From Bdellovibrio bacteriovorus (GTDB lineage Bacteria > Bdellovibrionota > Bdellovibrionia > Bdellovibrionales > Bdellovibrionaceae), in NCBI RefSeq assembly GCF_001592745.1, contig NZ_LUKD01000001.1, forward strand, positions 1,694,848 to 1,758,847: a stretch of DNA of 64,000 nt. The letters are read 5' to 3'. Positions within the stretch are counted from its first letter, which is position 1; the number at the start of each line of letters is the position of its first letter. Shown here piece by piece: positions 1 to 64,000 of the stretch. Below the pieces are notes generated by a model. That model was given only the letters and a program-made list of their open reading frames with translations. It was not told the DNA's origin and made no database searches. The translations under genes and the position numbers were made by a program.

Positions 1-465
1 ATCAAATCCAGTGAAGATTCTTATGCCGTTGTACAAGCACGCGTGCAGGCTTTAGAAGCCAAAGTGCGTTCTGCCGAAACAGAAATTCAGAAGCTCATCA
101 CTGAGAAACAACAAACAAAAGACTCTGCGCGTGTTGCCGAGATCATCAATCAGATGAAAACGTTGCATAAAGATCTGAACACGAACGTGAAAGAATACGA
201 TCAACAGCGGGCTCTTTTGAAATACCGTTATCCAGAAAAAGGTCAAACGGAGAAGCGCGAGTACGAGCGCATCGAAGTGAAATCCATTGAAGAAATGGAA
301 ACTCAGCTGAGCTTGGGGAACTCCGTGAAAAAGACTTTGCAAAAGGTGCGCATTCAATACGAGAAGCCTAACAAAAATGAAATGGGACACACGGTTGCCG
401 AAGAAAAGAAAAAGTCCCCAGAGTCCGCGCCAAGTATCGTTGATCCGGTCATCCTAAAGAAGTAA
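1..465 (+). CDS. Coiled-coil protein, 3' part (5' end outside window)
   Basis: The reading frame is open from base 1, so the true start lies upstream. The visible 154 residues are charged and rich in Lys, Glu, Gln and Ala with heptad-like spacing, which suggests one long coiled coil over about the first 70 residues. A basic, Pro-containing tail ends in VILKK. No signal peptide, membrane span or enzyme motif is visible in this part. A GTG at 43 could start a shorter protein, but it has no ribosome binding site and coding sequence continues 5' of it. Function not recognised; a structural or tethering role is only a guess. Confidence 0.6.
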   Translation: MKSSEDSYAVVQARVQALEAKVRSAETEIQKLITEKQQTKDSARVAEIINQMKTLHKDLNTNVKEYDQQRALLKYRYPEKGQTEKREYERIEVKSIEEMETQLSLGNSVKKTLQKVRIQYEKPNKNEMGHTVAEEKKKSPESAPSIVDPVILKK

Positions 466-505
466 TAGTTCCTATATTGACTCTTATTTTGGACGTTATT
501 TAATA

Positions 506-526
506 CTCCTCAGGGACACTGAGGGG
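506..526 (+). promoter_or_regulatory. Hairpin covering the ribosome binding site of the downstream lipoprotein gene
   Basis: CTCCTCAG (506-513) can pair with CTGAGGGG (519-526) around a 5-base loop, with one G-T wobble. The right arm contains the Shine-Dalgarno sequence GAGGGG, placed 5 bases before the ATG at 532. No T-run follows, so an intrinsic terminator is unlikely. Folding would hide the ribosome binding site; whether it does so in the cell is inference. Confidence 0.4.
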
Positions 527-531
527 TTTCA

Positions 532-1494
532 ATGAAACAATTTTCTTTCTTAATTGTATCGGCGTTAACGATCACAGCTTGTTCAGGTGGAGGCGGCTCC
601 GGATCCGAAGCGCCGGTTGATCAATTCCGTCCTTTTGAAAAGCCAGCCAATGCGATGACGGCGGCGGATGTTACCTACTATACGGATCTCAACAAAGCCT
701 TAATAAAAATCGTTCCCGCACCCAATGCTATCTTCACCTCTGTTGTCAGCGGGGCATCCGCAAAAACAGTGGAGGTTGAAGAAAGGCAAAAGTCCATCGA
801 AAAACTTTCACCGGAAGGTGTGGCTCTTTTAAAGAGAATCAAAAAAGAATGTGAAGTCTTTCCCGCTTTCGGGGCACAGTGGGGAGATACACAAATTCGT
901 GAAGGTTCAGTTTCGGGTGAACGGGCCCAGATGTCGATTGCAGCAAAAGGATGTCCGCTCAGCTTCGTCGAAGAAGGTGAAGCTATCACTCGCGTAAATA
1001 GCGTGCGCGCTGATAAATCTTCGCAAGTTGCAGAAATTTCAAATCAAGTGACTCTTAAACAGAAAGTGTTCAGTGTAATTCAAGATCCAAAACTGCGCGA
1101 ATCCACGAAGGTGGAACAATATACGTTAGAGCTGATTTCTGTAGGTAACGCCGACGTTAAAATTGAAAAAGAAAAGATGTCGATGATTATGAAAATCAGT
1201 GGAGCGGGACGCGTGGCTGTAAAGCTGGCAGATGGCGACACCGTCAGTGGACCACTTAAGCTACAGATGAGCGTAAATAGCGCGACCGGTGAAATGCAGA
1301 TGCAGTATCTTATGGACTTACAGACCTTGCGCGGAGCTTTGCGCATCGTCGCAGTTGCTTCGCAGGCGCAGACGGAGCTTTACATTAATGGAGAAAAAGC
1401 GGACCCAGCAGGGTTTGGCGATGCCATCAATCCGAAAAAAGGTCTGGGCCAAGCTCCACAGGCTTTCCGTAAGTTTTATTCCTTGTTGAAGTAA
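532..1494 (+). CDS. Putative outer-membrane lipoprotein, unknown function
   Basis: 320 residues. The N-terminus is a lipoprotein signal: a basic start, a hydrophobic core, and the lipobox TITAC with Cys17. It is followed by a Gly/Ser linker (SGGGGSGS) typical of an exported, lipid-anchored protein. Residues 40-320 are soluble with alternating hydrophobic stretches and no known catalytic motif. The start is ATG with GAGGGG five bases upstream, partly inside a hairpin. It stands alone between the coiled-coil gene and rsgA. I do not recognise the family; a lipid-anchored periplasmic or surface protein is all that can be supported. Confidence 0.75.
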   Translation: MKQFSFLIVSALTITACSGGGGSGSEAPVDQFRPFEKPANAMTAADVTYYTDLNKALIKIVPAPNAIFTSVVSGASAKTVEVEERQKSIEKLSPEGVALLKRIKKECEVFPAFGAQWGDTQIREGSVSGERAQMSIAAKGCPLSFVEEGEAITRVNSVRADKSSQVAEISNQVTLKQKVFSVIQDPKLRESTKVEQYTLELISVGNADVKIEKEKMSMIMKISGAGRVAVKLADGDTVSGPLKLQMSVNSATGEMQMQYLMDLQTLRGALRIVAVASQAQTELYINGEKADPAGFGDAINPKKGLGQAPQAFRKFYSLLK

Positions 1495-1577
1495 TTATGA
1501 CATAGATTGGGACGACCGCTTGACGGAAAAGCGTTCTTCCCCGATGATAGTTTTATATCCACGAACCAGGAGGGCCT

Positions 1578-1631
1578 ATGATTGTAAAATTCAATAAATC
1601 AAACAACAGCTCTCTGGGTCTATTCGCTTAG
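1578..1631 (+). CDS. Possible 17-residue leader peptide upstream of rsgA
   Basis: A short ATG-TAG frame encodes MIVKFNKSNNSSLGLFA. It is preceded by AGGAGG four bases before the ATG, the best ribosome binding site in this intergenic region. Inside the frame, AGCTCTC (1608-1614) can pair with GAGAGCT (1662-1668) downstream of the stop, so translation could affect folding ahead of rsgA, which starts 77 bases further on. Peptide and role are predicted only; the sequence resembles no leader I know. Confidence 0.35.
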   Translation: MIVKFNKSNNSSLGLFA

Positions 1632-1708
1632 TTTTAAATTCCTAAGACAATTCAAATCCACGAGAGCTCCATTTTTCTATTAACTTGAAAAACTATTGGA
1701 GTTTTTGC

Positions 1709-2797
1709 GTGAATTCATACTCACACCTCAATTCTTGGGGATGGGATTTATTTTTTGAACTACAAATTGAAAACAAAGAAGACGATCTGAAGTTGGCGCG
1801 CGTGATTGGTCAGGAAAGAGACCTTTACCGTGTGACATTTGGTGAATCGACCAGTCTTTTGGCGCAAGTATCAGGACGCTTTCGCCATGATTTTGCAAAT
1901 GCGCCCGGCGCGTTTCCCGCCGTGGGCGACTGGGTGCTTTGCCGTATGGAAGAGCATCAAGACAAAGCTCTTATCCAAAAAGTTTTAGACCGTCGCACGT
2001 GTTTTTATCGTCGCGATCCGGGGCAAGGTGTGCAAGTCGTCGCGGCGAATGTCGATGTTGTCTTCATTGTGACGTCACTCAATCGCGATCTGAACGTCAA
2101 TCGTTTGGATCGATACTTGAGTATTGCGTGGGATAGCGGCGCCTCGCCTGTTATCGTGTTGAGCAAAGCCGACTTAGTCGAAAACGCCGAAAGTATTCTG
2201 CGTGATCTTGAAAACACTTATATCGGAGTTCCGATTTACGCCGTCAGTGTCTTTGAACCGCAGACGTGTGAGGGCTTAAGAAAATATTTGAAACCAGGAA
2301 AAACAGCCGTTCTTATGGGATCTTCCGGCGTTGGAAAATCCACGTTAACGAACTTTTTTCTGGGCGAAGAGATTCTTAAAACTCAAAGTGCTAGAGAAGA
2401 CGACGATCGCGGTCGCCATACCACGACATCTCGCAGCTTGTTTCGTCTGAAAGAAGGAGCCGTGTTGATGGACACTCCGGGTATGAGGCAGTTGGGATTG
2501 CATGATCAGGAAGAAGGCGTGCAGGAATTATTTTCGGACATCCTGTCTCTTTCAGAGCAATGTAAATTCCGAGACTGCGCCCATAATCAAGAACCCGGTT
2601 GCGCTATTCATAATGCTTTATCCAACGGAGATTTGGATCCCGACCGGTGGGAAAGCTACTTGAAACTGCAAAAGGAAGCGTCTTATCAGGAGCGTCGATT
2701 GGATCCCGCGAAAATGGCGGAGGAAAAGAAAAGATGGAAGAAAATACATCTGGCCGCTAAAGTTCATATGGCAAGAAAGAGCCGGGGAGAAATCTAA
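1709..2797 (+). CDS. rsgA: Ribosome small subunit-dependent GTPase RsgA (YjeQ)
   Basis: 362 residues from a GTG start with GGAG seven bases upstream; a TTG at 1685 gives a longer frame but has no ribosome binding site. An N-terminal OB-fold region is followed by a circularly permuted GTPase domain: the G4-type SKAD comes before the G1 P-loop GSSGVGKS (about residues 204-211) and the G3 motif DTPG. A C-terminal Cys/His knuckle (QCKFRDCAHNQEPGC) binds zinc in this family. RsgA helps late maturation of the 30S subunit and releases RbfA in a GTP-dependent step. It is a single gene closed by a strong terminator. Length fits the family (about 300-360). Confidence 0.95.
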   Translation: MNSYSHLNSWGWDLFFELQIENKEDDLKLARVIGQERDLYRVTFGESTSLLAQVSGRFRHDFANAPGAFPAVGDWVLCRMEEHQDKALIQKVLDRRTCFYRRDPGQGVQVVAANVDVVFIVTSLNRDLNVNRLDRYLSIAWDSGASPVIVLSKADLVENAESILRDLENTYIGVPIYAVSVFEPQTCEGLRKYLKPGKTAVLMGSSGVGKSTLTNFFLGEEILKTQSAREDDDRGRHTTTSRSLFRLKEGAVLMDTPGMRQLGLHDQEEGVQELFSDILSLSEQCKFRDCAHNQEPGCAIHNALSNGDLDPDRWESYLKLQKEASYQERRLDPAKMAEEKKRWKKIHLAAKVHMARKSRGEI

Positions 2798-2822
2798 CCC
2801 CGGCTTCGGCCGCTTCTTTTTT
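2780..2822 (+). terminator. Rho-independent terminator of rsgA
   Basis: AGCCGGGG (2780-2787) pairs perfectly with CCCCGGCT (2798-2805) across the rsgA stop codon. A second small GC hairpin and a T-rich tract (2815-2822) follow. The stem starts inside the last codons of rsgA. Confidence 0.7.
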
Positions 2823-2900
2823 GTATTAAAATGAGACAAAAGAAAGTGGCGGCCTTTCAAGCTTCTTAGTAAACTAGTAGCATAGAAGGATGGGGGAACT

Positions 2901-3344
2901 ATGCTCCGTTATTTGGCTATTCCTGTCGTGATAATCGGTCTTTTGACGACAGCCTGTCAGACGTCAATGCTAAAGCAGTTTGGCGAAGTAAAACCCGGCA
3001 TGGAAAAAGATGACGTACTTGATTTAATGGGAAGCCCCTCTCGCACCCAACGCTTTCATGGGAAAGACCGTTGGACCTATGTTTTTTATGACGACCGCAT
3101 CCGTTTCGAAAAAGAAGTTCAATTCTTTAATGGCAACGCCATTTATGTAGGAGATATATCTCAACCAGAAGTCACGAAAACGGCGATGGCCGTTGATGCT
3201 ATCAATGAGCAGAAGAACAAAGAGATCGACGAACAAATCGCCAAAGAAGTCGAGCAACACCGCAAAGAGTATAGCGATTATGAAGCGAAAGCTCGCGGCG
3301 AAGATAAAGTCCGCTACGTCCCTGAATTTGAATCTATTCGCTAG
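2901..3344 (+). CDS. SmpA/OmlA (BamE-like) domain lipoprotein
   Basis: 147 residues. The signal peptide ends in the lipobox LTTAC (Cys19). The pattern 'F..VKPGMEKDDVLDLMGSP' followed by an aromatic-rich WTYVFYDD strand is characteristic of the SmpA/OmlA fold, found in BamE and in unrelated small lipoproteins. After the fold, residues 95-147 form a charged, probably helical tail, longer than in E. coli BamE. BamE is part of the beta-barrel assembly machine; assignment to that complex is plausible but not proven because the fold is shared. The 3' end overlaps the opposite-strand gene by 11 bases. Confidence 0.75.
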   Translation: MLRYLAIPVVIIGLLTTACQTSMLKQFGEVKPGMEKDDVLDLMGSPSRTQRFHGKDRWTYVFYDDRIRFEKEVQFFNGNAIYVGDISQPEVTKTAMAVDAINEQKNKEIDEQIAKEVEQHRKEYSDYEAKARGEDKVRYVPEFESIR

Positions 3345-4026
3345 CTTTTAAGATAAGCGGTTCGCCAAGAACCGAAATGACTTCGTACCCGTTGATCTGC
3401 AAAGTGTCTTCGGGGTTTATTCCGTAAAACTTCACGCCTGTCCAAGTCCATTCCGTCGGCCAAAACTCGACAACGTGTCGGAAAAAAATCTTTCCTTCTT
3501 CGCGGGACCCTTCCGCGGCTATAGGAAACTCATACTGAGAGGTAGGACTTTTTAAAATCTTGGAAAATGGAATGGGTAAAGTATCGATGTGGCGTTGATC
3601 GGCCGCAACCGTACAAGGAACACGCACGATCATTTGTGGAATTTCTCCGGAAAATGCAATTCCTTCCGCCGCAAAAATTAAATCCACCGTAGGATACTGT
3701 TCACAGGCAAAAACCTTGCTTCCCGAATCATTCTTCATCAGGAAAAGGCCCAGACGCATTGCGGGCCCTTGAGATGTCGAAATGACCGAGGCTTCTTTTA
3801 AAACTTGGTACTTAAATGCTTTTTTAAATTGTTCAGGAGATGCTTCTGTCAAATCATAATCAAACGTGGTCGCAGTGACAGCGGCACCTTCTTCAGTAGA
3901 GGCAACGCCACGAAGTTGATTCACCTTTTTATTAAGAAGTAAGACACCGAAAGGCAATGCAGCCATTAAAAGCACGAGGCTTATCATGCGCGACATTTTT
4001 TGCAGATTCGTTTTTTCTTTTTTCAT
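3334..4026 (-). CDS. Single-span membrane protein with periplasmic domain, partner of the metzincin
   Basis: 230 residues from the ATG at 4026, which lies one base after the stop of the upstream metzincin gene; this suggests translational coupling. A GTG at 4053 would give nine more residues inside the metzincin gene. The N-terminus is basic, then one hydrophobic helix (MISLVLLMAALPFGVLLLN), then about 190 soluble residues predicted to be periplasmic, with two Cys that could pair. No known family motif. The tight operon link suggests it anchors, assists or regulates the protease; this is inference from position. Confidence 0.65.
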   Translation of the reverse strand: MKKEKTNLQKMSRMISLVLLMAALPFGVLLLNKKVNQLRGVASTEEGAAVTATTFDYDLTEASPEQFKKAFKYQVLKEASVISTSQGPAMRLGLFLMKNDSGSKVFACEQYPTVDLIFAAEGIAFSGEIPQMIVRVPCTVAADQRHIDTLPIPFSKILKSPTSQYEFPIAAEGSREEGKIFFRHVVEFWPTEWTWTGVKFYGINPEDTLQINGYEVISVLGEPLILKASE

Positions 4027-4027
4027 C

Positions 4028-4666
4028 TTAATACTCGCACTTGATTGTTTCACGATCGGCTGCAGTTAAAGAGTCTCGTTTCACGGCACCATTTAATGTC
4101 GACCACATCACACTCGGCACTGTGCGATGTTTTAATCCCAGCACATGTCCCAGCTCGTGGATCATAAGACTTTCTAAATGAACATCATAGGGTGTCGTTG
4201 CTTTATCGACGAAGAAATTGAAGTACTTATGATCAACGGCAATATCAGATTCGTAAATCTGATTTCCGCGCCAATAAAGATTCGTGACCGCTTGCAGGGT
4301 CTTTTGGGCTTCCGGCCACGTCTTCATCCAATGGACGGTGTTCGTAGCGTTACGTGTAACTTCAGTGCCCAGATTCGCGCCTGTTCTATCAAATCGGAAA
4401 AGCGTCATGCCGGCAGCATCATTCCAATGCTGAGCAGCCCGTTTAATCACTTCATCATATTCAGGCGGGTATTCGCTATGAAGTTGCAGCACAACAGGAA
4501 TATTGAGCTTCCAAGACACACGTTGACCATAACTATTTTGAATGAAGCCGCAGTCGGTTTCAGCGGCGCTGGCCAAATGATCATCATCTCCAGGTCCTAA
4601 AGAGGGACCTTGCTGGCAAGACACAAGGGCGATGGCAGCGGAAATGAGGAAAAGCAATTTATACAT
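4028..4666 (-). CDS. Matrixin-like (metzincin) zinc metalloprotease lipoprotein
   Basis: 212 residues. The signal peptide has the lipobox ALVSC (Cys17), so the enzyme is lipid-anchored. The catalytic zinc motif HELGHVLGLKH is complete (His170, Glu171, His174, His180) and is followed by a Met-turn candidate (VPSVMWS, Met187), the metzincin signature. An Asp-rich segment (GPGDDDH) follows the lipidated Cys. It resembles bacterial matrixin/archaemetzincin-type secreted proteases. First gene of a two-gene operon with the membrane protein 1 base downstream. A surface protease could act on prey or on the cell's own envelope; the substrate is unknown. Confidence 0.85.
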   Translation of the reverse strand: MYKLLFLISAAIALVSCQQGPSLGPGDDDHLASAAETDCGFIQNSYGQRVSWKLNIPVVLQLHSEYPPEYDEVIKRAAQHWNDAAGMTLFRFDRTGANLGTEVTRNATNTVHWMKTWPEAQKTLQAVTNLYWRGNQIYESDIAVDHKYFNFFVDKATTPYDVHLESLMIHELGHVLGLKHRTVPSVMWSTLNGAVKRDSLTAADRETIKCEY

Positions 4667-4721
4667 ATCCCTCAGTTTACACGAACTTTATTTTCAAATC
4701 TGTGAATAGAAAGTGCTGAAA

Positions 4722-4753
4722 AGAAAAGCTCGACCTAGGTCCTAGGTCGAGCT
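4722..4753 (-). terminator. Strong intrinsic terminator of the phospholipase-D-like gene
   Basis: A perfect 27-base inverted repeat (4727-4753; arms AGCTCGACCTAGG and its complement) lies 7 bases after the minus-strand stop. Read on the minus strand it is followed by a T-rich tail (TTTTCTTTTC), as in a rho-independent terminator. Confidence 0.85.
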
Positions 4754-4760
4754 GAAGAGC

Positions 4761-6971
4761 TTAGAAGTAAGAATCGGCCCAATCAATCAAAGTGCCGTTG
4801 ATCCAAGAAATTTTTTCTTTCTGAGTGATGCGACGGCCGCCTTTCAAAAAGTCTAAAACTTCTTTTCGCATGTCCAAAGCTGTGGGCTCATGCAAAATCA
4901 AAGCGCCGCTCTCTGTGTCGTGGATGAAGCTACGACGATTTAAATTCACGCTACTGATAAAACTTAATTTCTTATCAATAACTAGAATCTTTGCGTGCAT
5001 GATCGAGCGTGAATCTGTCCACTCATAGATCTCAACATTTTTCAAATGGCGGTTGATCCCTTCTTTATTTACGTCTTCCGCAATTTGTGGGGTGCCGTCA
5101 CCTGCTAGGTGGATACGAGTTAAGATCTTTACTTTGACTCCACGTTGGACGGCGCGATCCAAAGCCGCGCTGATGGCCACAGAAGGACGGAAATAAGGTG
5201 TCGTCAGTAGCAACTCGGATTGAGCTGAATCAATCATATTGATATAGAACTTTTCCAGCTGGAAACCGTCAAAGAAAGGCAAGGACATCACATGGCGAAC
5301 CAACGGATAGAGGTTCGGTAAAGCCGTCAAACGTAAAACCTGACTTTGGGAAGCCGCTTGCGGGATGTTTACATTCGTTGAGCGGAAGCGATTGGATACG
5401 GGATCGCGCATCCAGAATGAAAGCATTTGCGCCATTACAGACTGAATGAAGGGATGACCGCGCATCTCAACTTCGAAATCATTGTAGTAAATGTAAGGCT
5501 CTTCGCCTTCACCGTAGTTCTTCAAATACTTGTAGGCTTTGTAGAACGGAGTATCACTGAAGATGTAAGAGTCACGGATATTTCTTCCGCCCGTGATCAA
5601 GAAGCTATCCTTCCAGTTCGTCGAAGAATACCCCATAACGATTTTCGTGTGATTCACGCGGTGAAATTTATCAAGCCAAGAGCCGTCTTTGGCTTCTGAT
5701 AAACGATACTTATAATATTGAACCTTCACGTTGGGCATTCCAAATGCCAACCATTCAAGAATACGCTTATCCTTTTTAGTCATGGTCACTTCGGGTACCA
5801 GAACGCGAATCTGTGTGCCACGCTCGGCATGATGACGAAGGGCACGCGCCAGCACCATTCCATAAAAGTCAGCAGAAAAGTTCAAAGAGGAAACCCAAAT
5901 AATATCGAACTTAGGTGCTTTATCGAAATTCAGGGCCGCCATGGGATTTTTGTCATTAAAATCTTTTCTGGATAGAGGAGAGCCCGTTAAAGAAAGCACG
6001 CGGCGATTCATTGAAAGATACGGATCGCGTAAGTTGATCAGTTTATCAAAGCTTTGTGGGCACGTCGTAAATAGATAGTCCTGTTGCCAGAAAAAATTTG
6101 TCACATTGTTGCCACCAAAATTTCCGACAGGACGGGCACACACATCAATTTGATTAGTGAGCTTAACCCATTCCGGCGTCGTCATTGCAACGTCGACAAG
6201 CCTGATCGTATGAGTCCACTTACGGTCTTTATCCGGATCATAGTATCTGAGCTGACAACTTCTAACACCCGGAGAAAGCTTTACCCTCACGCGCTGGCCA
6301 TTTTCTTTGTTGAAATACCAGTTGAATTCATACACGCGGCCGCGTGTTTCGTTTTGGAAGAATAAAAATCCTGATTGATAAATAATATCGCCGTCGCAAT
6401 CCAATCGCGCTTTAAGATATTTTTGACGTTGATCTTGTCGGTCTCCGGCAAAGGGCGTTGTTTCGACCGGCAAATTGTTCATAAGGCGCAGAGAATAGTT
6501 AGAATAGAAACGGTGCTCAAGCGGGAAAGCGTTTGTTGCGTTGATATCCTCGCTTTTAAACTCGTTCAGGTTCGTGATTTCGACGATCTCTTCTTTTTCA
6601 AATAGTGGTGAACGGAAAGACGCTGAAAACCAAGGCCCTAAGCCGTCCCATTCACGCAATGAAAGTTTTGATGAAAGCACGTCGACTTCTTGTTGGCGCT
6701 CTTTCCAAAGACGGTCGACTTGATCGCGCACATAAGGATCTTGATACATACGACCATCAAAAGCTTGAGGTGCGCTCAGACCTGTTTGTGTTTGGAAGAA
6801 CTGCTGATTCGCTCTCCAATCGTTGTTCCAGAACTTAGAAAGCTCTAAATCGATTTCCTGGATACGATTCACACGTTGATCATCATAGATGACCGAACTC
6901 GGTGTTCGCTGAGCGCTAGTACATGCCGACACTACCAAAATTATTGCGAATAAAACGGAGAGACGTTTCAT
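4761..6971 (-). CDS. Phospholipase D-like / cardiolipin-synthase-like lipoprotein
   Basis: 736 residues. The signal peptide ends in the lipobox VVSAC (Cys17). The C-terminal half carries two phospholipase D repeats. The first is VNHTKIVMGY with a following GGRNIRD segment as in ClsC-type enzymes; its HxK is present but the Asp expected five residues after the Lys is Tyr. The second, MHAKILVID, is a complete HxK(x4)D motif. The first about 300 residues form a separate domain I do not recognise. Members hydrolyse or transfer phosphatidyl groups. A lipid anchor would put it in the periplasm or on the outer surface, unlike the inner-membrane cardiolipin synthases. Single gene with its own terminator. 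Confidence 0.8.
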   Translation of the reverse strand: MKRLSVLFAIILVVSACTSAQRTPSSVIYDDQRVNRIQEIDLELSKFWNNDWRANQQFFQTQTGLSAPQAFDGRMYQDPYVRDQVDRLWKERQQEVDVLSSKLSLREWDGLGPWFSASFRSPLFEKEEIVEITNLNEFKSEDINATNAFPLEHRFYSNYSLRLMNNLPVETTPFAGDRQDQRQKYLKARLDCDGDIIYQSGFLFFQNETRGRVYEFNWYFNKENGQRVRVKLSPGVRSCQLRYYDPDKDRKWTHTIRLVDVAMTTPEWVKLTNQIDVCARPVGNFGGNNVTNFFWQQDYLFTTCPQSFDKLINLRDPYLSMNRRVLSLTGSPLSRKDFNDKNPMAALNFDKAPKFDIIWVSSLNFSADFYGMVLARALRHHAERGTQIRVLVPEVTMTKKDKRILEWLAFGMPNVKVQYYKYRLSEAKDGSWLDKFHRVNHTKIVMGYSSTNWKDSFLITGGRNIRDSYIFSDTPFYKAYKYLKNYGEGEEPYIYYNDFEVEMRGHPFIQSVMAQMLSFWMRDPVSNRFRSTNVNIPQAASQSQVLRLTALPNLYPLVRHVMSLPFFDGFQLEKFYINMIDSAQSELLLTTPYFRPSVAISAALDRAVQRGVKVKILTRIHLAGDGTPQIAEDVNKEGINRHLKNVEIYEWTDSRSIMHAKILVIDKKLSFISSVNLNRRSFIHDTESGALILHEPTALDMRKEVLDFLKGGRRITQKEKISWINGTLIDWADSYF

Positions 6972-7074
6972 TCTTTGTAGTTCGGTTATCTATACGGAAA
7001 AGTTTAGGTTTTCAGGCGGGAATTCTAAAATTGAGACGGTGAATTTGGATTAAATTTTCAGAAGGGCCTAAGAA

Positions 7075-7101
7075 CAAAAAAGGAGGCTTTTCAGCCTCCT
7101 T
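7075..7101 (-). terminator. Intrinsic terminator
   Basis: AAGGAGGCT (7079-7087) pairs with AGCCTCCTT (7092-7100) around a 4-base loop. On the minus strand the stem is followed by TTTTTTG. It closes the small secreted protein gene ending at 7115. Confidence 0.8.
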
Positions 7102-7114
7102 CTAAAGTCGAGTC

Positions 7115-7636
7115 TTATTCAAAGAACTCTGCCATGGCATTGTCGTCGCGGAAGTATGTTTTGAAGTCCTTACTGACGAAAGAGCTTTCAACGATGCGGC
7201 CTTCCGTACAGTCTTGGTACTTGTCTTCGCTTTCATCTTCATAGTCGAAGTCACAAGAAGCCGTGTCCCAGGCTTTTTCAGAATATGTGATTTTGTAGCC
7301 AATAAGATTTGAAGACTTAAAGATCGCAACCACTTCGTCTAAACGCGTGTCACCTTCGGATTGATAGTCGCCTTCAAGAATAGTGTCCGCCCAGATGTTG
7401 GATTGGTGAATCATGATCTTATTCAAAAGATTCAGATCCTGCTTCGTCAACAAGCCAGATGATTTTCCGTTTGAGTAAACAACCGTGTGGTAAAAAGGTT
7501 TTTCGCAAACATCGTCGCAAGCCTGGTTGTATTGTTCCATCGTATCGTAGAAATCGCGGCCACCAACGAAGTACTCGTCAGCTTGAGCAGTCAAAGAAAG
7601 AGTCGCGATAACCAGGAAGCCTAAAAACTTCTTCAT
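7115..7636 (-). CDS. Small secreted acidic protein, unknown function
   Basis: 173 residues from the ATG at 7636, chosen because GGAGG lies four bases upstream; an upstream in-frame start at 7711 lacks such a site. The signal peptide (MKKFLGFLVIATLSLTAQA) has an AQA cleavage site. The mature protein is acidic and has four Cys (CDDVC near the N-terminus, CDF and QDC near the C-terminus) that could form disulfides in the periplasm. No family recognised. It follows the lipid operon by 82 bases on the same strand. Confidence 0.7.
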   Translation of the reverse strand: MKKFLGFLVIATLSLTAQADEYFVGGRDFYDTMEQYNQACDDVCEKPFYHTVVYSNGKSSGLLTKQDLNLLNKIMIHQSNIWADTILEGDYQSEGDTRLDEVVAIFKSSNLIGYKITYSEKAWDTASCDFDYEDESEDKYQDCTEGRIVESSFVSKDFKTYFRDDNAMAEFFE

Positions 7637-7718
7637 ATATCCTCCGAGATGGCCGAATATAAACGCCATCAGGTCGAAAAGTGCAATGCAAAATTGGAAT
7701 GATATTATCAACGGAAAG

Positions 7719-9218
7719 CTAGTTGGGAGCCAATTCCATCAATTTGCGCTTCAAAATCTTGCCGCTATCGCCCTTAGGTAAGGACGGTAAAAACACAAAA
7801 TGCTTAGGGATTTTGAATTTTGCCAGATTTCGAACGCAGTGTTGGTGCAGCTCATCCGCGGTCAGTCTTTCTTGGTCTGCCACTATAAAAGCTTTACCCA
7901 CCTCGCCCCATTTTTCGTCAGGAACGCCAATGACGGCCGCTTCCAATACCGAAGGATGAGTGCGAAGAATTTGTTCAATCTCCGGAGGATATACGTTTTC
8001 TCCACCCGAGATGAACATGTCTTTTTTGCGTCCGACGACGTAGTAATAGCCTTCAGAATCCCGGCGTACAAGATCGCCGGTGTAAAGCCAGCCCTCTTTG
8101 ATGGCTTCATTGGTGGCTTTTTCATTGTGCCAATATCCCTGCATGCACATTGGTCCACGCAGAATCAGTTCGCCGACCTCATTGTCTTTAAGCTCTTTTC
8201 CTTCCATATCGACTACTTTGGCTTCGATATAAAAGTTGGGAAATCCAATAGAGCCGATTTTTCTAAGTGCATCTTCTTCATTTAAAGAAAATACGTTCGG
8301 GCCAAACTCCGTCAATCCGTAACCCTGACGAACTGGAATCCCTTTTTTGTCCCAAACGCGAATCAATTCGATCGGCATCGGTTCGCCGCCCACGATGGCA
8401 TAGCGAATGTTAGAAAGATCCACTTTATTAAAAAGTTCTGAGCGCGCCATCATATCCATGGTCGTTGGTACGCCGAAAAGCAAAGTCGCTTTTTCTTGGG
8501 CACTCAAGTGAAGAATCTGGTCCGCATCAAACTTTTTCAGGAAAACCACTTTGGCACCGCGATGGATGAACGGTGTTGTTAGAACGTTCCAGCCTCCCGT
8601 GTGGAAGAAGGGGAGGAAGATCACCGTGCAATCATTTTGCGAAATATTCAAACGCAGTGTCGTGTTGATCGAGTTCCAGAAAATCATCTTGTAAGTCAAG
8701 ATAGCGCCTTTGGGGGAACCCGTTGTGCCCGAGGTGTACATTATCATCACGGGATCATTTTCCTGTGACGTGAAAGAGTATTCTTCGGCGGAACTGCTAG
8801 ATTCTAAAAAGCTTGCGAAGCTGTTGTCGCCTTGAAGCTTCAAAAGCTCAGGTTTTAAGGAAGAAGGCAGATTTTCAACGATGTCTCGATAAGCCTCTTG
8901 AAACAGAACTAACTTTGGAGAGGAATCGGAAATAATGTGATCCACCTCACGTTGAGTAAGACGGAAGTTTACCGGCACCATGATGGCGCCCAGGCGCTGC
9001 AAGGCAAAGAAAAGAAAAACGTATTCCAGTTCATTGGTGGCAAGGACCGCCACGCGATCCCCTTTACGAATGCCAAACTGGTTGTGTAGATAATGGGCTC
9101 CGCGATTGGCCAAATCAAAAAGCTTGGCGTAAGAAAATTCACGTCCCGTATCGCCATCTTTGATAGCGATATTGTGAGGCGAATAAAGTTTCCAGCGTTT
9201 CAGCCAATCCAGTTCCAT
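7719..9218 (-). CDS. AMP-dependent acyl-CoA synthetase/ligase
   Basis: 499 residues from the ATG at 9218, which overlaps the stop of the upstream KAS III-like gene (TAATG). It has the adenylate-forming motifs in order: P-loop-like MYTSGTTGSPKGA, GYGLTEFGPN, GWLYTGDLVRRDSEGYYYVVGRKKDMF, and the C-terminal catalytic Lys segment GDSGKILKRKL. These enzymes activate a carboxylic acid as acyl-AMP and then form acyl-CoA. Length (about 500) fits medium/long-chain fatty acyl-CoA ligases. Translational coupling to a beta-ketoacyl synthase-like gene suggests both handle the same acyl chain. Substrate cannot be read from sequence. Confidence 0.9.
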   Translation of the reverse strand: MELDWLKRWKLYSPHNIAIKDGDTGREFSYAKLFDLANRGAHYLHNQFGIRKGDRVAVLATNELEYVFLFFALQRLGAIMVPVNFRLTQREVDHIISDSSPKLVLFQEAYRDIVENLPSSLKPELLKLQGDNSFASFLESSSSAEEYSFTSQENDPVMIMYTSGTTGSPKGAILTYKMIFWNSINTTLRLNISQNDCTVIFLPFFHTGGWNVLTTPFIHRGAKVVFLKKFDADQILHLSAQEKATLLFGVPTTMDMMARSELFNKVDLSNIRYAIVGGEPMPIELIRVWDKKGIPVRQGYGLTEFGPNVFSLNEEDALRKIGSIGFPNFYIEAKVVDMEGKELKDNEVGELILRGPMCMQGYWHNEKATNEAIKEGWLYTGDLVRRDSEGYYYVVGRKKDMFISGGENVYPPEIEQILRTHPSVLEAAVIGVPDEKWGEVGKAFIVADQERLTADELHQHCVRNLAKFKIPKHFVFLPSLPKGDSGKILKRKLMELAPN

Positions 9219-10222
9219 TATGTGTCGTATCCCCATTCAAGTGCGAGGGCGGCCATGCTCATACCACCGCCAGAGCCCAACATAAAGACCATATCACCTT
9301 TTTTCATCTTCTTTTGGCGGGCGGCATCGGCCAAAGCCATTCCAATAGAGGCAGAGCCCGTATAGCCGAAGCGATCCATTACGTAATGGGCGCGTTCACG
9401 AGAAAGGTTTAACTTATCCATCGTTTCGTAAATGCTCTGAACGTTAAACTGAGTGATGAAGAAATGCTTGATGTCTTCAGGCTTCATGCGCTGACGGTCT
9501 AAAAGCATGTTCGTCAAACGCGGCCAGTGAATGCCGTTTGTTTCTGGTGGAATGCGTTTCGGGAAAGCCAATAGATGGCCTTTGTTTTCGACCACTTCAT
9601 GAGTTACAGGTTGTGCCGTACCTCCGGCGTAAATTCCCATGTAGTCGTGATATTGTCCGTCGGTGTACATTTGACTATCGATAAAACCGCGCGTGTCTTT
9701 CGCAGGTTGAATGACAACGGCGCCGGCACCATCCGCAAACAACGAAGCGATTTTGTAGTCGTCAAAGTTCAAATACTTACTCATGCCGTAAGCACCAACG
9801 ACCAGAACGTTTTTATATTTTTCGTCAGCGGCAATGTATTTTGAAGCAATATCACAGCCCACAACAAAACCCGCACACGCCGTATTGATGTCGTAAGTTC
9901 CTGCATTCACTGCACCCATGCGATAAGCGACAACCGAAGCGGTAGAAGGAGAAAGGTAGTCCGGAGTGTCTGTAGATACGATGATAAGATCTAAATCTTT
10001 CGCGGTAATACCCGCATTTTTCATCGCCTCTTCCGCCGCGGGAATAATAAGATCTGATGTGCGCTGATCTTTTTCCATCCAGCGACGTTCGCGAATATTA
10101 CGGCTTTCGCTTAAGAAAGTGCCGATATCTTTTTTATACAAATCATTAAAGTACTGATTTGTAATCACACGCTCAGGCGCGTACATCCCTGTTCCTACAA
10201 TTGTCGCTGTTCTTTTGCTCAT
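9218..10222 (-). CDS. KAS III-like (FabH family) thiolase-fold enzyme with atypical active site
   Basis: 334 residues. The thiolase-fold landmarks are present: TPDYLSP, the nucleophilic Cys in DINTACAGF (Cys116), LFADGAGAVV and the C-terminal LGSGGG. In FabH the catalytic His lies in a HQAN motif and the Asn in GNTSAAS. Here the aligned segments read TQFN (Thr257) and GYTGSAS (Tyr287), so two of the three triad residues are missing while the Cys remains. A normal decarboxylating condensation is therefore doubtful; acyl transfer, non-decarboxylative condensation or a scaffold role are alternatives. First gene of a pair with the acyl-CoA ligase and divergent from an SDR reductase. Confidence 0.85.
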   Translation of the reverse strand: MSKRTATIVGTGMYAPERVITNQYFNDLYKKDIGTFLSESRNIRERRWMEKDQRTSDLIIPAAEEAMKNAGITAKDLDLIIVSTDTPDYLSPSTASVVAYRMGAVNAGTYDINTACAGFVVGCDIASKYIAADEKYKNVLVVGAYGMSKYLNFDDYKIASLFADGAGAVVIQPAKDTRGFIDSQMYTDGQYHDYMGIYAGGTAQPVTHEVVENKGHLLAFPKRIPPETNGIHWPRLTNMLLDRQRMKPEDIKHFFITQFNVQSIYETMDKLNLSRERAHYVMDRFGYTGSASIGMALADAARQKKMKKGDMVFMLGSGGGMSMAALALEWGYDT

Positions 10223-10367
10223 TGTTTTTCCTTTGCGAATTGGCTTAACTACAAACCATTTTATCGATTTGGCAAGAAAAGAAATTTAGTGCATTTGCTC
10301 TATTCACAGAGCGAAAAAGTGCGATTTTCTTTGACGGGATGGGGGCTTATTGGGTTAAGCCCATTGA
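10223..10367. promoter_or_regulatory. Divergent promoter region with a dyad next to the SDR start
   Basis: The 145-base gap between the divergent KAS III-like and SDR genes must hold both promoters. TTGACG (10341 region, 10331-10336 zone) is a possible -35 element for the plus strand. GGGCTTA (10343-10349) and TAAGCCC (10356-10362) form a 7-base dyad ending five bases before the ATG at 10368, where no clear Shine-Dalgarno is seen. It could be an operator or an RNA hairpin; the evidence is positional. Confidence 0.35.
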
Positions 10368-11117
10368 ATGACAAATATTAATTTTGATTTCAAAAATAAA
10401 AATGCAATCGTTACTGGCGGCGCTGCAGGTATCGGTTTTCAAATCACACAAAAATTCCTAGAAGCTGGCGGCAACGTTTCTATCTGGGATTATTCTGAAC
10501 AGGCTTTGCAGACGGCAAAAACTGAATTCGCCAAATACGGAGCGCAAGTTCACGTCGCACAAGTCGATGTGACGAATCGTGAATCAGTTGCAAAAGCGGC
10601 GTCTTCATTGCCATGGGCTGTGGATATCCTTGTGAATAACGCTGGTATCACACGCGATAAGTCTTTTGCGAAAATGGGACCTGAAGATTGGGATGCAGTT
10701 ATCAGCACAAACCTAACAGGTCTTTTCAACGTTACAAAAACGTTATTAGAAAAATTCAACGCAAGCTCTAACCACAAGCGCATCATCAATATCTCCTCCG
10801 TAGTTGGACTTTACGGAAACTTTGGTCAAACGAATTACGCTGCCGCAAAAGCAGGTGTGATCGGTATGACGAAAACTTGGGGTAAAGAGTTAGGTCGTAA
10901 AGGCTTTACATCGAATGCCATCGCACCAGGCTTCATTATGACGGCTATGACGAAAGCAATGCCGAAAGAAGTGCTTGAAGGTATGGCGGCCAAAGTTCCT
11001 GTGACTCGCTTGGGTGAAACTGAAGATATTGCAAACGCGTGTTTGTTCTTGGCAAGTGAACAAGCGAGCTATATTAACGGCACGGTCTTGAGTGTTGATG
11101 GTGGAATTGTATTGTAA
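10368..11117 (+). CDS. Short-chain dehydrogenase, 3-oxoacyl-ACP reductase (FabG) type
   Basis: 249 residues, the classical SDR length. It has the cofactor motif TGGAAGIG, the NNAG motif, catalytic Ser in ISSVVG, and YxxxK in NYAAAKAG; the C-terminus SVDGGIVL matches FabG-type reductases. The family reduces 3-oxoacyl thioesters with NAD(P)H. Placement opposite the KAS III-like and ligase genes, and upstream of two hydrolases, fits fatty-acyl metabolism. Since FabG-like enzymes are numerous and broad, the primary fatty-acid role is not certain. Confidence 0.88.
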   Translation: MTNINFDFKNKNAIVTGGAAGIGFQITQKFLEAGGNVSIWDYSEQALQTAKTEFAKYGAQVHVAQVDVTNRESVAKAASSLPWAVDILVNNAGITRDKSFAKMGPEDWDAVISTNLTGLFNVTKTLLEKFNASSNHKRIINISSVVGLYGNFGQTNYAAAKAGVIGMTKTWGKELGRKGFTSNAIAPGFIMTAMTKAMPKEVLEGMAAKVPVTRLGETEDIANACLFLASEQASYINGTVLSVDGGIVL

Positions 11118-11165
11118 GTAATTAGGCCCTTTTTTGATCTGGCTTGAAACTGTTCTGGGGGAATT

Positions 11166-12167
11166 ATGAAATCAGTTTTGTTAGCGGTTTTTGTAGTGGT
11201 CTCTGCTTTGTTTGTTTCGATGGAGTCTGTGGCTCAGTCGAAAGCTTATAAAGGTTTTGTGGCGCTTTCGGCGACGAAGGAACTTTATGTTGATTATGTT
11301 CCTGCGGAAGCAAAACAGCCGACAGTTATTTTGATCAATGGTCTTACTTACAGCACTCGTCAATGGGATAACTTCACTGACAATCTTGTTGCGAAGGGTG
11401 TTGGTGTTCTTCGTTACGATCCAATCGGTCAAGGTCAGACTCTTTTAAAGTATGCGCCGATCCTTGCACCAATTCCCTATCAAGATCAGATCGTGGATCT
11501 TAAGGCTCTTTTAGAGAAAATGAAAATTAAAGGCCCTTATAATTTAGTTGGGCTGTCTTACGGTGGCGGCATTGCCGCAGGCTTTGCCGCTGCTTATCCA
11601 TCACTTGTGAAGAACTTGGTGCTCATGGCGCCCTTCACTCGTCCCCTGGATGGAACAGACAACTGGATTAAGGCGCAGATCTGGGCGACTCGTCAGATTT
11701 TCCCGTTCAATAAAATGTCGGATGATGATTTGTATGATTACTATCTTCATCAGATCGTCTATGCCACGTATCCGCAGGCAGAACCGATTGTCCTGGAAAA
11801 TCCATTTAAGCTCGAAGCAACTTATCGCCTCGTACAAGGAATTCGTAAGGCTCGTCCGATTGATTTCACTCACACAATTCCAAATCGTGCTTTGCATTTG
11901 ATGATTGCTCGTCAAGATCAGTACATCAATACAAGTGTGCTAGATGAGTACTGGGATGCCGTTCCTGAAGAAGCTCGTGCCAGCCGTCTTTATATCAACG
12001 GTTCTGAACACAAGATGGTGGAGGCTGTTCCTTACTTCACGGCAGCTTGGGTTTACGAGATCGTCACTGGCAATAAACGTCTTTATAAAGGTGATGACTT
12101 TGAAGGTTATCCTTTCCGTGGCGAAGTTCGTGCGGGACAGGAAAATATCAAAGTAGGTCGCGAATGA
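11166..12167 (+). CDS. Exported alpha/beta hydrolase
   Basis: 333 residues. A signal peptide of about 23 residues ends near SVAQ|SKA, so the protein is probably periplasmic. The nucleophile elbow is GLSYGG, with a possible acid in ARQDQY and a His in SEHKM near the C-terminus, forming an alpha/beta hydrolase triad. A GLTYSTRQWD segment supplies the oxyanion-side loop. Ribosome binding site GGGGGAATT precedes the ATG. It overlaps the next hydrolase by 4 bases (ATGA), so both are translated together. Substrate unknown; lipid esters or thioesters are plausible given the neighbours. Confidence 0.82.
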   Translation: MKSVLLAVFVVVSALFVSMESVAQSKAYKGFVALSATKELYVDYVPAEAKQPTVILINGLTYSTRQWDNFTDNLVAKGVGVLRYDPIGQGQTLLKYAPILAPIPYQDQIVDLKALLEKMKIKGPYNLVGLSYGGGIAAGFAAAYPSLVKNLVLMAPFTRPLDGTDNWIKAQIWATRQIFPFNKMSDDDLYDYYLHQIVYATYPQAEPIVLENPFKLEATYRLVQGIRKARPIDFTHTIPNRALHLMIARQDQYINTSVLDEYWDAVPEEARASRLYINGSEHKMVEAVPYFTAAWVYEIVTGNKRLYKGDDFEGYPFRGEVRAGQENIKVGRE

Positions 12168-12949
12168 TTCACGTTGAGGTAAAACCCGGATTAGTTCCTG
12201 AAAATGTTTTCTTCATCCATGGTAATCTTGCTTCAAATCGCTGGTGGTTGCCTTCCGAAGAAATTTGGAAGAAAGAAGCTCAAGGTAAGAACTATCAAGG
12301 TTCATTGATCTATGCCGAGTTTCGCGGTTGTGGCGGTAGCACGCCTCCAAAAAGCTCTGATGAAGTGAACATGCATCTTTTTGCAGAAGACTTCATTGAA
12401 GTCGTTCGCTCGCTAAAAAAAGGACCGGTTCACTTGGTGGGTCATTCAACAGGCGGGTTGATTGCTTCCTTGATGATGGCTAAAGCGCCAGAACTTTTCG
12501 GAAAAGCGATTTTGCTGGACTCCGTGGGTGCTCAAGGTGTGACGTTCGACACTTCCATGATCACTGCTTTTGAACAAATGAAGCAGGATAAAAATCTAAC
12601 GGGCGTGGTTCTAGGATCTACGATTCATAATAATAATCCTGAATCGAAATTCTTTAAGGATGTCTTGGTAGAAGATGCTTTTCACGCGGTGAAAACCGTC
12701 GGTCATTGGGTTCTTCAAGCCCTAGATGGATTAGATATTCGCGAAGAAATTCAAAAAATTAAGAATGAAGTGCTCGTTCTTCACGGTGAGCACGACAAGC
12801 TTTTACCGATGTCGGAATCTGAGGCCCTGGCTTCTTTGTTTTCGCGAGGAAAATTTCAAGTTATCGAAGGTTTGGGCCACTGTCCCAACATCGAATCCCC
12901 TGAAAAGTTTGTGAGCATCACCCGCAACTTTTTGTTTCAGCCTCTTTGA
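12164..12949 (+). CDS. Cytoplasmic alpha/beta hydrolase
   Basis: 261 residues with no signal peptide. HGN..SNRWW gives the oxyanion loop, GHSTGG is the nucleophile elbow, the acid is likely in HGEHDKLLP, and His in GLGHCPNIE completes the triad. The start overlaps the previous stop as ATGA. Paired with an exported paralogue, it may act on the same chemical class on the other side of the membrane. A short GC hairpin follows the gene. Confidence 0.82.
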   Translation: MIHVEVKPGLVPENVFFIHGNLASNRWWLPSEEIWKKEAQGKNYQGSLIYAEFRGCGGSTPPKSSDEVNMHLFAEDFIEVVRSLKKGPVHLVGHSTGGLIASLMMAKAPELFGKAILLDSVGAQGVTFDTSMITAFEQMKQDKNLTGVVLGSTIHNNNPESKFFKDVLVEDAFHAVKTVGHWVLQALDGLDIREEIQKIKNEVLVLHGEHDKLLPMSESEALASLFSRGKFQVIEGLGHCPNIESPEKFVSITRNFLFQPL

Positions 12950-12981
12950 TGCCTAGTGTCGCATCATTAGAACCTCGACTG

Positions 12982-13015
12982 GGTCGGCTTAATTAGTTGC
13001 CGACCTTAGTCTTTT
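12982..13015 (+). terminator. Probable intrinsic terminator after the hydrolase pair
   Basis: GGTCGGC (12982-12988) pairs with GCCGACC (12999-13005) around a 10-base loop, followed by TTAGTCTTTT. It separates the hydrolases from the cytochrome oxidase operon. Confidence 0.55.
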
Positions 13016-13027
13016 AAGATACTTAGA

Positions 13028-13047
13028 ACAATACATTACAATATTGT
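13028..13047 (+). promoter_or_regulatory. AT-rich dyad upstream of the cytochrome oxidase operon
   Basis: ACAATA (13028-13033) and TATTGT (13042-13047) are inverted repeats with an 8-base spacer, 39 bases before the start of the first oxidase gene. TACAAT inside it could be a -10 element. It is a candidate regulator site or promoter; it does not match the FNR or CRP consensus. Confidence 0.25.
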
Positions 13048-13085
13048 GACAAAACTATTTTGCGTCTCCTAGGGAGTGCCCACCT

Positions 13086-13622
13086 ATGTCTGAAAATAGA
13101 GATGAGTATAATCGTGCCGGTTTGCTTGCGTTCGCCTTTTCAATGGCGTTTTGCTTCGCTTTCTTCTTCTACCTAGTTGCTATCAACAAAGGTGTCGATT
13201 TGGCTGAGAACGTAATCGATCCTAATGCTCCAGCAGCAGAAGGCGCGGCTCCAGTCTTTGATATCACTAAAGTTAAAGAACCTTGGGTTTCTTCTCCTGA
13301 GCTTGTGGCTTACGGCCAAAAAGTATTCATGACGAACTGTGCAATGTGCCACGGTAACGAAGGTAAAGGTGACGGTGCCGCAGGTGCGGGCTTGAATCCT
13401 AAACCTCGTAACCTTGTTGAAGGTAAATGGACTCAAGGTGAAGGCGCTATCGCTCACTTCAAAGTACTTACTGTCGGTATCAAAGGAACTTCCATGGCTG
13501 CTTACGCTCACTTCAAGCCAGCAGATCGTTGGGCTCTAGTTCACTACATCGATTCTATCACTCAAAATAAATCTAAAGACGATCCTGCTAAAGTTGCTGA
13601 GTTCGCAAAAACTGCACAGTAA
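13086..13622 (+). CDS. Membrane-anchored c-type cytochrome of the oxidase operon
   Basis: 178 residues. One hydrophobic N-terminal helix (about residues 12-36) anchors the protein, followed by an Ala/Pro linker and a monohaem domain with CAMCH as haem-binding motif and a likely Met ligand in GTSMAAY. GNEGKGDGAAG after the haem motif is typical of class I cytochromes c. AGGGAG lies nine bases before the ATG. As the first gene of a caa3 operon it probably carries electrons to the CuA/haem c subunit. Confidence 0.88.
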   Translation: MSENRDEYNRAGLLAFAFSMAFCFAFFFYLVAINKGVDLAENVIDPNAPAAEGAAPVFDITKVKEPWVSSPELVAYGQKVFMTNCAMCHGNEGKGDGAAGAGLNPKPRNLVEGKWTQGEGAIAHFKVLTVGIKGTSMAAYAHFKPADRWALVHYIDSITQNKSKDDPAKVAEFAKTAQ

Positions 13623-13636
13623 TTAAAGGTTTATAA

Positions 13637-14512
13637 ATGCTAACGAACGCGCGTGTTTTTAAAATGAAAACAATGGGAATGCTGCTCTCTGCAAGCGTTC
13701 TCGTTTTGTTTTCAACGGCACGTGCTTACGATGGCAAGCCGGCTCCGAAGGTTGCAAGTGAAGCGCCGAAAGAGTTGGAGGGCGTTGGTATCGACGAGAA
13801 ACTCGGTGGCAAGATTGACCTGTCTTTAAAGGTTAAAGACGACAACGGTCAGGAAGTCACTTTAGGTTCTTTCTTTGATGGCAAACACCCGGTGATTATT
13901 TCTCCGGTTTATTTTTCTTGTCCCGGTCTTTGTAACTTTCATTTAAATGGTCTTACGGATGCATTGAAATTGATGGATAAGAATTGGACGGTGGGGAAGA
14001 AGTACAAAATTCTTTCTATGAGTTTTGACTCAAAAGAAACTCCCGACTTGGCCGCGAAGAAAAAAGAGACTTACATCAAGCTTTATGAGCGTCCTGAAGC
14101 GGCATCGGGCTGGCACTTTGTGACGGCAGATGAGTCTGCGGTTCAGGCAATCACTCAGTCTTTAGGTTTTAAATTTAAATGGGATGAGACAGCGAAAGAA
14201 TGGGCACATGCTTCTGCGGCCGTGATTATCACGCCTGACGGAACAATCTCTCGCTATCTGCCGGGGATTATGTTCAATCCTCAAGATATCAAGTTGGCTT
14301 TGAATGAAGCGACCGAAGGTAAAATCGGAAGCATCGTCGACAACTTAGTGCTCTATTGTTTTAAGTATGACCCACATCAGAGCAAGTACACTTTGGCGGC
14401 TTTCAATCTTATGAAAGTCGGCGGGGCCGTGATGGTTCTGGTGATGGTATTATGGTTATTGCCGTTTTATATTCGTTCTCGCAGATCGAAGAACAATGCG
14501 GCGGGGAGATAA
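13637..14512 (+). CDS. SCO1/SenC-type copper chaperone for the CuA site
   Basis: 291 residues. A signal peptide is followed by a thioredoxin-fold SCO domain with the copper motif CPGLC and the distant His in WAHASAAV. A C-terminal transmembrane helix (residues about 262-282) with a basic end anchors it. SCO proteins deliver copper to, or reduce, the CuA centre of subunit II. The start at 13637 has AAAGG upstream; an internal ATG at 13664 has none. It sits directly before subunit II (6-base gap), which fits its role. Confidence 0.92.
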   Translation: MLTNARVFKMKTMGMLLSASVLVLFSTARAYDGKPAPKVASEAPKELEGVGIDEKLGGKIDLSLKVKDDNGQEVTLGSFFDGKHPVIISPVYFSCPGLCNFHLNGLTDALKLMDKNWTVGKKYKILSMSFDSKETPDLAAKKKETYIKLYERPEAASGWHFVTADESAVQAITQSLGFKFKWDETAKEWAHASAAVIITPDGTISRYLPGIMFNPQDIKLALNEATEGKIGSIVDNLVLYCFKYDPHQSKYTLAAFNLMKVGGAVMVLVMVLWLLPFYIRSRRSKNNAAGR

Positions 14513-14518
14513 AGGTAC

Positions 14519-15475
14519 ATGATGTGGTTTAATATTGCGAAGGCCCAATCCTTCATGCCAACGCAGGGGACCGAGATTGCAAAGCAGGTGGACAATCTGT
14601 ACGGTTTCTTGCTGATTACAAGTTTCATCGCCTGCGTTCTTGTTATCGGTGGGATGATTTATTTCGTTTGGAAATACAGACGTAAAACTCCTAACGATAA
14701 AACAGCCTATATCTCTCACAATACTTTCTTGGAGTTCTTGTGGTCATTCATTCCACTTGTGATCTTCTTGGCAGTGTTTGTTTGGGGTTGGTACATCTAC
14801 CACAACATGCGCGCGATGCCGAAAAATGCGTTAGAAATTAACGTATTAGGTAAGCAATGGGCCTGGGAAGTTGAATACAAAAACGGTTATAAAACCGTGA
14901 ATGAAGTCGTTGTACCTATCGGTCAAGACGTCAAAATCCTTCTAACTTCTAGCGATGTGATCCACTCTTTCTTCGTACCTTCTTTCCGTATTAAACAAGA
15001 TGCGGTTCCAGGTCGTTATACAGCTTTGTGGTTCCGCGCTGAAAAATTGGGTGACTTCCACATCTTCTGTACTGAGTACTGCGGTACTTCTCACTCTGCC
15101 ATGATCGGTAAGCTGAAAGTTGTTTCTCGTGAAGATTTCGATCGTTACTTGGAACAAGGGCAGGAAGAAAGAAATCTTCCACTTGCTAAAAAAGGTGAAA
15201 AACTTTTTGCCGTTAAAGCTTGTGCCTCTTGCCACTCTGTAGATTCTGCAGCGGTTAAAGTCGGTCCTTCTTTGTTCCAAAAATTTGGTCACGAAGAAGA
15301 GATGGATAACGGTGAAAAGCTTAAGTTCGACGAAAACTATATTCGCGAATCTATCTTAGAGCCGAACAAGCACATCGTTAAAGGTTTCCCTAAAGGTGTT
15401 ATGCCTACCTTCCAGGGTCAGTTGAATGAAAATGAACTCAGCGCACTTGTTGAGTACATCAAGGAATTGAAATAA
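14519..15475 (+). CDS. coxB: Cytochrome c oxidase subunit II with fused cytochrome c domain (caa3 type)
   Basis: 318 residues. Two N-terminal helices flank a short cytoplasmic loop, then a cupredoxin domain with the CuA ligands (His in VIHSFFVP, and CTEYCGTSHSAM). A C-terminal cytochrome c domain follows with CASCH and a Met ligand in VMPTF. The fusion defines a caa3-type oxidase that accepts electrons from its own haem c. It lies between the SCO chaperone and subunit I in one operon. Confidence 0.95.
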   Translation: MMWFNIAKAQSFMPTQGTEIAKQVDNLYGFLLITSFIACVLVIGGMIYFVWKYRRKTPNDKTAYISHNTFLEFLWSFIPLVIFLAVFVWGWYIYHNMRAMPKNALEINVLGKQWAWEVEYKNGYKTVNEVVVPIGQDVKILLTSSDVIHSFFVPSFRIKQDAVPGRYTALWFRAEKLGDFHIFCTEYCGTSHSAMIGKLKVVSREDFDRYLEQGQEERNLPLAKKGEKLFAVKACASCHSVDSAAVKVGPSLFQKFGHEEEMDNGEKLKFDENYIRESILEPNKHIVKGFPKGVMPTFQGQLNENELSALVEYIKELK

Positions 15476-15486
15476 GGAGCGCACCT

Positions 15487-17097
15487 ATGGCTACAAAATC
15501 AGCTCATCACGGTGACAACTACATTAATTTTGAAAAAGGCCTATGGTCTTGGTTAACGACTGTTGACCATAAACGCATCGGTCTTATGTACATGATCTCT
15601 GTTATGTTCTTCTTCTTCGTGGGCGGGGTTATGGCCTTGCTTCTTCGTTTGGAACTTTTTGCTCCAAACGCGACAGCGAACGTAGGACAAGTTTTGAAAA
15701 ACGGAGACGTTTATAACCAAGTCCTTACTTATCACGGCGCGATCATGGTCTTCATGGTTATCGTTCCTGGTATCCCGGCGATCTTGGGTAACTTCTTCTT
15801 GCCTCTTCACTTGGGTGCAAAGGACGTGGCTTTCCCGAAAATCAACTTGGCAAGCTGGTACTGCTTCATGGCGGGTGCGGCTTTGGCTGTTTTGACTTTC
15901 TTCTTTAATAAAATCGACACTGGTTGGACGTTCTATACTCCATACTCAATCAGAACTGGCACTGCGACAGTGATGATGGTTTTGGGTGCGTTCATCATGG
16001 GTATGTCTTCAGTTCTTACGGGTTTGAACTTCATCGTGACAGTGCACAAACTAAGAGCTCCTGGCATGACAATGCACAGAATGCCATTGTTTGTATGGGC
16101 TCTTTACTCAACAGCGATCCTGCAAATGTTGGCAACTCCAGTACTTGCGATCACTTTGTTGTTGTTGGCAGCAGAAAAACTATTCGGTGTGGGTATCTTT
16201 GATCCGGCACTAGGTGGTGACCCGGTCTTGTTCCAACACTTCTTCTGGTTCTATTCGCATCCAGCGGTTTACATCATGATCATCCCAGCGATGGGTGTTG
16301 TGTCTGAATTGATCACAACGTTCTCTCGCAAAGTGATCTTCGGTTATACGGCGATTGCTTACTCTTCACTAGGTATCGCAGCGGTGTCCTTCTTCGTTTG
16401 GGGTCACCACATGTTCGTATCTGGTCAGTCTGAAACTGCGGGTATCATCTTCTCATTCTTAACGATGCTGGTTGGGGTTCCAACGGCGATCAAGATGTTC
16501 AACTGGGTTGCGACACTTTACAAAGGTTCCATCTCTTTTGATTCTCCGATGTTGTTCGCATTGGGCTTCTTGTTCTTGTTCGCTATCGGTGGTGTGACAG
16601 GTATCATGCTTGCCACTCTTCCAATCGACGTTCACTTCCACGATACTTACTTCGTAGTGGCACATTTCCACTACGTGATGGTGGGTGGTACTTTGATGGC
16701 GTTGATGGGTGGTTTCTACTACTGGTTCCCAAAAATGTTCGGAAAGATGTTCAACGAAAACTTGGCTCGCCTTTCTTTCGTATTCATCTTCATCGGTTTC
16801 AACGTGACGTTCTTCCCTCAATTCATCTTGGGCGCGATGGGTATGCCACGTCGTTATTTCGATTACATTCCAGCGTATGAAACTTTAAACAAAGTTTCTA
16901 CAGTAGGGTCTTGGTTGATCCTGACTGGTTTCTTGTTCGGTCTATACGCGATCGTTCAAGGTATCAGAAAAGGTCCAAAAGCTTCTATGAATCCTTGGAA
17001 CTCAAAAACTTTGGAATGGCAGACGTCGTCTCCTCCTCCACACGATAACTTTGCAGTTGAACCAATTGTAACAGCGGGGCCTTATGAGTACAGATAG
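15487..17097 (+). CDS. coxA: Cytochrome c oxidase subunit I (haem-copper oxidase, A2-like)
   Basis: 536 residues with 12 predicted helices. Seen ligands: His in YHGAIMVF (low-spin haem), YSHPAVY (CuB His and the cross-linked Tyr region), WGHHMF (CuB His pair), and HDTYFVVAHFHYVM (high-spin and low-spin haem His). The motif is YSHPAVY rather than GHPEVY, so the Glu of A1-type enzymes is replaced by Ala, preceded by Tyr-Ser, as described for A2-type proton-pumping oxidases. It catalyses oxygen reduction to water with proton pumping. The C-terminus overlaps subunit III by 14 bases. Confidence 0.97.
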   Translation: MATKSAHHGDNYINFEKGLWSWLTTVDHKRIGLMYMISVMFFFFVGGVMALLLRLELFAPNATANVGQVLKNGDVYNQVLTYHGAIMVFMVIVPGIPAILGNFFLPLHLGAKDVAFPKINLASWYCFMAGAALAVLTFFFNKIDTGWTFYTPYSIRTGTATVMMVLGAFIMGMSSVLTGLNFIVTVHKLRAPGMTMHRMPLFVWALYSTAILQMLATPVLAITLLLLAAEKLFGVGIFDPALGGDPVLFQHFFWFYSHPAVYIMIIPAMGVVSELITTFSRKVIFGYTAIAYSSLGIAAVSFFVWGHHMFVSGQSETAGIIFSFLTMLVGVPTAIKMFNWVATLYKGSISFDSPMLFALGFLFLFAIGGVTGIMLATLPIDVHFHDTYFVVAHFHYVMVGGTLMALMGGFYYWFPKMFGKMFNENLARLSFVFIFIGFNVTFFPQFILGAMGMPRRYFDYIPAYETLNKVSTVGSWLILTGFLFGLYAIVQGIRKGPKASMNPWNSKTLEWQTSSPPPHDNFAVEPIVTAGPYEYR

Positions 17098-17752
17098 CAC
17101 TACACACGGCGGAGTCCGTTCAGCTCACGTATCTCACCACTTTAAAACAGCGGAACAAGAATACGATAGCGGTAAGCAAGGTATTTGGTTGTTCATGGTA
17201 ACTGAGATCCTGATGTTCGGAGCGATCTTGGTTGGTTACGCGATTTTCCACAATATCTATCCTGAGATGTTCGCCGAAGGTGCGAAAACTTTGGACTGGA
17301 GAATGGGATTCGTTAATACGCTGGTTCTGATCTTCTCTTCTTTCACAATGGCGATCTCGATCTCTTACGTGCAAAGAAATGAACAGAAGAAGGCGGCGAT
17401 TGCTTTAGCAACGACGATCCTTTGCGGTGCGATCTTCATGTGTATCAAGTACTTCGAATACAGCCATAAGTTCCACTTGGGCCTTTACCCAGGCCGTTTC
17501 CTGGATGTAGCGAAAGTCGGTGCAGAACACGCAAACCTTGGTATGTACTTCGGTTTCTACTACTGCATGACAGGTCTTCACGGTCTTCACGTGTTGATCG
17601 GTATGGGCTTGATCGCTTGGTTGTTGATTCGTACGATTCGCGGCGATTTCCACTCTCAATACTGGATCCCAGTAGAAGGTGTTGGAATCTTCTGGCACAT
17701 CGTCGACTTGATCTGGATCTTCTTGTTCCCTCTTCTATATTTGGTGGGGTAA
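17084..17752 (+). CDS. coxC: Cytochrome c oxidase subunit III
   Basis: 222 residues, shorter than the seven-helix mitochondrial form, with about five helices as in bacterial CtaE/CyoC proteins. Typical motifs include KQGIWLFMVTEILMFG, the conserved FYYCMTGLHGLHVLIG segment and the C-terminal WHIVDLIWIFLFPLLYL. Subunit III stabilises subunit I and proton uptake. Start ATG overlaps the end of coxA by 14 bases. Confidence 0.94.
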   Translation: MSTDSTTHGGVRSAHVSHHFKTAEQEYDSGKQGIWLFMVTEILMFGAILVGYAIFHNIYPEMFAEGAKTLDWRMGFVNTLVLIFSSFTMAISISYVQRNEQKKAAIALATTILCGAIFMCIKYFEYSHKFHLGLYPGRFLDVAKVGAEHANLGMYFGFYYCMTGLHGLHVLIGMGLIAWLLIRTIRGDFHSQYWIPVEGVGIFWHIVDLIWIFLFPLLYLVG

Positions 17753-17758
17753 TTAAAA

Positions 17759-18094
17759 ATGGCTAGCAACACTCAAAACGATCCAAATGTTTTGCATCCA
17801 CACATCACGCCGATGTCCACTTACCTTAAAGTGGGCGGCGCTTTGTTTGGTTTGACTTTCTTGACCGTGATCGCGCATCAATTCAACGCTCAGCTTGGTG
17901 CTTTCGCAGCTTTCGTTGCGTTTGCTATCGCGGCGGTGAAAGCGGCTCTGGTTTTGTTGTACTTCATGCACTTGAAAGACGACACAAACATGAATCGCGC
18001 TATTTTCGCGTCTGGTTTCTTCTTCCTAGTAGTTCTTCTCCTCTTCAGCGTTGTTGATATCGCAACACGTGTGACTGAGGTAAGTCCTCTATAA
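17759..18094 (+). CDS. Cytochrome c oxidase subunit IV (prokaryotic)
   Basis: 111 residues with three predicted helices. The KAALVLLYFMHLKDD segment is the hallmark of bacterial COX4/CtaF/CyoD subunits. It follows subunit III after 6 bases. Its role is in assembly or stability of the oxidase. Confidence 0.88.
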   Translation: MASNTQNDPNVLHPHITPMSTYLKVGGALFGLTFLTVIAHQFNAQLGAFAAFVAFAIAAVKAALVLLYFMHLKDDTNMNRAIFASGFFFLVVLLLFSVVDIATRVTEVSPL

Positions 18095-18098
18095 GATC

Positions 18099-18977
18099 GT
18101 GCTAAGAACATTCGCCGATCTTACCAAATTTGGCATAGTCGTCTTCTCGGTTCTTGCGGGATTAGCCGGCTATGCCACTGGTTTTCAAATCGAACAAACA
18201 TTTAGCTGGAAAGAGTTCTTAGAAACTCTGTTGAGTATTTACTTCCTGGCTTCCGGATCTTTGGCTTTAAACCAAGTTCAAGAATGGAAACTGGATCAAA
18301 AGATGCCTCGCACATCCAAGCGTCCGATTGCGGCTGGAAAAATCAAACCAGCAGCAGCCGGAATTTTGGCTGTCAGTTTCTTAGTTGTTGGTTTGAATTT
18401 CTTGTTCACCCTTGAGCCTGTTGCAGGCTGGGTGGGCTTGGTTTGTGTATTCTTATACAATGTCGCATATACCATGTACTGGAAGCGCCGCTGGGTTTAT
18501 GCCGCAGTTCCAGGAGCCATTCCCGGGGCATTGCCGGTGACGATCGGTTACGCTGTTGCCAATCCCGACATCTTCAACCCTGAATCACTGTATCTGTTCC
18601 TAATCATGTTCTTGTGGCAGATGCCGCACTTCTGGGTTCTAGCGATTAAGTTCAAAGACGATTATGCCGCTGGGGGAGTCCCGACTTTACCTGTGGCGCT
18701 AGGGATGGAACGCACTCTTTTCCAAATTGGCCTTTATACTTTCGTGTATGTGGGTGTAGCTTTGGCGGCACCGATGTTCGTGCATGCAAGTTGGATGTTC
18801 GTTCTTCTGACGTTCCCGTTCTGTTTTAAAGTTCTTCAAGAATTCTATCGCTACTATAAATCAAACGGCACAGAGCGCTGGTTGGCGTTTTTCATGTGGC
18901 TGAATGTTTCGATGCTGGTCTTCATCGTAATTCCGGTAATCGATAAATGGAACTTTTTGTTCATCCATTCCAACTAA
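18099..18977 (+). CDS. ctaB: Protoheme IX farnesyltransferase (haem O synthase)
   Basis: 292 residues from a GTG start, 4 bases after subunit IV. A polytopic UbiA-family prenyltransferase with the Asp-rich motif region NQVQEWKLDQKMPRTSKRP and a second conserved loop KFKDDYAAGGVPTLP. It adds a farnesyl group to haem b to give haem O, the precursor of haem A used by the oxidase. Haem A synthase (ctaA) is not in the window. Last gene of the operon. Confidence 0.93.
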   Translation: MLRTFADLTKFGIVVFSVLAGLAGYATGFQIEQTFSWKEFLETLLSIYFLASGSLALNQVQEWKLDQKMPRTSKRPIAAGKIKPAAAGILAVSFLVVGLNFLFTLEPVAGWVGLVCVFLYNVAYTMYWKRRWVYAAVPGAIPGALPVTIGYAVANPDIFNPESLYLFLIMFLWQMPHFWVLAIKFKDDYAAGGVPTLPVALGMERTLFQIGLYTFVYVGVALAAPMFVHASWMFVLLTFPFCFKVLQEFYRYYKSNGTERWLAFFMWLNVSMLVFIVIPVIDKWNFLFIHSN

Positions 18978-19090
18978 AAGGGTGCCTTCGCTAGAGGGCC
19001 TCATCCGTGACTTCTTCGCCGTTGGATTTTAAGTCCCGACCTTGGTTCTTTTAGTCAGTTGTACCGTTGGAACGCTTCAAATAGAGACAC
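18978..19090. other. Intergenic region after the oxidase operon
   Basis: Between ctaB and the small membrane ORF no strong ribosome binding site with an open frame is seen. No clear intrinsic terminator for the oxidase operon is visible here; short GC-rich patches exist but pair poorly. Confidence 0.5.
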
Positions 19091-19201
19091 CTATAAAGAC
19101 TTAAGCTTCACGATAATAGTTAGCAAGAGCAGAACTACTATCAAAAAAGCTTTAGTTACTTTTAAGATCTTCCGAATAGTACGTAAGGTTTTGTTACGCA
19201 T
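19091..19201 (-). CDS. Small single-span membrane protein, 36 residues
   Basis: ATG at 19201 to TAG at 19091. The peptide begins MRNKTLRTIRKILKVTK (seven basic residues), then a hydrophobic helix AFLIVVLLLLTIIV, then a short basic tail KLKSL: an inside-positive single-span protein. GGAG lies six bases before the ATG, within a perfect hairpin. It is encoded opposite the end of the oxidase operon and downstream of the isomerase gene. Small basic membrane peptides can be toxin-like, accessory subunits or regulators; no homologue is known to me. Confidence 0.6.
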   Translation of the reverse strand: MRNKTLRTIRKILKVTKAFLIVVLLLLTIIVKLKSL

Positions 19202-19205
19202 ATCG

Positions 19206-19237
19206 GACTCCTTTGAAAGGTAACGGACAAAGGAGTC
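19206..19237 (-). promoter_or_regulatory. Hairpin that sequesters the ribosome binding site of the 36-residue ORF
   Basis: GACTCCTTTG (19206-19215) and CAAAGGAGTC (19228-19237) are perfect 10-base inverted repeats around a 12-base loop. On the minus strand the AAAGGAG ribosome binding site is in the downstream arm, so the fold would block translation until opened. It sits just after a bidirectional terminator. Confidence 0.55.
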
Positions 19238-19240
19238 TAA

Positions 19241-19274
19241 AAAAGAGGATCTAGCGAAGACGAGATCCTCTTTT
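19241..19274. terminator. Bidirectional intrinsic terminator
   Basis: AAAAGAGGATCT (19241-19252) pairs with AGATCCTCTTTT (19263-19274) across a 10-base loop. A-rich and T-rich ends flank both sides, so it can stop transcripts from either strand. For the minus strand it follows the isomerase stop by 14 bases. Confidence 0.8.
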
Positions 19275-19287
19275 GCATTTTTGGAAC

Positions 19288-19947
19288 CTATTTATTTTTG
19301 AATTCGTCAGGTGTGTCGATTTGTTTGAAAGGGTGAGCCTTTTCAAACGCAGGAAGTTTCTTGCAGTTTTCGTTGATCTTCATCAGTGTTGGGTACTTTG
19401 TGATGTCGACCTTAAAGCGTTGGCAAGTAAGTAGCTGTGGCACTAGGAACAAATCCGCCATGGTGATCGTGTCGCCGAAACTGTAAGTACCAGAAAATTC
19501 CTGCAAAGTTTTTTCTAAAGTTTCGAGTCCTTGGGGAAGCCAGAATCCGGCCCACTCTTCTTTTCTGGCTTGGTCATAGCCATGAGTTTTTTCTAGATAA
19601 TTCAAAGTCTTTAAGTTGCACATAGGGTGCATGAAAGAATTGATCACTTCGCAGACTTGGCGAACGCGCGCCTTTAGGTACGCATCTTTTGGGAACAGTG
19701 CGGGTTCGGGAAATACTTCGTCTAGATACTCCATGATCGCAAAAGACTCAGGGATGTTTTTTCCACCATGAACCAAAGTCGGTAGACCACCCAGCGGATT
19801 GATCTTTAAATACGCTTCGGATCTTTGTTCCGCCTTCAAAAGATTGATCGGCTTGTATTCAAAATTCAGGCCTTTCACATTCAAAGCCAGACGAACACGG
19901 TAAGAGGTGGAACTTCGAAAGTAGTTGTAAAGTGTCATTGAGGACAT
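19288..19947 (-). CDS. maiA: Maleylacetoacetate isomerase (zeta-class glutathione S-transferase)
   Basis: 219 residues from the ATG at 19947, preceded by AGGAG seven bases upstream; upstream in-frame codons to 20001 lack such a site. The N-terminal thioredoxin-like domain has the zeta-class motif SSTSYRVRLALNVKG, followed by INPLGGLPTLV and ESFAIMEYL for glutathione binding, and an all-helical C-terminal domain with TMADLFLVPQL. The enzyme isomerises maleylacetoacetate to fumarylacetoacetate in tyrosine/homogentisate breakdown. A fumarylacetoacetase-family gene is 1.4 kb away on the other strand, supporting the assignment. Confidence 0.85.
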   Translation of the reverse strand: MSSMTLYNYFRSSTSYRVRLALNVKGLNFEYKPINLLKAEQRSEAYLKINPLGGLPTLVHGGKNIPESFAIMEYLDEVFPEPALFPKDAYLKARVRQVCEVINSFMHPMCNLKTLNYLEKTHGYDQARKEEWAGFWLPQGLETLEKTLQEFSGTYSFGDTITMADLFLVPQLLTCQRFKVDITKYPTLMKINENCKKLPAFEKAHPFKQIDTPDEFKNK

Positions 19948-20012
19948 ATACTTACTCCTAGTGAGATGGCTTATTTCATTCCCGATTTTTAGATCAGTCA
20001 AAGGACTTTTCG

Positions 20013-20738
20013 GTGCCTAATAGATTTATCTTTTCACTGCGTTTTTCCACAAAAGTTTTCTTAAAATTATTCATGCTGGCCGTGGCCATGATCGTTTTTA
20101 TGACTTTATTCCGCATGAATTTGTATTTCCTCTCTGTCTTTCATGCGACGGCAGAGGTGCCTTTTACGGAAGTTCTTCAATCTTTCGTTGCGGGTTTAAG
20201 ATTTGATCTTTTGATCTTTGGTTTTTTATTTATTCCACTTTATTTCCTCTTGTTAATTCAAGCCGTAACAGAGAAATGGCCACGTGGAATGTTCGTCTTT
20301 TACAAAAGCTATTTTACGGTCATTTGGTTTTTGATCTGCGTAATGAGCTTCATTGATTTCTTTTACTTTGCTCGCCATGGACGCCGCATGCGTTTTGAAG
20401 AATACATGTCTTGGCATCCGCAAGTCTTTATCGAGCAAGCGCAAGGACTTCAACCGAATCAAACTTGGATCTTCATCGTAATTACGATTTTGTTATTTAG
20501 CTTAGGCTATATGCTGATTAAAAGTCTTAAGTTTGGTGAGTGGAAGGATGAGTATTCTCCGCAAAGAGGTTCGACTTTAGAGGCATCTCTACGTATCTTG
20601 CTTCCACTAATCCTTATCGTTTTGGCCGCTCGAGGGACGGTGGAGCCTCATCATTTAGCTTTGGAGCACAGCGAAGTGTCCTCGAATACGGCTATAAATG
20701 AGATGGCGCTGAATGCTGTGTGGTGTTTTGATAAATAA
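20013..20738 (+). CDS. Membrane domain of LTA synthase/phosphoglycerol transferase family, no sulfatase domain
   Basis: 241 residues with five predicted helices. The layout (helices, then an ARGTVEPHHL segment and NTAINEMALNAVWCF) matches the N-terminal membrane part of LtaS-type sulfatase-fold enzymes, in which a short linker with RGT and a final ALN-P/V-F stretch precede the periplasmic catalytic domain. Here the frame stops right after that stretch. The next gene is an unrelated beta-barrel, so the catalytic domain is missing rather than shifted out of frame. It may be a remnant or a standalone membrane module. It starts 12 bases from the divergent isomerase frame. Confidence 0.6.
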   Translation: MPNRFIFSLRFSTKVFLKLFMLAVAMIVFMTLFRMNLYFLSVFHATAEVPFTEVLQSFVAGLRFDLLIFGFLFIPLYFLLLIQAVTEKWPRGMFVFYKSYFTVIWFLICVMSFIDFFYFARHGRRMRFEEYMSWHPQVFIEQAQGLQPNQTWIFIVITILLFSLGYMLIKSLKFGEWKDEYSPQRGSTLEASLRILLPLILIVLAARGTVEPHHLALEHSEVSSNTAINEMALNAVWCFDK

Positions 20739-20795
20739 ATAAAGTTGTGGGAGGATTTTCCCACTTCGCAAAGAAGATTTTAGGAGGATTTTAGG

Positions 20796-21341
20796 ATGAA
20801 AAAGTTAGCTCTTTCATTGATGACAGTTGTGGGATTGATGTCCTCTTCAGCGTTGGCCGACATCGATTACGGATTAGAAGTAGGTATTCGCAGCCAATCT
20901 GGCGATGTGGATTCAGGAGCGTCTACAAGCTCACAGATGGGATTCCAATTCGGAGCAACAGCGCACTTTCCGATTTCAGGTCCTTTGCACTTAAGAACGG
21001 GTCTGCTTTACACACAAAGACCTTTGACGGTCGACGGTCCTCCAGAAAATAAAGTGACGATGAACTACTTAGATATCCCCGTCGCTCTTATGTACAAATT
21101 TGAAGAGTACGCAGGTGTGTTTGCCGGTGTTTCTTTGGGTATGAACTTGGATAAGAATGCTGACATTGGAAATGTGACTGGAGTTAAGTCTCCGCTGATT
21201 CCTCTTTTGATTGGCGCAAGCTTCAAGTTTGCTCCTGATTTTGGAATTGCATTGTATTATGAATCAGCAAGTGGCGAAGTGGCTGATGGTTTGAAAGACT
21301 ATCGTGCTGTTGGTGCAAACTTGCAGATCACTTTTGACTAA
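20796..21341 (+). CDS. Outer-membrane beta-barrel protein (small porin-like)
   Basis: 181 residues. The signal peptide MKKLALSLMTVVGLMSSSALA has an ALA cleavage site. The mature part alternates polar and aromatic residues in short strands (for example LHLRTGLLYTQRPL, FGIALYYESAS), consistent with an eight-stranded outer-membrane barrel of the PorT/OmpA-like class. AGGAGG is upstream of the ATG. It lies 9 bases before the FAH-family gene and 57 after the membrane module. Confidence 0.75.
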   Translation: MKKLALSLMTVVGLMSSSALADIDYGLEVGIRSQSGDVDSGASTSSQMGFQFGATAHFPISGPLHLRTGLLYTQRPLTVDGPPENKVTMNYLDIPVALMYKFEEYAGVFAGVSLGMNLDKNADIGNVTGVKSPLIPLLIGASFKFAPDFGIALYYESASGEVADGLKDYRAVGANLQITFD

Positions 21342-21350
21342 GGATAAATC

Positions 21351-22331
21351 GTGAAACTGGGTTCTTTAAAATCAGCGCTAAGTAAAGATGGTGAATTGTG
21401 TGTTGTCAGCCGTGACTTAAAAACGGCGGTCAAAGCGACACACATTGCTCCGAATTTGCGAGAAGCGCTGGAGTCGTGGAAAGACAAAGAAGCTTCTTTG
21501 CAGAAGCTTTATACGGATTTGAATGAAGGGAAAGCCGCGAATGCTTTTCCTGTAAAGGAAAGCGATTTCCATTCAGCGCTTCCACGCACATGGCTTTTTG
21601 CTGACGGCTCTGCTTTTATCTATCACATCAAACTCGTTCGCATGGCCCGTAAAGCGGCTTTGCCTGAAACACTGGAAACAGTTCCTTTGATGTATCAAGG
21701 GGAGTGTGGGCAGTTCCTAGCGCCGACCGAAGATATTCCGCAGCGTGATTTCGCTCACGGAACTGACTTTGAAGGCGAAGTGGGTGTGGTTACAGATTTT
21801 GTTCCAATGGGCGTCACTCCCGATGAGGCTTTAAAGTACATCCGTTTGTTTGTTTTGATTAACGACGTTTCTTTACGCGGTTTGATTCCTGAAGAGCTCG
21901 CAGGCGGATTTGGTTTCTTCCAAAGTAAGCCTGCTTCAGCGCTTTCTCCGTTTGCAGTGACCGCGGATGAGTTGGGTGAAGCCTATAAAGGCGGTCGCGT
22001 TCATTTGCCGTTGAATGTGACTTACAATGGTCAGTTTTTCGGAAAAGCGAATGCAGGTGCCATGCACTTCCATTTCGGTCAGTTGATTGCGCACGCCGCG
22101 AAGACACGCAATTTGGCGGCGGGAACTGTGATTGGTAGTGGAACTGTTTCAAACGATGATCACGCCAGTGGTTCAAGCTGTTTGGCTGAAAAGCGCATGA
22201 TTGAACAAATTGAAAACGGCGCCATTAAGACGCCGTTTATGAAAGCAGGCGACACCATTGAAATGCAGATGTCGGATGCTCAAGGTCAAAGTATCTTTGG
22301 AAAGATTTCTCAAAAGGTGAAGGCTGTTTAA
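21351..22331 (+). CDS. Fumarylacetoacetate hydrolase family enzyme
   Basis: 326 residues from a GTG start with AAGGA upstream. The FAH-fold segment is GTDFEGEVGVVTDF (metal-binding Glu pair), LINDVSLR (Asp ligand) and GTVIGSGTVSNDDHASGSSCLAEKRMIE. Family members cleave a carbon-carbon bond of fumarylacetoacetate or related diketo acids using a divalent metal. With maiA nearby it likely completes homogentisate breakdown to fumarate and acetoacetate, although no homogentisate dioxygenase is in the window. Confidence 0.85.
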   Translation: MKLGSLKSALSKDGELCVVSRDLKTAVKATHIAPNLREALESWKDKEASLQKLYTDLNEGKAANAFPVKESDFHSALPRTWLFADGSAFIYHIKLVRMARKAALPETLETVPLMYQGECGQFLAPTEDIPQRDFAHGTDFEGEVGVVTDFVPMGVTPDEALKYIRLFVLINDVSLRGLIPEELAGGFGFFQSKPASALSPFAVTADELGEAYKGGRVHLPLNVTYNGQFFGKANAGAMHFHFGQLIAHAAKTRNLAAGTVIGSGTVSNDDHASGSSCLAEKRMIEQIENGAIKTPFMKAGDTIEMQMSDAQGQSIFGKISQKVKAV

Positions 22332-22339
22332 GCCTTCAC

Positions 22340-22921
22340 TTATTTTACAGCCTCAATAACTCCACATGCGATGCGTGGACCTGAGTTTCCAGCGGGTTGA
22401 GATTTCAAATCATCTTTGTCTTTGTGAATGATGACAGATTTCCCAATGATGCTGTTAGGCCCTGGCTTTAATGTCAGTCCTTCTACCGTCATAGTCACAT
22501 TGGCTTTACCTTTGTTGTTCGCCATCAAATTTCCTAAATCGCCTGCGTGACGATGCTTAGAATCTGCAGCGCCGTGATGCGCCTGAGTCGGATTAAAGTG
22601 GCCGCCAGCTGAAGAGAAATCACCTTTAGAACAATCACCTACTTCGTGAATATGAAATCCATGAGGGCCGGGCTTTAAACCTTCCGCCATCGTTTCGATT
22701 TTCAGGTTTCCATCTTCGGTAAAATGAATAATCCCTTTTACTTTTGAGTCGTGAGAAGCCTTGAGGACAGCTTGGGCTCTTGTTGGAGCCAAGACCGCGG
22801 CGTCTTGAGACGACGTTTGTTCTGAGGTCTTGGAAGTTGTTGAATCTGAAGTCTTTTTTTGAAACAAGCTACAGCCGGCAAATATCAAAGCAACGGGTGC
22901 TACGAGTAATATTTTTTTCAT
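22340..22921 (-). CDS. sodC: Cu/Zn superoxide dismutase, lipoprotein
   Basis: 193 residues from the ATG at 22921, with AGGAG seven bases upstream. The signal peptide has the lipobox IFAGC. After a Ser/Thr-rich linker the Cu/Zn SOD domain shows copper/zinc ligands HGFHIHEVGDC, GGHFNP, HRHAGDLGN and VIIHKDKDD, and the second disulfide Cys in RIACGVIEA. It converts superoxide to peroxide and oxygen in the periplasm, protecting against host or prey oxidative burst. It ends convergent with the FAH gene (8-base gap). Confidence 0.95.
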   Translation of the reverse strand: MKKILLVAPVALIFAGCSLFQKKTSDSTTSKTSEQTSSQDAAVLAPTRAQAVLKASHDSKVKGIIHFTEDGNLKIETMAEGLKPGPHGFHIHEVGDCSKGDFSSAGGHFNPTQAHHGAADSKHRHAGDLGNLMANNKGKANVTMTVEGLTLKPGPNSIIGKSVIIHKDKDDLKSQPAGNSGPRIACGVIEAVK

Positions 22922-22982
22922 CGAGGTTCTCCTTTGCAAAGTTCTACAGGAGCATTTTTACCTGCGCAGATTAAAATGTCAT

Positions 22983-23105
22983 TTATCTATTGGCGAAGTA
23001 AGTCAGAAGTCCGACAAAAGTGAAAGTCGTAAGGTAAATGAAAAGAACCACGCGTCCCACGCGAATTTTATTAGCTAGAAGGGCTCTTGTTGCGAGTGTG
23101 GTCAT
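22983..23105 (-). CDS. Small single-span membrane protein, 40 residues
   Basis: ATG at 23105 to TAA at 22983. GGGAGG lies six bases before the ATG. The peptide starts MTTLATRALLANKIRVGR (basic), then a hydrophobic helix VVLFIYLTTFTFVGLLTYF, ending ANR. It is too short for ordinary gene finders. It sits upstream of sodC on the same strand with a 61-base gap and could be cotranscribed. Resembles the 36-residue protein at 19091-19201 in layout, not in sequence. Function unknown. Confidence 0.6.
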   Translation of the reverse strand: MTTLATRALLANKIRVGRVVLFIYLTTFTFVGLLTYFANR

Positions 23106-23293
23106 AAAGACCTCCCTTAATACGTTAATTATCTCACAAGCATAAAAGCCGTCTCCAATAGATATTTGCTAATGCAGGCATAGATAAAACCTCTAGGTGT
23201 TTCAATACGAGAGTCTAGGTCCGATATAACCGAGGGCATCATCGAGTGACAGTGCTTAGTCCACCCAAGGAAGCTTAGACGATAGGAGTTTTT
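23106..23293. promoter_or_regulatory. Divergent promoter region of the small membrane gene and the A2M operon
   Basis: 188 bases with no gene. GGAG (about 23285-23288) is the ribosome binding site of the A2M gene. No clear -35/-10 pair or operator dyad stands out. Confidence 0.35.
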
Positions 23294-26200
23294 ATGTTCT
23301 TCCTGATTCTGACTTCACTCATTTCGTCTTCTTATGCTCAAGAAAAAATTCAGATCAAAACCGTGACCCCCCAAGGTTTTGTAAAGTCTGTTGATCAGGT
23401 ACGAATAGAATTCAAGCAACCTATGGTGCGCTTTGGAGAAATCAAACTTGATGCTCCCGCCCGCAGCGAATGCTTTAAGGATGGTCAGGGCCGATGGATC
23501 GATACCAAAAACTGGGTTTTCGATTTTAAAAAACCTCTTCCAGGTGGAAGCGCGTGTGCAATCGAAGTGGCAGGACAAAGTTTTCAGTTCAATACCGGCG
23601 GTCCTCACGTGACAGAAATTTTTCCGCGCGTGTATCGGAATATCGATCCTGAGCAAAATTTCGTCGTGGTGTTAGATGCGCCTGTGAAAAAAGAAAGCGT
23701 TTCTTCCGGAGCGTACTTCGTTGTTGAAGGCCTGGGGGATCGCATTCCTGCTGAGATCGTTTCTGAAAGTGAAGCAAAAAAAATTAAAGCTTCTGCAGAA
23801 GACGAATACAAATATGAAAAAGACAGCTTTAAAGGTGAATTCATCGTGGTAAAGGCCCCACGCAGTTTTCCAGCTGGAGCAAAAGTCAGCTTTATCTGGG
23901 GTAAAGGTATTCAGTCACTGGCGGGATATTCGTCACCTGAAGAAGAGACATTTGAATTTACTGTGTCGGAGGCTTTTAAAGCTCAATTTTCTTGTGAAAG
24001 AGAAGCCCCAGGGAAACCATGTATTCCTCTTTTGGGTATGAGCGTGACATTCAACGCTTCGATTGCGGTGGCAGATGCTAAAAGAATTTATATTGAGACT
24101 AAAGAAAAGAAGAAAATATTCGCATCGAGTCTTGAAGGTACCGCAGAAAAAGAGCGCGTAGGATATTTAAATTTCAAAGGTCCGTTCCCACAAAACTCTC
24201 AATTTCAATTAGTGATTCCTGCGGATATCAAAGATGAAGATGGAAGATCGCTGACCAATAAGTCGCAGTTCCCTTTGACGATAAAAACTGGGGAAGATCC
24301 TTCGCTATTAAAATTTGCTTCCGATTTTGGAGTTATTGAAGCAGAACAAGCGATGTTGCCAGTGACGTTACGTCGGGTTGAAAAAAGTCTTCAGACAAAA
24401 TTTTTAGGGTGGACAGGGCAGCTATCTGCACTCCAGTTCAAAGAGGTGATTGCAAACCTTAATAAAATTCAAAAGGAGCCCACGGGCGAAACCTCATTGG
24501 TTCTAGCAGGTAAAGCCGCCGTCGAAAAAGTCCAAGTTCAGAAACCTCTGAAGGCCTCTGACATGGAAGTTGTCGGGATCCCGCTGAAGAAAAAAGGCTT
24601 TTATGTCGTTGAAATGCAAAGTGCCCTTTTAGGCCAAAGCCTTTTGGACAAAAAGGCCCCGTTCTTCGTAAGAACGGCAGCCTTGGTAACTAATCTAGCG
24701 ACACATATTAAACATTCAGGGGATGAGGCCTGGGTGTGGGTCACAGAGCTTAAAAATACTCAAGTTGTGCCTCAGACCACAGTGCGAATATTCGATATTT
24801 ACGGTAATGTCGTGGCTGAAAGTAAAACAGATTCGAAGGGGCTTGCTTACTTTAAATTTAAAAAATCTTTTCCGACCAATCCGAAATACGATTCTTACTA
24901 TAACGACGGTTTTTTTGCGGTCGCTGAAAAAGGCGATGACTTTTCTTTCACGCATTCATCTTGGGATCGAGGTATTGAGTCTTGGCGTTTTCAGCTTGGA
25001 TATAACAGTTCTTCATCACCTTTGATCGCCCATGCCATCTTGGATCGCACCTTGTTTAAACCCGAAGAAACACTGTCCTCGAAAATCGTTATTAGAAAAC
25101 CAAATCAGTCCGGTTTATCAATGCCGATGGAAAAAGAGTGGCCAACGACTTTGGTTCTTTCACATGATTCAGGTCTGCAATCTTTCAAGGTTCCTTTGAA
25201 ATGGAATAAAAAGAATGGGACCGCCTTGGTAAAATGGAGCATTCCTGCGGCGGTAAAAATGGGCCGTTGGACAATGATAGCAGAAAAAGAGACACCGTTA
25301 ATCTCAATGTCTGTAGGTGAATTTTCTGTCGAGAGTTTTCGCGTGCCACTCTTACAGGTTCGTCTATCAAGCTCGCAGCCAAATTATGTTTTAGAATCAC
25401 AGGTCCCTGTTCAGGTCAGTGGAACTTATTTTTCCGGTGGTCCCGCTGCGGGTCTTCCCATGAAGATGCGTTGGAGTGTTGAGCCCGACACCTTCTTGCC
25501 GGAAGATGATGACTTCCAAGATTTTTCTTTCGCCAATGGCTCGGTTAAAGAAGGTCTTTTCCGTAGTGGAGAAGATGAAGGTGCACGGCATATTCCGCAA
25601 AGTGGCGTCATTGATTTTAAACTCAATCCGCAAGGAAGCACTGAAGTCCATGTTAAAAATTTGAAATATGGAGGCGGACCTCAACGCCTTCGTACTGAAG
25701 TGGAGTTTAAGGACCCCAACGGCGAAATTCAGACGGCCATTCGTTCTTTCGGGATGTGGCCATCGTCAGTGATTCTGGGGATTAAAGCGAAGTCGTGGTG
25801 GGCGACCCCGAATCTCGTAGAGTTCGATGTTGTTGCATTGGATTTACAGCAAAGACCATTAAAAAAGCAGAAAGTTCAAGTCGACCTTTACACAAGCCAA
25901 TACTATTCACATCGAAAGCGCTTGGTGGGTGGATTTTACGCTTATGAAGATTTTAGAGAATTTAAAAAGATTGGCGAACTTTGTCGTGGTGAAACAAATG
26001 ACAAAGGCATTTATAGCTGTGCAGGTAAAACCAAAGTTACGGGCTCGGTTTTAGCCGTTGTATCGACCAAAGATGCCAATGGCAAAGAAGCGCTGGCAAA
26101 TGTAAATCAATGGATCGTGGCTCCAGGTGAAACTCAATGGTTTGGCTCAAACGACAACGATCGTGCAGATCTGATTCCGTTTAAAAAGACTTACGAGCCT

Positions 26201-28744
26201 GGTGAAACGGCTGAGTTTCAGTTGCGAACTCCATTCCCGACGGCGAAGGTTCTGGTGACCGTAGAACGTGACTCAGTTCTTTACTCTGAGATTGTGGAGG
26301 TTAAAGGAGAAAACCCAGTGATTCGTCTTCCTATAAAAAAGGATTACGCACCCAATGTGGTGGTTTCTGCTTTTGCCATTCGTGGACGTTTGAATGATCC
26401 CAAACCCACGGCGCTAGTTGATTTAGGAAAGCCGGCGTTCAAGTTAGGGATGACTAATATCAAAGTAGGCTGGAAGGATTATTCTTTAAAAGTCGATGTT
26501 ACTACGGATCGCAAATCCTATAAGGCCCGCGATAAAGCCCAGGTGCGTGTCCAGGTAAAAGACGCCAATGGAAAACCTGCAGCGCAAGGCGAAGTGGCTT
26601 TAGTTGCCGTGGATGAAGGTCTGCTTGAACTTCGCGACAATAATTCTTGGGACTTATTGAAAGCGATGATGAAGATGCGTGCTCATACTTTGCAAACAGC
26701 CACATCTCAAACTTTTGTGATCGGCAAACGTCATTTCGGTTTGAAGGCATTACCTATCGGCGGTGACGGCGGCGGAGCTTTAAGACGAGAGCTCTTCGAT
26801 ACACTTCTTTATTGGAATCCGTCCCTCACTCTAAATGCTCAAGGTGAAGCGAAGGTGGAGGTTCCTCTTAATGATTCAACGACTAGCTTTAGGATCGTGG
26901 CTATCGCATTACAAGGCCAAGATCAATTTGGAACGGGCTTTACGTCAATTCAATCTTCTCAAGATCTTATCATCATGCCGGGCTTGTCGACAGTGGTCCG
27001 TGAAGGAGATCAATTCTTAGCGGGGTTCACAGTGAGAAATGCCTCGGCCCAAACTCAAGATTTGCAGTTAAGCTTAAAAGTTCTTCCGCTAACAGAGTCT
27101 TTTTCGTCTCAGAAATTGAAACTGGCGGCAGGTGAATCAAAAGAAGTGCAGTGGAAAATAAAAGTTCCTTCGATTGGAACTCTAGAGTACGTGATGACGG
27201 CACGGAATACTCAAGGTAAGGTTTTAGACGAAGTTAAAAAGATACAAAAAATTCTTAGTTTGCGTGAGCCAAGAATTTACCAAAGTGAGTGGGGTGCTTG
27301 GCCGGAATTTACAAAACTTTCCTTGAAGCAGCCTGCGGATGCGGAACTTGAAAAAAGTTCGATTGTCATCGAGACAAGCGCAACTCTGGGCGGTTCTTTC
27401 GAAGGTATTAAGGATTTCTGGAAAAACTATGACTATAATTGCTTAGAGCAGCAGATTTCTCGCGCGGTTTCGACCAACGACAAAAAACTGTGGTCGAAGT
27501 TATCTTCTCAACTGCCGACTTATCTATCAGCGGAAGGTCTTCTAAAATACTTCCCAACTTCGCACGCTCGCGGAAGTGTGATTCTGACATCATATGTATT
27601 AAACATCGCACACGAATCAGGATTCAGCTTGGGAGAAGAGACTGAAGGCCGCCTTTTAGATGCGTTGTCTGCCTATGCGGAAGGACGTCTGAAAGAGGAT
27701 GAAGGTTTCAGCCGCAGTGATGAGACTTTGAAAAAGATTTCCGCTTTTGAATCTTTATCCCGTTATCGTCGATTGAATTTGGATCTTTTAACGAGCATTG
27801 ATTATCAACCCAATCAATGGCCGCTTTATACTCTGGTCGAATGGTATCAGATTCACTTGTGGGAAAAAGACATTCCTCAACGAGATAAGAAAATTTCGGA
27901 TTTAGAAAATCTTTTGCGCAGTCGTTTCAACTTTTCGGCGAAAAGGCTTCAATTGAAAGAAGAAAATCGTGAATCTATGTCTTGGTTGATGCGGGATTCA
28001 GAAAGCTCGATCCTGCGCTTGATTCTTGCCACTTTAACTTCCGAAAAATGGAAAAGTGATACCCCTCGCCTTTATCAAGGTGTTTTGGCCCGCCAAACCC
28101 ATGGTGCTTGGATGTTAACCACAGACAACGCTTGGGGAAGTTTAGTCATGCGCAAAATTCAAGCGGCTTACTCAAAAGAAAAAGTTCAGGGGGTTTTCGA
28201 AGCAGAATTAGAAGGTAAGAAAACTTCTTATGATTGGAATAAAGGAAGTGCCGGCGTCTTGGTTCTTCCCTGGAATAAAAAAGAATCCGAGGTTCAGTGG
28301 CAGCAAAAAGGTGAGGGCAAGCCCTGGATTACGGTTTCTGCCAAAGTTTCCACCCCGGTCACGAAACCTCTTTTTGCAGGATTTAATGTGGAAAAAACTG
28401 TGACACCTGTGGAACAAAAGAAAAAAGGTGTATGGAGCGTCGGGGACGTAGCAAAGATCCAGCTCAAAGTAAAAGCCTCGGCACCTCAAACTTGGGTGGT
28501 TATTGAAGATCCCATCCCAGCAAGCAGCAGTCTTTTACAAAGTTCTTGGGCTACAGCCGTTGAAAGAAAAGAAGAGCTGGTTCGATTCTATCAAGCGTGG
28601 TTTAACGGTGAAGAGAACTTAGAATACACAATTCGTTTTAACCAGGCAGGCACGTATAAGCTTCCTGCAAGCCGAGTTGAAGCGATGTACAGTCCTGATA
28701 TCTTTGCCGAGCTTCCAGAAAGCCAGTGGGTGGTTCAAGAGTGA
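23294..28744 (+). CDS. Bacterial alpha-2-macroglobulin family protein with intact thioester
   Basis: 1816 residues. A type I signal peptide ends near SSYA|QEK; there is no lipobox, unlike E. coli YfhM. Many MG-type beta domains follow, with a region QAEGEAKVEVPLNDSTTSFRIVA typical of the A2M middle domain. The thioester motif is YNCLEQQ with Cys1383 and Gln1386, so the protease-trapping bond can form. A helical thioester-domain toroid follows the motif, then a C-terminal receptor-like domain. Bacterial A2M traps attacking proteases in the periplasm, usually with PBP1C, which repairs peptidoglycan. pbpC overlaps the stop (GTGA), a strong functional link. Confidence 0.92.
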   Translation: MFFLILTSLISSSYAQEKIQIKTVTPQGFVKSVDQVRIEFKQPMVRFGEIKLDAPARSECFKDGQGRWIDTKNWVFDFKKPLPGGSACAIEVAGQSFQFNTGGPHVTEIFPRVYRNIDPEQNFVVVLDAPVKKESVSSGAYFVVEGLGDRIPAEIVSESEAKKIKASAEDEYKYEKDSFKGEFIVVKAPRSFPAGAKVSFIWGKGIQSLAGYSSPEEETFEFTVSEAFKAQFSCEREAPGKPCIPLLGMSVTFNASIAVADAKRIYIETKEKKKIFASSLEGTAEKERVGYLNFKGPFPQNSQFQLVIPADIKDEDGRSLTNKSQFPLTIKTGEDPSLLKFASDFGVIEAEQAMLPVTLRRVEKSLQTKFLGWTGQLSALQFKEVIANLNKIQKEPTGETSLVLAGKAAVEKVQVQKPLKASDMEVVGIPLKKKGFYVVEMQSALLGQSLLDKKAPFFVRTAALVTNLATHIKHSGDEAWVWVTELKNTQVVPQTTVRIFDIYGNVVAESKTDSKGLAYFKFKKSFPTNPKYDSYYNDGFFAVAEKGDDFSFTHSSWDRGIESWRFQLGYNSSSSPLIAHAILDRTLFKPEETLSSKIVIRKPNQSGLSMPMEKEWPTTLVLSHDSGLQSFKVPLKWNKKNGTALVKWSIPAAVKMGRWTMIAEKETPLISMSVGEFSVESFRVPLLQVRLSSSQPNYVLESQVPVQVSGTYFSGGPAAGLPMKMRWSVEPDTFLPEDDDFQDFSFANGSVKEGLFRSGEDEGARHIPQSGVIDFKLNPQGSTEVHVKNLKYGGGPQRLRTEVEFKDPNGEIQTAIRSFGMWPSSVILGIKAKSWWATPNLVEFDVVALDLQQRPLKKQKVQVDLYTSQYYSHRKRLVGGFYAYEDFREFKKIGELCRGETNDKGIYSCAGKTKVTGSVLAVVSTKDANGKEALANVNQWIVAPGETQWFGSNDNDRADLIPFKKTYEPGETAEFQLRTPFPTAKVLVTVERDSVLYSEIVEVKGENPVIRLPIKKDYAPNVVVSAFAIRGRLNDPKPTALVDLGKPAFKLGMTNIKVGWKDYSLKVDVTTDRKSYKARDKAQVRVQVKDANGKPAAQGEVALVAVDEGLLELRDNNSWDLLKAMMKMRAHTLQTATSQTFVIGKRHFGLKALPIGGDGGGALRRELFDTLLYWNPSLTLNAQGEAKVEVPLNDSTTSFRIVAIALQGQDQFGTGFTSIQSSQDLIIMPGLSTVVREGDQFLAGFTVRNASAQTQDLQLSLKVLPLTESFSSQKLKLAAGESKEVQWKIKVPSIGTLEYVMTARNTQGKVLDEVKKIQKILSLREPRIYQSEWGAWPEFTKLSLKQPADAELEKSSIVIETSATLGGSFEGIKDFWKNYDYNCLEQQISRAVSTNDKKLWSKLSSQLPTYLSAEGLLKYFPTSHARGSVILTSYVLNIAHESGFSLGEETEGRLLDALSAYAEGRLKEDEGFSRSDETLKKISAFESLSRYRRLNLDLLTSIDYQPNQWPLYTLVEWYQIHLWEKDIPQRDKKISDLENLLRSRFNFSAKRLQLKEENRESMSWLMRDSESSILRLILATLTSEKWKSDTPRLYQGVLARQTHGAWMLTTDNAWGSLVMRKIQAAYSKEKVQGVFEAELEGKKTSYDWNKGSAGVLVLPWNKKESEVQWQQKGEGKPWITVSAKVSTPVTKPLFAGFNVEKTVTPVEQKKKGVWSVGDVAKIQLKVKASAPQTWVVIEDPIPASSSLLQSSWATAVERKEELVRFYQAWFNGEENLEYTIRFNQAGTYKLPASRVEAMYSPDIFAELPESQWVVQE

Positions 28745-30762
28745 CGAAAAAGTTTTTAACCGCAGGGGCTCTTTCAACAGCTTTGCTCACTTTGGGAAGT
28801 GGAATCTATTTTTATAATTCTCTTCCCGTATTGCGTTCGTACGATCAGGTTAAAGCGCAATATCAAAGCTCGGATTTGTACATTCTTAGCCATGAGGGAA
28901 AACTTTTACATCAGTGGCGTAAAAACAAAGACAATCGAAGTTTTCAGTGGACTGCACTGGCCGATGTTTCGCCGGTTTTAACTTCCGAAATTTTGAAATC
29001 GGAAGACCGATTTTTCCATGAACACTCAGGGGTTTCATTCTCGTCACTGATGGCAAGTGTGTATCAAAGATTATTTAAGGGTTCTTCCCGCGGAGGAAGC
29101 ACAATCACCATGCAGCTTTTAAAGCTGATCACTCCAGAGCGCGTGAAGTATTCGGGAATGACAGGCAAGCTTCGGCAAATAATAGCGGCCTACCAACTGG
29201 AACGATTCTGGTCCAAAAAAGAAATACTCGAAGCTTACCTTAATCTGATTCCTCTTCGCGGTGAATACCGGGGTGTCGCTGCGTCTTCGTGGTCTTTGTT
29301 CGACAAATCACCTACTGGATTGACTCTGAAAGAAGCGGTCGCGTTGGCCGTGTTAGTCCGGGCACCCAATGCCAGCGTGAAAGATTGGAAAAATCGCGCC
29401 TGCTGGCAAGAGCCCTCATTGTGTTCTGAGTTTCCCGGCTTTATTGCGGAGCTTTCGAAAAAAACTTTAGAGCCATCACAGCAAAATTTGGCTTTGCACT
29501 TAGCGCAAAGATTGAGTCCACGCTTTACTAGTGGCGAAGTTAAATCCACCGTCCACCTTGATGTTCAAACCTACACTCAAGAAATGGTCAAGTCGCAGAT
29601 TCTGAATTTACAAGAACAGAACGTGAATGATGCCGCCGTTCTGGTGATCGAAAATGCCACCGGTAATGTTTGGGCTTACGTAGGTGGAAGTGGCATTTCA
29701 GATAAGAGATATGTCGACGGTGTTCGTGCCTATCGTCAGGCAGGATCTACATTGAAACCTTTCCTTTATGCCACGGCCTTTGAAAATAATATTTTAACGC
29801 CCCATTCATGGATCGAGGATTCAGCGGTCGACATCGTTTTTGAGAGAGGCATTTATAAACCGCAAAATCATGATAAGCAGTTCTATGGCTGGGTGCAGGT
29901 TAAAACAGCGTTGGCCTCTTCTTTAAATGTTCCTGCGGTGAAAGTTTTCAAACTTCTGAATGACGAAAGCTTTTGGACTCGTCTTCAATCTTTGGGGTTT
30001 AAAAATCTCAAAGAGCCTGAACACTATGGACCTGCGTTGGCATTAGGTGTCGCCGACGTGACACTTGAAGATCTGACGCAAGCTTACCGCACTTTGGCCA
30101 ACAACGGCATATACACTGATTTGCGCTTTACCTCTAATGATCCCGAACCGGAAGCACGACAGGTTTTTAAAACAAAAACAGCTCAGGAAGTGTCTTTCAT
30201 TCTGGCGCAGAATGAAAACCGCGCCTTGGGATTCGGATTAGATTCTGCGCTTTCAACTCAAGGGGCTTCGGTTAAGACGGGAACGAGTAAAGACATGCGA
30301 GACAATTGGTGCATCGGATTTAATTCTCGTTTCACGGTCGGTGTTTGGGTCGGAAACTTTTCAGGTGAACCCATGTGGAATGTGATGGGGGTTACCGGGG
30401 CCGCACCGATTTGGAAAAAAGTGATAGCGTTTTTAGAGACAAACTATCCGTCACCAAAAATTTCTGAAGGCTCTGCTTTGGCAAGCACTACGGTGATCGC
30501 ACCTGAAAAATATCCTCAAGCTCGCATTGTATATCCTCAAGATGGGATGATTATGGCCTTGGACCCGGCAATTCCGATAGCTCATCAGAAAATGCCCTTA
30601 TTGGCAGAGGGGCCACATCCCGAAAGATTGCAGTGGAGAATCAACGGCAAAAAGGTCGCTGGAAGTAAGTCAGTATTGTGGACGCCCGAAGCCGGACGTC
30701 ACACTTTTGAACTTTATCAAAACCAGAAGCTTGCGCAAAAAGTGCAAGTTCTAGTGAAGTAA
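28741..30762 (+). CDS. pbpC: Penicillin-binding protein 1C (bifunctional transglycosylase/transpeptidase)
   Basis: 673 residues from the GTG at 28741, which overlaps the A2M stop as GTGA. An N-terminal anchor helix is followed by a GT51 transglycosylase domain (EDRFFHEH with Glu88; RGGSTITMQ), then a transpeptidase domain with SxxK at Ser336, SxN at 394-396 and KTGTS at 512. The C-terminal BiPBP_C domain (RIVYPQDG, WRINGKKV) is the PBP1C hallmark. All catalytic motifs are present. It polymerises glycan and binds beta-lactams; with A2M it forms a conserved envelope-defence pair. Confidence 0.95.
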   Translation: MTKKFLTAGALSTALLTLGSGIYFYNSLPVLRSYDQVKAQYQSSDLYILSHEGKLLHQWRKNKDNRSFQWTALADVSPVLTSEILKSEDRFFHEHSGVSFSSLMASVYQRLFKGSSRGGSTITMQLLKLITPERVKYSGMTGKLRQIIAAYQLERFWSKKEILEAYLNLIPLRGEYRGVAASSWSLFDKSPTGLTLKEAVALAVLVRAPNASVKDWKNRACWQEPSLCSEFPGFIAELSKKTLEPSQQNLALHLAQRLSPRFTSGEVKSTVHLDVQTYTQEMVKSQILNLQEQNVNDAAVLVIENATGNVWAYVGGSGISDKRYVDGVRAYRQAGSTLKPFLYATAFENNILTPHSWIEDSAVDIVFERGIYKPQNHDKQFYGWVQVKTALASSLNVPAVKVFKLLNDESFWTRLQSLGFKNLKEPEHYGPALALGVADVTLEDLTQAYRTLANNGIYTDLRFTSNDPEPEARQVFKTKTAQEVSFILAQNENRALGFGLDSALSTQGASVKTGTSKDMRDNWCIGFNSRFTVGVWVGNFSGEPMWNVMGVTGAAPIWKKVIAFLETNYPSPKISEGSALASTTVIAPEKYPQARIVYPQDGMIMALDPAIPIAHQKMPLLAEGPHPERLQWRINGKKVAGSKSVLWTPEAGRHTFELYQNQKLAQKVQVLVK

Positions 30763-30763
30763 A

Positions 30764-31171
30764 TTACATGTCGTAGTGGAATAAAATGGGAGTTTGCAGA
30801 TCCGGGTGCAAGCTCAGCTTAACGGGGCAATTCAAAGCGATGTCTTCTAATTTCTTGCGATAATCGTGCGGAACACTTTGTGGAAGATGTAAAACAATGT
30901 GCAACTTGGCCACGCGACGAGGGTTCAAAGCCATTTCTTTTTCTACGGTGACGCGTGAACCTTTCAGCTCAACACCGTCTTTTTCTGCGGCAATCGCCAT
31001 TACGGTGAGCATGCAAGATCCAGTCGCTGCGCCTAAAAGATCTGTTGGGGAGAAGAGTTCCCCTTTCCCATTATTATCTTTCGGGGCGTCTGTGCCGATG
31101 CGGGCTCCAGAAGGAACATGCGTCAGTTCACAATGTTTTTCGCCTTGATAATGGGCTTCCATTTTTACCAT
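30764..31171 (-). CDS. OsmC/Ohr family peroxide-reducing protein
   Basis: 135 residues from the ATG at 31171, preceded by AGGAG. The two redox Cys are in GSCML and NCPV, with the Arg-containing N-terminal segment PSGARIGTDAP. Family members reduce organic or hydrogen peroxides with Cys. The gene lies convergent to pbpC (one-base gap). It reads more like the general OsmC group than Ohr; a fatty-acid hydroperoxide substrate is not shown. Confidence 0.88.
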   Translation of the reverse strand: MVKMEAHYQGEKHCELTHVPSGARIGTDAPKDNNGKGELFSPTDLLGAATGSCMLTVMAIAAEKDGVELKGSRVTVEKEMALNPRRVAKLHIVLHLPQSVPHDYRKKLEDIALNCPVKLSLHPDLQTPILFHYDM

Positions 31172-31181
31172 GTGGGGACTC

Positions 31182-31679
31182 CTAAGATGACATTTCTTCG
31201 ATGATTTTTCTTAAGCGCATTTCGGATGATTTAGACATATCCGCATAAACTTTGCGCAAGTGATTTGATCGAACAGGATCGTTTTTAGAGGATTTCATTT
31301 CACGGCCGAATTTTAAAGCGGCACACACACTTTCAATCACTAATTTTCTTTTTGAATCTTTAGTGATGAAGTCAAAAGCTCCAAGAGAAAGAGCTTCAAG
31401 GGCGCGAGAGTGATCGCCGTGCGCAGTTAACACTACAAATGGAGTCATCTGACCTAATGAACGCACGTAAGCTAAAAACTTAAGCCCATTCATCTGGGGC
31501 ATTTCGATATCAGAAAGAATAGTGTCGAACTCTTGAGTTTTCACGTGCTCAAGGGCGGCTGCGCCATTTTCAGCTTCGACGATTTCGTCTACAAACTCTT
31601 TAAGAAAGTGTTTTAATAACTCACGGATATCGGAGTCGTCTTCAACGATCAATAGACGGCTTTTTTCTTCAGTGCCCAT
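31182..31679 (-). CDS. Single-domain response regulator (receiver only)
   Basis: 165 residues. A CheY-like receiver: acidic pocket VEDD, phosphorylated Asp57 in SDIEMPQMNG, Thr85 in LTAHGD, and Lys107 in FITKD. The last about 40 residues are basic and helical without a DNA-binding or enzymatic domain. AGGAG is seven bases before the ATG. It follows the hybrid kinase by 11 bases and an HPt gene heads the operon, so it is the likely final acceptor of that phosphorelay. Output is probably protein-protein. Confidence 0.9.
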   Translation of the reverse strand: MGTEEKSRLLIVEDDSDIRELLKHFLKEFVDEIVEAENGAAALEHVKTQEFDTILSDIEMPQMNGLKFLAYVRSLGQMTPFVVLTAHGDHSRALEALSLGAFDFITKDSKRKLVIESVCAALKFGREMKSSKNDPVRSNHLRKVYADMSKSSEMRLRKIIEEMSS

Positions 31680-31690
31680 GAGAAATCTCC

Positions 31691-34600
31691 TTACAGAGAA
31701 TATTTGTTAATCACACCGACCAACGTGTCTTTTTTAAACGGTTTAGCAATGTGATCATCGCAGCCCGCTCTTAAAGACTTCTGTCTGTCTTCAGAAAGTG
31801 CATGCGCAGTGAGGGCAATGATAGGGGTGTGAGTTTTTTGATTCTCGTTTTCCCATTTGCGGATTTCATCCGTGGCCGCATAACCATCTAGCTCGGGCAT
31901 TTGCACGTCCATAAAGACAATATCAAACTGACCTGACTTTATCTTATCTATAGCCTCAAGTCCATTCTCAGCTTCAATAATTTCATAGGGCCCGTTTTTA
32001 AGATAGTGCGTAAAAAGAGTGCGGTTGTCTTCTGTGTCGTCGGCAACCAGGATCTTAATTTTTTTATTGGGGTCGCGCTGCTTCGGAGTGGTAAAATCGA
32101 GTTCTTTACCTTGAAGCGGCAGAGGCTTTTGGGTCACAGGATTATAAACTTGCTCGCGATACGGGACTGTAAAGAAAAAAGTTGTTCCGCTGCCTTCCCG
32201 ACTCTTAAACCAAATTTTACCGCCCATAAGTTCGATCAAGCTTTTGGAAATAGCCAATCCCAATCCGGTTCCGCCGTATTTACGCGTCACTGAGCTGTCA
32301 GCTTGGGTGAACTTCTGGAATATTAAGTGTTGCTTAGAAGACGGGATACCTACACCGGAATCGCTGATGCTAAAAAGGACTGTGTCCTTTTTAGAAGGAT
32401 TCTTTGCCACGGAAACTCGAATGTGGCCGTGCTGAGTGAATTTCAACGAGTTTCCAACCAGATTGATCAAAACCTGTCGAAGCTTGTTCGGATCACCCAT
32501 GACGTACGGAGATATCCCTGGAGAGATCTCGAAAGAGTAGCTCAAGGCTTTCTCTAAGGCTCTTGGTTTCATCATGTCTTCTACGTCGATCATGAGCTTA
32601 TTCAAATCAAAGGGGATATTTTCGATAGAAACTTCGCCGGCTTCAATTTTAGAAAGGTCCAGGATGTCATTGATAAGCGCCATCAAAACTTCGCCAGCCT
32701 TCACGAAAATTTTGACGTAGTACTTTTGATCGTCATCAAGCTTCGTTTCTTGAAGTAGATCGGCCATACCCATTATCGCATTCATTGGAGTGCGAATTTC
32801 GTGACTCATATGAGCCAGGAATTCCGATTTAGCCTGAGAAGATTTTAGGGCTTCATTTTTCGCAGCAATCAAAGACTGCTCTACGCGGCGAAGCTCGGTG
32901 ATGTCTTGGGTAGTTCCATACACATACACTGGGTTTCCGTATTCATCATATTCCGTACGGCCGCGACATCGCACCCAAATCATTTCGTTCGTGCCATTCT
33001 TTTTAACTCGCAAATCCACATCAAATGGTTGCATGCTTTCGTGCGAGTTTTTCAGGGCATTGTCGAATAGCGAAAGATCCTCAGGGATAATCATGGAACG
33101 GAACAGATTGTAAGTTGGATTGACTTTATCTGCTTCGAATCCAAGGAGGCTATATTCTTCTTCGGACCAGATGCATGAGCCGGTCTTTATTTCCCAACGG
33201 AAAGAGCCTGTTTTGGAAAGAGATTGTGATTCTTTTAATAGATCTTCTTTAAGTTTAAGCTCTTTCGCGATTTCCTTTTTCCAACTTATATCCCTTCCTG
33301 CCGCGATCAGAAGAATTTTTTCGCTGACGTTGCCCTTGATGCGCGACCAGGAAATTTCAATGGGAGTTTCTTTGCCAGAAGTTTGCTTTAAGGTACCTTC
33401 AATAGTAATTTCGGTGTCTTCAGTGCTGTTTTTGATTTTTTCATCAAGCACTGAATAATCCATATCAATCCAATTTCTTAAATCGGTCCCTCTAAGAGAG
33501 GCAGAGGGAACACACAAAATTTCGGCGGCAGCGGGGTTGGATGCTTGAATAGTGAGTTGTGAAGGCACCGTTTCAATAGGGGCGGAGTATTCAAGGATAA
33601 AGAACGTTTCATGAAGTGAGTAAAAAACATTCTCTAGAAAATCTTTTTGAGATTTGATGTCATTATAATGTTCAGAAACTTCGTTGAAGGATTCAAAGAC
33701 TCCCTTGAATTCACCTTTTCGCGGAACACTGAGTTTCTCGAACGAATGAGAACGCAGGCGGTGAAGAGCATGAGAAAGTTTTTTGAGTGGATGGAAAAGA
33801 TTTAGAGAAACCCAGTAGGCGGCGGCAAAAGAAATCACAATGATTAAAAGTAAGCCCAAGAATAGAGCGCCGAGGTGATTTTTTAACGGCGCCACGGCAT
33901 CTTGCAATCCCATTTTGGCGATTAGAATCCATGTGGTTTCGCCAGGAAGAATGACTTTTCCCACGGATTGCAAAGTACGGTGACCAGCATAATCTTCCGA
34001 CTCATCGACAAGTTCCGACATCTCCAAATATTCTTTGAGCTGAGTCTGGGACAAACCAACGATCATGGCTGTCGATTGAGAACGAAGTATCAACTCTCCC
34101 TCATTTGTCGAAGGATGACGCTTTTGGAGGTCATCAATAAGTCGGTTGGGATTCTCAAAAAAAAACCGAGATGTATTTCGCATAAGACCTTCTGGCCCGA
34201 AAGCGACCATTTCGCCGGAGCTTCCTAATCCCAAAGATTTCCAATCACGATTGTTGGAAAGAATTTCGTCAATTCTTTGCACGGGAATTTGAAATACCAA
34301 GACGCCAAGATGTTTGTTGGAGCCTGCGGAGTAAATGGGTGCCGCCAGAAAGGCGACATTCTCGGGCCAGAAATGAGCCAAAGGCGAGAAATCAAAAAAC
34401 TTTGTCGTTGCATTGGCTGCTTCTGTGGACCACTTAAATACTTGCGCCAGGCGTGTATTAGCGAAGCTGCCAGTTAATAAATTCGCTCCAAAGTTCAATC
34501 TTTTATTAGCAGTGTATACGATATTGCCAAGGTTATCGATAAGGAGAATGTCACTTAAGTGATTTCTCTCCATCTGATTAAGGATGAAGTTATGAATGAC

Positions 34601-35092
34601 GGCGTGATTCTTAAAATATGAAAGTTTGGGTGCTTGAGAAGGCTCAACGATTTCACGCGAATTTTTATTTTCATGTAGAGCTTCTTGAAGAAACTGCGCT
34701 TGAAGAAAGATGCTAGTAGGAGTCATTTGCGAAAGTGAACGCAGTATATCTTCAGTCTGCGGAGACTGATATTGCCGTGCTATTAAGGGGCGCCATCCAC
34801 TTTCGCTTCCTGATCTTTGTAGATATTGGCGGATTTCTTCCTGATCTGACGGCGAATTTAGTAGAAATTTCTGAATGCGACGAGTTTCTGCCATCGTCAG
34901 TAACACGTTATTAAGATGCTGGAAGTCTTGGGTGAGTTCTTTTGTCTTAGCTACGCGAGCTTGAACCAACTTATCAATGCTAGATTGCATTAAGGCGGCG
35001 GCGCCCACTCGGTATCCGATGCTGCCCGCGATGAGTAAAGTACCCAGAACGAGAGCAGTCGTGAAAAGAAAAAGGCGCGTTCTGTGAGTCAT
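31691..35092 (-). CDS. Hybrid sensor histidine kinase with PAS domains and C-terminal receiver
   Basis: 1133 residues. One helix (about 7-28), a periplasmic Cache-like sensing region of about 360 residues, a second helix (LGLLLIIVISFAAAYWVSL), a HAMP-like linker, then two PAS domains (about 495-745). The HisKA motif FLAHMSHEIRTPMN has His764; the HATPase N, G1 (SDSGVGIP), F and G2 (GGTGLGLAIS) boxes are intact. The C-terminal receiver carries Asp1062 in FMDVQMPELDG. The gene starts 5 bases after the HPt stop. The signal may be supplied through the nearby PhnD-like lipoprotein; this is inference. Confidence 0.93.
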   Translation of the reverse strand: MTHRTRLFLFTTALVLGTLLIAGSIGYRVGAAALMQSSIDKLVQARVAKTKELTQDFQHLNNVLLTMAETRRIQKFLLNSPSDQEEIRQYLQRSGSESGWRPLIARQYQSPQTEDILRSLSQMTPTSIFLQAQFLQEALHENKNSREIVEPSQAPKLSYFKNHAVIHNFILNQMERNHLSDILLIDNLGNIVYTANKRLNFGANLLTGSFANTRLAQVFKWSTEAANATTKFFDFSPLAHFWPENVAFLAAPIYSAGSNKHLGVLVFQIPVQRIDEILSNNRDWKSLGLGSSGEMVAFGPEGLMRNTSRFFFENPNRLIDDLQKRHPSTNEGELILRSQSTAMIVGLSQTQLKEYLEMSELVDESEDYAGHRTLQSVGKVILPGETTWILIAKMGLQDAVAPLKNHLGALFLGLLLIIVISFAAAYWVSLNLFHPLKKLSHALHRLRSHSFEKLSVPRKGEFKGVFESFNEVSEHYNDIKSQKDFLENVFYSLHETFFILEYSAPIETVPSQLTIQASNPAAAEILCVPSASLRGTDLRNWIDMDYSVLDEKIKNSTEDTEITIEGTLKQTSGKETPIEISWSRIKGNVSEKILLIAAGRDISWKKEIAKELKLKEDLLKESQSLSKTGSFRWEIKTGSCIWSEEEYSLLGFEADKVNPTYNLFRSMIIPEDLSLFDNALKNSHESMQPFDVDLRVKKNGTNEMIWVRCRGRTEYDEYGNPVYVYGTTQDITELRRVEQSLIAAKNEALKSSQAKSEFLAHMSHEIRTPMNAIMGMADLLQETKLDDDQKYYVKIFVKAGEVLMALINDILDLSKIEAGEVSIENIPFDLNKLMIDVEDMMKPRALEKALSYSFEISPGISPYVMGDPNKLRQVLINLVGNSLKFTQHGHIRVSVAKNPSKKDTVLFSISDSGVGIPSSKQHLIFQKFTQADSSVTRKYGGTGLGLAISKSLIELMGGKIWFKSREGSGTTFFFTVPYREQVYNPVTQKPLPLQGKELDFTTPKQRDPNKKIKILVADDTEDNRTLFTHYLKNGPYEIIEAENGLEAIDKIKSGQFDIVFMDVQMPELDGYAATDEIRKWENENQKTHTPIIALTAHALSEDRQKSLRAGCDDHIAKPFKKDTLVGVINKYSL

Positions 35093-35097
35093 GAATC

Positions 35098-35403
35098 CTA
35101 CATCGTGACGTAGCGAATTTCGATGTTTAGGAAATGAATTCTCATTCTTTTAACAAGGTCTTTAAGCGGAGTGCTATCGTTGGCTTTTGCAGATTTTTCC
35201 ATCTGCGCAGCTAGCTCGCTCAGTTCGTTGAAACCATAGCCCGCAGCTGCACCCTTAATTTTATGTGCAAGCTGAGCGATCGTCACAAGATCATTCTTTT
35301 CCACCAGCTGTTCGAGTGTCTCGATATCTTTTTTACGATTCTCGACAAACTGTGGGATGAGATCCTGTAGATCGGCATCAATTTCGACAGTTACTTTAGA
35401 CAT
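35098..35403 (-). CDS. HPt phosphotransfer protein
   Basis: 101 residues from the ATG at 35403, nine bases after AGGAG; the ATG at 35409 is too close to that site. The HPt four-helix bundle motif LAHKIKGAAAGYGF carries phosphorylatable His47. It lies 5 bases upstream of the hybrid kinase and completes a His-Asp-His-Asp relay with the receiver gene. The region to the divergent gene (35404-35527) holds both promoters. Confidence 0.9.
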   Translation of the reverse strand: MSKVTVEIDADLQDLIPQFVENRKKDIETLEQLVEKNDLVTIAQLAHKIKGAAAGYGFNELSELAAQMEKSAKANDSTPLKDLVKRMRIHFLNIEIRYVTM

Positions 35404-35527
35404 TTCCATGCACTCCTTATCCCGAAATGAACTCTGCTTTACAATGCATTTTAGTTTAGATTAGTGTTTATTGCATACATTTAATAACGAGAGTAACTTC
35501 AGTAGAAATTCCTCACGGAGAACATTT

Positions 35528-36421
35528 GTGTTGAAGAATATCTTCGTCCTTGCCGTCTCTTTGCTCTTACTTTCTTGCACTGCGCATGAAGAACTGGGCT
35601 CCAAAGATCATCCTGTGCAGTTTGCTCTTGTTCCGGGTCAGGACGCCGTTGTTCTCTCAGAAAATGGGAAACTTTTAGAACGCTGGATTCAACAACAGAC
35701 TGGCATTTACGTTAAGATGCATGTGCCGGTGAATTTTATCGCCGTAGTTGAAGCATTAGGATCCCAACGTGTTGATGTCGCGATCATGAATCCTTTTGGG
35801 TACATATTGGCGCACCAAAAATACAAAGCAGAAGCCTTTTTGATGGGGGTCAACCGGGGACGCTCTGAATATTGGGGGCAAATCATCACGAAGAATCCCA
35901 GAATCCGTTCGCTTGCCGACTTAAATGGAAAAAAATTCGCGTTCGTCGATCCGGCGTCCACTTCGGGTTATGTTTTACCAGCCAAACTGCTTAAAGACGC
36001 AAAGGTTCAATTAGGTGAAATCGTTTTCGCCGGCAAACATGACAGCGTTGTAACCATGGTCTATCAGGGCCGCGTCGACGCGGGTGCTACCTATCACACG
36101 CCGGCTGAAGACGGCGTGCCGCAAGATGCACGACGCCTGGTGATATCACAGTTTCCTGATGTTTATGAAAAAGTGCGCATCTTGGAAAAAACGGGCTCTG
36201 TTCCTAGTGATCCCGTGGTTTTTCGAAAGGATTTCCCAGTAGAGCTACGAAATAAGATAGTTGATGCGATGAAAAGCTTTTCTTCCACCCCTGAAGGGGA
36301 AAAAGCGTTGAAAAATCTTTATCATCTCACAGATTTTAAAGATTGTACGGATAAGGACTACGATCATGTTCGTCAGATTCTTTTAGATATTGGGAAGAAC
36401 GTTCAGGACCTTGTTAAATAA
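35528..36421 (+). CDS. PhnD-like solute-binding lipoprotein (phosphonate/phosphite type)
   Basis: 297 residues from the GTG at 35528, with GGAG seven bases upstream; the frame extends to a TTG at 35471 without such a site. A signal peptide with lipobox LLLSC is followed by a periplasmic binding protein type II fold: ALVPGQDAV at the start, QRVDVAIMNPFGY, FVDPASTSGYVLPAKLL and GRVDAGATYH, all matching PhnD/PtxB-type proteins. No ABC permease or ATPase gene is nearby. It is divergent from the HPt-hybrid kinase-receiver operon, so it may serve as a ligand sensor for that kinase rather than a transporter part. Confidence 0.85.
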   Translation: MLKNIFVLAVSLLLLSCTAHEELGSKDHPVQFALVPGQDAVVLSENGKLLERWIQQQTGIYVKMHVPVNFIAVVEALGSQRVDVAIMNPFGYILAHQKYKAEAFLMGVNRGRSEYWGQIITKNPRIRSLADLNGKKFAFVDPASTSGYVLPAKLLKDAKVQLGEIVFAGKHDSVVTMVYQGRVDAGATYHTPAEDGVPQDARRLVISQFPDVYEKVRILEKTGSVPSDPVVFRKDFPVELRNKIVDAMKSFSSTPEGEKALKNLYHLTDFKDCTDKDYDHVRQILLDIGKNVQDLVK

Positions 36422-36438
36422 AATAATTGGCGTATAAT
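36411..36438 (+). promoter_or_regulatory. Promoter of the rnk leader
   Basis: TTGTTA (36411-36416) and a perfect TATAAT (36433-36438) are 16 bases apart. The -35 lies at the end of the upstream gene. Initiation would be near 36445. Confidence 0.6.
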
Positions 36439-36444
36439 GCTCCC

Positions 36445-36588
36445 ATGCGCCTTTCTTTCAAAAATCTCATTCTTAGATTTTGTTGCAGCAGAAAATTTCT
36501 GCTGATGGCCTCTTAGTCCCTTTTTTATTCCGCTCTCATTTTTAAAAATCAATTTTCTAATAAACTCTTACCTTTTTTAGGAGGAAGC
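36445..36588 (+). other. Leader region of rnk with a perfect hairpin and short ORF
   Basis: The predicted transcript start coincides with an ATG at 36445 that opens a 23-codon frame ending at 36516 (MRLSFKNLILRFCCSRKFLL...). CAGCAGAAA (36486-36494) and TTTCTGCTG (36496-36504) form a perfect dyad within it, and a T6 run follows at 36521-36526. This is attenuator-like, but the T-run is 17 bases from the stem. rnk starts at 36589 with AGGAGG. Confidence 0.35.
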
Positions 36589-36993
36589 ATGAGCACACAA
36601 CCTCGCATATTTATCACTGATCAAGATCATCACCGTTTGATGGCTTTGCTATCGCAGGTGGAGGGTCCTTGGGCCGAAGCTTTAGAAGAAGAACTTGGGC
36701 GTGCGCATGTTATTGCGCAGACAGAAATTCCTCGCAATGTTGTGACGATGAATTCGCGCGTTAAATTTTTAGACGAAGCCACAGGTCAAGAAAGCGAAAT
36801 GACACTGGTTTATCCTCAAGATGCAAAGCTTGAAGAGGGGCGTATTTCTATTTTGGCCCCGGTAGGTATGGCGCTATTGGGATTGACCGAAGGCCAATCC
36901 ATCGACTGGAAAATGCCCAATGGTTTGGTAAAAAAACTTTCGGTACGTCGAGTGGAATTTCAGCCGGAAGCCGAAGGCCGTTGGGATCTTTAA
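36589..36993 (+). CDS. rnk: Nucleoside diphosphate kinase regulator Rnk (GreA/B-like C-terminal fold)
   Basis: 134 residues, the usual Rnk length. An N-terminal helical segment (DQDHHRLMALL) is followed by the domain shared with GreA/GreB C-termini: EIPRNVVTMNSRVKF, EMTLVYPQDA, ILAPVGMALLGL and W(K)MPNG. These match E. coli Rnk closely. Rnk binds RNA polymerase near the secondary channel; its effect on nucleoside diphosphate kinase is historical. AGGAGG precedes the ATG. The stop overlaps the opposite gene's stop by 4 bases (TTAA). Confidence 0.93.
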   Translation: MSTQPRIFITDQDHHRLMALLSQVEGPWAEALEEELGRAHVIAQTEIPRNVVTMNSRVKFLDEATGQESEMTLVYPQDAKLEEGRISILAPVGMALLGLTEGQSIDWKMPNGLVKKLSVRRVEFQPEAEGRWDL

Positions 36994-37370
36994 TTGCGCA
37001 GTTCCACGCAGATTAATTTTTGTTTTTCAGAATTCTTCACGTAGTTGGCGCGAAACTCTTTGTTGCCCTGAGAGTAAAGCAGTTGCGCGTCGACTCTTAA
37101 ATTTGCTGAATTCCAAAGCTGTACGTAGCTTTGATTATCTAACAGCGGGATTTGATACACTTTGGTGGGTGTGCTCTCGACGACTATAAAATTTTGAATT
37201 AGGTCGACCTTTCCCAACTCCATATTTTCGTGTTCATCAAAATACTTTTTCATTCTCACTGAAGAAAATCCGTGCGGATCATTCTCAAAGCGACACGTGT
37301 ACACAGAGCTTTCTTGAGCTTGTGCAAATGATGTCAGAAGAAGGATGACGAAAAGGACCTTGCGGTTCAT
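36990..37370 (-). CDS. Small secreted protein, unknown function
   Basis: 126 residues. A signal peptide MNRKVLFVILLLTSFAQAQ ends at AQA. The mature protein has two Cys, at the start (VYTC) and end (LICVE), which could pair. No known family. It shares a 4-base stop overlap with rnk. Confidence 0.7.
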   Translation of the reverse strand: MNRKVLFVILLLTSFAQAQESSVYTCRFENDPHGFSSVRMKKYFDEHENMELGKVDLIQNFIVVESTPTKVYQIPLLDNQSYVQLWNSANLRVDAQLLYSQGNKEFRANYVKNSEKQKLICVELRN

Positions 37371-37476
37371 ATTTTACTTATCGCCAAGACATGGAAGGAC
37401 TTAACGAGGTATCTCTGGCCATTGGCCTAGAATTGACGTAAGTTTCTGTGCACCCGAATTTCTGGGGAGGTTGAAT

Positions 37477-38460
37477 ATGCGCGTAATCGATATGACGGCT
37501 CCTGGTGGACCCGAAGTACTTCAGATGGCTGAAAGACCTCAGCCTCAAGTTCATCCTTATGAAGTTTTGATTGAAGTCGCCGCAGCGGGTGTGAATCGAC
37601 CTGACTGTGCACAACGCCAAGGAAGTTATCCTCCGCCTCCTGGCGCATCAGATATTTTAGGATTGGAAGTCGCGGGCACAGTTGTAGCCTGCGGAGAAAA
37701 AGTTTCGCGCTGGAAAATTGGCGACAAAGTCTGCGCATTAATTTCAGGCGGCGGTTATGCCGAATATGTGGCCGCGCCAGAAGGACAGTGTCTTCCTGTT
37801 CCTCATTCCTTAGACATGATTCAAGCAGCCGCTTTACCAGAAACTTTCTTTACCGTGTGGACGAATGTCTTTGAAAGTGGACATCTAAAAAAGGGTGAAC
37901 GTATTTTAATTCACGGGGGATCGGGTGGCATTGGCACTACAGCAATTCAATTGGCGCGAGAATTCGGGGCCGAGGTTTTTACTACGGCAGGAAAGAAAGA
38001 GTCCGTAAAGGCTTTGCGTGATATAGGTGCCAAGCACGTCATTCTCTATAAGAACGAAGATTTTGTGAAGGTGATTAAACAAGAGACTCAAGAAAAAGGC
38101 GTTGACGTTATTTTAGACATGGTCGGTGGCGACTATTTTATTCGCAACGTAGAGGCTTTGGCCTATCTGGGACGTTTAGTGCAAATCGCAACTTTGCACG
38201 GCACGAAAGCAGAAATTGATCTTCGCAAGGTTATGATGAAACGTCTGACTATCACGGGGTCCACGTTACGTGCGCGCTCCGTCGAAGAAAAAACCCGTAT
38301 TGCACAGGCTTTAGAAAAAAATGTGTGGCCTTTACTGAATGCGGGAAAATTAAAGCCCGTGATTTTTAAAACCTTCTCTTTAAATGAAGCGCGTGAGGCG
38401 CATGAACTTATGGAGTCTTCGGCTCACACGGGTAAAATTGTTCTTGTTGTTAAAAACTAG
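37477..38460 (+). CDS. Zinc-independent NAD(P)H:quinone oxidoreductase (MDR family, QOR/PIG3 type)
   Basis: 327 residues from the ATG at 37477, with GGGGAGG six bases upstream. Medium-chain dehydrogenase fold without the structural or catalytic zinc Cys clusters. GVNRPDCAQRQGSYPPPPGASDILGLEVAG and the Rossmann motif IHGGSGGIGTTAIQLAREFGA identify the quinone oxidoreductase/PIG3 branch. It reduces quinones or enoyl/carbonyl groups with NADPH. Its 3' end shares CTAG with the convergent regulator gene. Confidence 0.92.
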   Translation: MRVIDMTAPGGPEVLQMAERPQPQVHPYEVLIEVAAAGVNRPDCAQRQGSYPPPPGASDILGLEVAGTVVACGEKVSRWKIGDKVCALISGGGYAEYVAAPEGQCLPVPHSLDMIQAAALPETFFTVWTNVFESGHLKKGERILIHGGSGGIGTTAIQLAREFGAEVFTTAGKKESVKALRDIGAKHVILYKNEDFVKVIKQETQEKGVDVILDMVGGDYFIRNVEALAYLGRLVQIATLHGTKAEIDLRKVMMKRLTITGSTLRARSVEEKTRIAQALEKNVWPLLNAGKLKPVIFKTFSLNEAREAHELMESSAHTGKIVLVVKN

Positions 38461-39176
38461 GTGTCTAAGACTCCTTGGGCCACCGTCGCGACAAGCGCCG
38501 TAAAGTTGTGCATTTGTTTTTTTGAAAGTGTCAGCTCTTCATTTTCAGAATTTTGCACGGCTTCATCAAGCACCTTGGTTAACCCCTGTTGCAATCGGGC
38601 GTAGGACTCTTCCGAAAGCTTCATGCTGACCAGACGATGTAAAGCTCCTTTCTTCTTTTCTAAAGCTCTTTGCAACGTCAGTTCAGACCATTCTTGATTT
38701 AAAATTTTGACGAGCTTTGTTTCTTCATTCCATTTGAACTTTCCAACATGTCGGGGAGTGTAGGTCCCGCGCTTTAACGAGAGAAGTTCCAAGTTAACAA
38801 GCTTATCCAATATTTTTTTTAGTTCGGTCTTAGAGAGCTTTTGAAGTCCTTCAATTTCACTTAAGTCGCGGCCTTCGACAGTAAGACGCCAATAGACAGC
38901 TAGCAAGGACCGTTGTTTCAATAAAGCCTCTTCCTGCTGCTTTGATAAAGTGACTTCCGCTATAAAACTCTTTTCCGACAAAGAGAAAAGCTGTCCAGGT
39001 AAAATCCCTAAAGCATCACAAATTTGCAGGATGCGCCGGAAGGAAATGTCTTTCGCGTTGAGCATTTTCTTTACGCCTGATTCGGTCATTTTCAAATGCG
39101 CGGCAAGTTCGCTGTAGGTCACTTCACGGGTGCGAAGGACTTTTTTAATCGTTTCCAAATATCGAGAGTGCTCCAT
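38457..39176 (-). CDS. XRE-family transcriptional regulator
   Basis: 239 residues. The N-terminal helix-turn-helix (TYSELAAHLKMTESGVKKMLNAKDISFRRILQICDALGI) is Xre-type. The central part (LSEIEGLQKLSKTELKKILDKLVNLELL) resembles a winged or marR-like segment, and the C-terminus is helical. AGGAG lies four bases before the ATG. It is divergent from a peptidase gene, with a 39-base dyad in between; autoregulation is likely by analogy. Ligand unknown. Confidence 0.85.
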   Translation of the reverse strand: MEHSRYLETIKKVLRTREVTYSELAAHLKMTESGVKKMLNAKDISFRRILQICDALGILPGQLFSLSEKSFIAEVTLSKQQEEALLKQRSLLAVYWRLTVEGRDLSEIEGLQKLSKTELKKILDKLVNLELLSLKRGTYTPRHVGKFKWNEETKLVKILNQEWSELTLQRALEKKKGALHRLVSMKLSEESYARLQQGLTKVLDEAVQNSENEELTLSKKQMHNFTALVATVAQGVLDT

Positions 39177-39189
39177 AAGTCTCCTGATG

Positions 39190-39228
39190 TCTTCTTAATA
39201 GTACCCAAATCGGGAACTTTTAAGAAGA
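39190..39228. promoter_or_regulatory. 39-base dyad, candidate operator between XRE regulator and Xaa-Pro peptidase
   Basis: The 17-base arms 39190-39206 and 39212-39228 (left arm starts TCTTCTTAA, ends CCC) match their inverted repeat at 15 of 17 positions, with a 5-base centre. A second, smaller dyad AGTATC...GATACT lies at 39242-39260, just before the peptidase ATG at 39268, which has no clear ribosome binding site. Position suggests operator sites for the adjacent regulator. Confidence 0.55.
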
Positions 39229-39267
39229 ATATTTAGATAAAAGTATCTTAAGTCGATACTCTTAGAT

Positions 39268-40521
39268 ATGGAAAAGTCATTAAAGTATTCTTACCGCCGT
39301 CAAAATTTAGGAAATAAGTTTTCTCGAACTCTGTTTGTCATTCCATCCGGGGACCTTCGTATGCGATCGCATTCGGTGGCATACAGGTTCAAAGCCGCGT
39401 CTGACTTTTTATATCTTTGCGGAGTCGAAGTCTCTGAAGCGTATCTGGTTGTCGCTGGCCAGAAATCTTATTTTCTTTCTGATCACATCAGTCAAGAGGT
39501 GGCCCTGTGGGAAGACGTAAATACATTGATGGAGGAAGACCGTGAAAAACTTCGTGGAATTGAATTTGCTTCAATAAGCCAGTTGCAAAACATTCTGCAA
39601 GATCATTTAGGCAATTACGACCGCCTGGCATTTCCTATCGGCAGAAGCGAGTTGTTAGACCGTCTTTTGCTAGAGCAGGTTTCATTTCAGAATCGACGTC
39701 GATCTCGTTATACGAATATTCCATTGGCACTATGCGATTCCAGAACTTTAGTGGGAGCGCTTCGCCACACCAAAGATCAAGACGAGATTCGGTTGATGCG
39801 AACGGCGGCGCAAAAAAGCTCTGCCGTCTATCAAGAGCTATTTAAAACACGTCTTGCGGGACTTACGGAAAAGGACGTAGCGGCTTTTCTAGAGTCTGAA
39901 TTTATGAAACAAGGAATGCACTGGACCGCATATGAAACCATCGTTGGAAGTGGCGAGCGGGGAACGACGTTGCATGCTCGCGCGACAGAACGAATCTTAC
40001 GAGCGGGGGAAGCCGTGCTGATCGATGCTGCCGGGGAATTTCAGGGTTATTGCGCAGACATCACACGCGTATTGCCAATTGAAAAATCTTTTAGCAAAGA
40101 ACAAAGGACTATCTACCAGATTGTGCTTAACGCGCAAAAAGAGGTCCTCAAAAAAGTTCGCGCTGGAGAAACTTTAAGTTCCCTTCATGAGACAGCTCAG
40201 CAGTATTTAGTTGAAGGTCTTAATAAAGAAGGAATTAAAGGTGACATCACCCAACTGATGCCACACAGCACTTCACATTGGATAGGCATGGATGTTCATG
40301 ATCCTTCTGCTTATGTTGATGAGTCAGGAAATGCTGTAAAGCTGACAGAGGGCATGAGCTTTACAGTCGAGCCAGGTCTGTACTTCCGTGAAAGAAGTTC
40401 CGCCTATTGCGGAATTGGCGTGCGAATCGAAGATGATGTGGTTGTTACAGCTGAGGGCTGTGAGGTTCTCTCTTCCGCCTCAAAAGAAGTGGATGAAATT
40501 GAATCCTTAAGGCCGAGCTAA
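39268..40521 (+). CDS. Xaa-Pro aminopeptidase (M24B, PepP type)
   Basis: 417 residues. An N-terminal AMP_N domain (RMRSHSVAYRFKAASDFLYLCG) is followed by a pita-bread catalytic domain. Dimetal ligands seen: Asp in LIDAAGEF, Asp in CADITRVLP, His in HSTSHWIGMDVHD, Glu in TVEPGLYF and Glu in RIEDDVVV, all intact. The enzyme releases an N-terminal residue before proline using two Mn or similar ions. No signal peptide. Its gene is divergent from the XRE regulator and its 3' end shares CTAA with rsmG. A leaderless or poorly initiated start is suggested by the missing ribosome binding site. Confidence 0.92.
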   Translation: MEKSLKYSYRRQNLGNKFSRTLFVIPSGDLRMRSHSVAYRFKAASDFLYLCGVEVSEAYLVVAGQKSYFLSDHISQEVALWEDVNTLMEEDREKLRGIEFASISQLQNILQDHLGNYDRLAFPIGRSELLDRLLLEQVSFQNRRRSRYTNIPLALCDSRTLVGALRHTKDQDEIRLMRTAAQKSSAVYQELFKTRLAGLTEKDVAAFLESEFMKQGMHWTAYETIVGSGERGTTLHARATERILRAGEAVLIDAAGEFQGYCADITRVLPIEKSFSKEQRTIYQIVLNAQKEVLKKVRAGETLSSLHETAQQYLVEGLNKEGIKGDITQLMPHSTSHWIGMDVHDPSAYVDESGNAVKLTEGMSFTVEPGLYFRERSSAYCGIGVRIEDDVVVTAEGCEVLSSASKEVDEIESLRPS

Positions 40522-41129
40522 AGTTGAACTAAGTTTCTTTCGACTTCCAAAACCGGCGAGGTTAAAGGCGTGATCGTGGCTTTGGCATTTTTAAATTTTT
40601 TCAGTGCTAAAGCCATTTCTTCGTCAATCTTTTCACGGCGGGCCTTAAGCAAAAAGTATCTTCCTTGCTTGTTGAAATAAGTGCGGCTGACATCGAGGAT
40701 TACGTCGATGGGTTTAAAGCCACGAGCTGTCACCATTTCGATGGCGGCTAAGTCTTTGGGGATTTCTCCGTGGATTTCTAGATTTGGAGCGATACTTTTG
40801 CACTTGGCCAAAAATTCCTGCTTCTTCGGACTTTTTTCGTAAAGGTGATAGCGCATCTGTGGAAACTGGATCGCGTAGATAACAGCCGGAAGCCCACCGC
40901 CAGATCCAAAGTCAGCGGCCGCTTTTAAATTTGCAGGAAAGTACTTCAAAGGAAGAAGGCAATCGATGATGTGATTGTCGATCAGCTCTTCAAAAGTCAT
41001 TTTACGGCTGATTAAGTTCAGCTCTTCGTTGGAAGACCATAAAAGGTCAATATAAGCCTTTAATAAAGGCAATGCCTCTTCACGAAAACCGAGCTGTAAG
41101 ATGATGGGGATTCTGGACTCAAAGTACAT
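40518..41129 (-). CDS. rsmG: 16S rRNA m7G527 methyltransferase RsmG
   Basis: 203 residues from the ATG at 41129; a TTG at 41138 gives three more. SAM-binding motif I is ADFGSGGGLPAVIYA, followed by YEKSPKKQEFLAKC and VTARGFKPID as in GidB/RsmG. It adds a methyl group at N7 of G527 of 16S rRNA, affecting streptomycin sensitivity. In many bacteria rsmG is next to mnmG or parA; here it is a single gene convergent to the peptidase. Confidence 0.9.
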   Translation of the reverse strand: MYFESRIPIILQLGFREEALPLLKAYIDLLWSSNEELNLISRKMTFEELIDNHIIDCLLPLKYFPANLKAAADFGSGGGLPAVIYAIQFPQMRYHLYEKSPKKQEFLAKCKSIAPNLEIHGEIPKDLAAIEMVTARGFKPIDVILDVSRTYFNKQGRYFLLKARREKIDEEMALALKKFKNAKATITPLTSPVLEVERNLVQL

Positions 41130-41171
41130 AGTCCCCAAGTTAGCGCAAAAAAAATAGAAAGGCGAATTCTT

Positions 41172-42404
41172 TTAATGTGTCACAAAGCCGGGATCATCAG
41201 TGACCTCGACCTTGCTGATAATGCGTCGACTGCCTAAGACGAAAATAAGCAGTGAAAGGAAAGCCGTGCCTGCAAATATCAAAGAAATCGGAAAAAGTTC
41301 CTGAGCCTTAAAGACTCCAACAAAAACGGATGCCAAAGAGCCTACCGTCATTTGCAAAAATCCCAAGAGGGCCGCAGCACTGCCCGCATTTTTACTAAAC
41401 GGCGCTAGCGCAAGTGCCGCCGCATTCGGGTTGGCAAGCCCCACTGACGAAAGATAAAGAAACAGCATCGTGATCGTCGAGGCGAGTCCCAACCAACCAT
41501 TTCCGGCTCCAATCGGGAAAAGAAAACCCATGACTGCCAAAAATGAAAGGGCAGAAAAAAGAATTTTTTCATTCGAATAAACGCGTGAAAGAGGAATATT
41601 GAATTGGCTCGCACCGATAAATCCCACCGCTAAAAATCCGAAGACCCATCCGTAAGCTTGTTCGCTGACTTTAAAAACCTCCATGAAGATTGTCGGAGAA
41701 GCGGCCAAATAAACGAAAAGCCCGGCGAAGGCGACTGAACCCGCAACGGCATAAGTGAAAAACTGGGGATCCCTAATAATGGAAATATAATTTAGAAGAA
41801 TTTGTCCAGGATGCAAAGAGTGTGAGGTGTCAGCGGCCCGTCCTTCCGGAAGCAGAAACACCGTCACAAGGAATAGAGCGATACTAAGAACGGCCAAGGC
41901 AATAAAGATCGACTGCCAGCCAAACGCGACAGATAGAAATCCACCTGTCGTCGGTGCAAGCAACGGCGAGACTCCAAGGATTAACACCAGCAAAGAAAAA
42001 ATCTTTGAACTTTCTTTCGGAGAAAAGAAGTCGCGCACCATCGCCATGGCCGCCACATTTGCAGCACAACCTCCGAAGGCTTGGACGAAGCGGAAAAATA
42101 CGAAGGACTCCATCGACTTCGACATGAAACATCCGATCGTCGCAAAGATGTAAATCAAGAGTCCCATGTACAAAGGTTTTTTTCTGCCGAAGCGATCTAG
42201 CAAAGGACCGTAAAGAAGTTGCCCCACGGCTAAACCAATAAAGTAACTTGATAATGATAGCGACATTGCGGATACGTTCGTCGAAAAGAATTCGGCCATC
42301 TTAGGAAACGCGGGAAGATACATGTCGATGGAAAAAGGGCTTAATGCCGTAAGGGCACCAAGAATCAGAATCAATGAGAGAGAGCTGCGCTTTTCGTTTT
42401 TCAA
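41172..42404 (-). CDS. Bcr/CflA-family multidrug efflux MFS transporter
   Basis: 410 residues from a TTG start (AAGGA upstream). Twelve predicted helices. The N-terminal motif SPFSIDMYLPAFPKMAEFF and the MFS motif A GPLLDRFGRKKPLY are typical of the Bcr/CflA drug:H+ antiporters. A perfect 9-base-arm dyad lies 34 bases upstream, so its expression is probably controlled; no regulator gene is next to it. Drug range cannot be told from sequence. Confidence 0.9.
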   Translation of the reverse strand: MKNEKRSSLSLILILGALTALSPFSIDMYLPAFPKMAEFFSTNVSAMSLSLSSYFIGLAVGQLLYGPLLDRFGRKKPLYMGLLIYIFATIGCFMSKSMESFVFFRFVQAFGGCAANVAAMAMVRDFFSPKESSKIFSLLVLILGVSPLLAPTTGGFLSVAFGWQSIFIALAVLSIALFLVTVFLLPEGRAADTSHSLHPGQILLNYISIIRDPQFFTYAVAGSVAFAGLFVYLAASPTIFMEVFKVSEQAYGWVFGFLAVGFIGASQFNIPLSRVYSNEKILFSALSFLAVMGFLFPIGAGNGWLGLASTITMLFLYLSSVGLANPNAAALALAPFSKNAGSAAALLGFLQMTVGSLASVFVGVFKAQELFPISLIFAGTAFLSLLIFVLGSRRIISKVEVTDDPGFVTH

Positions 42405-42437
42405 GAGGGTAATTCCTTAGGTCTAGAGCGGACAAGA

Positions 42438-42462
42438 GAATGTAACCATGATAGTTACATTC
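42438..42462 (-). promoter_or_regulatory. Candidate operator of the efflux pump
   Basis: GAATGTAAC (42438-42446) and GTTACATTC (42454-42462) are perfect 9-base inverted arms with a 7-base spacer, ending 34 bases upstream of the transporter start on the minus strand. The half-site ATGTAAC recurs at 61912. Confidence 0.6.
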
Positions 42463-42633
42463 GGTTTATTTGTAATTCAAGGGCTATTTGGTCCTGTCGA
42501 TAATTTCTTCAACTCGTAAGAAAAGGGGCGAATTTCCCTCTGAGATATAGAGGGGATTCATAATAGACCTGTCACAATTTAGACAGTTTTAAAAACAGTA
42601 AAGCTCTGCGTAAGGCCCGCCGATGGGTTACGT

Positions 42634-43356
42634 ATGAAAAACACTATCTACAACAAAATCACTTTATTGGCAGGTCTTATCATCCTTCAATCCTCATTCG
42701 CTTTAGCGATGGGGCAGCGCCTTCCATCTTCAGGAGGAGGAAGCACGCGACCAACAACTCCAACCACTCCAACGACACCGACAGAGCCTACGACACCACC
42801 GACCTCCGGCAGCGATGTGACGCCATCTTGGGAAGCGAAAAACTCGGCAGGAAAAACTTGGACCGCTCACGTCAACAACGAACTCGATCGACTTGGGGAA
42901 GATATGCTGGATGTGATTCCTGCAGACGCCAGCACTTTCTGCCCCAACTATAAAAATCTGACTTATGCTCAACGTAAGCAGTATTGGACTCACTTCATGT
43001 CCAACATGGTTCGCTTCGAAAGTAACTACAACACGAACACTTCTTACACCGAAGCCTTCAATGACAGTCAAGGCCGTCGCGTTGTCAGTCGTGGTCTTCT
43101 GCAAATCTCGATTGAAAGTGGCAATGCTTATGGTTGTAATTTTAAATCAACAAAAGATCTGCACGATCCATTGCAAAACCTAAGCTGTGGTATTCGCATC
43201 TTGAATCGCTGGGTGGGACGTGATGGACGTATCGCCGGCAAGGTGAGTGGCAGCTGGCGTGGTGGTGCTCGCTACTGGGCGGTTCTTCGCGCAGGCGACA
43301 AAACGTCTTATCAAACGATCCTAAGCTCCAGTAAGAAGTTATCTATCTGTAAATAA
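42634..43356 (+). CDS. Exported lytic-transglycosylase-like protein with Thr-Pro linker
   Basis: 240 residues. A signal peptide (MKNTIYNKITLLAGLIILQS...) is followed by a Thr/Pro-rich linker (PTTPTTPTTPTEPTTPPT, about residues 38-57) and an SLT-like domain. The catalytic Glu is likely Glu129 in VRFESNYN, with GLLQIS (about residue 154) and LSCGIRIL matching the lysozyme-like fold of soluble lytic transglycosylases. The Pro/Thr linker may span the cell wall. In a predator it could cut own or prey peptidoglycan. No strong ribosome binding site is visible. Small hairpins lie at 42535-42556 and 42569-42587 upstream. Confidence 0.75.
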   Translation: MKNTIYNKITLLAGLIILQSSFALAMGQRLPSSGGGSTRPTTPTTPTTPTEPTTPPTSGSDVTPSWEAKNSAGKTWTAHVNNELDRLGEDMLDVIPADASTFCPNYKNLTYAQRKQYWTHFMSNMVRFESNYNTNTSYTEAFNDSQGRRVVSRGLLQISIESGNAYGCNFKSTKDLHDPLQNLSCGIRILNRWVGRDGRIAGKVSGSWRGGARYWAVLRAGDKTSYQTILSSSKKLSICK

Positions 43357-43372
43357 TTTGTTAACCGGATTT

Positions 43373-43400
43373 CAGGGCCATCATCATCCCAGTGGCCCTG
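43373..43400. terminator. Possible bidirectional terminator between convergent genes
   Basis: CAGGGCCA (43373-43380) pairs with TGGCCCTG (43393-43400). Stable stem but no good T-run on either side, so confidence is moderate. Confidence 0.45.
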
Positions 43401-43406
43401 GAATTT

Positions 43407-44339
43407 CTAAAAGAACAAAGTCGCGGTGATAGAACCTTCACGAAGAAGATAATAATTGTAAAGACCACCGATCATCAGATTTCTTGTCAGTGTATATTGA
43501 ATTCCTCCGAAGTACTCTTCTTTCACTTTTACGTATTCCAACGTTTTCGTCTCGTAATTATAGGCGGGAGTGGGCGAGTCTTCGTCTCTTTTAGCGGCCG
43601 TAAAAATAAATTTTCCCAGCGTCAGACTGGCGGTGTAAAGATTTATCTTGGATTCAAAAGACTCATCTTCTGTTTTTAGATGCATGTTGGAATAGTTCAA
43701 AATCACCGAATTTAAATACAAACCGACGTTATAAGTCTGAACTTTATACTTAGTCAGCTCTTCTGCTGGCCCACCGATACTTCTGGCGTCCCACTGTGTT
43801 TGATCTTCGTATATGGAGTAGCCGAAAGAAATAGGGCCCAGCGCTCCGCTTAAACCACCACCCGGAGTGACGTTGTAACTCTTCTTATTATACTTCGCCA
43901 TTAATCCCAGCTTTAGGTTGTATTTTTTAAGCCCACTTCCTTTTCGCTCCAGTAAATTAAAAGCGGCAGCTAAGGTGATTTTTTGATTCGGGTATTTTAG
44001 CTTTTCATCTTTACGCAGAAAAAGATCGTCCGTAGTTTCAATTCCGGGCGCACCAAAAAAAGTGTCTTCGCTGTTTGAAGGGGACAGGGCTGCTCCCATG
44101 CGACCTGTTCCTCGTACCAACGAAAGATCGGCCTCCTGAGAAAAATAGATCGCCTCAATTCCATAGCCCTTTTCCGTCGGAACGGCTGAAGGATTGATTT
44201 TGATTTGGGTTCCCGGGGAGGGGCTGCTCGGATCGCGCCGAAAACGACTGCACTCGTTGATGAGATAACAGTTCGTTTCCGCTTGAGCAAAACTAAGACT
44301 GAGCTGAATTAAAAATAAGATGGAAAAGAACCTGATCAC
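43407..44339 (-). CDS. Outer-membrane beta-barrel protein, unknown function
   Basis: 310 residues. A signal peptide ends at SFAQA|ETN. The mature protein consists of amphipathic strands (ITLAAAFNLL, YNLKLGLMAKY, TASLTLGKFIFTAA) and ends in Phe (TATLFF), the Omp C-terminal signature recognised by BamA. Convergent with the transglycosylase gene. No specific family recognised. Confidence 0.75.
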   Translation of the reverse strand: MIRFFSILFLIQLSLSFAQAETNCYLINECSRFRRDPSSPSPGTQIKINPSAVPTEKGYGIEAIYFSQEADLSLVRGTGRMGAALSPSNSEDTFFGAPGIETTDDLFLRKDEKLKYPNQKITLAAAFNLLERKGSGLKKYNLKLGLMAKYNKKSYNVTPGGGLSGALGPISFGYSIYEDQTQWDARSIGGPAEELTKYKVQTYNVGLYLNSVILNYSNMHLKTEDESFESKINLYTASLTLGKFIFTAAKRDEDSPTPAYNYETKTLEYVKVKEEYFGGIQYTLTRNLMIGGLYNYYLLREGSITATLFF

Positions 44340-44416
44340 TCTTTAAAAAGAGTAACTTCGAAAGCCGAAGCTGTCTAAAAATTGCCTTTGCTCCACGGCC
44401 TTGGTATAGCTGGTCC

Positions 44417-46141
44417 ATGTACAAACTGCGACCCTATCAGTTGGAAGCCGTTCAGGCGACGCTGAAACATTTTAGGAAAGAAAAGACACCCGCAGTGGTT
44501 GTACTTCCCACTGGGGCGGGAAAGAGTCTAGTCATCGCCGAGCTTGCGCGTTTAGCTAAGGGTCGTGTTCTGGTTTTAGCGCACGTGAAGGAGCTGGTAG
44601 AGCAGAATCACGCCAAGTATATTTCTTTCGGTCTTGAAGCTGGAATTTATTCTGCGGGACTTCAGCGCAAAGACATGGATCAGAAAGTAATTTTCGGAAG
44701 CATTCAGTCCATTGCGCGGGCGCCGGAAGATTTCTTTGATAGTTTTTCTCTGTTAGTCATCGATGAGTGTCACCGTGTTTCTGTGCAAGACGATACTCAG
44801 TACTTTCAAGTTATTTCAAAGCTGCAAAAGTCGAATCCTGAAATCTGCATTCTTGGGTTGACGGCCACGCCCTACCGGCTGGGATTAGGCTGGATTTATC
44901 AGTACAACGAACATACAAAAACATTGCAAACGGATGAAGAGCGCTTTTTTAAAAAATGTATCTATGAACTGACCATCCGCTACATGATTAAGAATAAGTA
45001 TCTTACGATGCCTGTGAAGATTGATTCTCCGGTTGCATGTTATGACTTTTCTAGCTTAAAGCTTCATGGCACAAGCTACGTCGCAGCTCAGGTTGAAGCT
45101 GTTTTAAAAGATCAATCGCGAATAACTCCATTAATTATAAAAAACATTATCGATATGGCGAAAGAACGTCAGGGTGTGATGATTTTCACAAGTTCAGTCA
45201 CTCATGCCATAGAGATTATGAAGAATCTTCCGCCTTACATAGCTGCCCTCGTGGTGGGAGATACTCCCGGACCCGATCGGGACGAAATTATCGAGGCCTT
45301 TAAATGCCGTAAACTGAAGTATCTGGTAAATGTGTCGGTATTAACAACCGGTTTTGATGCGCCTCATGTAGATGTGATCGCTATTTTACGGCCGACAGAA
45401 TCCGTCAGTTTGTATCAGCAAATCATCGGCCGGGGTTTACGTTTGTCTGCAGGAAAAACAGATTGTCTGATTCTGGATTATACCGGGCAAGGACATGGCC
45501 TTTTTTCTCCGGAGATAGACGAAGACAGGCCTTCCTCCGAATCAGAGATCGTGGACGTGCCTTGCCCGCAATGTGGAGTGATCAATCATTTCTGGGGAGT
45601 GCGAGATCATGAAGGTCAGATCAAAGAACACTTTGGGCGGAAGTGTAAAGGCGCTTTTGAAGATCCCGTGACCCACCAGATCGAGGCTTGCGGTTTTCTT
45701 TTTCGTTTCAAACGTTGCGAAAAATGCGGAGCGGAAAATGATATTGCAGCCCGAAGTTGCAAGTCTTGTGAAAATGTTCTTGTCGACAACGACAAAAAAC
45801 TGAAAGAAGCGATGTCACTCAAAGATGCCCATGTTCTGCGTGTAGAAACTATGACTTTCACAAAGGGTCACGACAAAAAAGGCCAGGATCGTCTTGAGGT
45901 TCGGTACTACGACCACAGTGCACAGTTTTTAACAGAGTACTTTTATTTGGATAGCCAGGAAAACTGTCACGCTTTTTATTTTAATTTCATTCGCATGCAC
46001 AACCGATTGCCTGAAAGAAAAATCTTCGTGCGCAATGTTGATGAGGCATTGAAGTATGTTCCTGAATTCCGAAAGCCTCTTTTTGTTGTCGCACGGAAGG
46101 TGAAACACTTTTGGGCTATTCGAGAAAAGATTTTTGAATAG
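44417..46141 (+). CDS. radD: SF2 DNA repair helicase RadD (YejH)
   Basis: 574 residues. The sequence closely follows E. coli RadD: LRPYQLEAV (Q-motif), Walker A PTGAGKS, DECH, LTATPYRLG, and QIIGRGLR, then zinc-binding Cys pairs (CPQCG, CEKCGAENDIAARSCKSC) and a C-terminal domain DVLVLR/VVARKVKHFWAIREK. RadD helps recover from double-strand breaks and works with RecA. A single gene with no operon partner. ATG is 77 bases downstream of the divergent barrel gene. Confidence 0.93.
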   Translation: MYKLRPYQLEAVQATLKHFRKEKTPAVVVLPTGAGKSLVIAELARLAKGRVLVLAHVKELVEQNHAKYISFGLEAGIYSAGLQRKDMDQKVIFGSIQSIARAPEDFFDSFSLLVIDECHRVSVQDDTQYFQVISKLQKSNPEICILGLTATPYRLGLGWIYQYNEHTKTLQTDEERFFKKCIYELTIRYMIKNKYLTMPVKIDSPVACYDFSSLKLHGTSYVAAQVEAVLKDQSRITPLIIKNIIDMAKERQGVMIFTSSVTHAIEIMKNLPPYIAALVVGDTPGPDRDEIIEAFKCRKLKYLVNVSVLTTGFDAPHVDVIAILRPTESVSLYQQIIGRGLRLSAGKTDCLILDYTGQGHGLFSPEIDEDRPSSESEIVDVPCPQCGVINHFWGVRDHEGQIKEHFGRKCKGAFEDPVTHQIEACGFLFRFKRCEKCGAENDIAARSCKSCENVLVDNDKKLKEAMSLKDAHVLRVETMTFTKGHDKKGQDRLEVRYYDHSAQFLTEYFYLDSQENCHAFYFNFIRMHNRLPERKIFVRNVDEALKYVPEFRKPLFVVARKVKHFWAIREKIFE

Positions 46142-46250
46142 AATGAGTCCATCTTAGAATTACATTACTGACATCATGACTGGGCTTTTCTCTAAATGAA
46201 CTGAAAGTAGCTTGAGCTTATGTGGGTTGGAAACTCATACTAAGCACATC

Positions 46251-47003
46251 ATGCGACATCTAATAATTGTATTTAGTTTATTATTTGTTTCCGTCGGTGC
46301 CTTGGCCAAACCTAGAGTTCTTACTTTTATTACTCACGAGGCACCTCCTCATATGAGTGAGTCTATGCCTGATAACGGCGCTGTCTTTTACAGTCTAAAG
46401 AAAGTTCTGGAAAAGAAGGGTTACGATATTAAAGTGATTTTTGCGCCCTCGTGGATTCGAGCAAAGATGAATGCCGTAAAGGACCCGAAAATTGATGGCT
46501 TGGCGCCTGTGCGAACCATAGAAAATACGGACCAATTTGTTTTCACAAAGTTATTTTATAAAAGTGCTTGGCTGATCGTCGAAAGAAAAGATCATCCTAT
46601 TGTATGGAGTAAAGTTTCTGACCTTGCAAAATACACGGCAGGTAATATCCAAGGTGTTGAACTGCGCGATGGAATTAAAGAGCTTGTAGAGTCCGGAAAG
46701 ATGAAAGTCGAAAACGTAGCGTCACCGCTTAACAATTTCTTAAAAGTGGCTACGAAGCGTGTCGATTTTGCTTTTTCCGATGAACTTGTATTTCGATTCA
46801 CTATGGGTACTGAGCCAGAGCTGAGACCTTATCAAGGTGTCTTACAGTTAAATCCGAAGCCGATCGTCATCGATAGCTACGGCATTGCACTTAAGAAGTC
46901 CGAAGATGCAAAGGCGATCGTGAAGCACATAGAGCTTCACGAAGGTGACTTTGCAAAATACACAGAAGAATATCTAACAAGTCTTCTTCCTAAAAAGCCT
47001 TAG
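46251..47003 (+). CDS. Periplasmic solute-binding protein (SBP_bac_3 type)
   Basis: 250 residues from the ATG at 46251; the frame is open to a TTG at 46212. Signal peptide MRHLIIVFSLLFVSVGALA. The mature domain (VLTFITHEAPPHMSE, RTIENTDQFVFTK, LVESGKMKVENV, IDSYGIALKK) has the family 3 binding-protein layout used for amino acids or other small ligands. There is no ABC transporter gene nearby. It ends convergent to, and overlaps by 4 bases, a chemoreceptor gene, so a chemosensory role is possible. Confidence 0.8.
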   Translation: MRHLIIVFSLLFVSVGALAKPRVLTFITHEAPPHMSESMPDNGAVFYSLKKVLEKKGYDIKVIFAPSWIRAKMNAVKDPKIDGLAPVRTIENTDQFVFTKLFYKSAWLIVERKDHPIVWSKVSDLAKYTAGNIQGVELRDGIKELVESGKMKVENVASPLNNFLKVATKRVDFAFSDELVFRFTMGTEPELRPYQGVLQLNPKPIVIDSYGIALKKSEDAKAIVKHIELHEGDFAKYTEEYLTSLLPKKP

Positions 47004-48418
47004 CCGACGATTTTTTGCAGATTTTCAACTTGTTCGCCAAGCACTTTGGCTTGTCTTAGCATGACCTCGGAGGACGCGGCGGCTTCTTCTGCAGAAGCGG
47101 CATTAGACTGAGTGGCCTGATCCAATTGGTTCATGGCTTTTGATATCTGCGCAATACCTGTAGACTGTTCATTCGATGCCGAAGCGATCTCTGTATTAAG
47201 ATCAGTGACCAATTTAACTGAAGTGACTATTTCTTTCAGCGCAACGCCACTTCGGTCGGCGATCACTGTACCTCTTTCAACTTCAGTGACTGAGTCTTTA
47301 ATCAAGGATGTGATTTCTTTTGCAGCTTGGGCGGATCTTTGCGCCAGTGATCTTACGGCCTCTGCGACAACGGCGAAACCTTTTCCTTGCTCTCCGGCGC
47401 GAGCGGCTTCGACCGAAGCGTTCAAGGCTAAAAGATTGGTTTGAAACGCGATATCGTCAATGACCGTGATAATTTCTTCGATTTTACGAGAGGATTTTTT
47501 AATATCCGTCATTGCAGAAATGAGGCTCTGAATCTCGGTGTCTCCTCGTAAAGCTGTTTCTTGGCTACCACGTGAAAGAGTGCTGGCCTGAGACGCGTTG
47601 CCCGCGTTGAGTTTAACCATGCTTGTCAGTTCTTCAATCGACGCGACCGTTTCTTCCAAAGAAGCCGCGGCCTCGGTAGAGCTGCTGGCAAGTTGTTGAC
47701 TTGCATGATTGAGTTGCTCGGAAGCCTGTTCAACTGTGTTTTTGGTTTCGGTGACCGATGTCGCGATACCTTTCAGACTTCGTTGCAGTTCACTAGCGAT
47801 ATATGCAGCCACCCCAAGACCTAGAAGCAGACCTAGGGCGCTGATGACTATAACGGTATTTCTGGAAGTGCTCATAATGCTTTGAGCACGCTGGGCCCAG
47901 CTTAAAGCCTGCTCTTCTTGGAATTTAATCAATGAGTCTAAAGCCTTCCCATGAGCATTGTAGGCCGTGCGAAATTCGCCATCTAAATATTTGTGAAAGG
48001 AATCAATATCACCTTTTTGTCGCATCGAGATCATCGTCGAAGCCACCTGCAAAGTTTCCTGCCAATGCTTGGCGACAGGTTGGTAAAGCGCTTCTTCACC
48101 TTCGGCAAAAGGGGACGCTTTATAGCGCATATCACTTTCTTCGTATTTTTTTGCGTAGTCATTAAATCTACCCGCAAGATATTCAATTTCTTTGTCAGGT
48201 AGACCGGTGAATCCTAAACGGATGATTTGGCGAATTGAATTTCCTGTCGCTAAAGACATCTGTTGTAGTAACAAAGCGTTGGGTAAATTGACTTGGGCTA
48301 CGTGCTCATAAGTCGAAGAGACGGTCTTGAGTGAAACGAAACCTGTTATTCCTACGATACAAAGTGCTAAAGACAATAGACCACAGATCAATGCCAGACG
48401 TGCGCGCAATGTTTTCAT
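47000..48418 (-). CDS. Methyl-accepting chemotaxis protein
   Basis: 472 residues. One helix (about 7-28), a four-helix-bundle periplasmic domain of about 160 residues, a second helix (VIVISALGLLLGLGVAAYI) and a HAMP/coiled-coil signalling domain with the conserved hairpin (DDIAFQTNLLALNASVEAARAGEQGKGFAVVAEAVRSLA). Glu/Gln-rich methylation segments flank it. No C-terminal CheR/CheB tether pentapeptide. Its sensory domain is of the 4HB_MCP class, which often takes input via binding proteins. Start ATG at 48418. Confidence 0.93.
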   Translation of the reverse strand: MKTLRARLALICGLLSLALCIVGITGFVSLKTVSSTYEHVAQVNLPNALLLQQMSLATGNSIRQIIRLGFTGLPDKEIEYLAGRFNDYAKKYEESDMRYKASPFAEGEEALYQPVAKHWQETLQVASTMISMRQKGDIDSFHKYLDGEFRTAYNAHGKALDSLIKFQEEQALSWAQRAQSIMSTSRNTVIVISALGLLLGLGVAAYIASELQRSLKGIATSVTETKNTVEQASEQLNHASQQLASSSTEAAASLEETVASIEELTSMVKLNAGNASQASTLSRGSQETALRGDTEIQSLISAMTDIKKSSRKIEEIITVIDDIAFQTNLLALNASVEAARAGEQGKGFAVVAEAVRSLAQRSAQAAKEITSLIKDSVTEVERGTVIADRSGVALKEIVTSVKLVTDLNTEIASASNEQSTGIAQISKAMNQLDQATQSNAASAEEAAASSEVMLRQAKVLGEQVENLQKIVG

Positions 48419-48534
48419 AAGTTAAGTGCTCTCCCTGCTTTGTCGATTAGACCACGACTTAAACAGAAAGCCCTTTTACATTCTTATAACAGGACCATTT
48501 TGAGATGTGTTATTCAAAATTTTTCATTTTTAGG

Positions 48535-49608
48535 CTACTTCACAAGAAGCGCCAGAGTTTCGCGAGACAATTTTTTTGTGAGTTCGGCCGCAGGAAGAAC
48601 TCTTCCTAGCGAAGCGGCCTGTCCAGACCACATCTGCACAAAATCGTTACGGCCTAGCTCTTCTGATTTTTTTCTAAGTGGATTTACAGCAGGGCCAGCA
48701 AAAGGAAACGGAGGCGCGAGTGTTGAAATAGGTCCTTCTTCTTGGATGAATTTATTACGAATGCCTCGTGCCGGTTTTCCGCTGTAGACATTAGTTAAAA
48801 CAGTTTGGTCGTCCGTCGCTTGCTGAAGTGTTTGAAGATAAAGCTTAGAAACTTTGGCTTCAGGACAGAAAAGATAGGCTGTTCCCAACTGAACGCCACA
48901 GGCGCCCAGAAGAAAGGAGGCCGCAATTCCGCGGGCATCGCTTATTCCACCTGCTGCGATCACTGGCACCTTCACCGCATCCACTATTTGGGGAACTAAA
49001 GCCATAGTGCCTACTTGAGCCGCTATATCGTGAGTTAAAAAACTTCCTCGATGTCCACCGGCTTCAAAACCTTGAGCGATGATGGCGTCACAACCTCTTT
49101 CTTCCAGCCATCGCGCTTCCGTAACAGTGGTGGCTGAAGAAATAATTTTGCATCCGACACTACGCAAGCGTTTCATTAATTCCAAAGACGGTAGACCAAA
49201 GTGAAAACTTACGACCTCAGGTTTTAGTTCTTCGACGACAGCGCAGTAATCTTCATTAAACGGCACACGTAAAGCTGTTGGATAGGAGGCGTTCGGATCA
49301 AGACCTAGCTGGAGATAATATTTGCTAAGGTGTTCTTTCCAGCCTGCTTGTTGGGCGTCCGTGTTTTTCGGATTTTCATGGCAAAAGAAATTCAGATTCA
49401 CCGGCATCGTCGTCAATGAGCGCAGTTTTTTAAACTCCTCTCGCAGTTGATCCACGGAAAGCAGTGCACACGCCAAAGAACCAAGTCCCCCCGCATTCGA
49501 GACCGCAGCGGCAAGTTCGACAGAATCCACGCCGGCCATTGGTGCCTGAATAAGCGGAAGTTCGATGTTAAAGAGTTTTTGCAGTCTGTGAGAGGGCCAG
49601 TTTTTCAT
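48535..49608 (-). CDS. Nitronate monooxygenase (2-nitropropane dioxygenase family)
   Basis: 357 residues from the ATG at 49608; a TTG at 49614 is an alternative. FMN-binding TIM barrel: LIQAPMAGVDS, AGGLGSLACAL, GCDAIIAQGFEAGGHRGS (with the conserved catalytic His and FMN loop), VIAAGGISDARGIAASFLLGA and ARGIRNKFI. NMO enzymes oxidise nitronates with oxygen; some homologues act as enoyl-ACP reductases (FabK), which must be kept in mind. Single gene. Confidence 0.88.
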   Translation of the reverse strand: MKNWPSHRLQKLFNIELPLIQAPMAGVDSVELAAAVSNAGGLGSLACALLSVDQLREEFKKLRSLTTMPVNLNFFCHENPKNTDAQQAGWKEHLSKYYLQLGLDPNASYPTALRVPFNEDYCAVVEELKPEVVSFHFGLPSLELMKRLRSVGCKIISSATTVTEARWLEERGCDAIIAQGFEAGGHRGSFLTHDIAAQVGTMALVPQIVDAVKVPVIAAGGISDARGIAASFLLGACGVQLGTAYLFCPEAKVSKLYLQTLQQATDDQTVLTNVYSGKPARGIRNKFIQEEGPISTLAPPFPFAGPAVNPLRKKSEELGRNDFVQMWSGQAASLGRVLPAAELTKKLSRETLALLVK

Positions 49609-49748
49609 ACACAATCTCGTTTATTTTGTTGTCTTGCCATATTGTAACGCCCCCAGCAGGTTTTATTTTGAGCTTACATGCGACACGTAGCAATATCGAG
49701 AGACACATGTGAGCCCAATCGGTACGCATGACTACCCCTGGGGACTCA

Positions 49749-52118
49749 ATGAAAACCATTAACTTCGATCAGTCTAACGCAACCCTGTTAATCCAGGTAT
49801 TTCAAAATTCGCCCTCTTTTATGGCCTTCGTTGAAGGGGCGCATTTCATTTTTAAATTCGGCAACCCGAAGTTTTTGGAATTAATTGGGCACAACGAGAT
49901 TATTGGTAAGACCGCTAAGGAAGCCCTGCCAGAGTTGGAAGAGCAAGGTCTTCTTGATATTATGCACACGGTTTCTCAGACCAAAACCCCTTATAAAGGT
50001 TTTGAAGTCCCCGTCTATTTTAAAAGTCCTCTCGGACGCCTAGATAAGTTTTTGGATTTCACTTATCAGCCTATTCTTTCTGATCACGGCAATGTTGTTG
50101 GGATTCTGATTGAGGGGACAGATGTCACCGAAAAAGTTCTTTCGCGCATTGCTGTTGAAAAAGCCAAGAGCATTGTTGAAAATGAAAGAAATAATTTTCG
50201 ATCTTTGTTCAAAGATACTCCTCATCTTGTATGTATCCTTCGTGGCCCGGAGCACACCTTTGAGTTTGTGAACGAAGCTCACGCAAGGCTTCTGGGATTT
50301 GATGCCACCGGAATGACTGTGCGACAAGCACAGCCTGAGTCCATCGAAGTGCACGGACTGTTAGATGATGTCTATCGCACCGGGGTGACCTTGCAACACT
50401 TCGAAATTCCTGTCACCGTCGGGGACCGCATTCGCTATTTCAATTTAACCTATAGTGCTCGTCGCGATGACGACGGTCATATCAACGGCGTTATGATTTT
50501 GGCTTCAGAGGTTACTACCCACATCGAAATGCGAAAAGAGCTGGAAGCTTCCAAGCAAACTCTGGCACTTGAGCAACACAAATTAGATGCCATATTCCAT
50601 GTTTCTCCTGCGGCTATGGCTCTCTGGGTGGGCGAAGACATGGTGTTTGAAAAATTGAACAACGAGTATCAGAAAATTTTTTCGGGTAGAGACCTGCAAG
50701 GTCGTCCTTTTTTAGAAGCATTGCCAGAGCTTGAGCAATTTGGCGAGCTTGTTCGGAAAGTTCTTCGAACCGGTGAGCCTTTTGTTGGTACTGAATTCCC
50801 GGTGCCTGTGCGTCGCACTGAATTTGGTCCGACAGAAGAGCGCTATTTTGATTTCACCTACATCCAAATTAAAGATGCTCATGGAAATCCCTATGGCGTT
50901 TATGATCACGCGATTGATGTTACGGATCGGGTAATGGCAAGAAAAGATCTTGAGGCTGCTAAAGAAGAAGCTGTGCGAGCAAATGATTTGAAGTCGGCTT
51001 TTTTAGCAAACATGTCTCATGAGATCCGCACTCCACTGGGAGCCATCATGGGATTTGCAGATCTTCTACGTGACCCGAATCTTCCCTATGAAGAACGTGT
51101 GAATTACCTGGAAGTTCTTCAAAGAAACGGCCATCAGCTGACAGTTATTATCAACGACATCCTGGATCTTTCTAAGGTGGAAGCCGGACAAATGGCTTTA
51201 GAGTTCTTGCCATTAAAGCCTGAGACGATTGCTCACGATGTGATTTCTTTACTGCGCGTGAATGCGGCAGAAAAGGGCTTACAACTGGGATTTGAGCGTG
51301 ATCCATCGACACCTGCAGAAATTCACTCGGATCCGACACGGGTTCAACAAATACTTATTAATCTAGTTAGTAACTCCATCAAGTTCACGCATACGGGAAG
51401 TGTTTCCATTCGTACTTTTGGAAAAACCGAGAAGGGCCGTACCGTTGCGGCTTTCGAAGTGATCGACACAGGGATCGGGATACAGGAAGATCAGCGCGAA
51501 AGAATATTCGAAGTTTTTGTACAGGCCGATAGCTCAGTGACGAGAAAGTTCGGAGGAACGGGATTAGGTCTATCGCTTTCGCGTCGTTTAGCGCGTGTCC
51601 TGGGTGGCGACGTGATTGTGAAAGAAAGTCTGCTTGGAAAAGGCAGTACTTTTCTAGTAACAATTGAGGATCAGCCTGAAAAGAAGAAGGCCGTGCTTCC
51701 GGTTGTCGCTGCATCATCAGCAGCAGAAGCTAAAGAAAATTCTGAAAAGCCTTTGGAGGGAATTAAAGTCTTGGTCGTCGACGATACACCTGACAATCAA
51801 CGTCTTATCAAGCATTTCCTTCGTCGAGCGGGTGCAAGTTCTGACATCGTTGATAACGGATTGGTGGCGCAAACAAAGGCCTTGGAAGGTGACTACGATA
51901 TAGTTCTTATGGATATTCAGATGCCTGAAATGGATGGATATACTGCAACTCAACAGTTGCGCCAAAAGGGTTATAAAAAACCCATCATCGCGCTGACGGC
52001 GCACGCGATGGCTGAAGTCCGCAGAAAATGTCTGAGTGTTGGTTATACCGATCATCTGACGAAGCCTATCAATTCCGTGGACCTGATCAGCATGGTTCAC
52101 CGCTACGTGCGTGCCTAG
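49749..52118 (+). CDS. Multi-PAS hybrid histidine kinase with receiver
   Basis: 789 residues from the ATG at 49749 (GGGGA upstream); an in-frame ATG at 49728 gives seven more. No membrane helix: three PAS domains (about 10-130, 150-265, 280-405) lead to a HisKA motif FLANMSHEIRTPLG with His424, an HATPase (DTGIGI, GGTGLGLSLS) and a receiver with Asp722 in LMDIQMPEMDG. A soluble sensor of an internal cue; PAS domains without visible Cys/His haem clusters. No partner regulator lies next to it. Downstream is a lipoprotein-type Mqo gene 82 bases away. Confidence 0.92.
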   Translation: MKTINFDQSNATLLIQVFQNSPSFMAFVEGAHFIFKFGNPKFLELIGHNEIIGKTAKEALPELEEQGLLDIMHTVSQTKTPYKGFEVPVYFKSPLGRLDKFLDFTYQPILSDHGNVVGILIEGTDVTEKVLSRIAVEKAKSIVENERNNFRSLFKDTPHLVCILRGPEHTFEFVNEAHARLLGFDATGMTVRQAQPESIEVHGLLDDVYRTGVTLQHFEIPVTVGDRIRYFNLTYSARRDDDGHINGVMILASEVTTHIEMRKELEASKQTLALEQHKLDAIFHVSPAAMALWVGEDMVFEKLNNEYQKIFSGRDLQGRPFLEALPELEQFGELVRKVLRTGEPFVGTEFPVPVRRTEFGPTEERYFDFTYIQIKDAHGNPYGVYDHAIDVTDRVMARKDLEAAKEEAVRANDLKSAFLANMSHEIRTPLGAIMGFADLLRDPNLPYEERVNYLEVLQRNGHQLTVIINDILDLSKVEAGQMALEFLPLKPETIAHDVISLLRVNAAEKGLQLGFERDPSTPAEIHSDPTRVQQILINLVSNSIKFTHTGSVSIRTFGKTEKGRTVAAFEVIDTGIGIQEDQRERIFEVFVQADSSVTRKFGGTGLGLSLSRRLARVLGGDVIVKESLLGKGSTFLVTIEDQPEKKKAVLPVVAASSAAEAKENSEKPLEGIKVLVVDDTPDNQRLIKHFLRRAGASSDIVDNGLVAQTKALEGDYDIVLMDIQMPEMDGYTATQQLRQKGYKKPIIALTAHAMAEVRRKCLSVGYTDHLTKPINSVDLISMVHRYVRA

Positions 52119-52200
52119 GGCGCAACCCTTTGTCAAAATACTCATTTTGATTCCCACGGAATCATTCGAACATGAAGTTTTCTTATAACAGGGAAAACTT

Positions 52201-53790
52201 ATGCAAAAACTCTTTTTATTGTTGCTGTGCTTTTGTTTGTTGGCGTGTTCAAACAATCCACCAGTGGAAAAGTCCGTAGACACCGTGTTGGTCGGTGGCG
52301 GTATCATGAGTGCGACGCTGGGGACTTTGTTGAAGGAGTTAGATCCGAAGATGACCATGGAAGTCTTTGAGCGATTGGATGCAGTGGCCGCTGAAAGTTC
52401 CGCAGCCATGAATAACGCTGGGACGGGACATTCGGCGTTTTGTGAACTCAACTACACCCCAGAAAATGCAGATGGCAGTATCAATACGAAGAAGGCCGTC
52501 GACATTAATGAGTCATTTGAAATCTCAAAACAGTTTTGGGCTTACCAAGTTCAACAGAAAGTTCTTCCTGATCCTAAGGCTTTCATCACAAACGTTCCGC
52601 ACATGAGTTTCGTGTGGGGTGAAGACAACGTTCAATATCTTAGGAAGCGTTACGAAGCTTTACAGCAAGAGCCGCTCTTTCGTGGCATGCAGTATTCCGA
52701 AAACCACGATGAAATCAGACAATGGATTCCTCTTGTGATGGAAGGACGAGATTCAACGCAAAGAATTGCCGCAACTCGTATGGACATTGGCACAGATGTG
52801 AATTTCGGTTCTCTGACAAAAGCTTTCTTTGAGCATATGTCGACATATCCTGATGTGAAGATCAATGTCCGACATGAAGTGCGTGATATTAAAAGAAACG
52901 AAGACGCCACTTGGAATGTAATCGTAAAAGACTTAGATACCGATTCTTACAAAGCTTATAATGCGAAGTTTGTCTTCATTGGAGCAGGCGGCGGCGCTTT
53001 AAAACTTTTGCAAAAAAGTGGAATTCCCGAAGCCAAAGGATATGGTGGAGTTTCTGTGGGTGGTGAGTGGCTTGTGACGACAAACCAGTCTCTAATCGAA
53101 CGCCATCAAGCCAAGGTGTATGGCAAAGCATCCGTGGGTTCACCTCCTATGTCAGTTCCTCATTTAGACACTCGTGTGATTGATGGAAAAAAAGCCCTGT
53201 TGTTTGGTCCGTTCGCGACTTTTTCGACAAAGTTTTTAATGAATGGATCTTGGTGGGATTTATTCCGCTCGCTAAATACCAGTAATATAATTCCGATGAT
53301 TCAAGCGGGTTTAGACAATATTCCTTTGACTCGTTATTTGATTGAACAGCTGATGCTCAGTGAGGATGAACGCATTTCGACCCTTCGAGAGTACTTTCCC
53401 AATGCTGAAAAAGCGGACTGGAATTTAGAAGTCGCCGGTCAGCGTGTGCAGATCGTAAAGAAAAGCGAAGAAAAAGGGGGAGTTCTCGAATTCGGGACAG
53501 AGATTGTTGGCTCGGAGGACGGGTCGATCGCGGCTCTTTTGGGGGCGTCTCCAGGAGCTTCAACGGCGGCGCCTATCATGATCACACTGGTTGAAAGATC
53601 TTTTAAAGGACGCATGCAGACACCCGAGTGGCAAGCGAAGATAAAGGAAATCATTCCGTCCTATGGAAGAAAACTGAACAGTGATTTGGCGCTTTTAAAT
53701 AAAACTCGCGAGTGGAGCAGCAAGCAGCTTCAACTTAAGTTTATAAAAGTAAGAGAGCTGCCTGCTGAGAAGAAAATTGTTAATAACTAG
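52201..53790 (+). CDS. mqo: Malate:quinone oxidoreductase with lipoprotein signal
   Basis: 529 residues. After the N-terminal segment MQKLFLLLLCFCLLAC (lipobox LLAC, Cys16) the protein follows E. coli Mqo along its length: FAD-binding VLVGGGIMSATLG, AAMNNAGTGHSAFCELNYTP, FVFIGAGGGALKLLQ, GGVLEFGTEIVG and LLGASPGASTAAPIM. Mqo oxidises malate to oxaloacetate and passes electrons to quinone. Its 3' end overlaps the opposite otsAB gene by 11 bases. The lipobox is unusual for an enzyme normally facing the cytoplasm (see findings). Confidence 0.93.
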   Translation: MQKLFLLLLCFCLLACSNNPPVEKSVDTVLVGGGIMSATLGTLLKELDPKMTMEVFERLDAVAAESSAAMNNAGTGHSAFCELNYTPENADGSINTKKAVDINESFEISKQFWAYQVQQKVLPDPKAFITNVPHMSFVWGEDNVQYLRKRYEALQQEPLFRGMQYSENHDEIRQWIPLVMEGRDSTQRIAATRMDIGTDVNFGSLTKAFFEHMSTYPDVKINVRHEVRDIKRNEDATWNVIVKDLDTDSYKAYNAKFVFIGAGGGALKLLQKSGIPEAKGYGGVSVGGEWLVTTNQSLIERHQAKVYGKASVGSPPMSVPHLDTRVIDGKKALLFGPFATFSTKFLMNGSWWDLFRSLNTSNIIPMIQAGLDNIPLTRYLIEQLMLSEDERISTLREYFPNAEKADWNLEVAGQRVQIVKKSEEKGGVLEFGTEIVGSEDGSIAALLGASPGASTAAPIMITLVERSFKGRMQTPEWQAKIKEIIPSYGRKLNSDLALLNKTREWSSKQLQLKFIKVRELPAEKKIVNN

Positions 53791-56026
53791 CGTCGTTTTC
53801 GCGGCGCTGTTCGAAATGCTTCGAAGCAACGATGCTCGCTTTCGTAATCACCAATTCATGCAAAAACGAAAGAACTTCTTTTTGATTCTTCAAGCGATAG
53901 TGGGCTTCGGTTATACCCGGGCCTACTTTGATTGAAAATCCTTTCTCACCTAATGCTCTAAACATGTCTTCGTCCGTGCGGTCATCGCCGATACAGATAA
54001 TGGAGTCCGCGTCCGTGTTTCCCAACTGAAGAAGCCAGCGCAGAAAGTTTCCTTTGTTACATTCGATCGCCTTTGCTTCTACGATATTTGATCCCATGGC
54101 TATAGAAACAGGTTCATTTGCCATACCGACTTGCAGTTCGTCGTGAAGTTTCTTGGCCTGAAAGTTAGCAAAATCCGCTGGCGATTGGCGAAAGTGCCAG
54201 ACTAGGGAGGCGCTCTTTTTTTCAACCCATGCTAAGGGGACGCGGTCCGAGTAATCATTCATTACTTTTTCAATTTGTGGATACCAAGCTTGAATCTCAG
54301 AGGCTATGCGACTTTGCCAAGTTTCGCCTGGAAATTTGAAGTAAGCTCCGTGTTCGGCTGCTAAGCCAATCGGCATGTCGGCAAACTGAGATTCTAGAAA
54401 CTCTTTGGACCGTCCGCTGATAACGAAGACTTCCATTTTTTCGTGCAAGGATAAAAGAAGATGTTTTGTTTCCTCAAGCAGTGTCGCGAGTTCGGGACGC
54501 TTTGCTAAGGCCACGACCGTGCCATCATAGTCTAAGACGACCTTCATTTTTTTAGTCTGCAAAGCGCTATGCAGTGGCTTCGGCCAGGATTCCGGTGGCG
54601 CTTGAATATCTACAACTTTTTTGCTGGAGATTTGCGTGATTTGTTCCAGATCTTTAAGAAACGCTAGGGCCCATTTGGTAGAAGAGTAGCGCGACAAGAT
54701 CTCTTGCAGATGGGACAGTCTTTCATAGCGCTCATCAAAACTCATCTCGAAGGCTTGTTTGATGGCGTCGGCGATGGCATCTACGTCCCACGGGTTCACG
54801 ATCAGAGCATCACTGAGCATGGAAGAGGCTCCGGCAAATTCACTTAAGATCAAAGATCCTGGAGTTTCAAGGTCTTGAGCCATGACGTATTCCATGGCGA
54901 CAAGATTCATTCCGTCTCGCTTGCTCGTTACTAAAGCCGCGTTAGAACTTCTATACAGAGCTAAAAGCTCAACTTCAGAAATAGACTTAAAAATATAATG
55001 AACAGGAATATAATCCGGAGTGCCGAACTGTCCGTTGATAGAGCCTACCAGTTGCTCGATTTCCTTTTTCAGATCCATGTAGGCTTGAACATTTTCTCGA
55101 GTCGGAACGGCGATCTGTAAAAGTGAAATTTTTCCGACGAGTTCAGGATATTTTGTAAACGCCCTATGAAGACCGCGCAGCTTTAAAACCAATCCCTTTG
55201 TATAATCCAATCGATCGACGCCCAAAAGAGTGAACGGAACATTGCTTACGCTTGCATAATAGTCACATTTTTGTTGGACCTCAGGAGAAGACGCTTTCGC
55301 CTTATAGGCATCACTTTCAATACTGATAGGATAAACACCCAGATGAGCTGCGTGTCCGTTAAGGTCGGCTTTAAAAAACGAGGTATCTAAACCCAGAATA
55401 GATTTTAGACTCACCGTGAACTGCCTGAGGTACGAGTGCTCATGAAAGCCGATAAGATCTGAGTGAAGCATCGCTGAAAGAATTTCTTCGCGAACGGGAA
55501 GCTGGCGGAAAAGTTCCGCGCTGGGAAACGGAATGTGTAAAAAAAATCCGATTTTAACGTTCGGCAAACGTTCGCGAAGCATCTTAGGTAGAAGCAGAAA
55601 ATGGAAGTCATGAATCCAGATAGTGTCTTTGTCAGTTGCCACTTTCACGATTTCGTCGGCCATAATCTGGTTTGCTTCTTTGTAAGCTTCCCAGTTTTCG
55701 CGGATAAAACCTGTCAATTGACTTTCATAGTGGAAAAGCGGCCAGATAATTTCATTAGAAAATCCATCGTAGTACTTTTCGTACCTTTCCTTCGAAATAT
55801 AAACAGGATAACTTTGTAAGTGAGGATGCGCTTGGCTGACTTTGTTTTGCAGTCGCTCTGCTTCGTCTTTATCGGTGTCAAAACCAAACCAGGCAAATGG
55901 CTCATCAAGACTGACCCCGAGCAACGCAGAGACAAGCCCGCCACTACCTCTTTTAAGCTCGCCGTCAGCAGTGATGTTGAAAGGCAGTCTGTTGCTGATA
56001 AAAATTCTTTTTGGTTTTTCTGACAT
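53780..56026 (-). CDS. otsAB: Fused trehalose-6-phosphate synthase/phosphatase (OtsA-OtsB)
   Basis: 748 residues from the ATG at 56026, with GGAGG six bases upstream. Residues 1-470 are a GT20 trehalose-6-phosphate synthase (SNRLPFN, WIHDFHFLLLPKML, DRLDYTKG, TSKRDGMNLVAMEY, LSEFAGASSML). Residues about 495-748 are an HAD trehalose-phosphatase with the nucleophile motif DYDGTV, IGDDRTDEDMF and a cap domain. Synthase and phosphatase act in sequence: UDP-glucose plus glucose-6-phosphate to trehalose. The fusion is usual in some bacteria and eukaryotes; E. coli has separate genes. It is divergent from a GH15 gene. Confidence 0.95.
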   Translation of the reverse strand: MSEKPKRIFISNRLPFNITADGELKRGSGGLVSALLGVSLDEPFAWFGFDTDKDEAERLQNKVSQAHPHLQSYPVYISKERYEKYYDGFSNEIIWPLFHYESQLTGFIRENWEAYKEANQIMADEIVKVATDKDTIWIHDFHFLLLPKMLRERLPNVKIGFFLHIPFPSAELFRQLPVREEILSAMLHSDLIGFHEHSYLRQFTVSLKSILGLDTSFFKADLNGHAAHLGVYPISIESDAYKAKASSPEVQQKCDYYASVSNVPFTLLGVDRLDYTKGLVLKLRGLHRAFTKYPELVGKISLLQIAVPTRENVQAYMDLKKEIEQLVGSINGQFGTPDYIPVHYIFKSISEVELLALYRSSNAALVTSKRDGMNLVAMEYVMAQDLETPGSLILSEFAGASSMLSDALIVNPWDVDAIADAIKQAFEMSFDERYERLSHLQEILSRYSSTKWALAFLKDLEQITQISSKKVVDIQAPPESWPKPLHSALQTKKMKVVLDYDGTVVALAKRPELATLLEETKHLLLSLHEKMEVFVISGRSKEFLESQFADMPIGLAAEHGAYFKFPGETWQSRIASEIQAWYPQIEKVMNDYSDRVPLAWVEKKSASLVWHFRQSPADFANFQAKKLHDELQVGMANEPVSIAMGSNIVEAKAIECNKGNFLRWLLQLGNTDADSIICIGDDRTDEDMFRALGEKGFSIKVGPGITEAHYRLKNQKEVLSFLHELVITKASIVASKHFEQRRENDASY

Positions 56027-56080
56027 CAAGGTCCTCCGAAATTAACATGGGGGTTTTGGTTTCAAAGAAAGGTCTGAAAA
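56027..56080. promoter_or_regulatory. Short divergent promoter between otsAB and the GH15 gene
   Basis: Only 54 bases separate the starts of the two divergent trehalose-related genes. The otsAB ribosome binding site and the GH15 start (AAAGG) use both ends. No -35/-10 pair is evident, so the promoters probably extend into the coding regions. Coordinated control is likely. Confidence 0.3.
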
Positions 56081-57883
56081 ATGGAAAGCACTACGTTCGG
56101 TTCACCTCATCGTTACGATCACGGCTTGATAGGCAATTGCGCCTACACAGCGTTAGTAGATACAAAAGCTAATATTAGCTGGTTGTGCTGGCCAAGATTC
56201 GATTCCAGCTTTATTTTCGGTCCGCTGTTAGATCCAGAAAAAGGCGGACAATTTTCATTCACACCGTCAGGGAAGAATTTTTCGTCGTCACAATCTTATA
56301 TTAAGAACACCAATATACTTTCGACTCGTATCGAAACAACAGATGGTGCATTTGAAGTGATCGATTTTGCCCCGCGATTTAATTTGTTCGAACGCTATCA
56401 TAAACCCTTGATGCTCTTTCGCAAAATTAAAAAATTATCAGGTCGTCCGCGCATCACTGTGAAATGCAATCCTGTCGGAGATTATGGAAAAATTCAGCCA
56501 CGAGTCATGCTAGGCAGTAATCACATTCGATATGAAGGCTTAGAACAGCCCGTGCGTCTTACCACAAATGCTTCGCTCACCTATATAGTCGAAGAAAAAG
56601 AATTCACTGTGACTGAAGATCTTTACTTTGTTTTGTCCTGGGGGATTCCTTTGGAAGGCCCACTGCAAGCGACTTTCGAAGATTTTTATAAAAGAACAAA
56701 AAATTATTGGACGAAGTGGGTTGAAAACTGTCATTTGCCGCAAATTTTTCAGAAAGAAGTGATTCGTTCCGCTCTCGCTTTGAAACTTCATCAATATGAA
56801 GACACGGGCGGAATCATCGCTTCGTGTACAACAAGTCTTCCTGAAATTCACGACGAAGGCAGAAACTGGGATTATCGTTTCTGTTGGTTGCGCGATACTT
56901 ACTACACGTTGTCTGCTTTAAATTCACTGGGCCATTTCGATGAAATGGAAAAGTATGCTCACTTCGTCGAAAATTTGAATCCCCATGATCTTGCTTCATT
57001 GCAACCTGTGTATTGCATTGATGGTTCACCGGAAATGACAGAAATTGAGTTAGAGCTTCACGGGTATATGGGAAATAAACCGGTGCGTGTAGGCAATCAA
57101 GCCTCAATGCAGATTCAGCACGATGCCTACGGACAAATTCTTCTGGCGGTCTTTCGACTTTTTATTGACGAGAGGTTGGTGGGAAGAGTCGATCAAAGCT
57201 CGGTGCGATTGATGAAAAGTATCTTACGCTATATCGAGAAAACAATGGAAACGCCGGATAACGGTGTATGGGAATTCCGCGGAAAACAGGCGATTCATTC
57301 TTACACGTTGATGTTCCACTGGGCCGGAAGCGCGGCGGTTCGCAAAGTCGCACGTCTGATGAATGACGAAGAGCTGGCCGTGCGGGCGGAGAAGGCCATG
57401 AACTATGCTAGCGAACTTCTTGAAAAATGTTATTCGCAGAAAAAGCAGGCCTATGCACAAGCACTGGGATCCGAGGAGCTTGATGCGAGTGCCTTACAGC
57501 TTATTACTCTGGGATATTTTCATGATAAACCGAAGGAAGCTGCTATGAAACATGTCGAAGCTATTGAAAAAGAGCTGATGCTTTCGCCAGGGTTTCTTCT
57601 TCGCTACAAACATGCAGATGATTTTGGTCACCAAAAGTCTGCATTCTTGGCTTGTAGCTTCTGGTACGTAGAGGCACTCGCGCAGATGGGAAGAGCCAAA
57701 GAGGCTGAAGAAATACTTCAAAGCATTATTCAAACCCAGAACCACGTGGGCCTTATGAGTGAGGACTTCGACGTCGAGACGCAGAGCCAGTGGGGGAACT
57801 TCCCACAGACCTACAGTCACGTCGGTTTAATCAACTGCGCATTTGCCATTGATAAAGCGATGACATCACCCGCATTTTTTTAA
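56081..57883 (+). CDS. Glycoside hydrolase family 15 (glucoamylase/trehalase-like)
   Basis: 600 residues with no signal peptide, so cytoplasmic. An N-terminal beta-sandwich (HGLIGNCAYTALVDTKANISWLCWPRFDSS) and an (alpha/alpha)6 barrel with GGIIASCTTSLPEI and NWDYRFCWLRDTYYTL are typical of GH15 proteins found next to trehalose genes. The family contains glucoamylases and trehalases; pairing with otsAB favours trehalose or a glucan as substrate. Which one cannot be decided from sequence. Confidence 0.88.
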   Translation: MESTTFGSPHRYDHGLIGNCAYTALVDTKANISWLCWPRFDSSFIFGPLLDPEKGGQFSFTPSGKNFSSSQSYIKNTNILSTRIETTDGAFEVIDFAPRFNLFERYHKPLMLFRKIKKLSGRPRITVKCNPVGDYGKIQPRVMLGSNHIRYEGLEQPVRLTTNASLTYIVEEKEFTVTEDLYFVLSWGIPLEGPLQATFEDFYKRTKNYWTKWVENCHLPQIFQKEVIRSALALKLHQYEDTGGIIASCTTSLPEIHDEGRNWDYRFCWLRDTYYTLSALNSLGHFDEMEKYAHFVENLNPHDLASLQPVYCIDGSPEMTEIELELHGYMGNKPVRVGNQASMQIQHDAYGQILLAVFRLFIDERLVGRVDQSSVRLMKSILRYIEKTMETPDNGVWEFRGKQAIHSYTLMFHWAGSAAVRKVARLMNDEELAVRAEKAMNYASELLEKCYSQKKQAYAQALGSEELDASALQLITLGYFHDKPKEAAMKHVEAIEKELMLSPGFLLRYKHADDFGHQKSAFLACSFWYVEALAQMGRAKEAEEILQSIIQTQNHVGLMSEDFDVETQSQWGNFPQTYSHVGLINCAFAIDKAMTSPAFF

Positions 57884-57934
57884 GAAAGAAAACAAATCTT
57901 GAAATGAAATTAGAATCCTTTATAGATTGTTGTT

Positions 57935-58351
57935 ATGAAAATTTTAAAGGGTTCTTGTCATTGTAAGAATATCGAAGTTGAAGTGGGAATAGAAACGGAT
58001 CCAGCAAATCTTCAACCTCGCTCTTGTGATTGTGATTTCTGCGTAAAGCATCACGCCGCTTACGTCTCAGACCCGCGAGGTTTTTTAAAAATCCAATATA
58101 AATCCGAATCGCTTCTTGGTCTTTACAAACAAGGAACCGGAACGGCTGATTTTATCTTTTGCCAAAATTGTGGAATTCTTGTCGGAGTTATCTATAAGAC
58201 TCCGGCTACCATCTATGGAGCGGTTCATAGTCATATATTGGAAGCAAACTTTCAGGAAGAAGTGACTGTGTCGCCCAAAAAACTCGATAAACAGGCAAAA
58301 ACTCAACGTTGGGAAGAAGTTTGGTTTCCTGACGTGATGCTAGGTCCATAG
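57935..58351 (+). CDS. GFA/CENP-V family zinc protein
   Basis: 138 residues. Zinc ligands are in GSCHCKN, CDCDFC and CQNCG, matching the glutathione-dependent formaldehyde-activating (GFA) fold. Proteins of this fold are often of unknown activity and are not always formaldehyde enzymes. No clear ribosome binding site. The 3' end overlaps the dehydrogenase gene by 12 bases. Confidence 0.82.
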   Translation: MKILKGSCHCKNIEVEVGIETDPANLQPRSCDCDFCVKHHAAYVSDPRGFLKIQYKSESLLGLYKQGTGTADFIFCQNCGILVGVIYKTPATIYGAVHSHILEANFQEEVTVSPKKLDKQAKTQRWEEVWFPDVMLGP

Positions 58352-59314
58352 GGGATCGCGCGGAGCTTGTCCCATAAGAACACGCTCTACGTTTTCTAAG
58401 GCCCTTAATCCCATGTCCGTGCGCGTTTCAATCGTGGCACTCGCCATATGAGGTGTGGGAAAAACTCTTTCATGCGTTACGAGTTGATTATTTGGTGACG
58501 GCTCATTTTGAAAAACATCAAGGCCTGCGGCAAAAATCTTACCTGAATCGAGTGCTTTTAAAAGAGCTGTTTCATCGACTAAGGAACCGCGAGCCACATT
58601 CACCAGAATGCTTTGTGCTTTCATAATTTGGAGTGTTTTTTCATTGATAATATTTTTAGTTTCGTTTGTTGCGGGGGCGTGCAGGGAAACTATATCACAA
58701 TGAGGAAGCATTTCTTCGAAGGTCTTAAAGTATGTAGCACCGTTTTCTAGTTCGGTGCTGAGTCGTTTTCTATTGTGATATAGGATCTTCAAGCCGAAGG
58801 CGCGTGCTCTTTGGGCCACCGCTTGTCCGATGCGACCCATGCCCAATATGCCTAAAGTCCTTCCCGAAAGCTTAACTCCTAAAAGTTCATTCTGAGCCAT
58901 GGGCTTGGTCCATCCTTTTTCTATCACGTGAACATATTCGCGTGCGCGCCGACTGGCCCCTAAAAGCAAAAGCAGAGTCAGATCCGCCGTGCAGTCAGTA
59001 AGGACATCGGGAGTATTGGACGCTTGCAGCCGGCGCTTTTTTGCGGCCTCAACATCGATGTGTTCAAAACCTACGCTGGAGGTTGCGATGATCTGAACTT
59101 GCGAAGGAAGTTGTTTAATAAAATCGGCATCGCACTTTTGCTTTGAGCCGACTACAATGGCGTTTGCTGGACGAGATTCTAAATTTAACAAAATTTCTTT
59201 GGGCGTTAGATCTAGCTCCGTAGAAATAACGTCAAATTTTTTAGATGCCTGCTGCAAGACCTCAGTGGTTGTTGGAAAAGTAAAAAAGACTGTAGGCAAA
59301 TCGGATTGGTTCAT
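58340..59314 (-). CDS. D-2-hydroxyacid dehydrogenase (NAD(P)-dependent)
   Basis: 324 residues. The NAD-binding Rossmann motif LGILGMGRIGQ and the catalytic residues are seen: Arg in VARGSLVDE, Glu in DVFQNEP and His in PHMASAT. It belongs to the GyaR/GhrB/SerA superfamily that interconverts 2-keto and D-2-hydroxy acids (glyoxylate, hydroxypyruvate or others). Substrate not predictable. Convergent and overlapping with the GFA gene. Confidence 0.9.
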   Translation of the reverse strand: MNQSDLPTVFFTFPTTTEVLQQASKKFDVISTELDLTPKEILLNLESRPANAIVVGSKQKCDADFIKQLPSQVQIIATSSVGFEHIDVEAAKKRRLQASNTPDVLTDCTADLTLLLLLGASRRAREYVHVIEKGWTKPMAQNELLGVKLSGRTLGILGMGRIGQAVAQRARAFGLKILYHNRKRLSTELENGATYFKTFEEMLPHCDIVSLHAPATNETKNIINEKTLQIMKAQSILVNVARGSLVDETALLKALDSGKIFAAGLDVFQNEPSPNNQLVTHERVFPTPHMASATIETRTDMGLRALENVERVLMGQAPRDPLWT

Positions 59315-59475
59315 AAGGACATCGTAAAAGAAAAGGCTCTGGGAAACCAGTGAAGAGTCCTCTGCTATTTCGCAAGAGTGAGTCTTAGCAATGCGATCTT
59401 TCCTAAACGACAGAGGAAGATTCTCAAGTCATAATCGGCATTGAGTTTACTAAGATTAAAAAAATGAGGACGCAA

Positions 59476-60519
59476 ATGACATTCCTAAATTTAGTAGCTG
59501 TTTTTATGGTTGTTCTTCTGGCTTATTCGAAATCAGAGGCTTGCACTCGAGCTGTGTATTTGGACGGAAAAACCAATGTCATCACCGCACGTTCGATGGA
59601 TTGGAAAGAAGACATCATGACAAACCTATGGATTTTTCCAAGAGGAATAGAAAGGTTCGGGCAGGCGGGTAAAAACTCTGTTCAGTGGAAATCGAAGTAT
59701 GGAAGTGTCATTGCCTCTGGTTACGATATTTCGACAACGGATGGAATGAACGAAAAAGGATTGGTGACCAACTTACTTTGGCTTGTGGAATCCGAATATC
59801 CAAAACTGAGCAAGAAGCCAGGGCTGGCAATTTCATTGTGGGCTCAGTACGTTTTAGATAATTATGCCACCGTCGCCGAAGCCGTTGACGCTTTAAAGTC
59901 AGAACCCTTTACCATCGTTACCGCGAATGTTCCGGGACAAGAGCGTTTGGCGACACTTCATTTATCTCTTTCGGATGCTTCAGGGGACAGTGCCATCATC
60001 GAATACATTGAAGGAAAGCCGGTTATTCATCATGGACGTGAATATCAAGTGATGACGAACTCTCCCACTTTTGAAAAGCAGCTAGCATTGGAAAGTTATT
60101 GGAAAGACATTGGTGGTACGGTCATGCTTCCGGGAACGAATCGAGCGTCAGATCGTTTCGCAAGGGCCTCGTTTTATATTAACGCCATTCCCAAGAGTAA
60201 AGACCCCGTGGTGGTGCTCGCAAGTGTGTTCAGCGTGATTAGAAACGTCTCTGTTCCTTTTGGTATCACGACTCCGAATCAACCCAACATTTCCTCTACA
60301 CGCTGGCGAACGGTTGCTGATCACCTTCGCATGCTCTATTTTTTTGAATCAGCGCTGACACCAAATACGTTCTGGGTGGATTTCAAGGACGTCGATTTTT
60401 CAGAAAAGACGGGGAAGGTTCTGAAGCTGGATTTGGGAAAAGATCAGCGCAACACCTTTGCCGGTAATGTCGCCAAAGCGTTTAAGCCTAGCGAGCCTTT
60501 CAAGTTTATGGGGCTTTAG
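59476..60519 (+). CDS. Exported linear amide C-N hydrolase (choloylglycine hydrolase/penicillin V acylase family)
   Basis: 347 residues from the ATG at 59476, preceded by GAGGA five bases upstream; an ATG at 59464 adds four residues. The signal peptide ends right before the Cys in SEACTRAVY, so that Cys would become the N-terminal nucleophile. Arg and Asp in ARSMDW, 16 and 19 residues later, match the Ntn active site. The family cleaves bile-salt, penicillin V or acyl-homoserine lactone amide bonds. Periplasmic location and lack of a bile-salt context favour an acyl-amide or lactone substrate; unproven. Confidence 0.88.
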   Translation: MTFLNLVAVFMVVLLAYSKSEACTRAVYLDGKTNVITARSMDWKEDIMTNLWIFPRGIERFGQAGKNSVQWKSKYGSVIASGYDISTTDGMNEKGLVTNLLWLVESEYPKLSKKPGLAISLWAQYVLDNYATVAEAVDALKSEPFTIVTANVPGQERLATLHLSLSDASGDSAIIEYIEGKPVIHHGREYQVMTNSPTFEKQLALESYWKDIGGTVMLPGTNRASDRFARASFYINAIPKSKDPVVVLASVFSVIRNVSVPFGITTPNQPNISSTRWRTVADHLRMLYFFESALTPNTFWVDFKDVDFSEKTGKVLKLDLGKDQRNTFAGNVAKAFKPSEPFKFMGL

Positions 60520-60542
60520 ATCGTTTTTACTCAAACGCAGGC

Positions 60543-60571
60543 TTGCATAGTGCGACGCGCAATGCTATCTT
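60543..60571 (+). promoter_or_regulatory. Promoter of tRNA-Ser
   Basis: TTGCAT (60543-60548) and TATCTT (60566-60571) are separated by 17 bases. Transcription would start near 60578, about 18 bases before the tRNA. Confidence 0.5.
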
Positions 60572-60595
60572 GGCTTTTCTTTACGTTCCTGTCCC

Positions 60596-60686
60596 GGAGA
60601 GGTGGCCGAGTGGTTGAAGGCGCACGCCTGGAACGCGTGTGTAGGTCACAAGCCTACCGAGAGTTCGAATCTCTCTCTCTCCGCCA
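60596..60686 (+). tRNA. tRNA-Ser (anticodon GGA)
   Basis: Acceptor GGAGAGG (60596-60602) pairs with TCTCTCC (60676-60682, one G-T), the anticodon loop CTGGAAC at 60628-60634 has anticodon GGA at 60630-60632, the T-arm GAGAG/TTCGAAT/CTCTC is at 60659-60675, and a long variable arm (60640-60658) shows the class II tRNA-Ser type. CCA is encoded at 60684-60686. It reads UCU/UCC codons. Confidence 0.97.
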
Positions 60687-60749
60687 TTTCCACATTCCAA
60701 GCTAAGCCAGTAATAAATGAACTAGAGACAACGAACATCGGCGATCAAT

Positions 60750-60831
60750 TCGAACGAAAGAGTTCGAGAAAAGTCGCACGATGCGATCGCGCAAAGCGCG
60801 ACGGCGAAGCGACCGAGGCCCACGAAGGGCC
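60750..60831 (+). repeat. Run of short hairpins downstream of tRNA-Ser
   Basis: Within 82 bases there are at least four perfect small dyads: TCGAAC/GTTCGA (60750-60767), CGCA/TGCG (60775-60785), TCGCGC/GCGCGA (60787-60801), GGCCC/GGGCC (60817-60831). The stretch is more GC-rich than its surroundings and ends near AATCTCTCTCT, which also forms part of the tRNA 3' end. No gene is supported there. Function unknown; it may process or stabilise the tRNA transcript or be a repeat element. Confidence 0.45.
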
Positions 60832-60919
60832 GAGCCAATCTCTCTCTGTTTCAGCAAGGCGGTCATATAGATGATGCTTCTAAAACTAATTTGCAACTAT
60901 ACTGCTCCACGGAGTGAAT
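60832..60919. other. Gene-free stretch before the acetyltransferase
   Basis: Between the hairpin run and the acetyltransferase no credible gene is seen. A longer frame across 60602-60874 is an artefact of the tRNA. GGAG at 60911-60914 serves the acetyltransferase. Confidence 0.4.
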
Positions 60920-61456
60920 GTGGATATAACTATCAGACAAGAAAATTTAGAGGATATTCCGCAAGGTCAAAAACTTATTGAAAAGGCATTTGAGAATGTG
61001 GAGCATTCGGACGGCTCAGAACCTTTACTCGTAGGAAAACTACGAAAATCGAAAAATTTTATCCCACGGCTTTCGCTTGTTGCGAGTGGCATTGGAAATG
61101 AAATTACTGGCCACATTCTTTTTACTCCCATTGAAATTGTGCGGGATGATGGCTCATCTCAAAAGTCTTTGGCACTTGGCCCTGTGTCGGTATTACCCAC
61201 TTATCAGAATAAAGGTGTCGGCGGACTGCTCATTAAACGAGGCCACGATATTGCGAAAGAGCTTGGATTTACGTCCATTATCTTACTTGGCCATCCTACG
61301 TATTATCCAAAATTTGGATACAAGCCCGCATCCTTATGGAATATCAAGGCGCCGATGGACGTTCCTGACGAGGCATTTATGGCGATTGAACTTTATCCCA
61401 ACGCTCTTGCCGATGCTTCGGGATATGTTAAGTATCCCCCGGAGTTTGGAATCTAA
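60920..61456 (+). CDS. GNAT-family N-acetyltransferase
   Basis: 178 residues from the GTG at 60920, with GGAG five bases upstream; a GTG at 60914 adds two residues and overlaps that site. The acetyl-CoA pyrophosphate loop is in VLPTYQNKGVGGLLIKRG, with GFTSIILLGHPTYYPKFGYKPA in the C-terminal part, as in YhbS-like acetyltransferases. Substrate (small amine or protein N-terminus) unknown. Confidence 0.85.
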   Translation: MDITIRQENLEDIPQGQKLIEKAFENVEHSDGSEPLLVGKLRKSKNFIPRLSLVASGIGNEITGHILFTPIEIVRDDGSSQKSLALGPVSVLPTYQNKGVGGLLIKRGHDIAKELGFTSIILLGHPTYYPKFGYKPASLWNIKAPMDVPDEAFMAIELYPNALADASGYVKYPPEFGI

Positions 61457-61475
61457 ACAATTCACTTCGCCATTC

Positions 61476-61880
61476 CTACTTATCTTCCTGCTTTTCCAAA
61501 TAACTTTTTATCGGGTCCCAGTTGTATTTGCGCCAACCAAGCTCGATAGAGGGAATCATTTCCTTGGGCACGCCCCGATGGATCAAGATAAGTTCGGTGC
61601 CGTTTTTGCTGGTGGGTTTTAAGTTGAAAGTCGCCATAGAGAATATTCCTTCAGGGAAGCTATGGCCTCTCCAAGCCTGGACGATTCTTTTATTTCGAAC
61701 TAGCTCCACGATGATTCCTGTTGCTTGTCCTCCATAAACTGAAAAGGGAGCTCCGGCTGACTTTCCGATCTTAGCTTTTTTTCCTGTCAGGGACGCATAC
61801 TTTTTAGAGTCTGTGAGTAAACTGTAAATCACATCAGGTGGGGCGTTAAAATGAACCTTTTGTTTTATCGTTTTACACAT
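61476..61880 (-). CDS. SRPBCC (AHSA1-like) domain protein
   Basis: 134 residues from the ATG at 61880, with GAGG six bases upstream; an ATG at 61892 is an alternative. START/AHSA1 fold signature: HFNAPPDVIYSLLTD, SVYGGQATGIIVELV, IVQAWRG, TELILIHRGVPKE and GWRKYNWDPIKSYLE. Such proteins bind hydrophobic ligands in a pocket; often paired with ArsR-type regulators, and a dyad lies upstream at 61903-61917. Function unknown. Confidence 0.85.
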   Translation of the reverse strand: MCKTIKQKVHFNAPPDVIYSLLTDSKKYASLTGKKAKIGKSAGAPFSVYGGQATGIIVELVRNKRIVQAWRGHSFPEGIFSMATFNLKPTSKNGTELILIHRGVPKEMIPSIELGWRKYNWDPIKSYLEKQEDK

Positions 61881-61902
61881 CTTATGCCTCATTACTTAGG
61901 AA

Positions 61903-61917
61903 TTACATTAGATGTAA
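61903..61917 (-). promoter_or_regulatory. Dyad upstream of the SRPBCC gene
   Basis: TTACAT (61903-61908) and ATGTAA (61912-61917) are inverted repeats with a 3-base centre, 23 bases upstream of the SRPBCC start on the minus strand. It shares the half-site ATGTAAC with 42438-42462. No regulator gene is adjacent. Confidence 0.4.
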
Positions 61918-62046
61918 CGATATTTGAAAGTACAAGTAAATGAAAAGCCCTGTGGAGCTTGGCAAGAAAAGTATTAAATTCTTTGCGCTGTCTCAAAATA
62001 CTCCAACCTAACTTAAGAATTCGAAGAATATTCCGATAAATATGTC

Positions 62047-63585
62047 ATGAATTTCGGAGCGTTTCTTGTGTTCATAGCTCTGTCTTATTTTGGGACAGAA
62101 GCGAACGGAGCGCCTACGACACTCACGTACCAAGGGCGTATCCTTCGATCTGATGGAACTCCATTAGAGCATTCCAACGTTAGCTTTATTTTTCAAATAA
62201 CAAATCCCTCTGGTCAGTGCACTATCTATCAAGAGCAAGTCACTGGAATTAATATGACGAACTCCAAAGGCGTCTTTGATGTTCCTATCGGTGCGGGTCT
62301 CATCAATTTTCCATTGAGTGGCGGCTTCACTGTTCTGGATGCCTTCAACAACTCTACCAGTTATACTTGTGGCGCGTGCGTTGGCTATAACTGCGTCAAC
62401 GGCACGAGCACATACACACCTCTCGGTTCGGACAGTCGTGTTTTGCGCGTGCAATTTCATGACGGCAGTGGCTGGCGAACTATTGCGCCGGATAATCTTA
62501 TCCGCTCAGTGCCGTTCTCTGGTTATGCTCTTTCCGCACAGAAGCTCGGAACGAATGTCGCTTCTGATTTTTTGTTGAAAGCGGGCTTACCCACTTGTAC
62601 AAGCAATCAGTATCTATCTTGGAATGGCACCACTCTGATATGCGCGACTTCTTCTGCCGCCAGTAGTTCTTCAACGGGTTTACTAAGTTCTACGGACTGG
62701 AATGCTTTCAACAACAAGCTGGACAGTTCTTCTTCTATTTCTACTTCGCAACTTCCAACGGTTCCCGTTTCTAAAGGAGGAACCGGGGTCACGTCACTGA
62801 TTCCGAATCGTCTGTTGGCCAGCGATGCAAGTGGCTCAGCGGTGACGGCTTTTAATTGCGGCGCCGGTCAGCTAGTCAGCTTTGATGCATTAGGTGTCAT
62901 GGGTTGCATCAATATTTCGTCTTTAGCAATGTTTGCTAACGGAGGAAACAGTTTTTCAGCGAACGCCGTTTTAGGAACTAGCGACAATTTTTCAGTGAGT
63001 TTCGCGACGAATGGAATCCGTCGAATGACGGTGACTGCAGATGGTAAAGTAGGAATTCTTACCACGACGCCGAACTCCGCTTTGACCGTCGGCGGACAGG
63101 TGGAATCAACGACAGGAGGTTTCAAATTTCCCGACGGCTCCGTGCAAACGACGGCGGCTTCTGCAAGTGTCCTTCCCAAAGTCATTACGTTTAGCAGTGT
63201 TTCCGGTATTACGACATCATCAGCACCTAGTTACGTCACGATGTCGACCCGGAGTTGGACGGCTCCAGCGACGGGGATGGTCTTAATGACATATTACAAA
63301 ATAGCTCCTTACATATTCTCCTGCACATCCGGGAATCTTGGGTTTCGATTTACCGTGGATGGAGCGGCAGGTTTTATAGGTAATCACGCATTTATAACCG
63401 GGGTGCACCGCTATCAAAACGGAGAAGTGGTCTTTCCTCCCATGGTGGATACTTTTAATGTCACGGAAGGCACTACTTACACCATCGCCACTCAGTATTT
63501 CACACAATCTTTTAGCTCATGCCTTTTCAATAGCCACGGCAACTCTTCAGGCCAAGACACAATCGTCATCCAATATGTTCAATAG
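62047..63585 (+). CDS. Secreted modular fibre-like protein with trimeric stalk motifs and variable tip
   Basis: 512 residues. A signal peptide of about 21 residues is followed by an N-terminal domain (TLTYQGRILRSDGTPL, SVPFSGYALSAQKL) to about residue 172. The middle is Ser/Thr-rich with LSSTDWNAFNNKL (about 213-225), VSKGGTGVTS (about 241), MTVTADGKVGI and FKFPDGSVQTTAA (about 359-371), motifs seen in phage-tail and trimeric-fibre stalks. The last 134 residues (from VITFSS, 379) look like a C1q/TNF-type beta-sandwich tip ending IVIQYVQ. The layout matches the chimeric adhesive fibre proteins reported in Bdellovibrio. Prey or glycan target is unknown. Confidence 0.7.
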   Translation: MNFGAFLVFIALSYFGTEANGAPTTLTYQGRILRSDGTPLEHSNVSFIFQITNPSGQCTIYQEQVTGINMTNSKGVFDVPIGAGLINFPLSGGFTVLDAFNNSTSYTCGACVGYNCVNGTSTYTPLGSDSRVLRVQFHDGSGWRTIAPDNLIRSVPFSGYALSAQKLGTNVASDFLLKAGLPTCTSNQYLSWNGTTLICATSSAASSSSTGLLSSTDWNAFNNKLDSSSSISTSQLPTVPVSKGGTGVTSLIPNRLLASDASGSAVTAFNCGAGQLVSFDALGVMGCINISSLAMFANGGNSFSANAVLGTSDNFSVSFATNGIRRMTVTADGKVGILTTTPNSALTVGGQVESTTGGFKFPDGSVQTTAASASVLPKVITFSSVSGITTSSAPSYVTMSTRSWTAPATGMVLMTYYKIAPYIFSCTSGNLGFRFTVDGAAGFIGNHAFITGVHRYQNGEVVFPPMVDTFNVTEGTTYTIATQYFTQSFSSCLFNSHGNSSGQDTIVIQYVQ

Positions 63586-63605
63586 AGTTGGCTTAAATAG
63601 TAGAA

Positions 63606-64000
63606 TTACCGTGTTCCGGTTTCTCTTGTGATCGGTGCAGGACCCGGTCTTTGAATTTCTGGCAGACGCGTGCACTTGCCTGTTAAAAGACCTGTGCACA
63701 CCATGCCTATATGAATAGTTTTTACTAACATAGAAGGACCCGCGACTTTTTTGTACGCCGTCATCTTGCGAATTTTTTCTGCAAGATCATCATTAGAAAT
63801 ACGACGCGGGTCGAATTCCATTTTTAAGAGGCCTTTTTCTTTAAGCTTCGCTAGTTCTCTGCGGATATTTCGGAAAATAGGCTCCATGTCAGAGCGGTAC
63901 TTTTGGTCGGCCTTAATAAATTCATTGAGTGCTTCAATAAGAGCTTCAAGCTCTTTTTCGTCAATTTCTTGCACCGATGACTCAGATTGTATTTCGTATT
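63606..64000 (-). CDS. Hypothetical protein, partial at window edge
   Basis: The frame is open to the window end, so the start may lie beyond 64000; a GTG at 63974 is a possible start without strong ribosome binding site. The visible part is charged and helical (EKELEALIEALNEFIKADQK), then a segment MLVKTIHIGMVCTGLLTGKCTRL that looks like a short membrane-associated helix with two Cys, and a Pro-rich tail. No family recognised. Convergent with the fibre gene. Confidence 0.45.
   Translation of the reverse strand, partial: YEIQSESSVQEIDEKELEALIEALNEFIKADQKYRSDMEPIFRNIRRELAKLKEKGLLKMEFDPRRISNDDLAEKIRKMTAYKKVAGPSMLVKTIHIGMVCTGLLTGKCTRLPEIQRPGPAPITRETGTR

Follow-up and report, generated by a model that had tools for sequence, protein, structure and literature searches.

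The question raised by this locus is whether a putative fiber gene in the window (the whole 64,000-nucleotide stretch of Bdellovibrio bacteriovorus DNA analyzed here) encodes a further member of the chimeric fibers of this predator and, if so, what the tip of that fiber would bind. Fibers of the mosaic adhesive trimer (MAT) family are the first proteins linked to prey recognition in predatory bacteria, and HD100 encodes 21 of them, with a conserved N-terminal domain, trimeric stalks, and exchangeable tips (PMC10769870). Surface display, mutant phenotypes, and glycan binding have been published for sibling MATs, and Bd2439, with a TNF-like tip that binds sugar, is the sole MAT of known ligand (PMC10769870).

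We conclude that the protein is a new MAT-family member carrying a rare TNF-like tip. Its kinship to the Bdellovibrio chimeric fibers, offered as an inference in the original prediction, is supported by a curated HMM and by matches to solved MAT fibers. The NCBIfam model NF053851 (Bdello_MAT_N, titled "mosaic adhesive trimer family chimeric fiber protein") matched residues 12 to 179 with an E value of 5.2e-64 and a score of 214.9 bits (cut-off, 60 bits). Across the genome the same model found 23 MAT genes, every one above the cut-off, and it gave zero matches across 14 control genomes. A phmmer search of the PDB matched residues 310-445, over the stalk and connector, with Bd2133 (8ond; E = 1.4e-10) and with a second crystallized MAT (8ojn; E = 1.3e-4), and it is through these matches, at the sequence level, that a MAT stalk with capping loops is recognized. 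The capping-like VGILTTTPNSAL aligns with VGIGATAPTAKL of Bd2133; the capping motif as printed in the MAT paper has no letter-for-letter match in the stalk. The beta-rich domain of ~130 amino acids that directly follows the signal peptide in MATs was recovered by the HMM, by paralogue alignment, and in the structural model. At the C terminus, where a MAT has one of two endings, an S74 autoprotease (SDxxxK) or a separate adhesive tip, the S74 motif is absent and a TNF-like tip is present, placing the protein in the NS74 type. A protein search of the genome had first given 21 MATs, most with an S74-type C terminus, which this one lacks. No Pfam model matched the protein (E up to 10) or any of the 23 aligned MAT members, and PHROGs gave chance-level matches only. 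In the same genome (G000), we also observed two divergent MAT genes with an altered N-terminal YQGR motif (IQGR, YEGI), L098 (G000:C8:489084-490097) and L093 (G000:C1:702018-703760), as well as further weak members at C8:182171 and C8:322749.

Table 1. Features of the fiber gene and its upstream region (window coordinates)
Feature	Coordinates	Strand	Residues, basis, or remark
FliA (sigma28)-like attack-phase promoter, TTAAG-N15-CCGATA	62013..62038	+	Ends 8 nt before ATG
MAT-family fiber gene, NS74 type (C terminus without S74 autoprotease)	62047..63585	+	512 aa, ATG start
Signal peptide	62047..62109	+	Residues 1-21; cleavage between ANG and AP inferred from paralogues
GGAGCGT, local form of G-N-R-C-G-T element	62056..62062	+	Comparison with MAT gene starts
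MAT N-terminal domain, conserved, beta-rich	62110..62541	+	~Residues 22-165; paralogue alignment, NCBIfam HMM, pLDDT 80-90
Stalk, short	62542..63159	+	Residues 166-371; sequence matches to solved MAT fibers, motifs
Stalk motif LSSTDWNAFNNKL	62683-62721	+	Residues 213-225
Stalk motif VSKGGTGVT	62767-62793	+	Residues 241-249
Stalk motif VGILTTTPNSAL, capping-loop-like, single	63049-63084	+	
Connector FKFPDGSVQTTAA	63121-63159	+	Residues 359-371
Tip, TNF/C1q-like jelly roll	63169..63582	+	Residues 375-512; predicted fold

The layout described from the letters alone, in which an open reading frame runs from a signal peptide through a conserved N-terminal domain and a stalk to a separate tip, was confirmed throughout (Table 1), and YQGRIL (residues 28-33), LSSTDWNAFNNKL, VSKGGTGVT, and FKFPDGSVQTTAA all lie where they had been reported. 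A separate tip likewise stands, with its boundary at about residue 373-376 instead of at residue 379. The frame is not a chance one, given its 86% protein identity and equal length in another species (G019), a dN/dS of 0.08, and an N-domain family match of 5e-64. The N terminus is hydrophobic and the A-N-G/A-P junction fits the A-x-A/AP pattern of the paralogues; the n-region (MNFGAF) has no lysine or arginine, that is, no positive charge. Like the NS74 MATs Bd2734, Bd2439, and Bd2133, the fiber has a signal peptide, a conserved N-domain, a beta-rich stalk, and capping-loop-like motifs; it has the KFPDGSVQTTAA connector in common with Bd2133 and a TNF-like fold of the tip (here predicted) in common with Bd2734 and Bd2439. 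Unlike all three, it is far shorter, with only ~200 residues in the stalk, and its tip has no sequence match to a solved tip (a structure alignment gives ~15% identity with Bd2734). Of two tip cysteines, C426 and C492, three orthologues have both and the fourth has neither. Invariant tip residues include R434, R455, Y456, D468, Q483, and Q487.

The proposed C1q/TNF-like nature of the tip is supported by its predicted fold, the closest solved structures being TNF-like lectins and TNF ligands. AlphaFold2, given four orthologous sequences, returned an all-beta monomer (pLDDT 77, pTM 0.74). The solved structure nearest to this model is BC2L-CN (2wq4; Foldseek E = 2.3e-4; VIA Z 10.7, 2.8 Å over 123 residues), and Z values of 10.3 and 8.4 were obtained with PLTL and the MAT tip Bd2734; Pgp3 and 4-1BBL are also among the nearest structures. 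Jelly rolls are common, and viral capsids and 4-1BBL score about 1 Z unit below the top values. The ranking was unchanged when residues 372-512 were taken from a full-length model, in which the N-domain reached pLDDT 80-90 and the stalk was of low confidence (pTM 0.33). A tip profile had no match among PDB sequences, and the Pfam TNF and C1q models did not match the tip at E values up to 10; the likeness of the tip to TNF is thus one of fold, and the tip lies outside these two Pfam families.

What such a tip would hold is suggested by its structural neighbors. Along almost its full length, the predicted jelly roll resembles the fucose lectins BC2L-CN (Burkholderia cenocepacia) and PLTL (Photorhabdus laumondii) (Z 10-10.7), although identity is 11-16% with no match at the sequence level; both lectins form TNF-like trimers, and neither serves a predator as a fiber tip. 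In BC2L-CN and PLTL, fucose is contacted between protomers by two arginines, a Thr/Ser, and a Tyr (PMC7024360, PMC12914763). By analogy with these lectins and with Bd2439 and Bd2734, the tip most likely binds a prey surface glycan in a pocket between subunits, and it probably helps the predator hold particular prey. Alternatively, the TNF-like tip of this MAT could bind a protein, either a prey outer-membrane protein or a partner on the predator, as TNF and C1q ligands do; 4-1BBL, RANKL, and other TNF ligands reach Z 8-9 against the tip model, and among the Foldseek BFVD matches are proteins of phage tails and proteins with a C1q domain. We consider a protein ligand unlikely, because the top two groups by fold are bacterial glycan lectins and the TNF-like tip of Bd2439 binds sugar.

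Two further readings concern the gene itself. It is the shortest of the 23 MAT genes in the genome (a frame of 522 codons, the next shortest having 661) and the nearest relative (G005) has no copy at this site, as might be expected of a stunted, decaying MAT gene that had lost its function along with most of its stalk. However, the frame is intact and of identical length in G019, a near-consensus promoter precedes it, and the loss in the sister species is a gene-content polymorphism and not decay in this genome. Relative to the G019 orthologue, dN/dS is 0.073 for the N-domain, 0.072 for the stalk, and 0.077 for the tip (~0.08 overall); in absolute terms the tip changes fastest (dN of 0.14 against 0.06), with its synonymous sites near saturation. 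The fiber protein is under purifying selection and is not decaying, which leaves the stunted-gene reading very improbable. A tail-fiber gene belonging to a prophage of the predator would account for stalk motifs that look like tail-fiber repeats and for a tip fold common to viral proteins, but the protein carries a MAT N-domain and signal peptide, finds no counterpart among 50,697 phage records, has no confirmed tip match in IMG/VR, and is encoded alone among ordinary chromosomal genes. On these grounds, a tailed-phage tail fiber, encoded by a phage or prophage, was ruled out, and we give it next to no weight.

The surroundings of the MAT gene differ among relatives. In G005, both flanking genes are kept (91% and 84% DNA identity), and the site is occupied by a lipoprotein gene on the opposite strand (L086, G005:C19:89500-93200) that encodes an HEVGHAIGL metalloprotease motif and weakly matches NF038122, below the cut-off. 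In G019, an orthologue of this protease and the MAT orthologue are divergently arranged, ~50 bp apart (L052:11038-11874). The simplest reading is reciprocal loss from an ancestral fiber and protease pair, with the protease lost in G000 and the fiber in G005. A survey of the neighbors of MAT genes found a lipoprotein partner at few loci only, and a lipoprotein as a general MAT partner and possible anchor was dropped as a candidate. In G021 and G012, the fiber gene lies in different surroundings. We also noted a tRNA-Ser (GGA) gene at window positions 60596-60686, ~1.4 kb upstream of the fiber gene; its distance to an SRPBCC-like gene (61476-61892) differs widely among relatives (~6 kb in G015, ~14 kb in G010), and the tRNA-Ser site may therefore be an insertion hotspot.

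The tip sequence was found in 4 of 24 Bdellovibrio genomes, one per species (100, 80, 68, and 39% identity); across 141 genomes of the order, none outside this genus had it. G001, which lacks the tip, has a fragment of Bd2133 in an exact copy and for that reason probably represents the species of Bd2133. This copy in a member of the same genus also supports the assignment to Bdellovibrio. Pattern matches to the tip in GTDB contigs and IMG/VR yielded zero confirmed cases, and since confirmation relied on a single sequence, distant relatives in these collections could be missed. Alignment with Bd2133 showed that its stretch VGIGATAPTAKLEVAGTIHSTSGGIKFPDGSVQTTAAS closely resembles the fiber from residue 335 on and is then followed by an unrelated beta-sandwich tip. 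Because the KFPDGSVQTTAA connector is common to both proteins but leads to an unrelated tip in Bd2133, tips have probably been swapped among MATs at this conserved connector.

Upstream of the gene, the FliA-like site has a spacer 1 base below that of the published attack-phase consensus, TTAAG-N16-CCGATA (PMC3627812). Across the whole genome, 16 FliA-like sites with spacers of 14-17 were counted, versus 8 for the reversed pattern. The site itself is observed, and the fiber is probably expressed from it in attack phase; as the promoter ends so close to the ATG, the fiber mRNA would probably be almost leaderless.

The least expected observation is the G-N-R-CGT element near MAT start codons. In most MAT genes, a CCGATA-type box stands a short way upstream of the ATG and a G-N-A/G-CGT word lies downstream, typically 10-15 nt past the A of the start codon. 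This word occurs in all three reading frames (e.g., L043:5973, L042:1523, and L044:1057), so protein sequence does not explain it. The pattern CCGATA-N(2-16)-ATG-N(5-14)-GNACGT gave 218 matches in 24 genomes (the sum of per-genome counts), compared with 22 for the reversed and 59 for a permuted (TNACGG) version; the corresponding counts in the fiber's own genome were 14, 1, and 2. Non-MAT matches in that genome include several lipoprotein or secreted-protein starts (L058, L060, L061, L041, and L043 near C1:811628), which suggests that the promoter and element at MAT and lipoprotein or secreted-protein genes mark one regulon. Synonymous divergence from G019 is 0.18 in the first 30 codons, a short stretch, versus 0.54 for the whole gene. 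A literature search, which was not exhaustive, found no published account of the element. We see an even chance that it is an unreported cis-element acting on nucleic acid behind near-leaderless FliA-like promoters, for example a site for base pairing or protein binding through which translation of the adhesive surface coat is switched from one phase to the other, attack or growth.

Taken together, the locus is best explained, with good confidence, as encoding a short non-S74 MAT. The signal peptide would export the fiber, and the N-terminal domain, as in the published family, would anchor it on the predator side. Judging from the matches to solved MAT fibers, a short trimeric beta-rich stalk would project the tip, which is predicted to be TNF-like and presumably trimeric and most likely grips a prey surface glycan in an inter-subunit pocket. 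Production would probably fall in attack phase, driven by FliA, and tip exchange at the connector is probable. A compact, naturally short fiber whose tip occurs in few species is handy for structures and for testing the tip set against prey range, and near relatives with and without the gene provide a ready-made comparison. The common start-codon element, in turn, suggests joint control of much of the fiber set.
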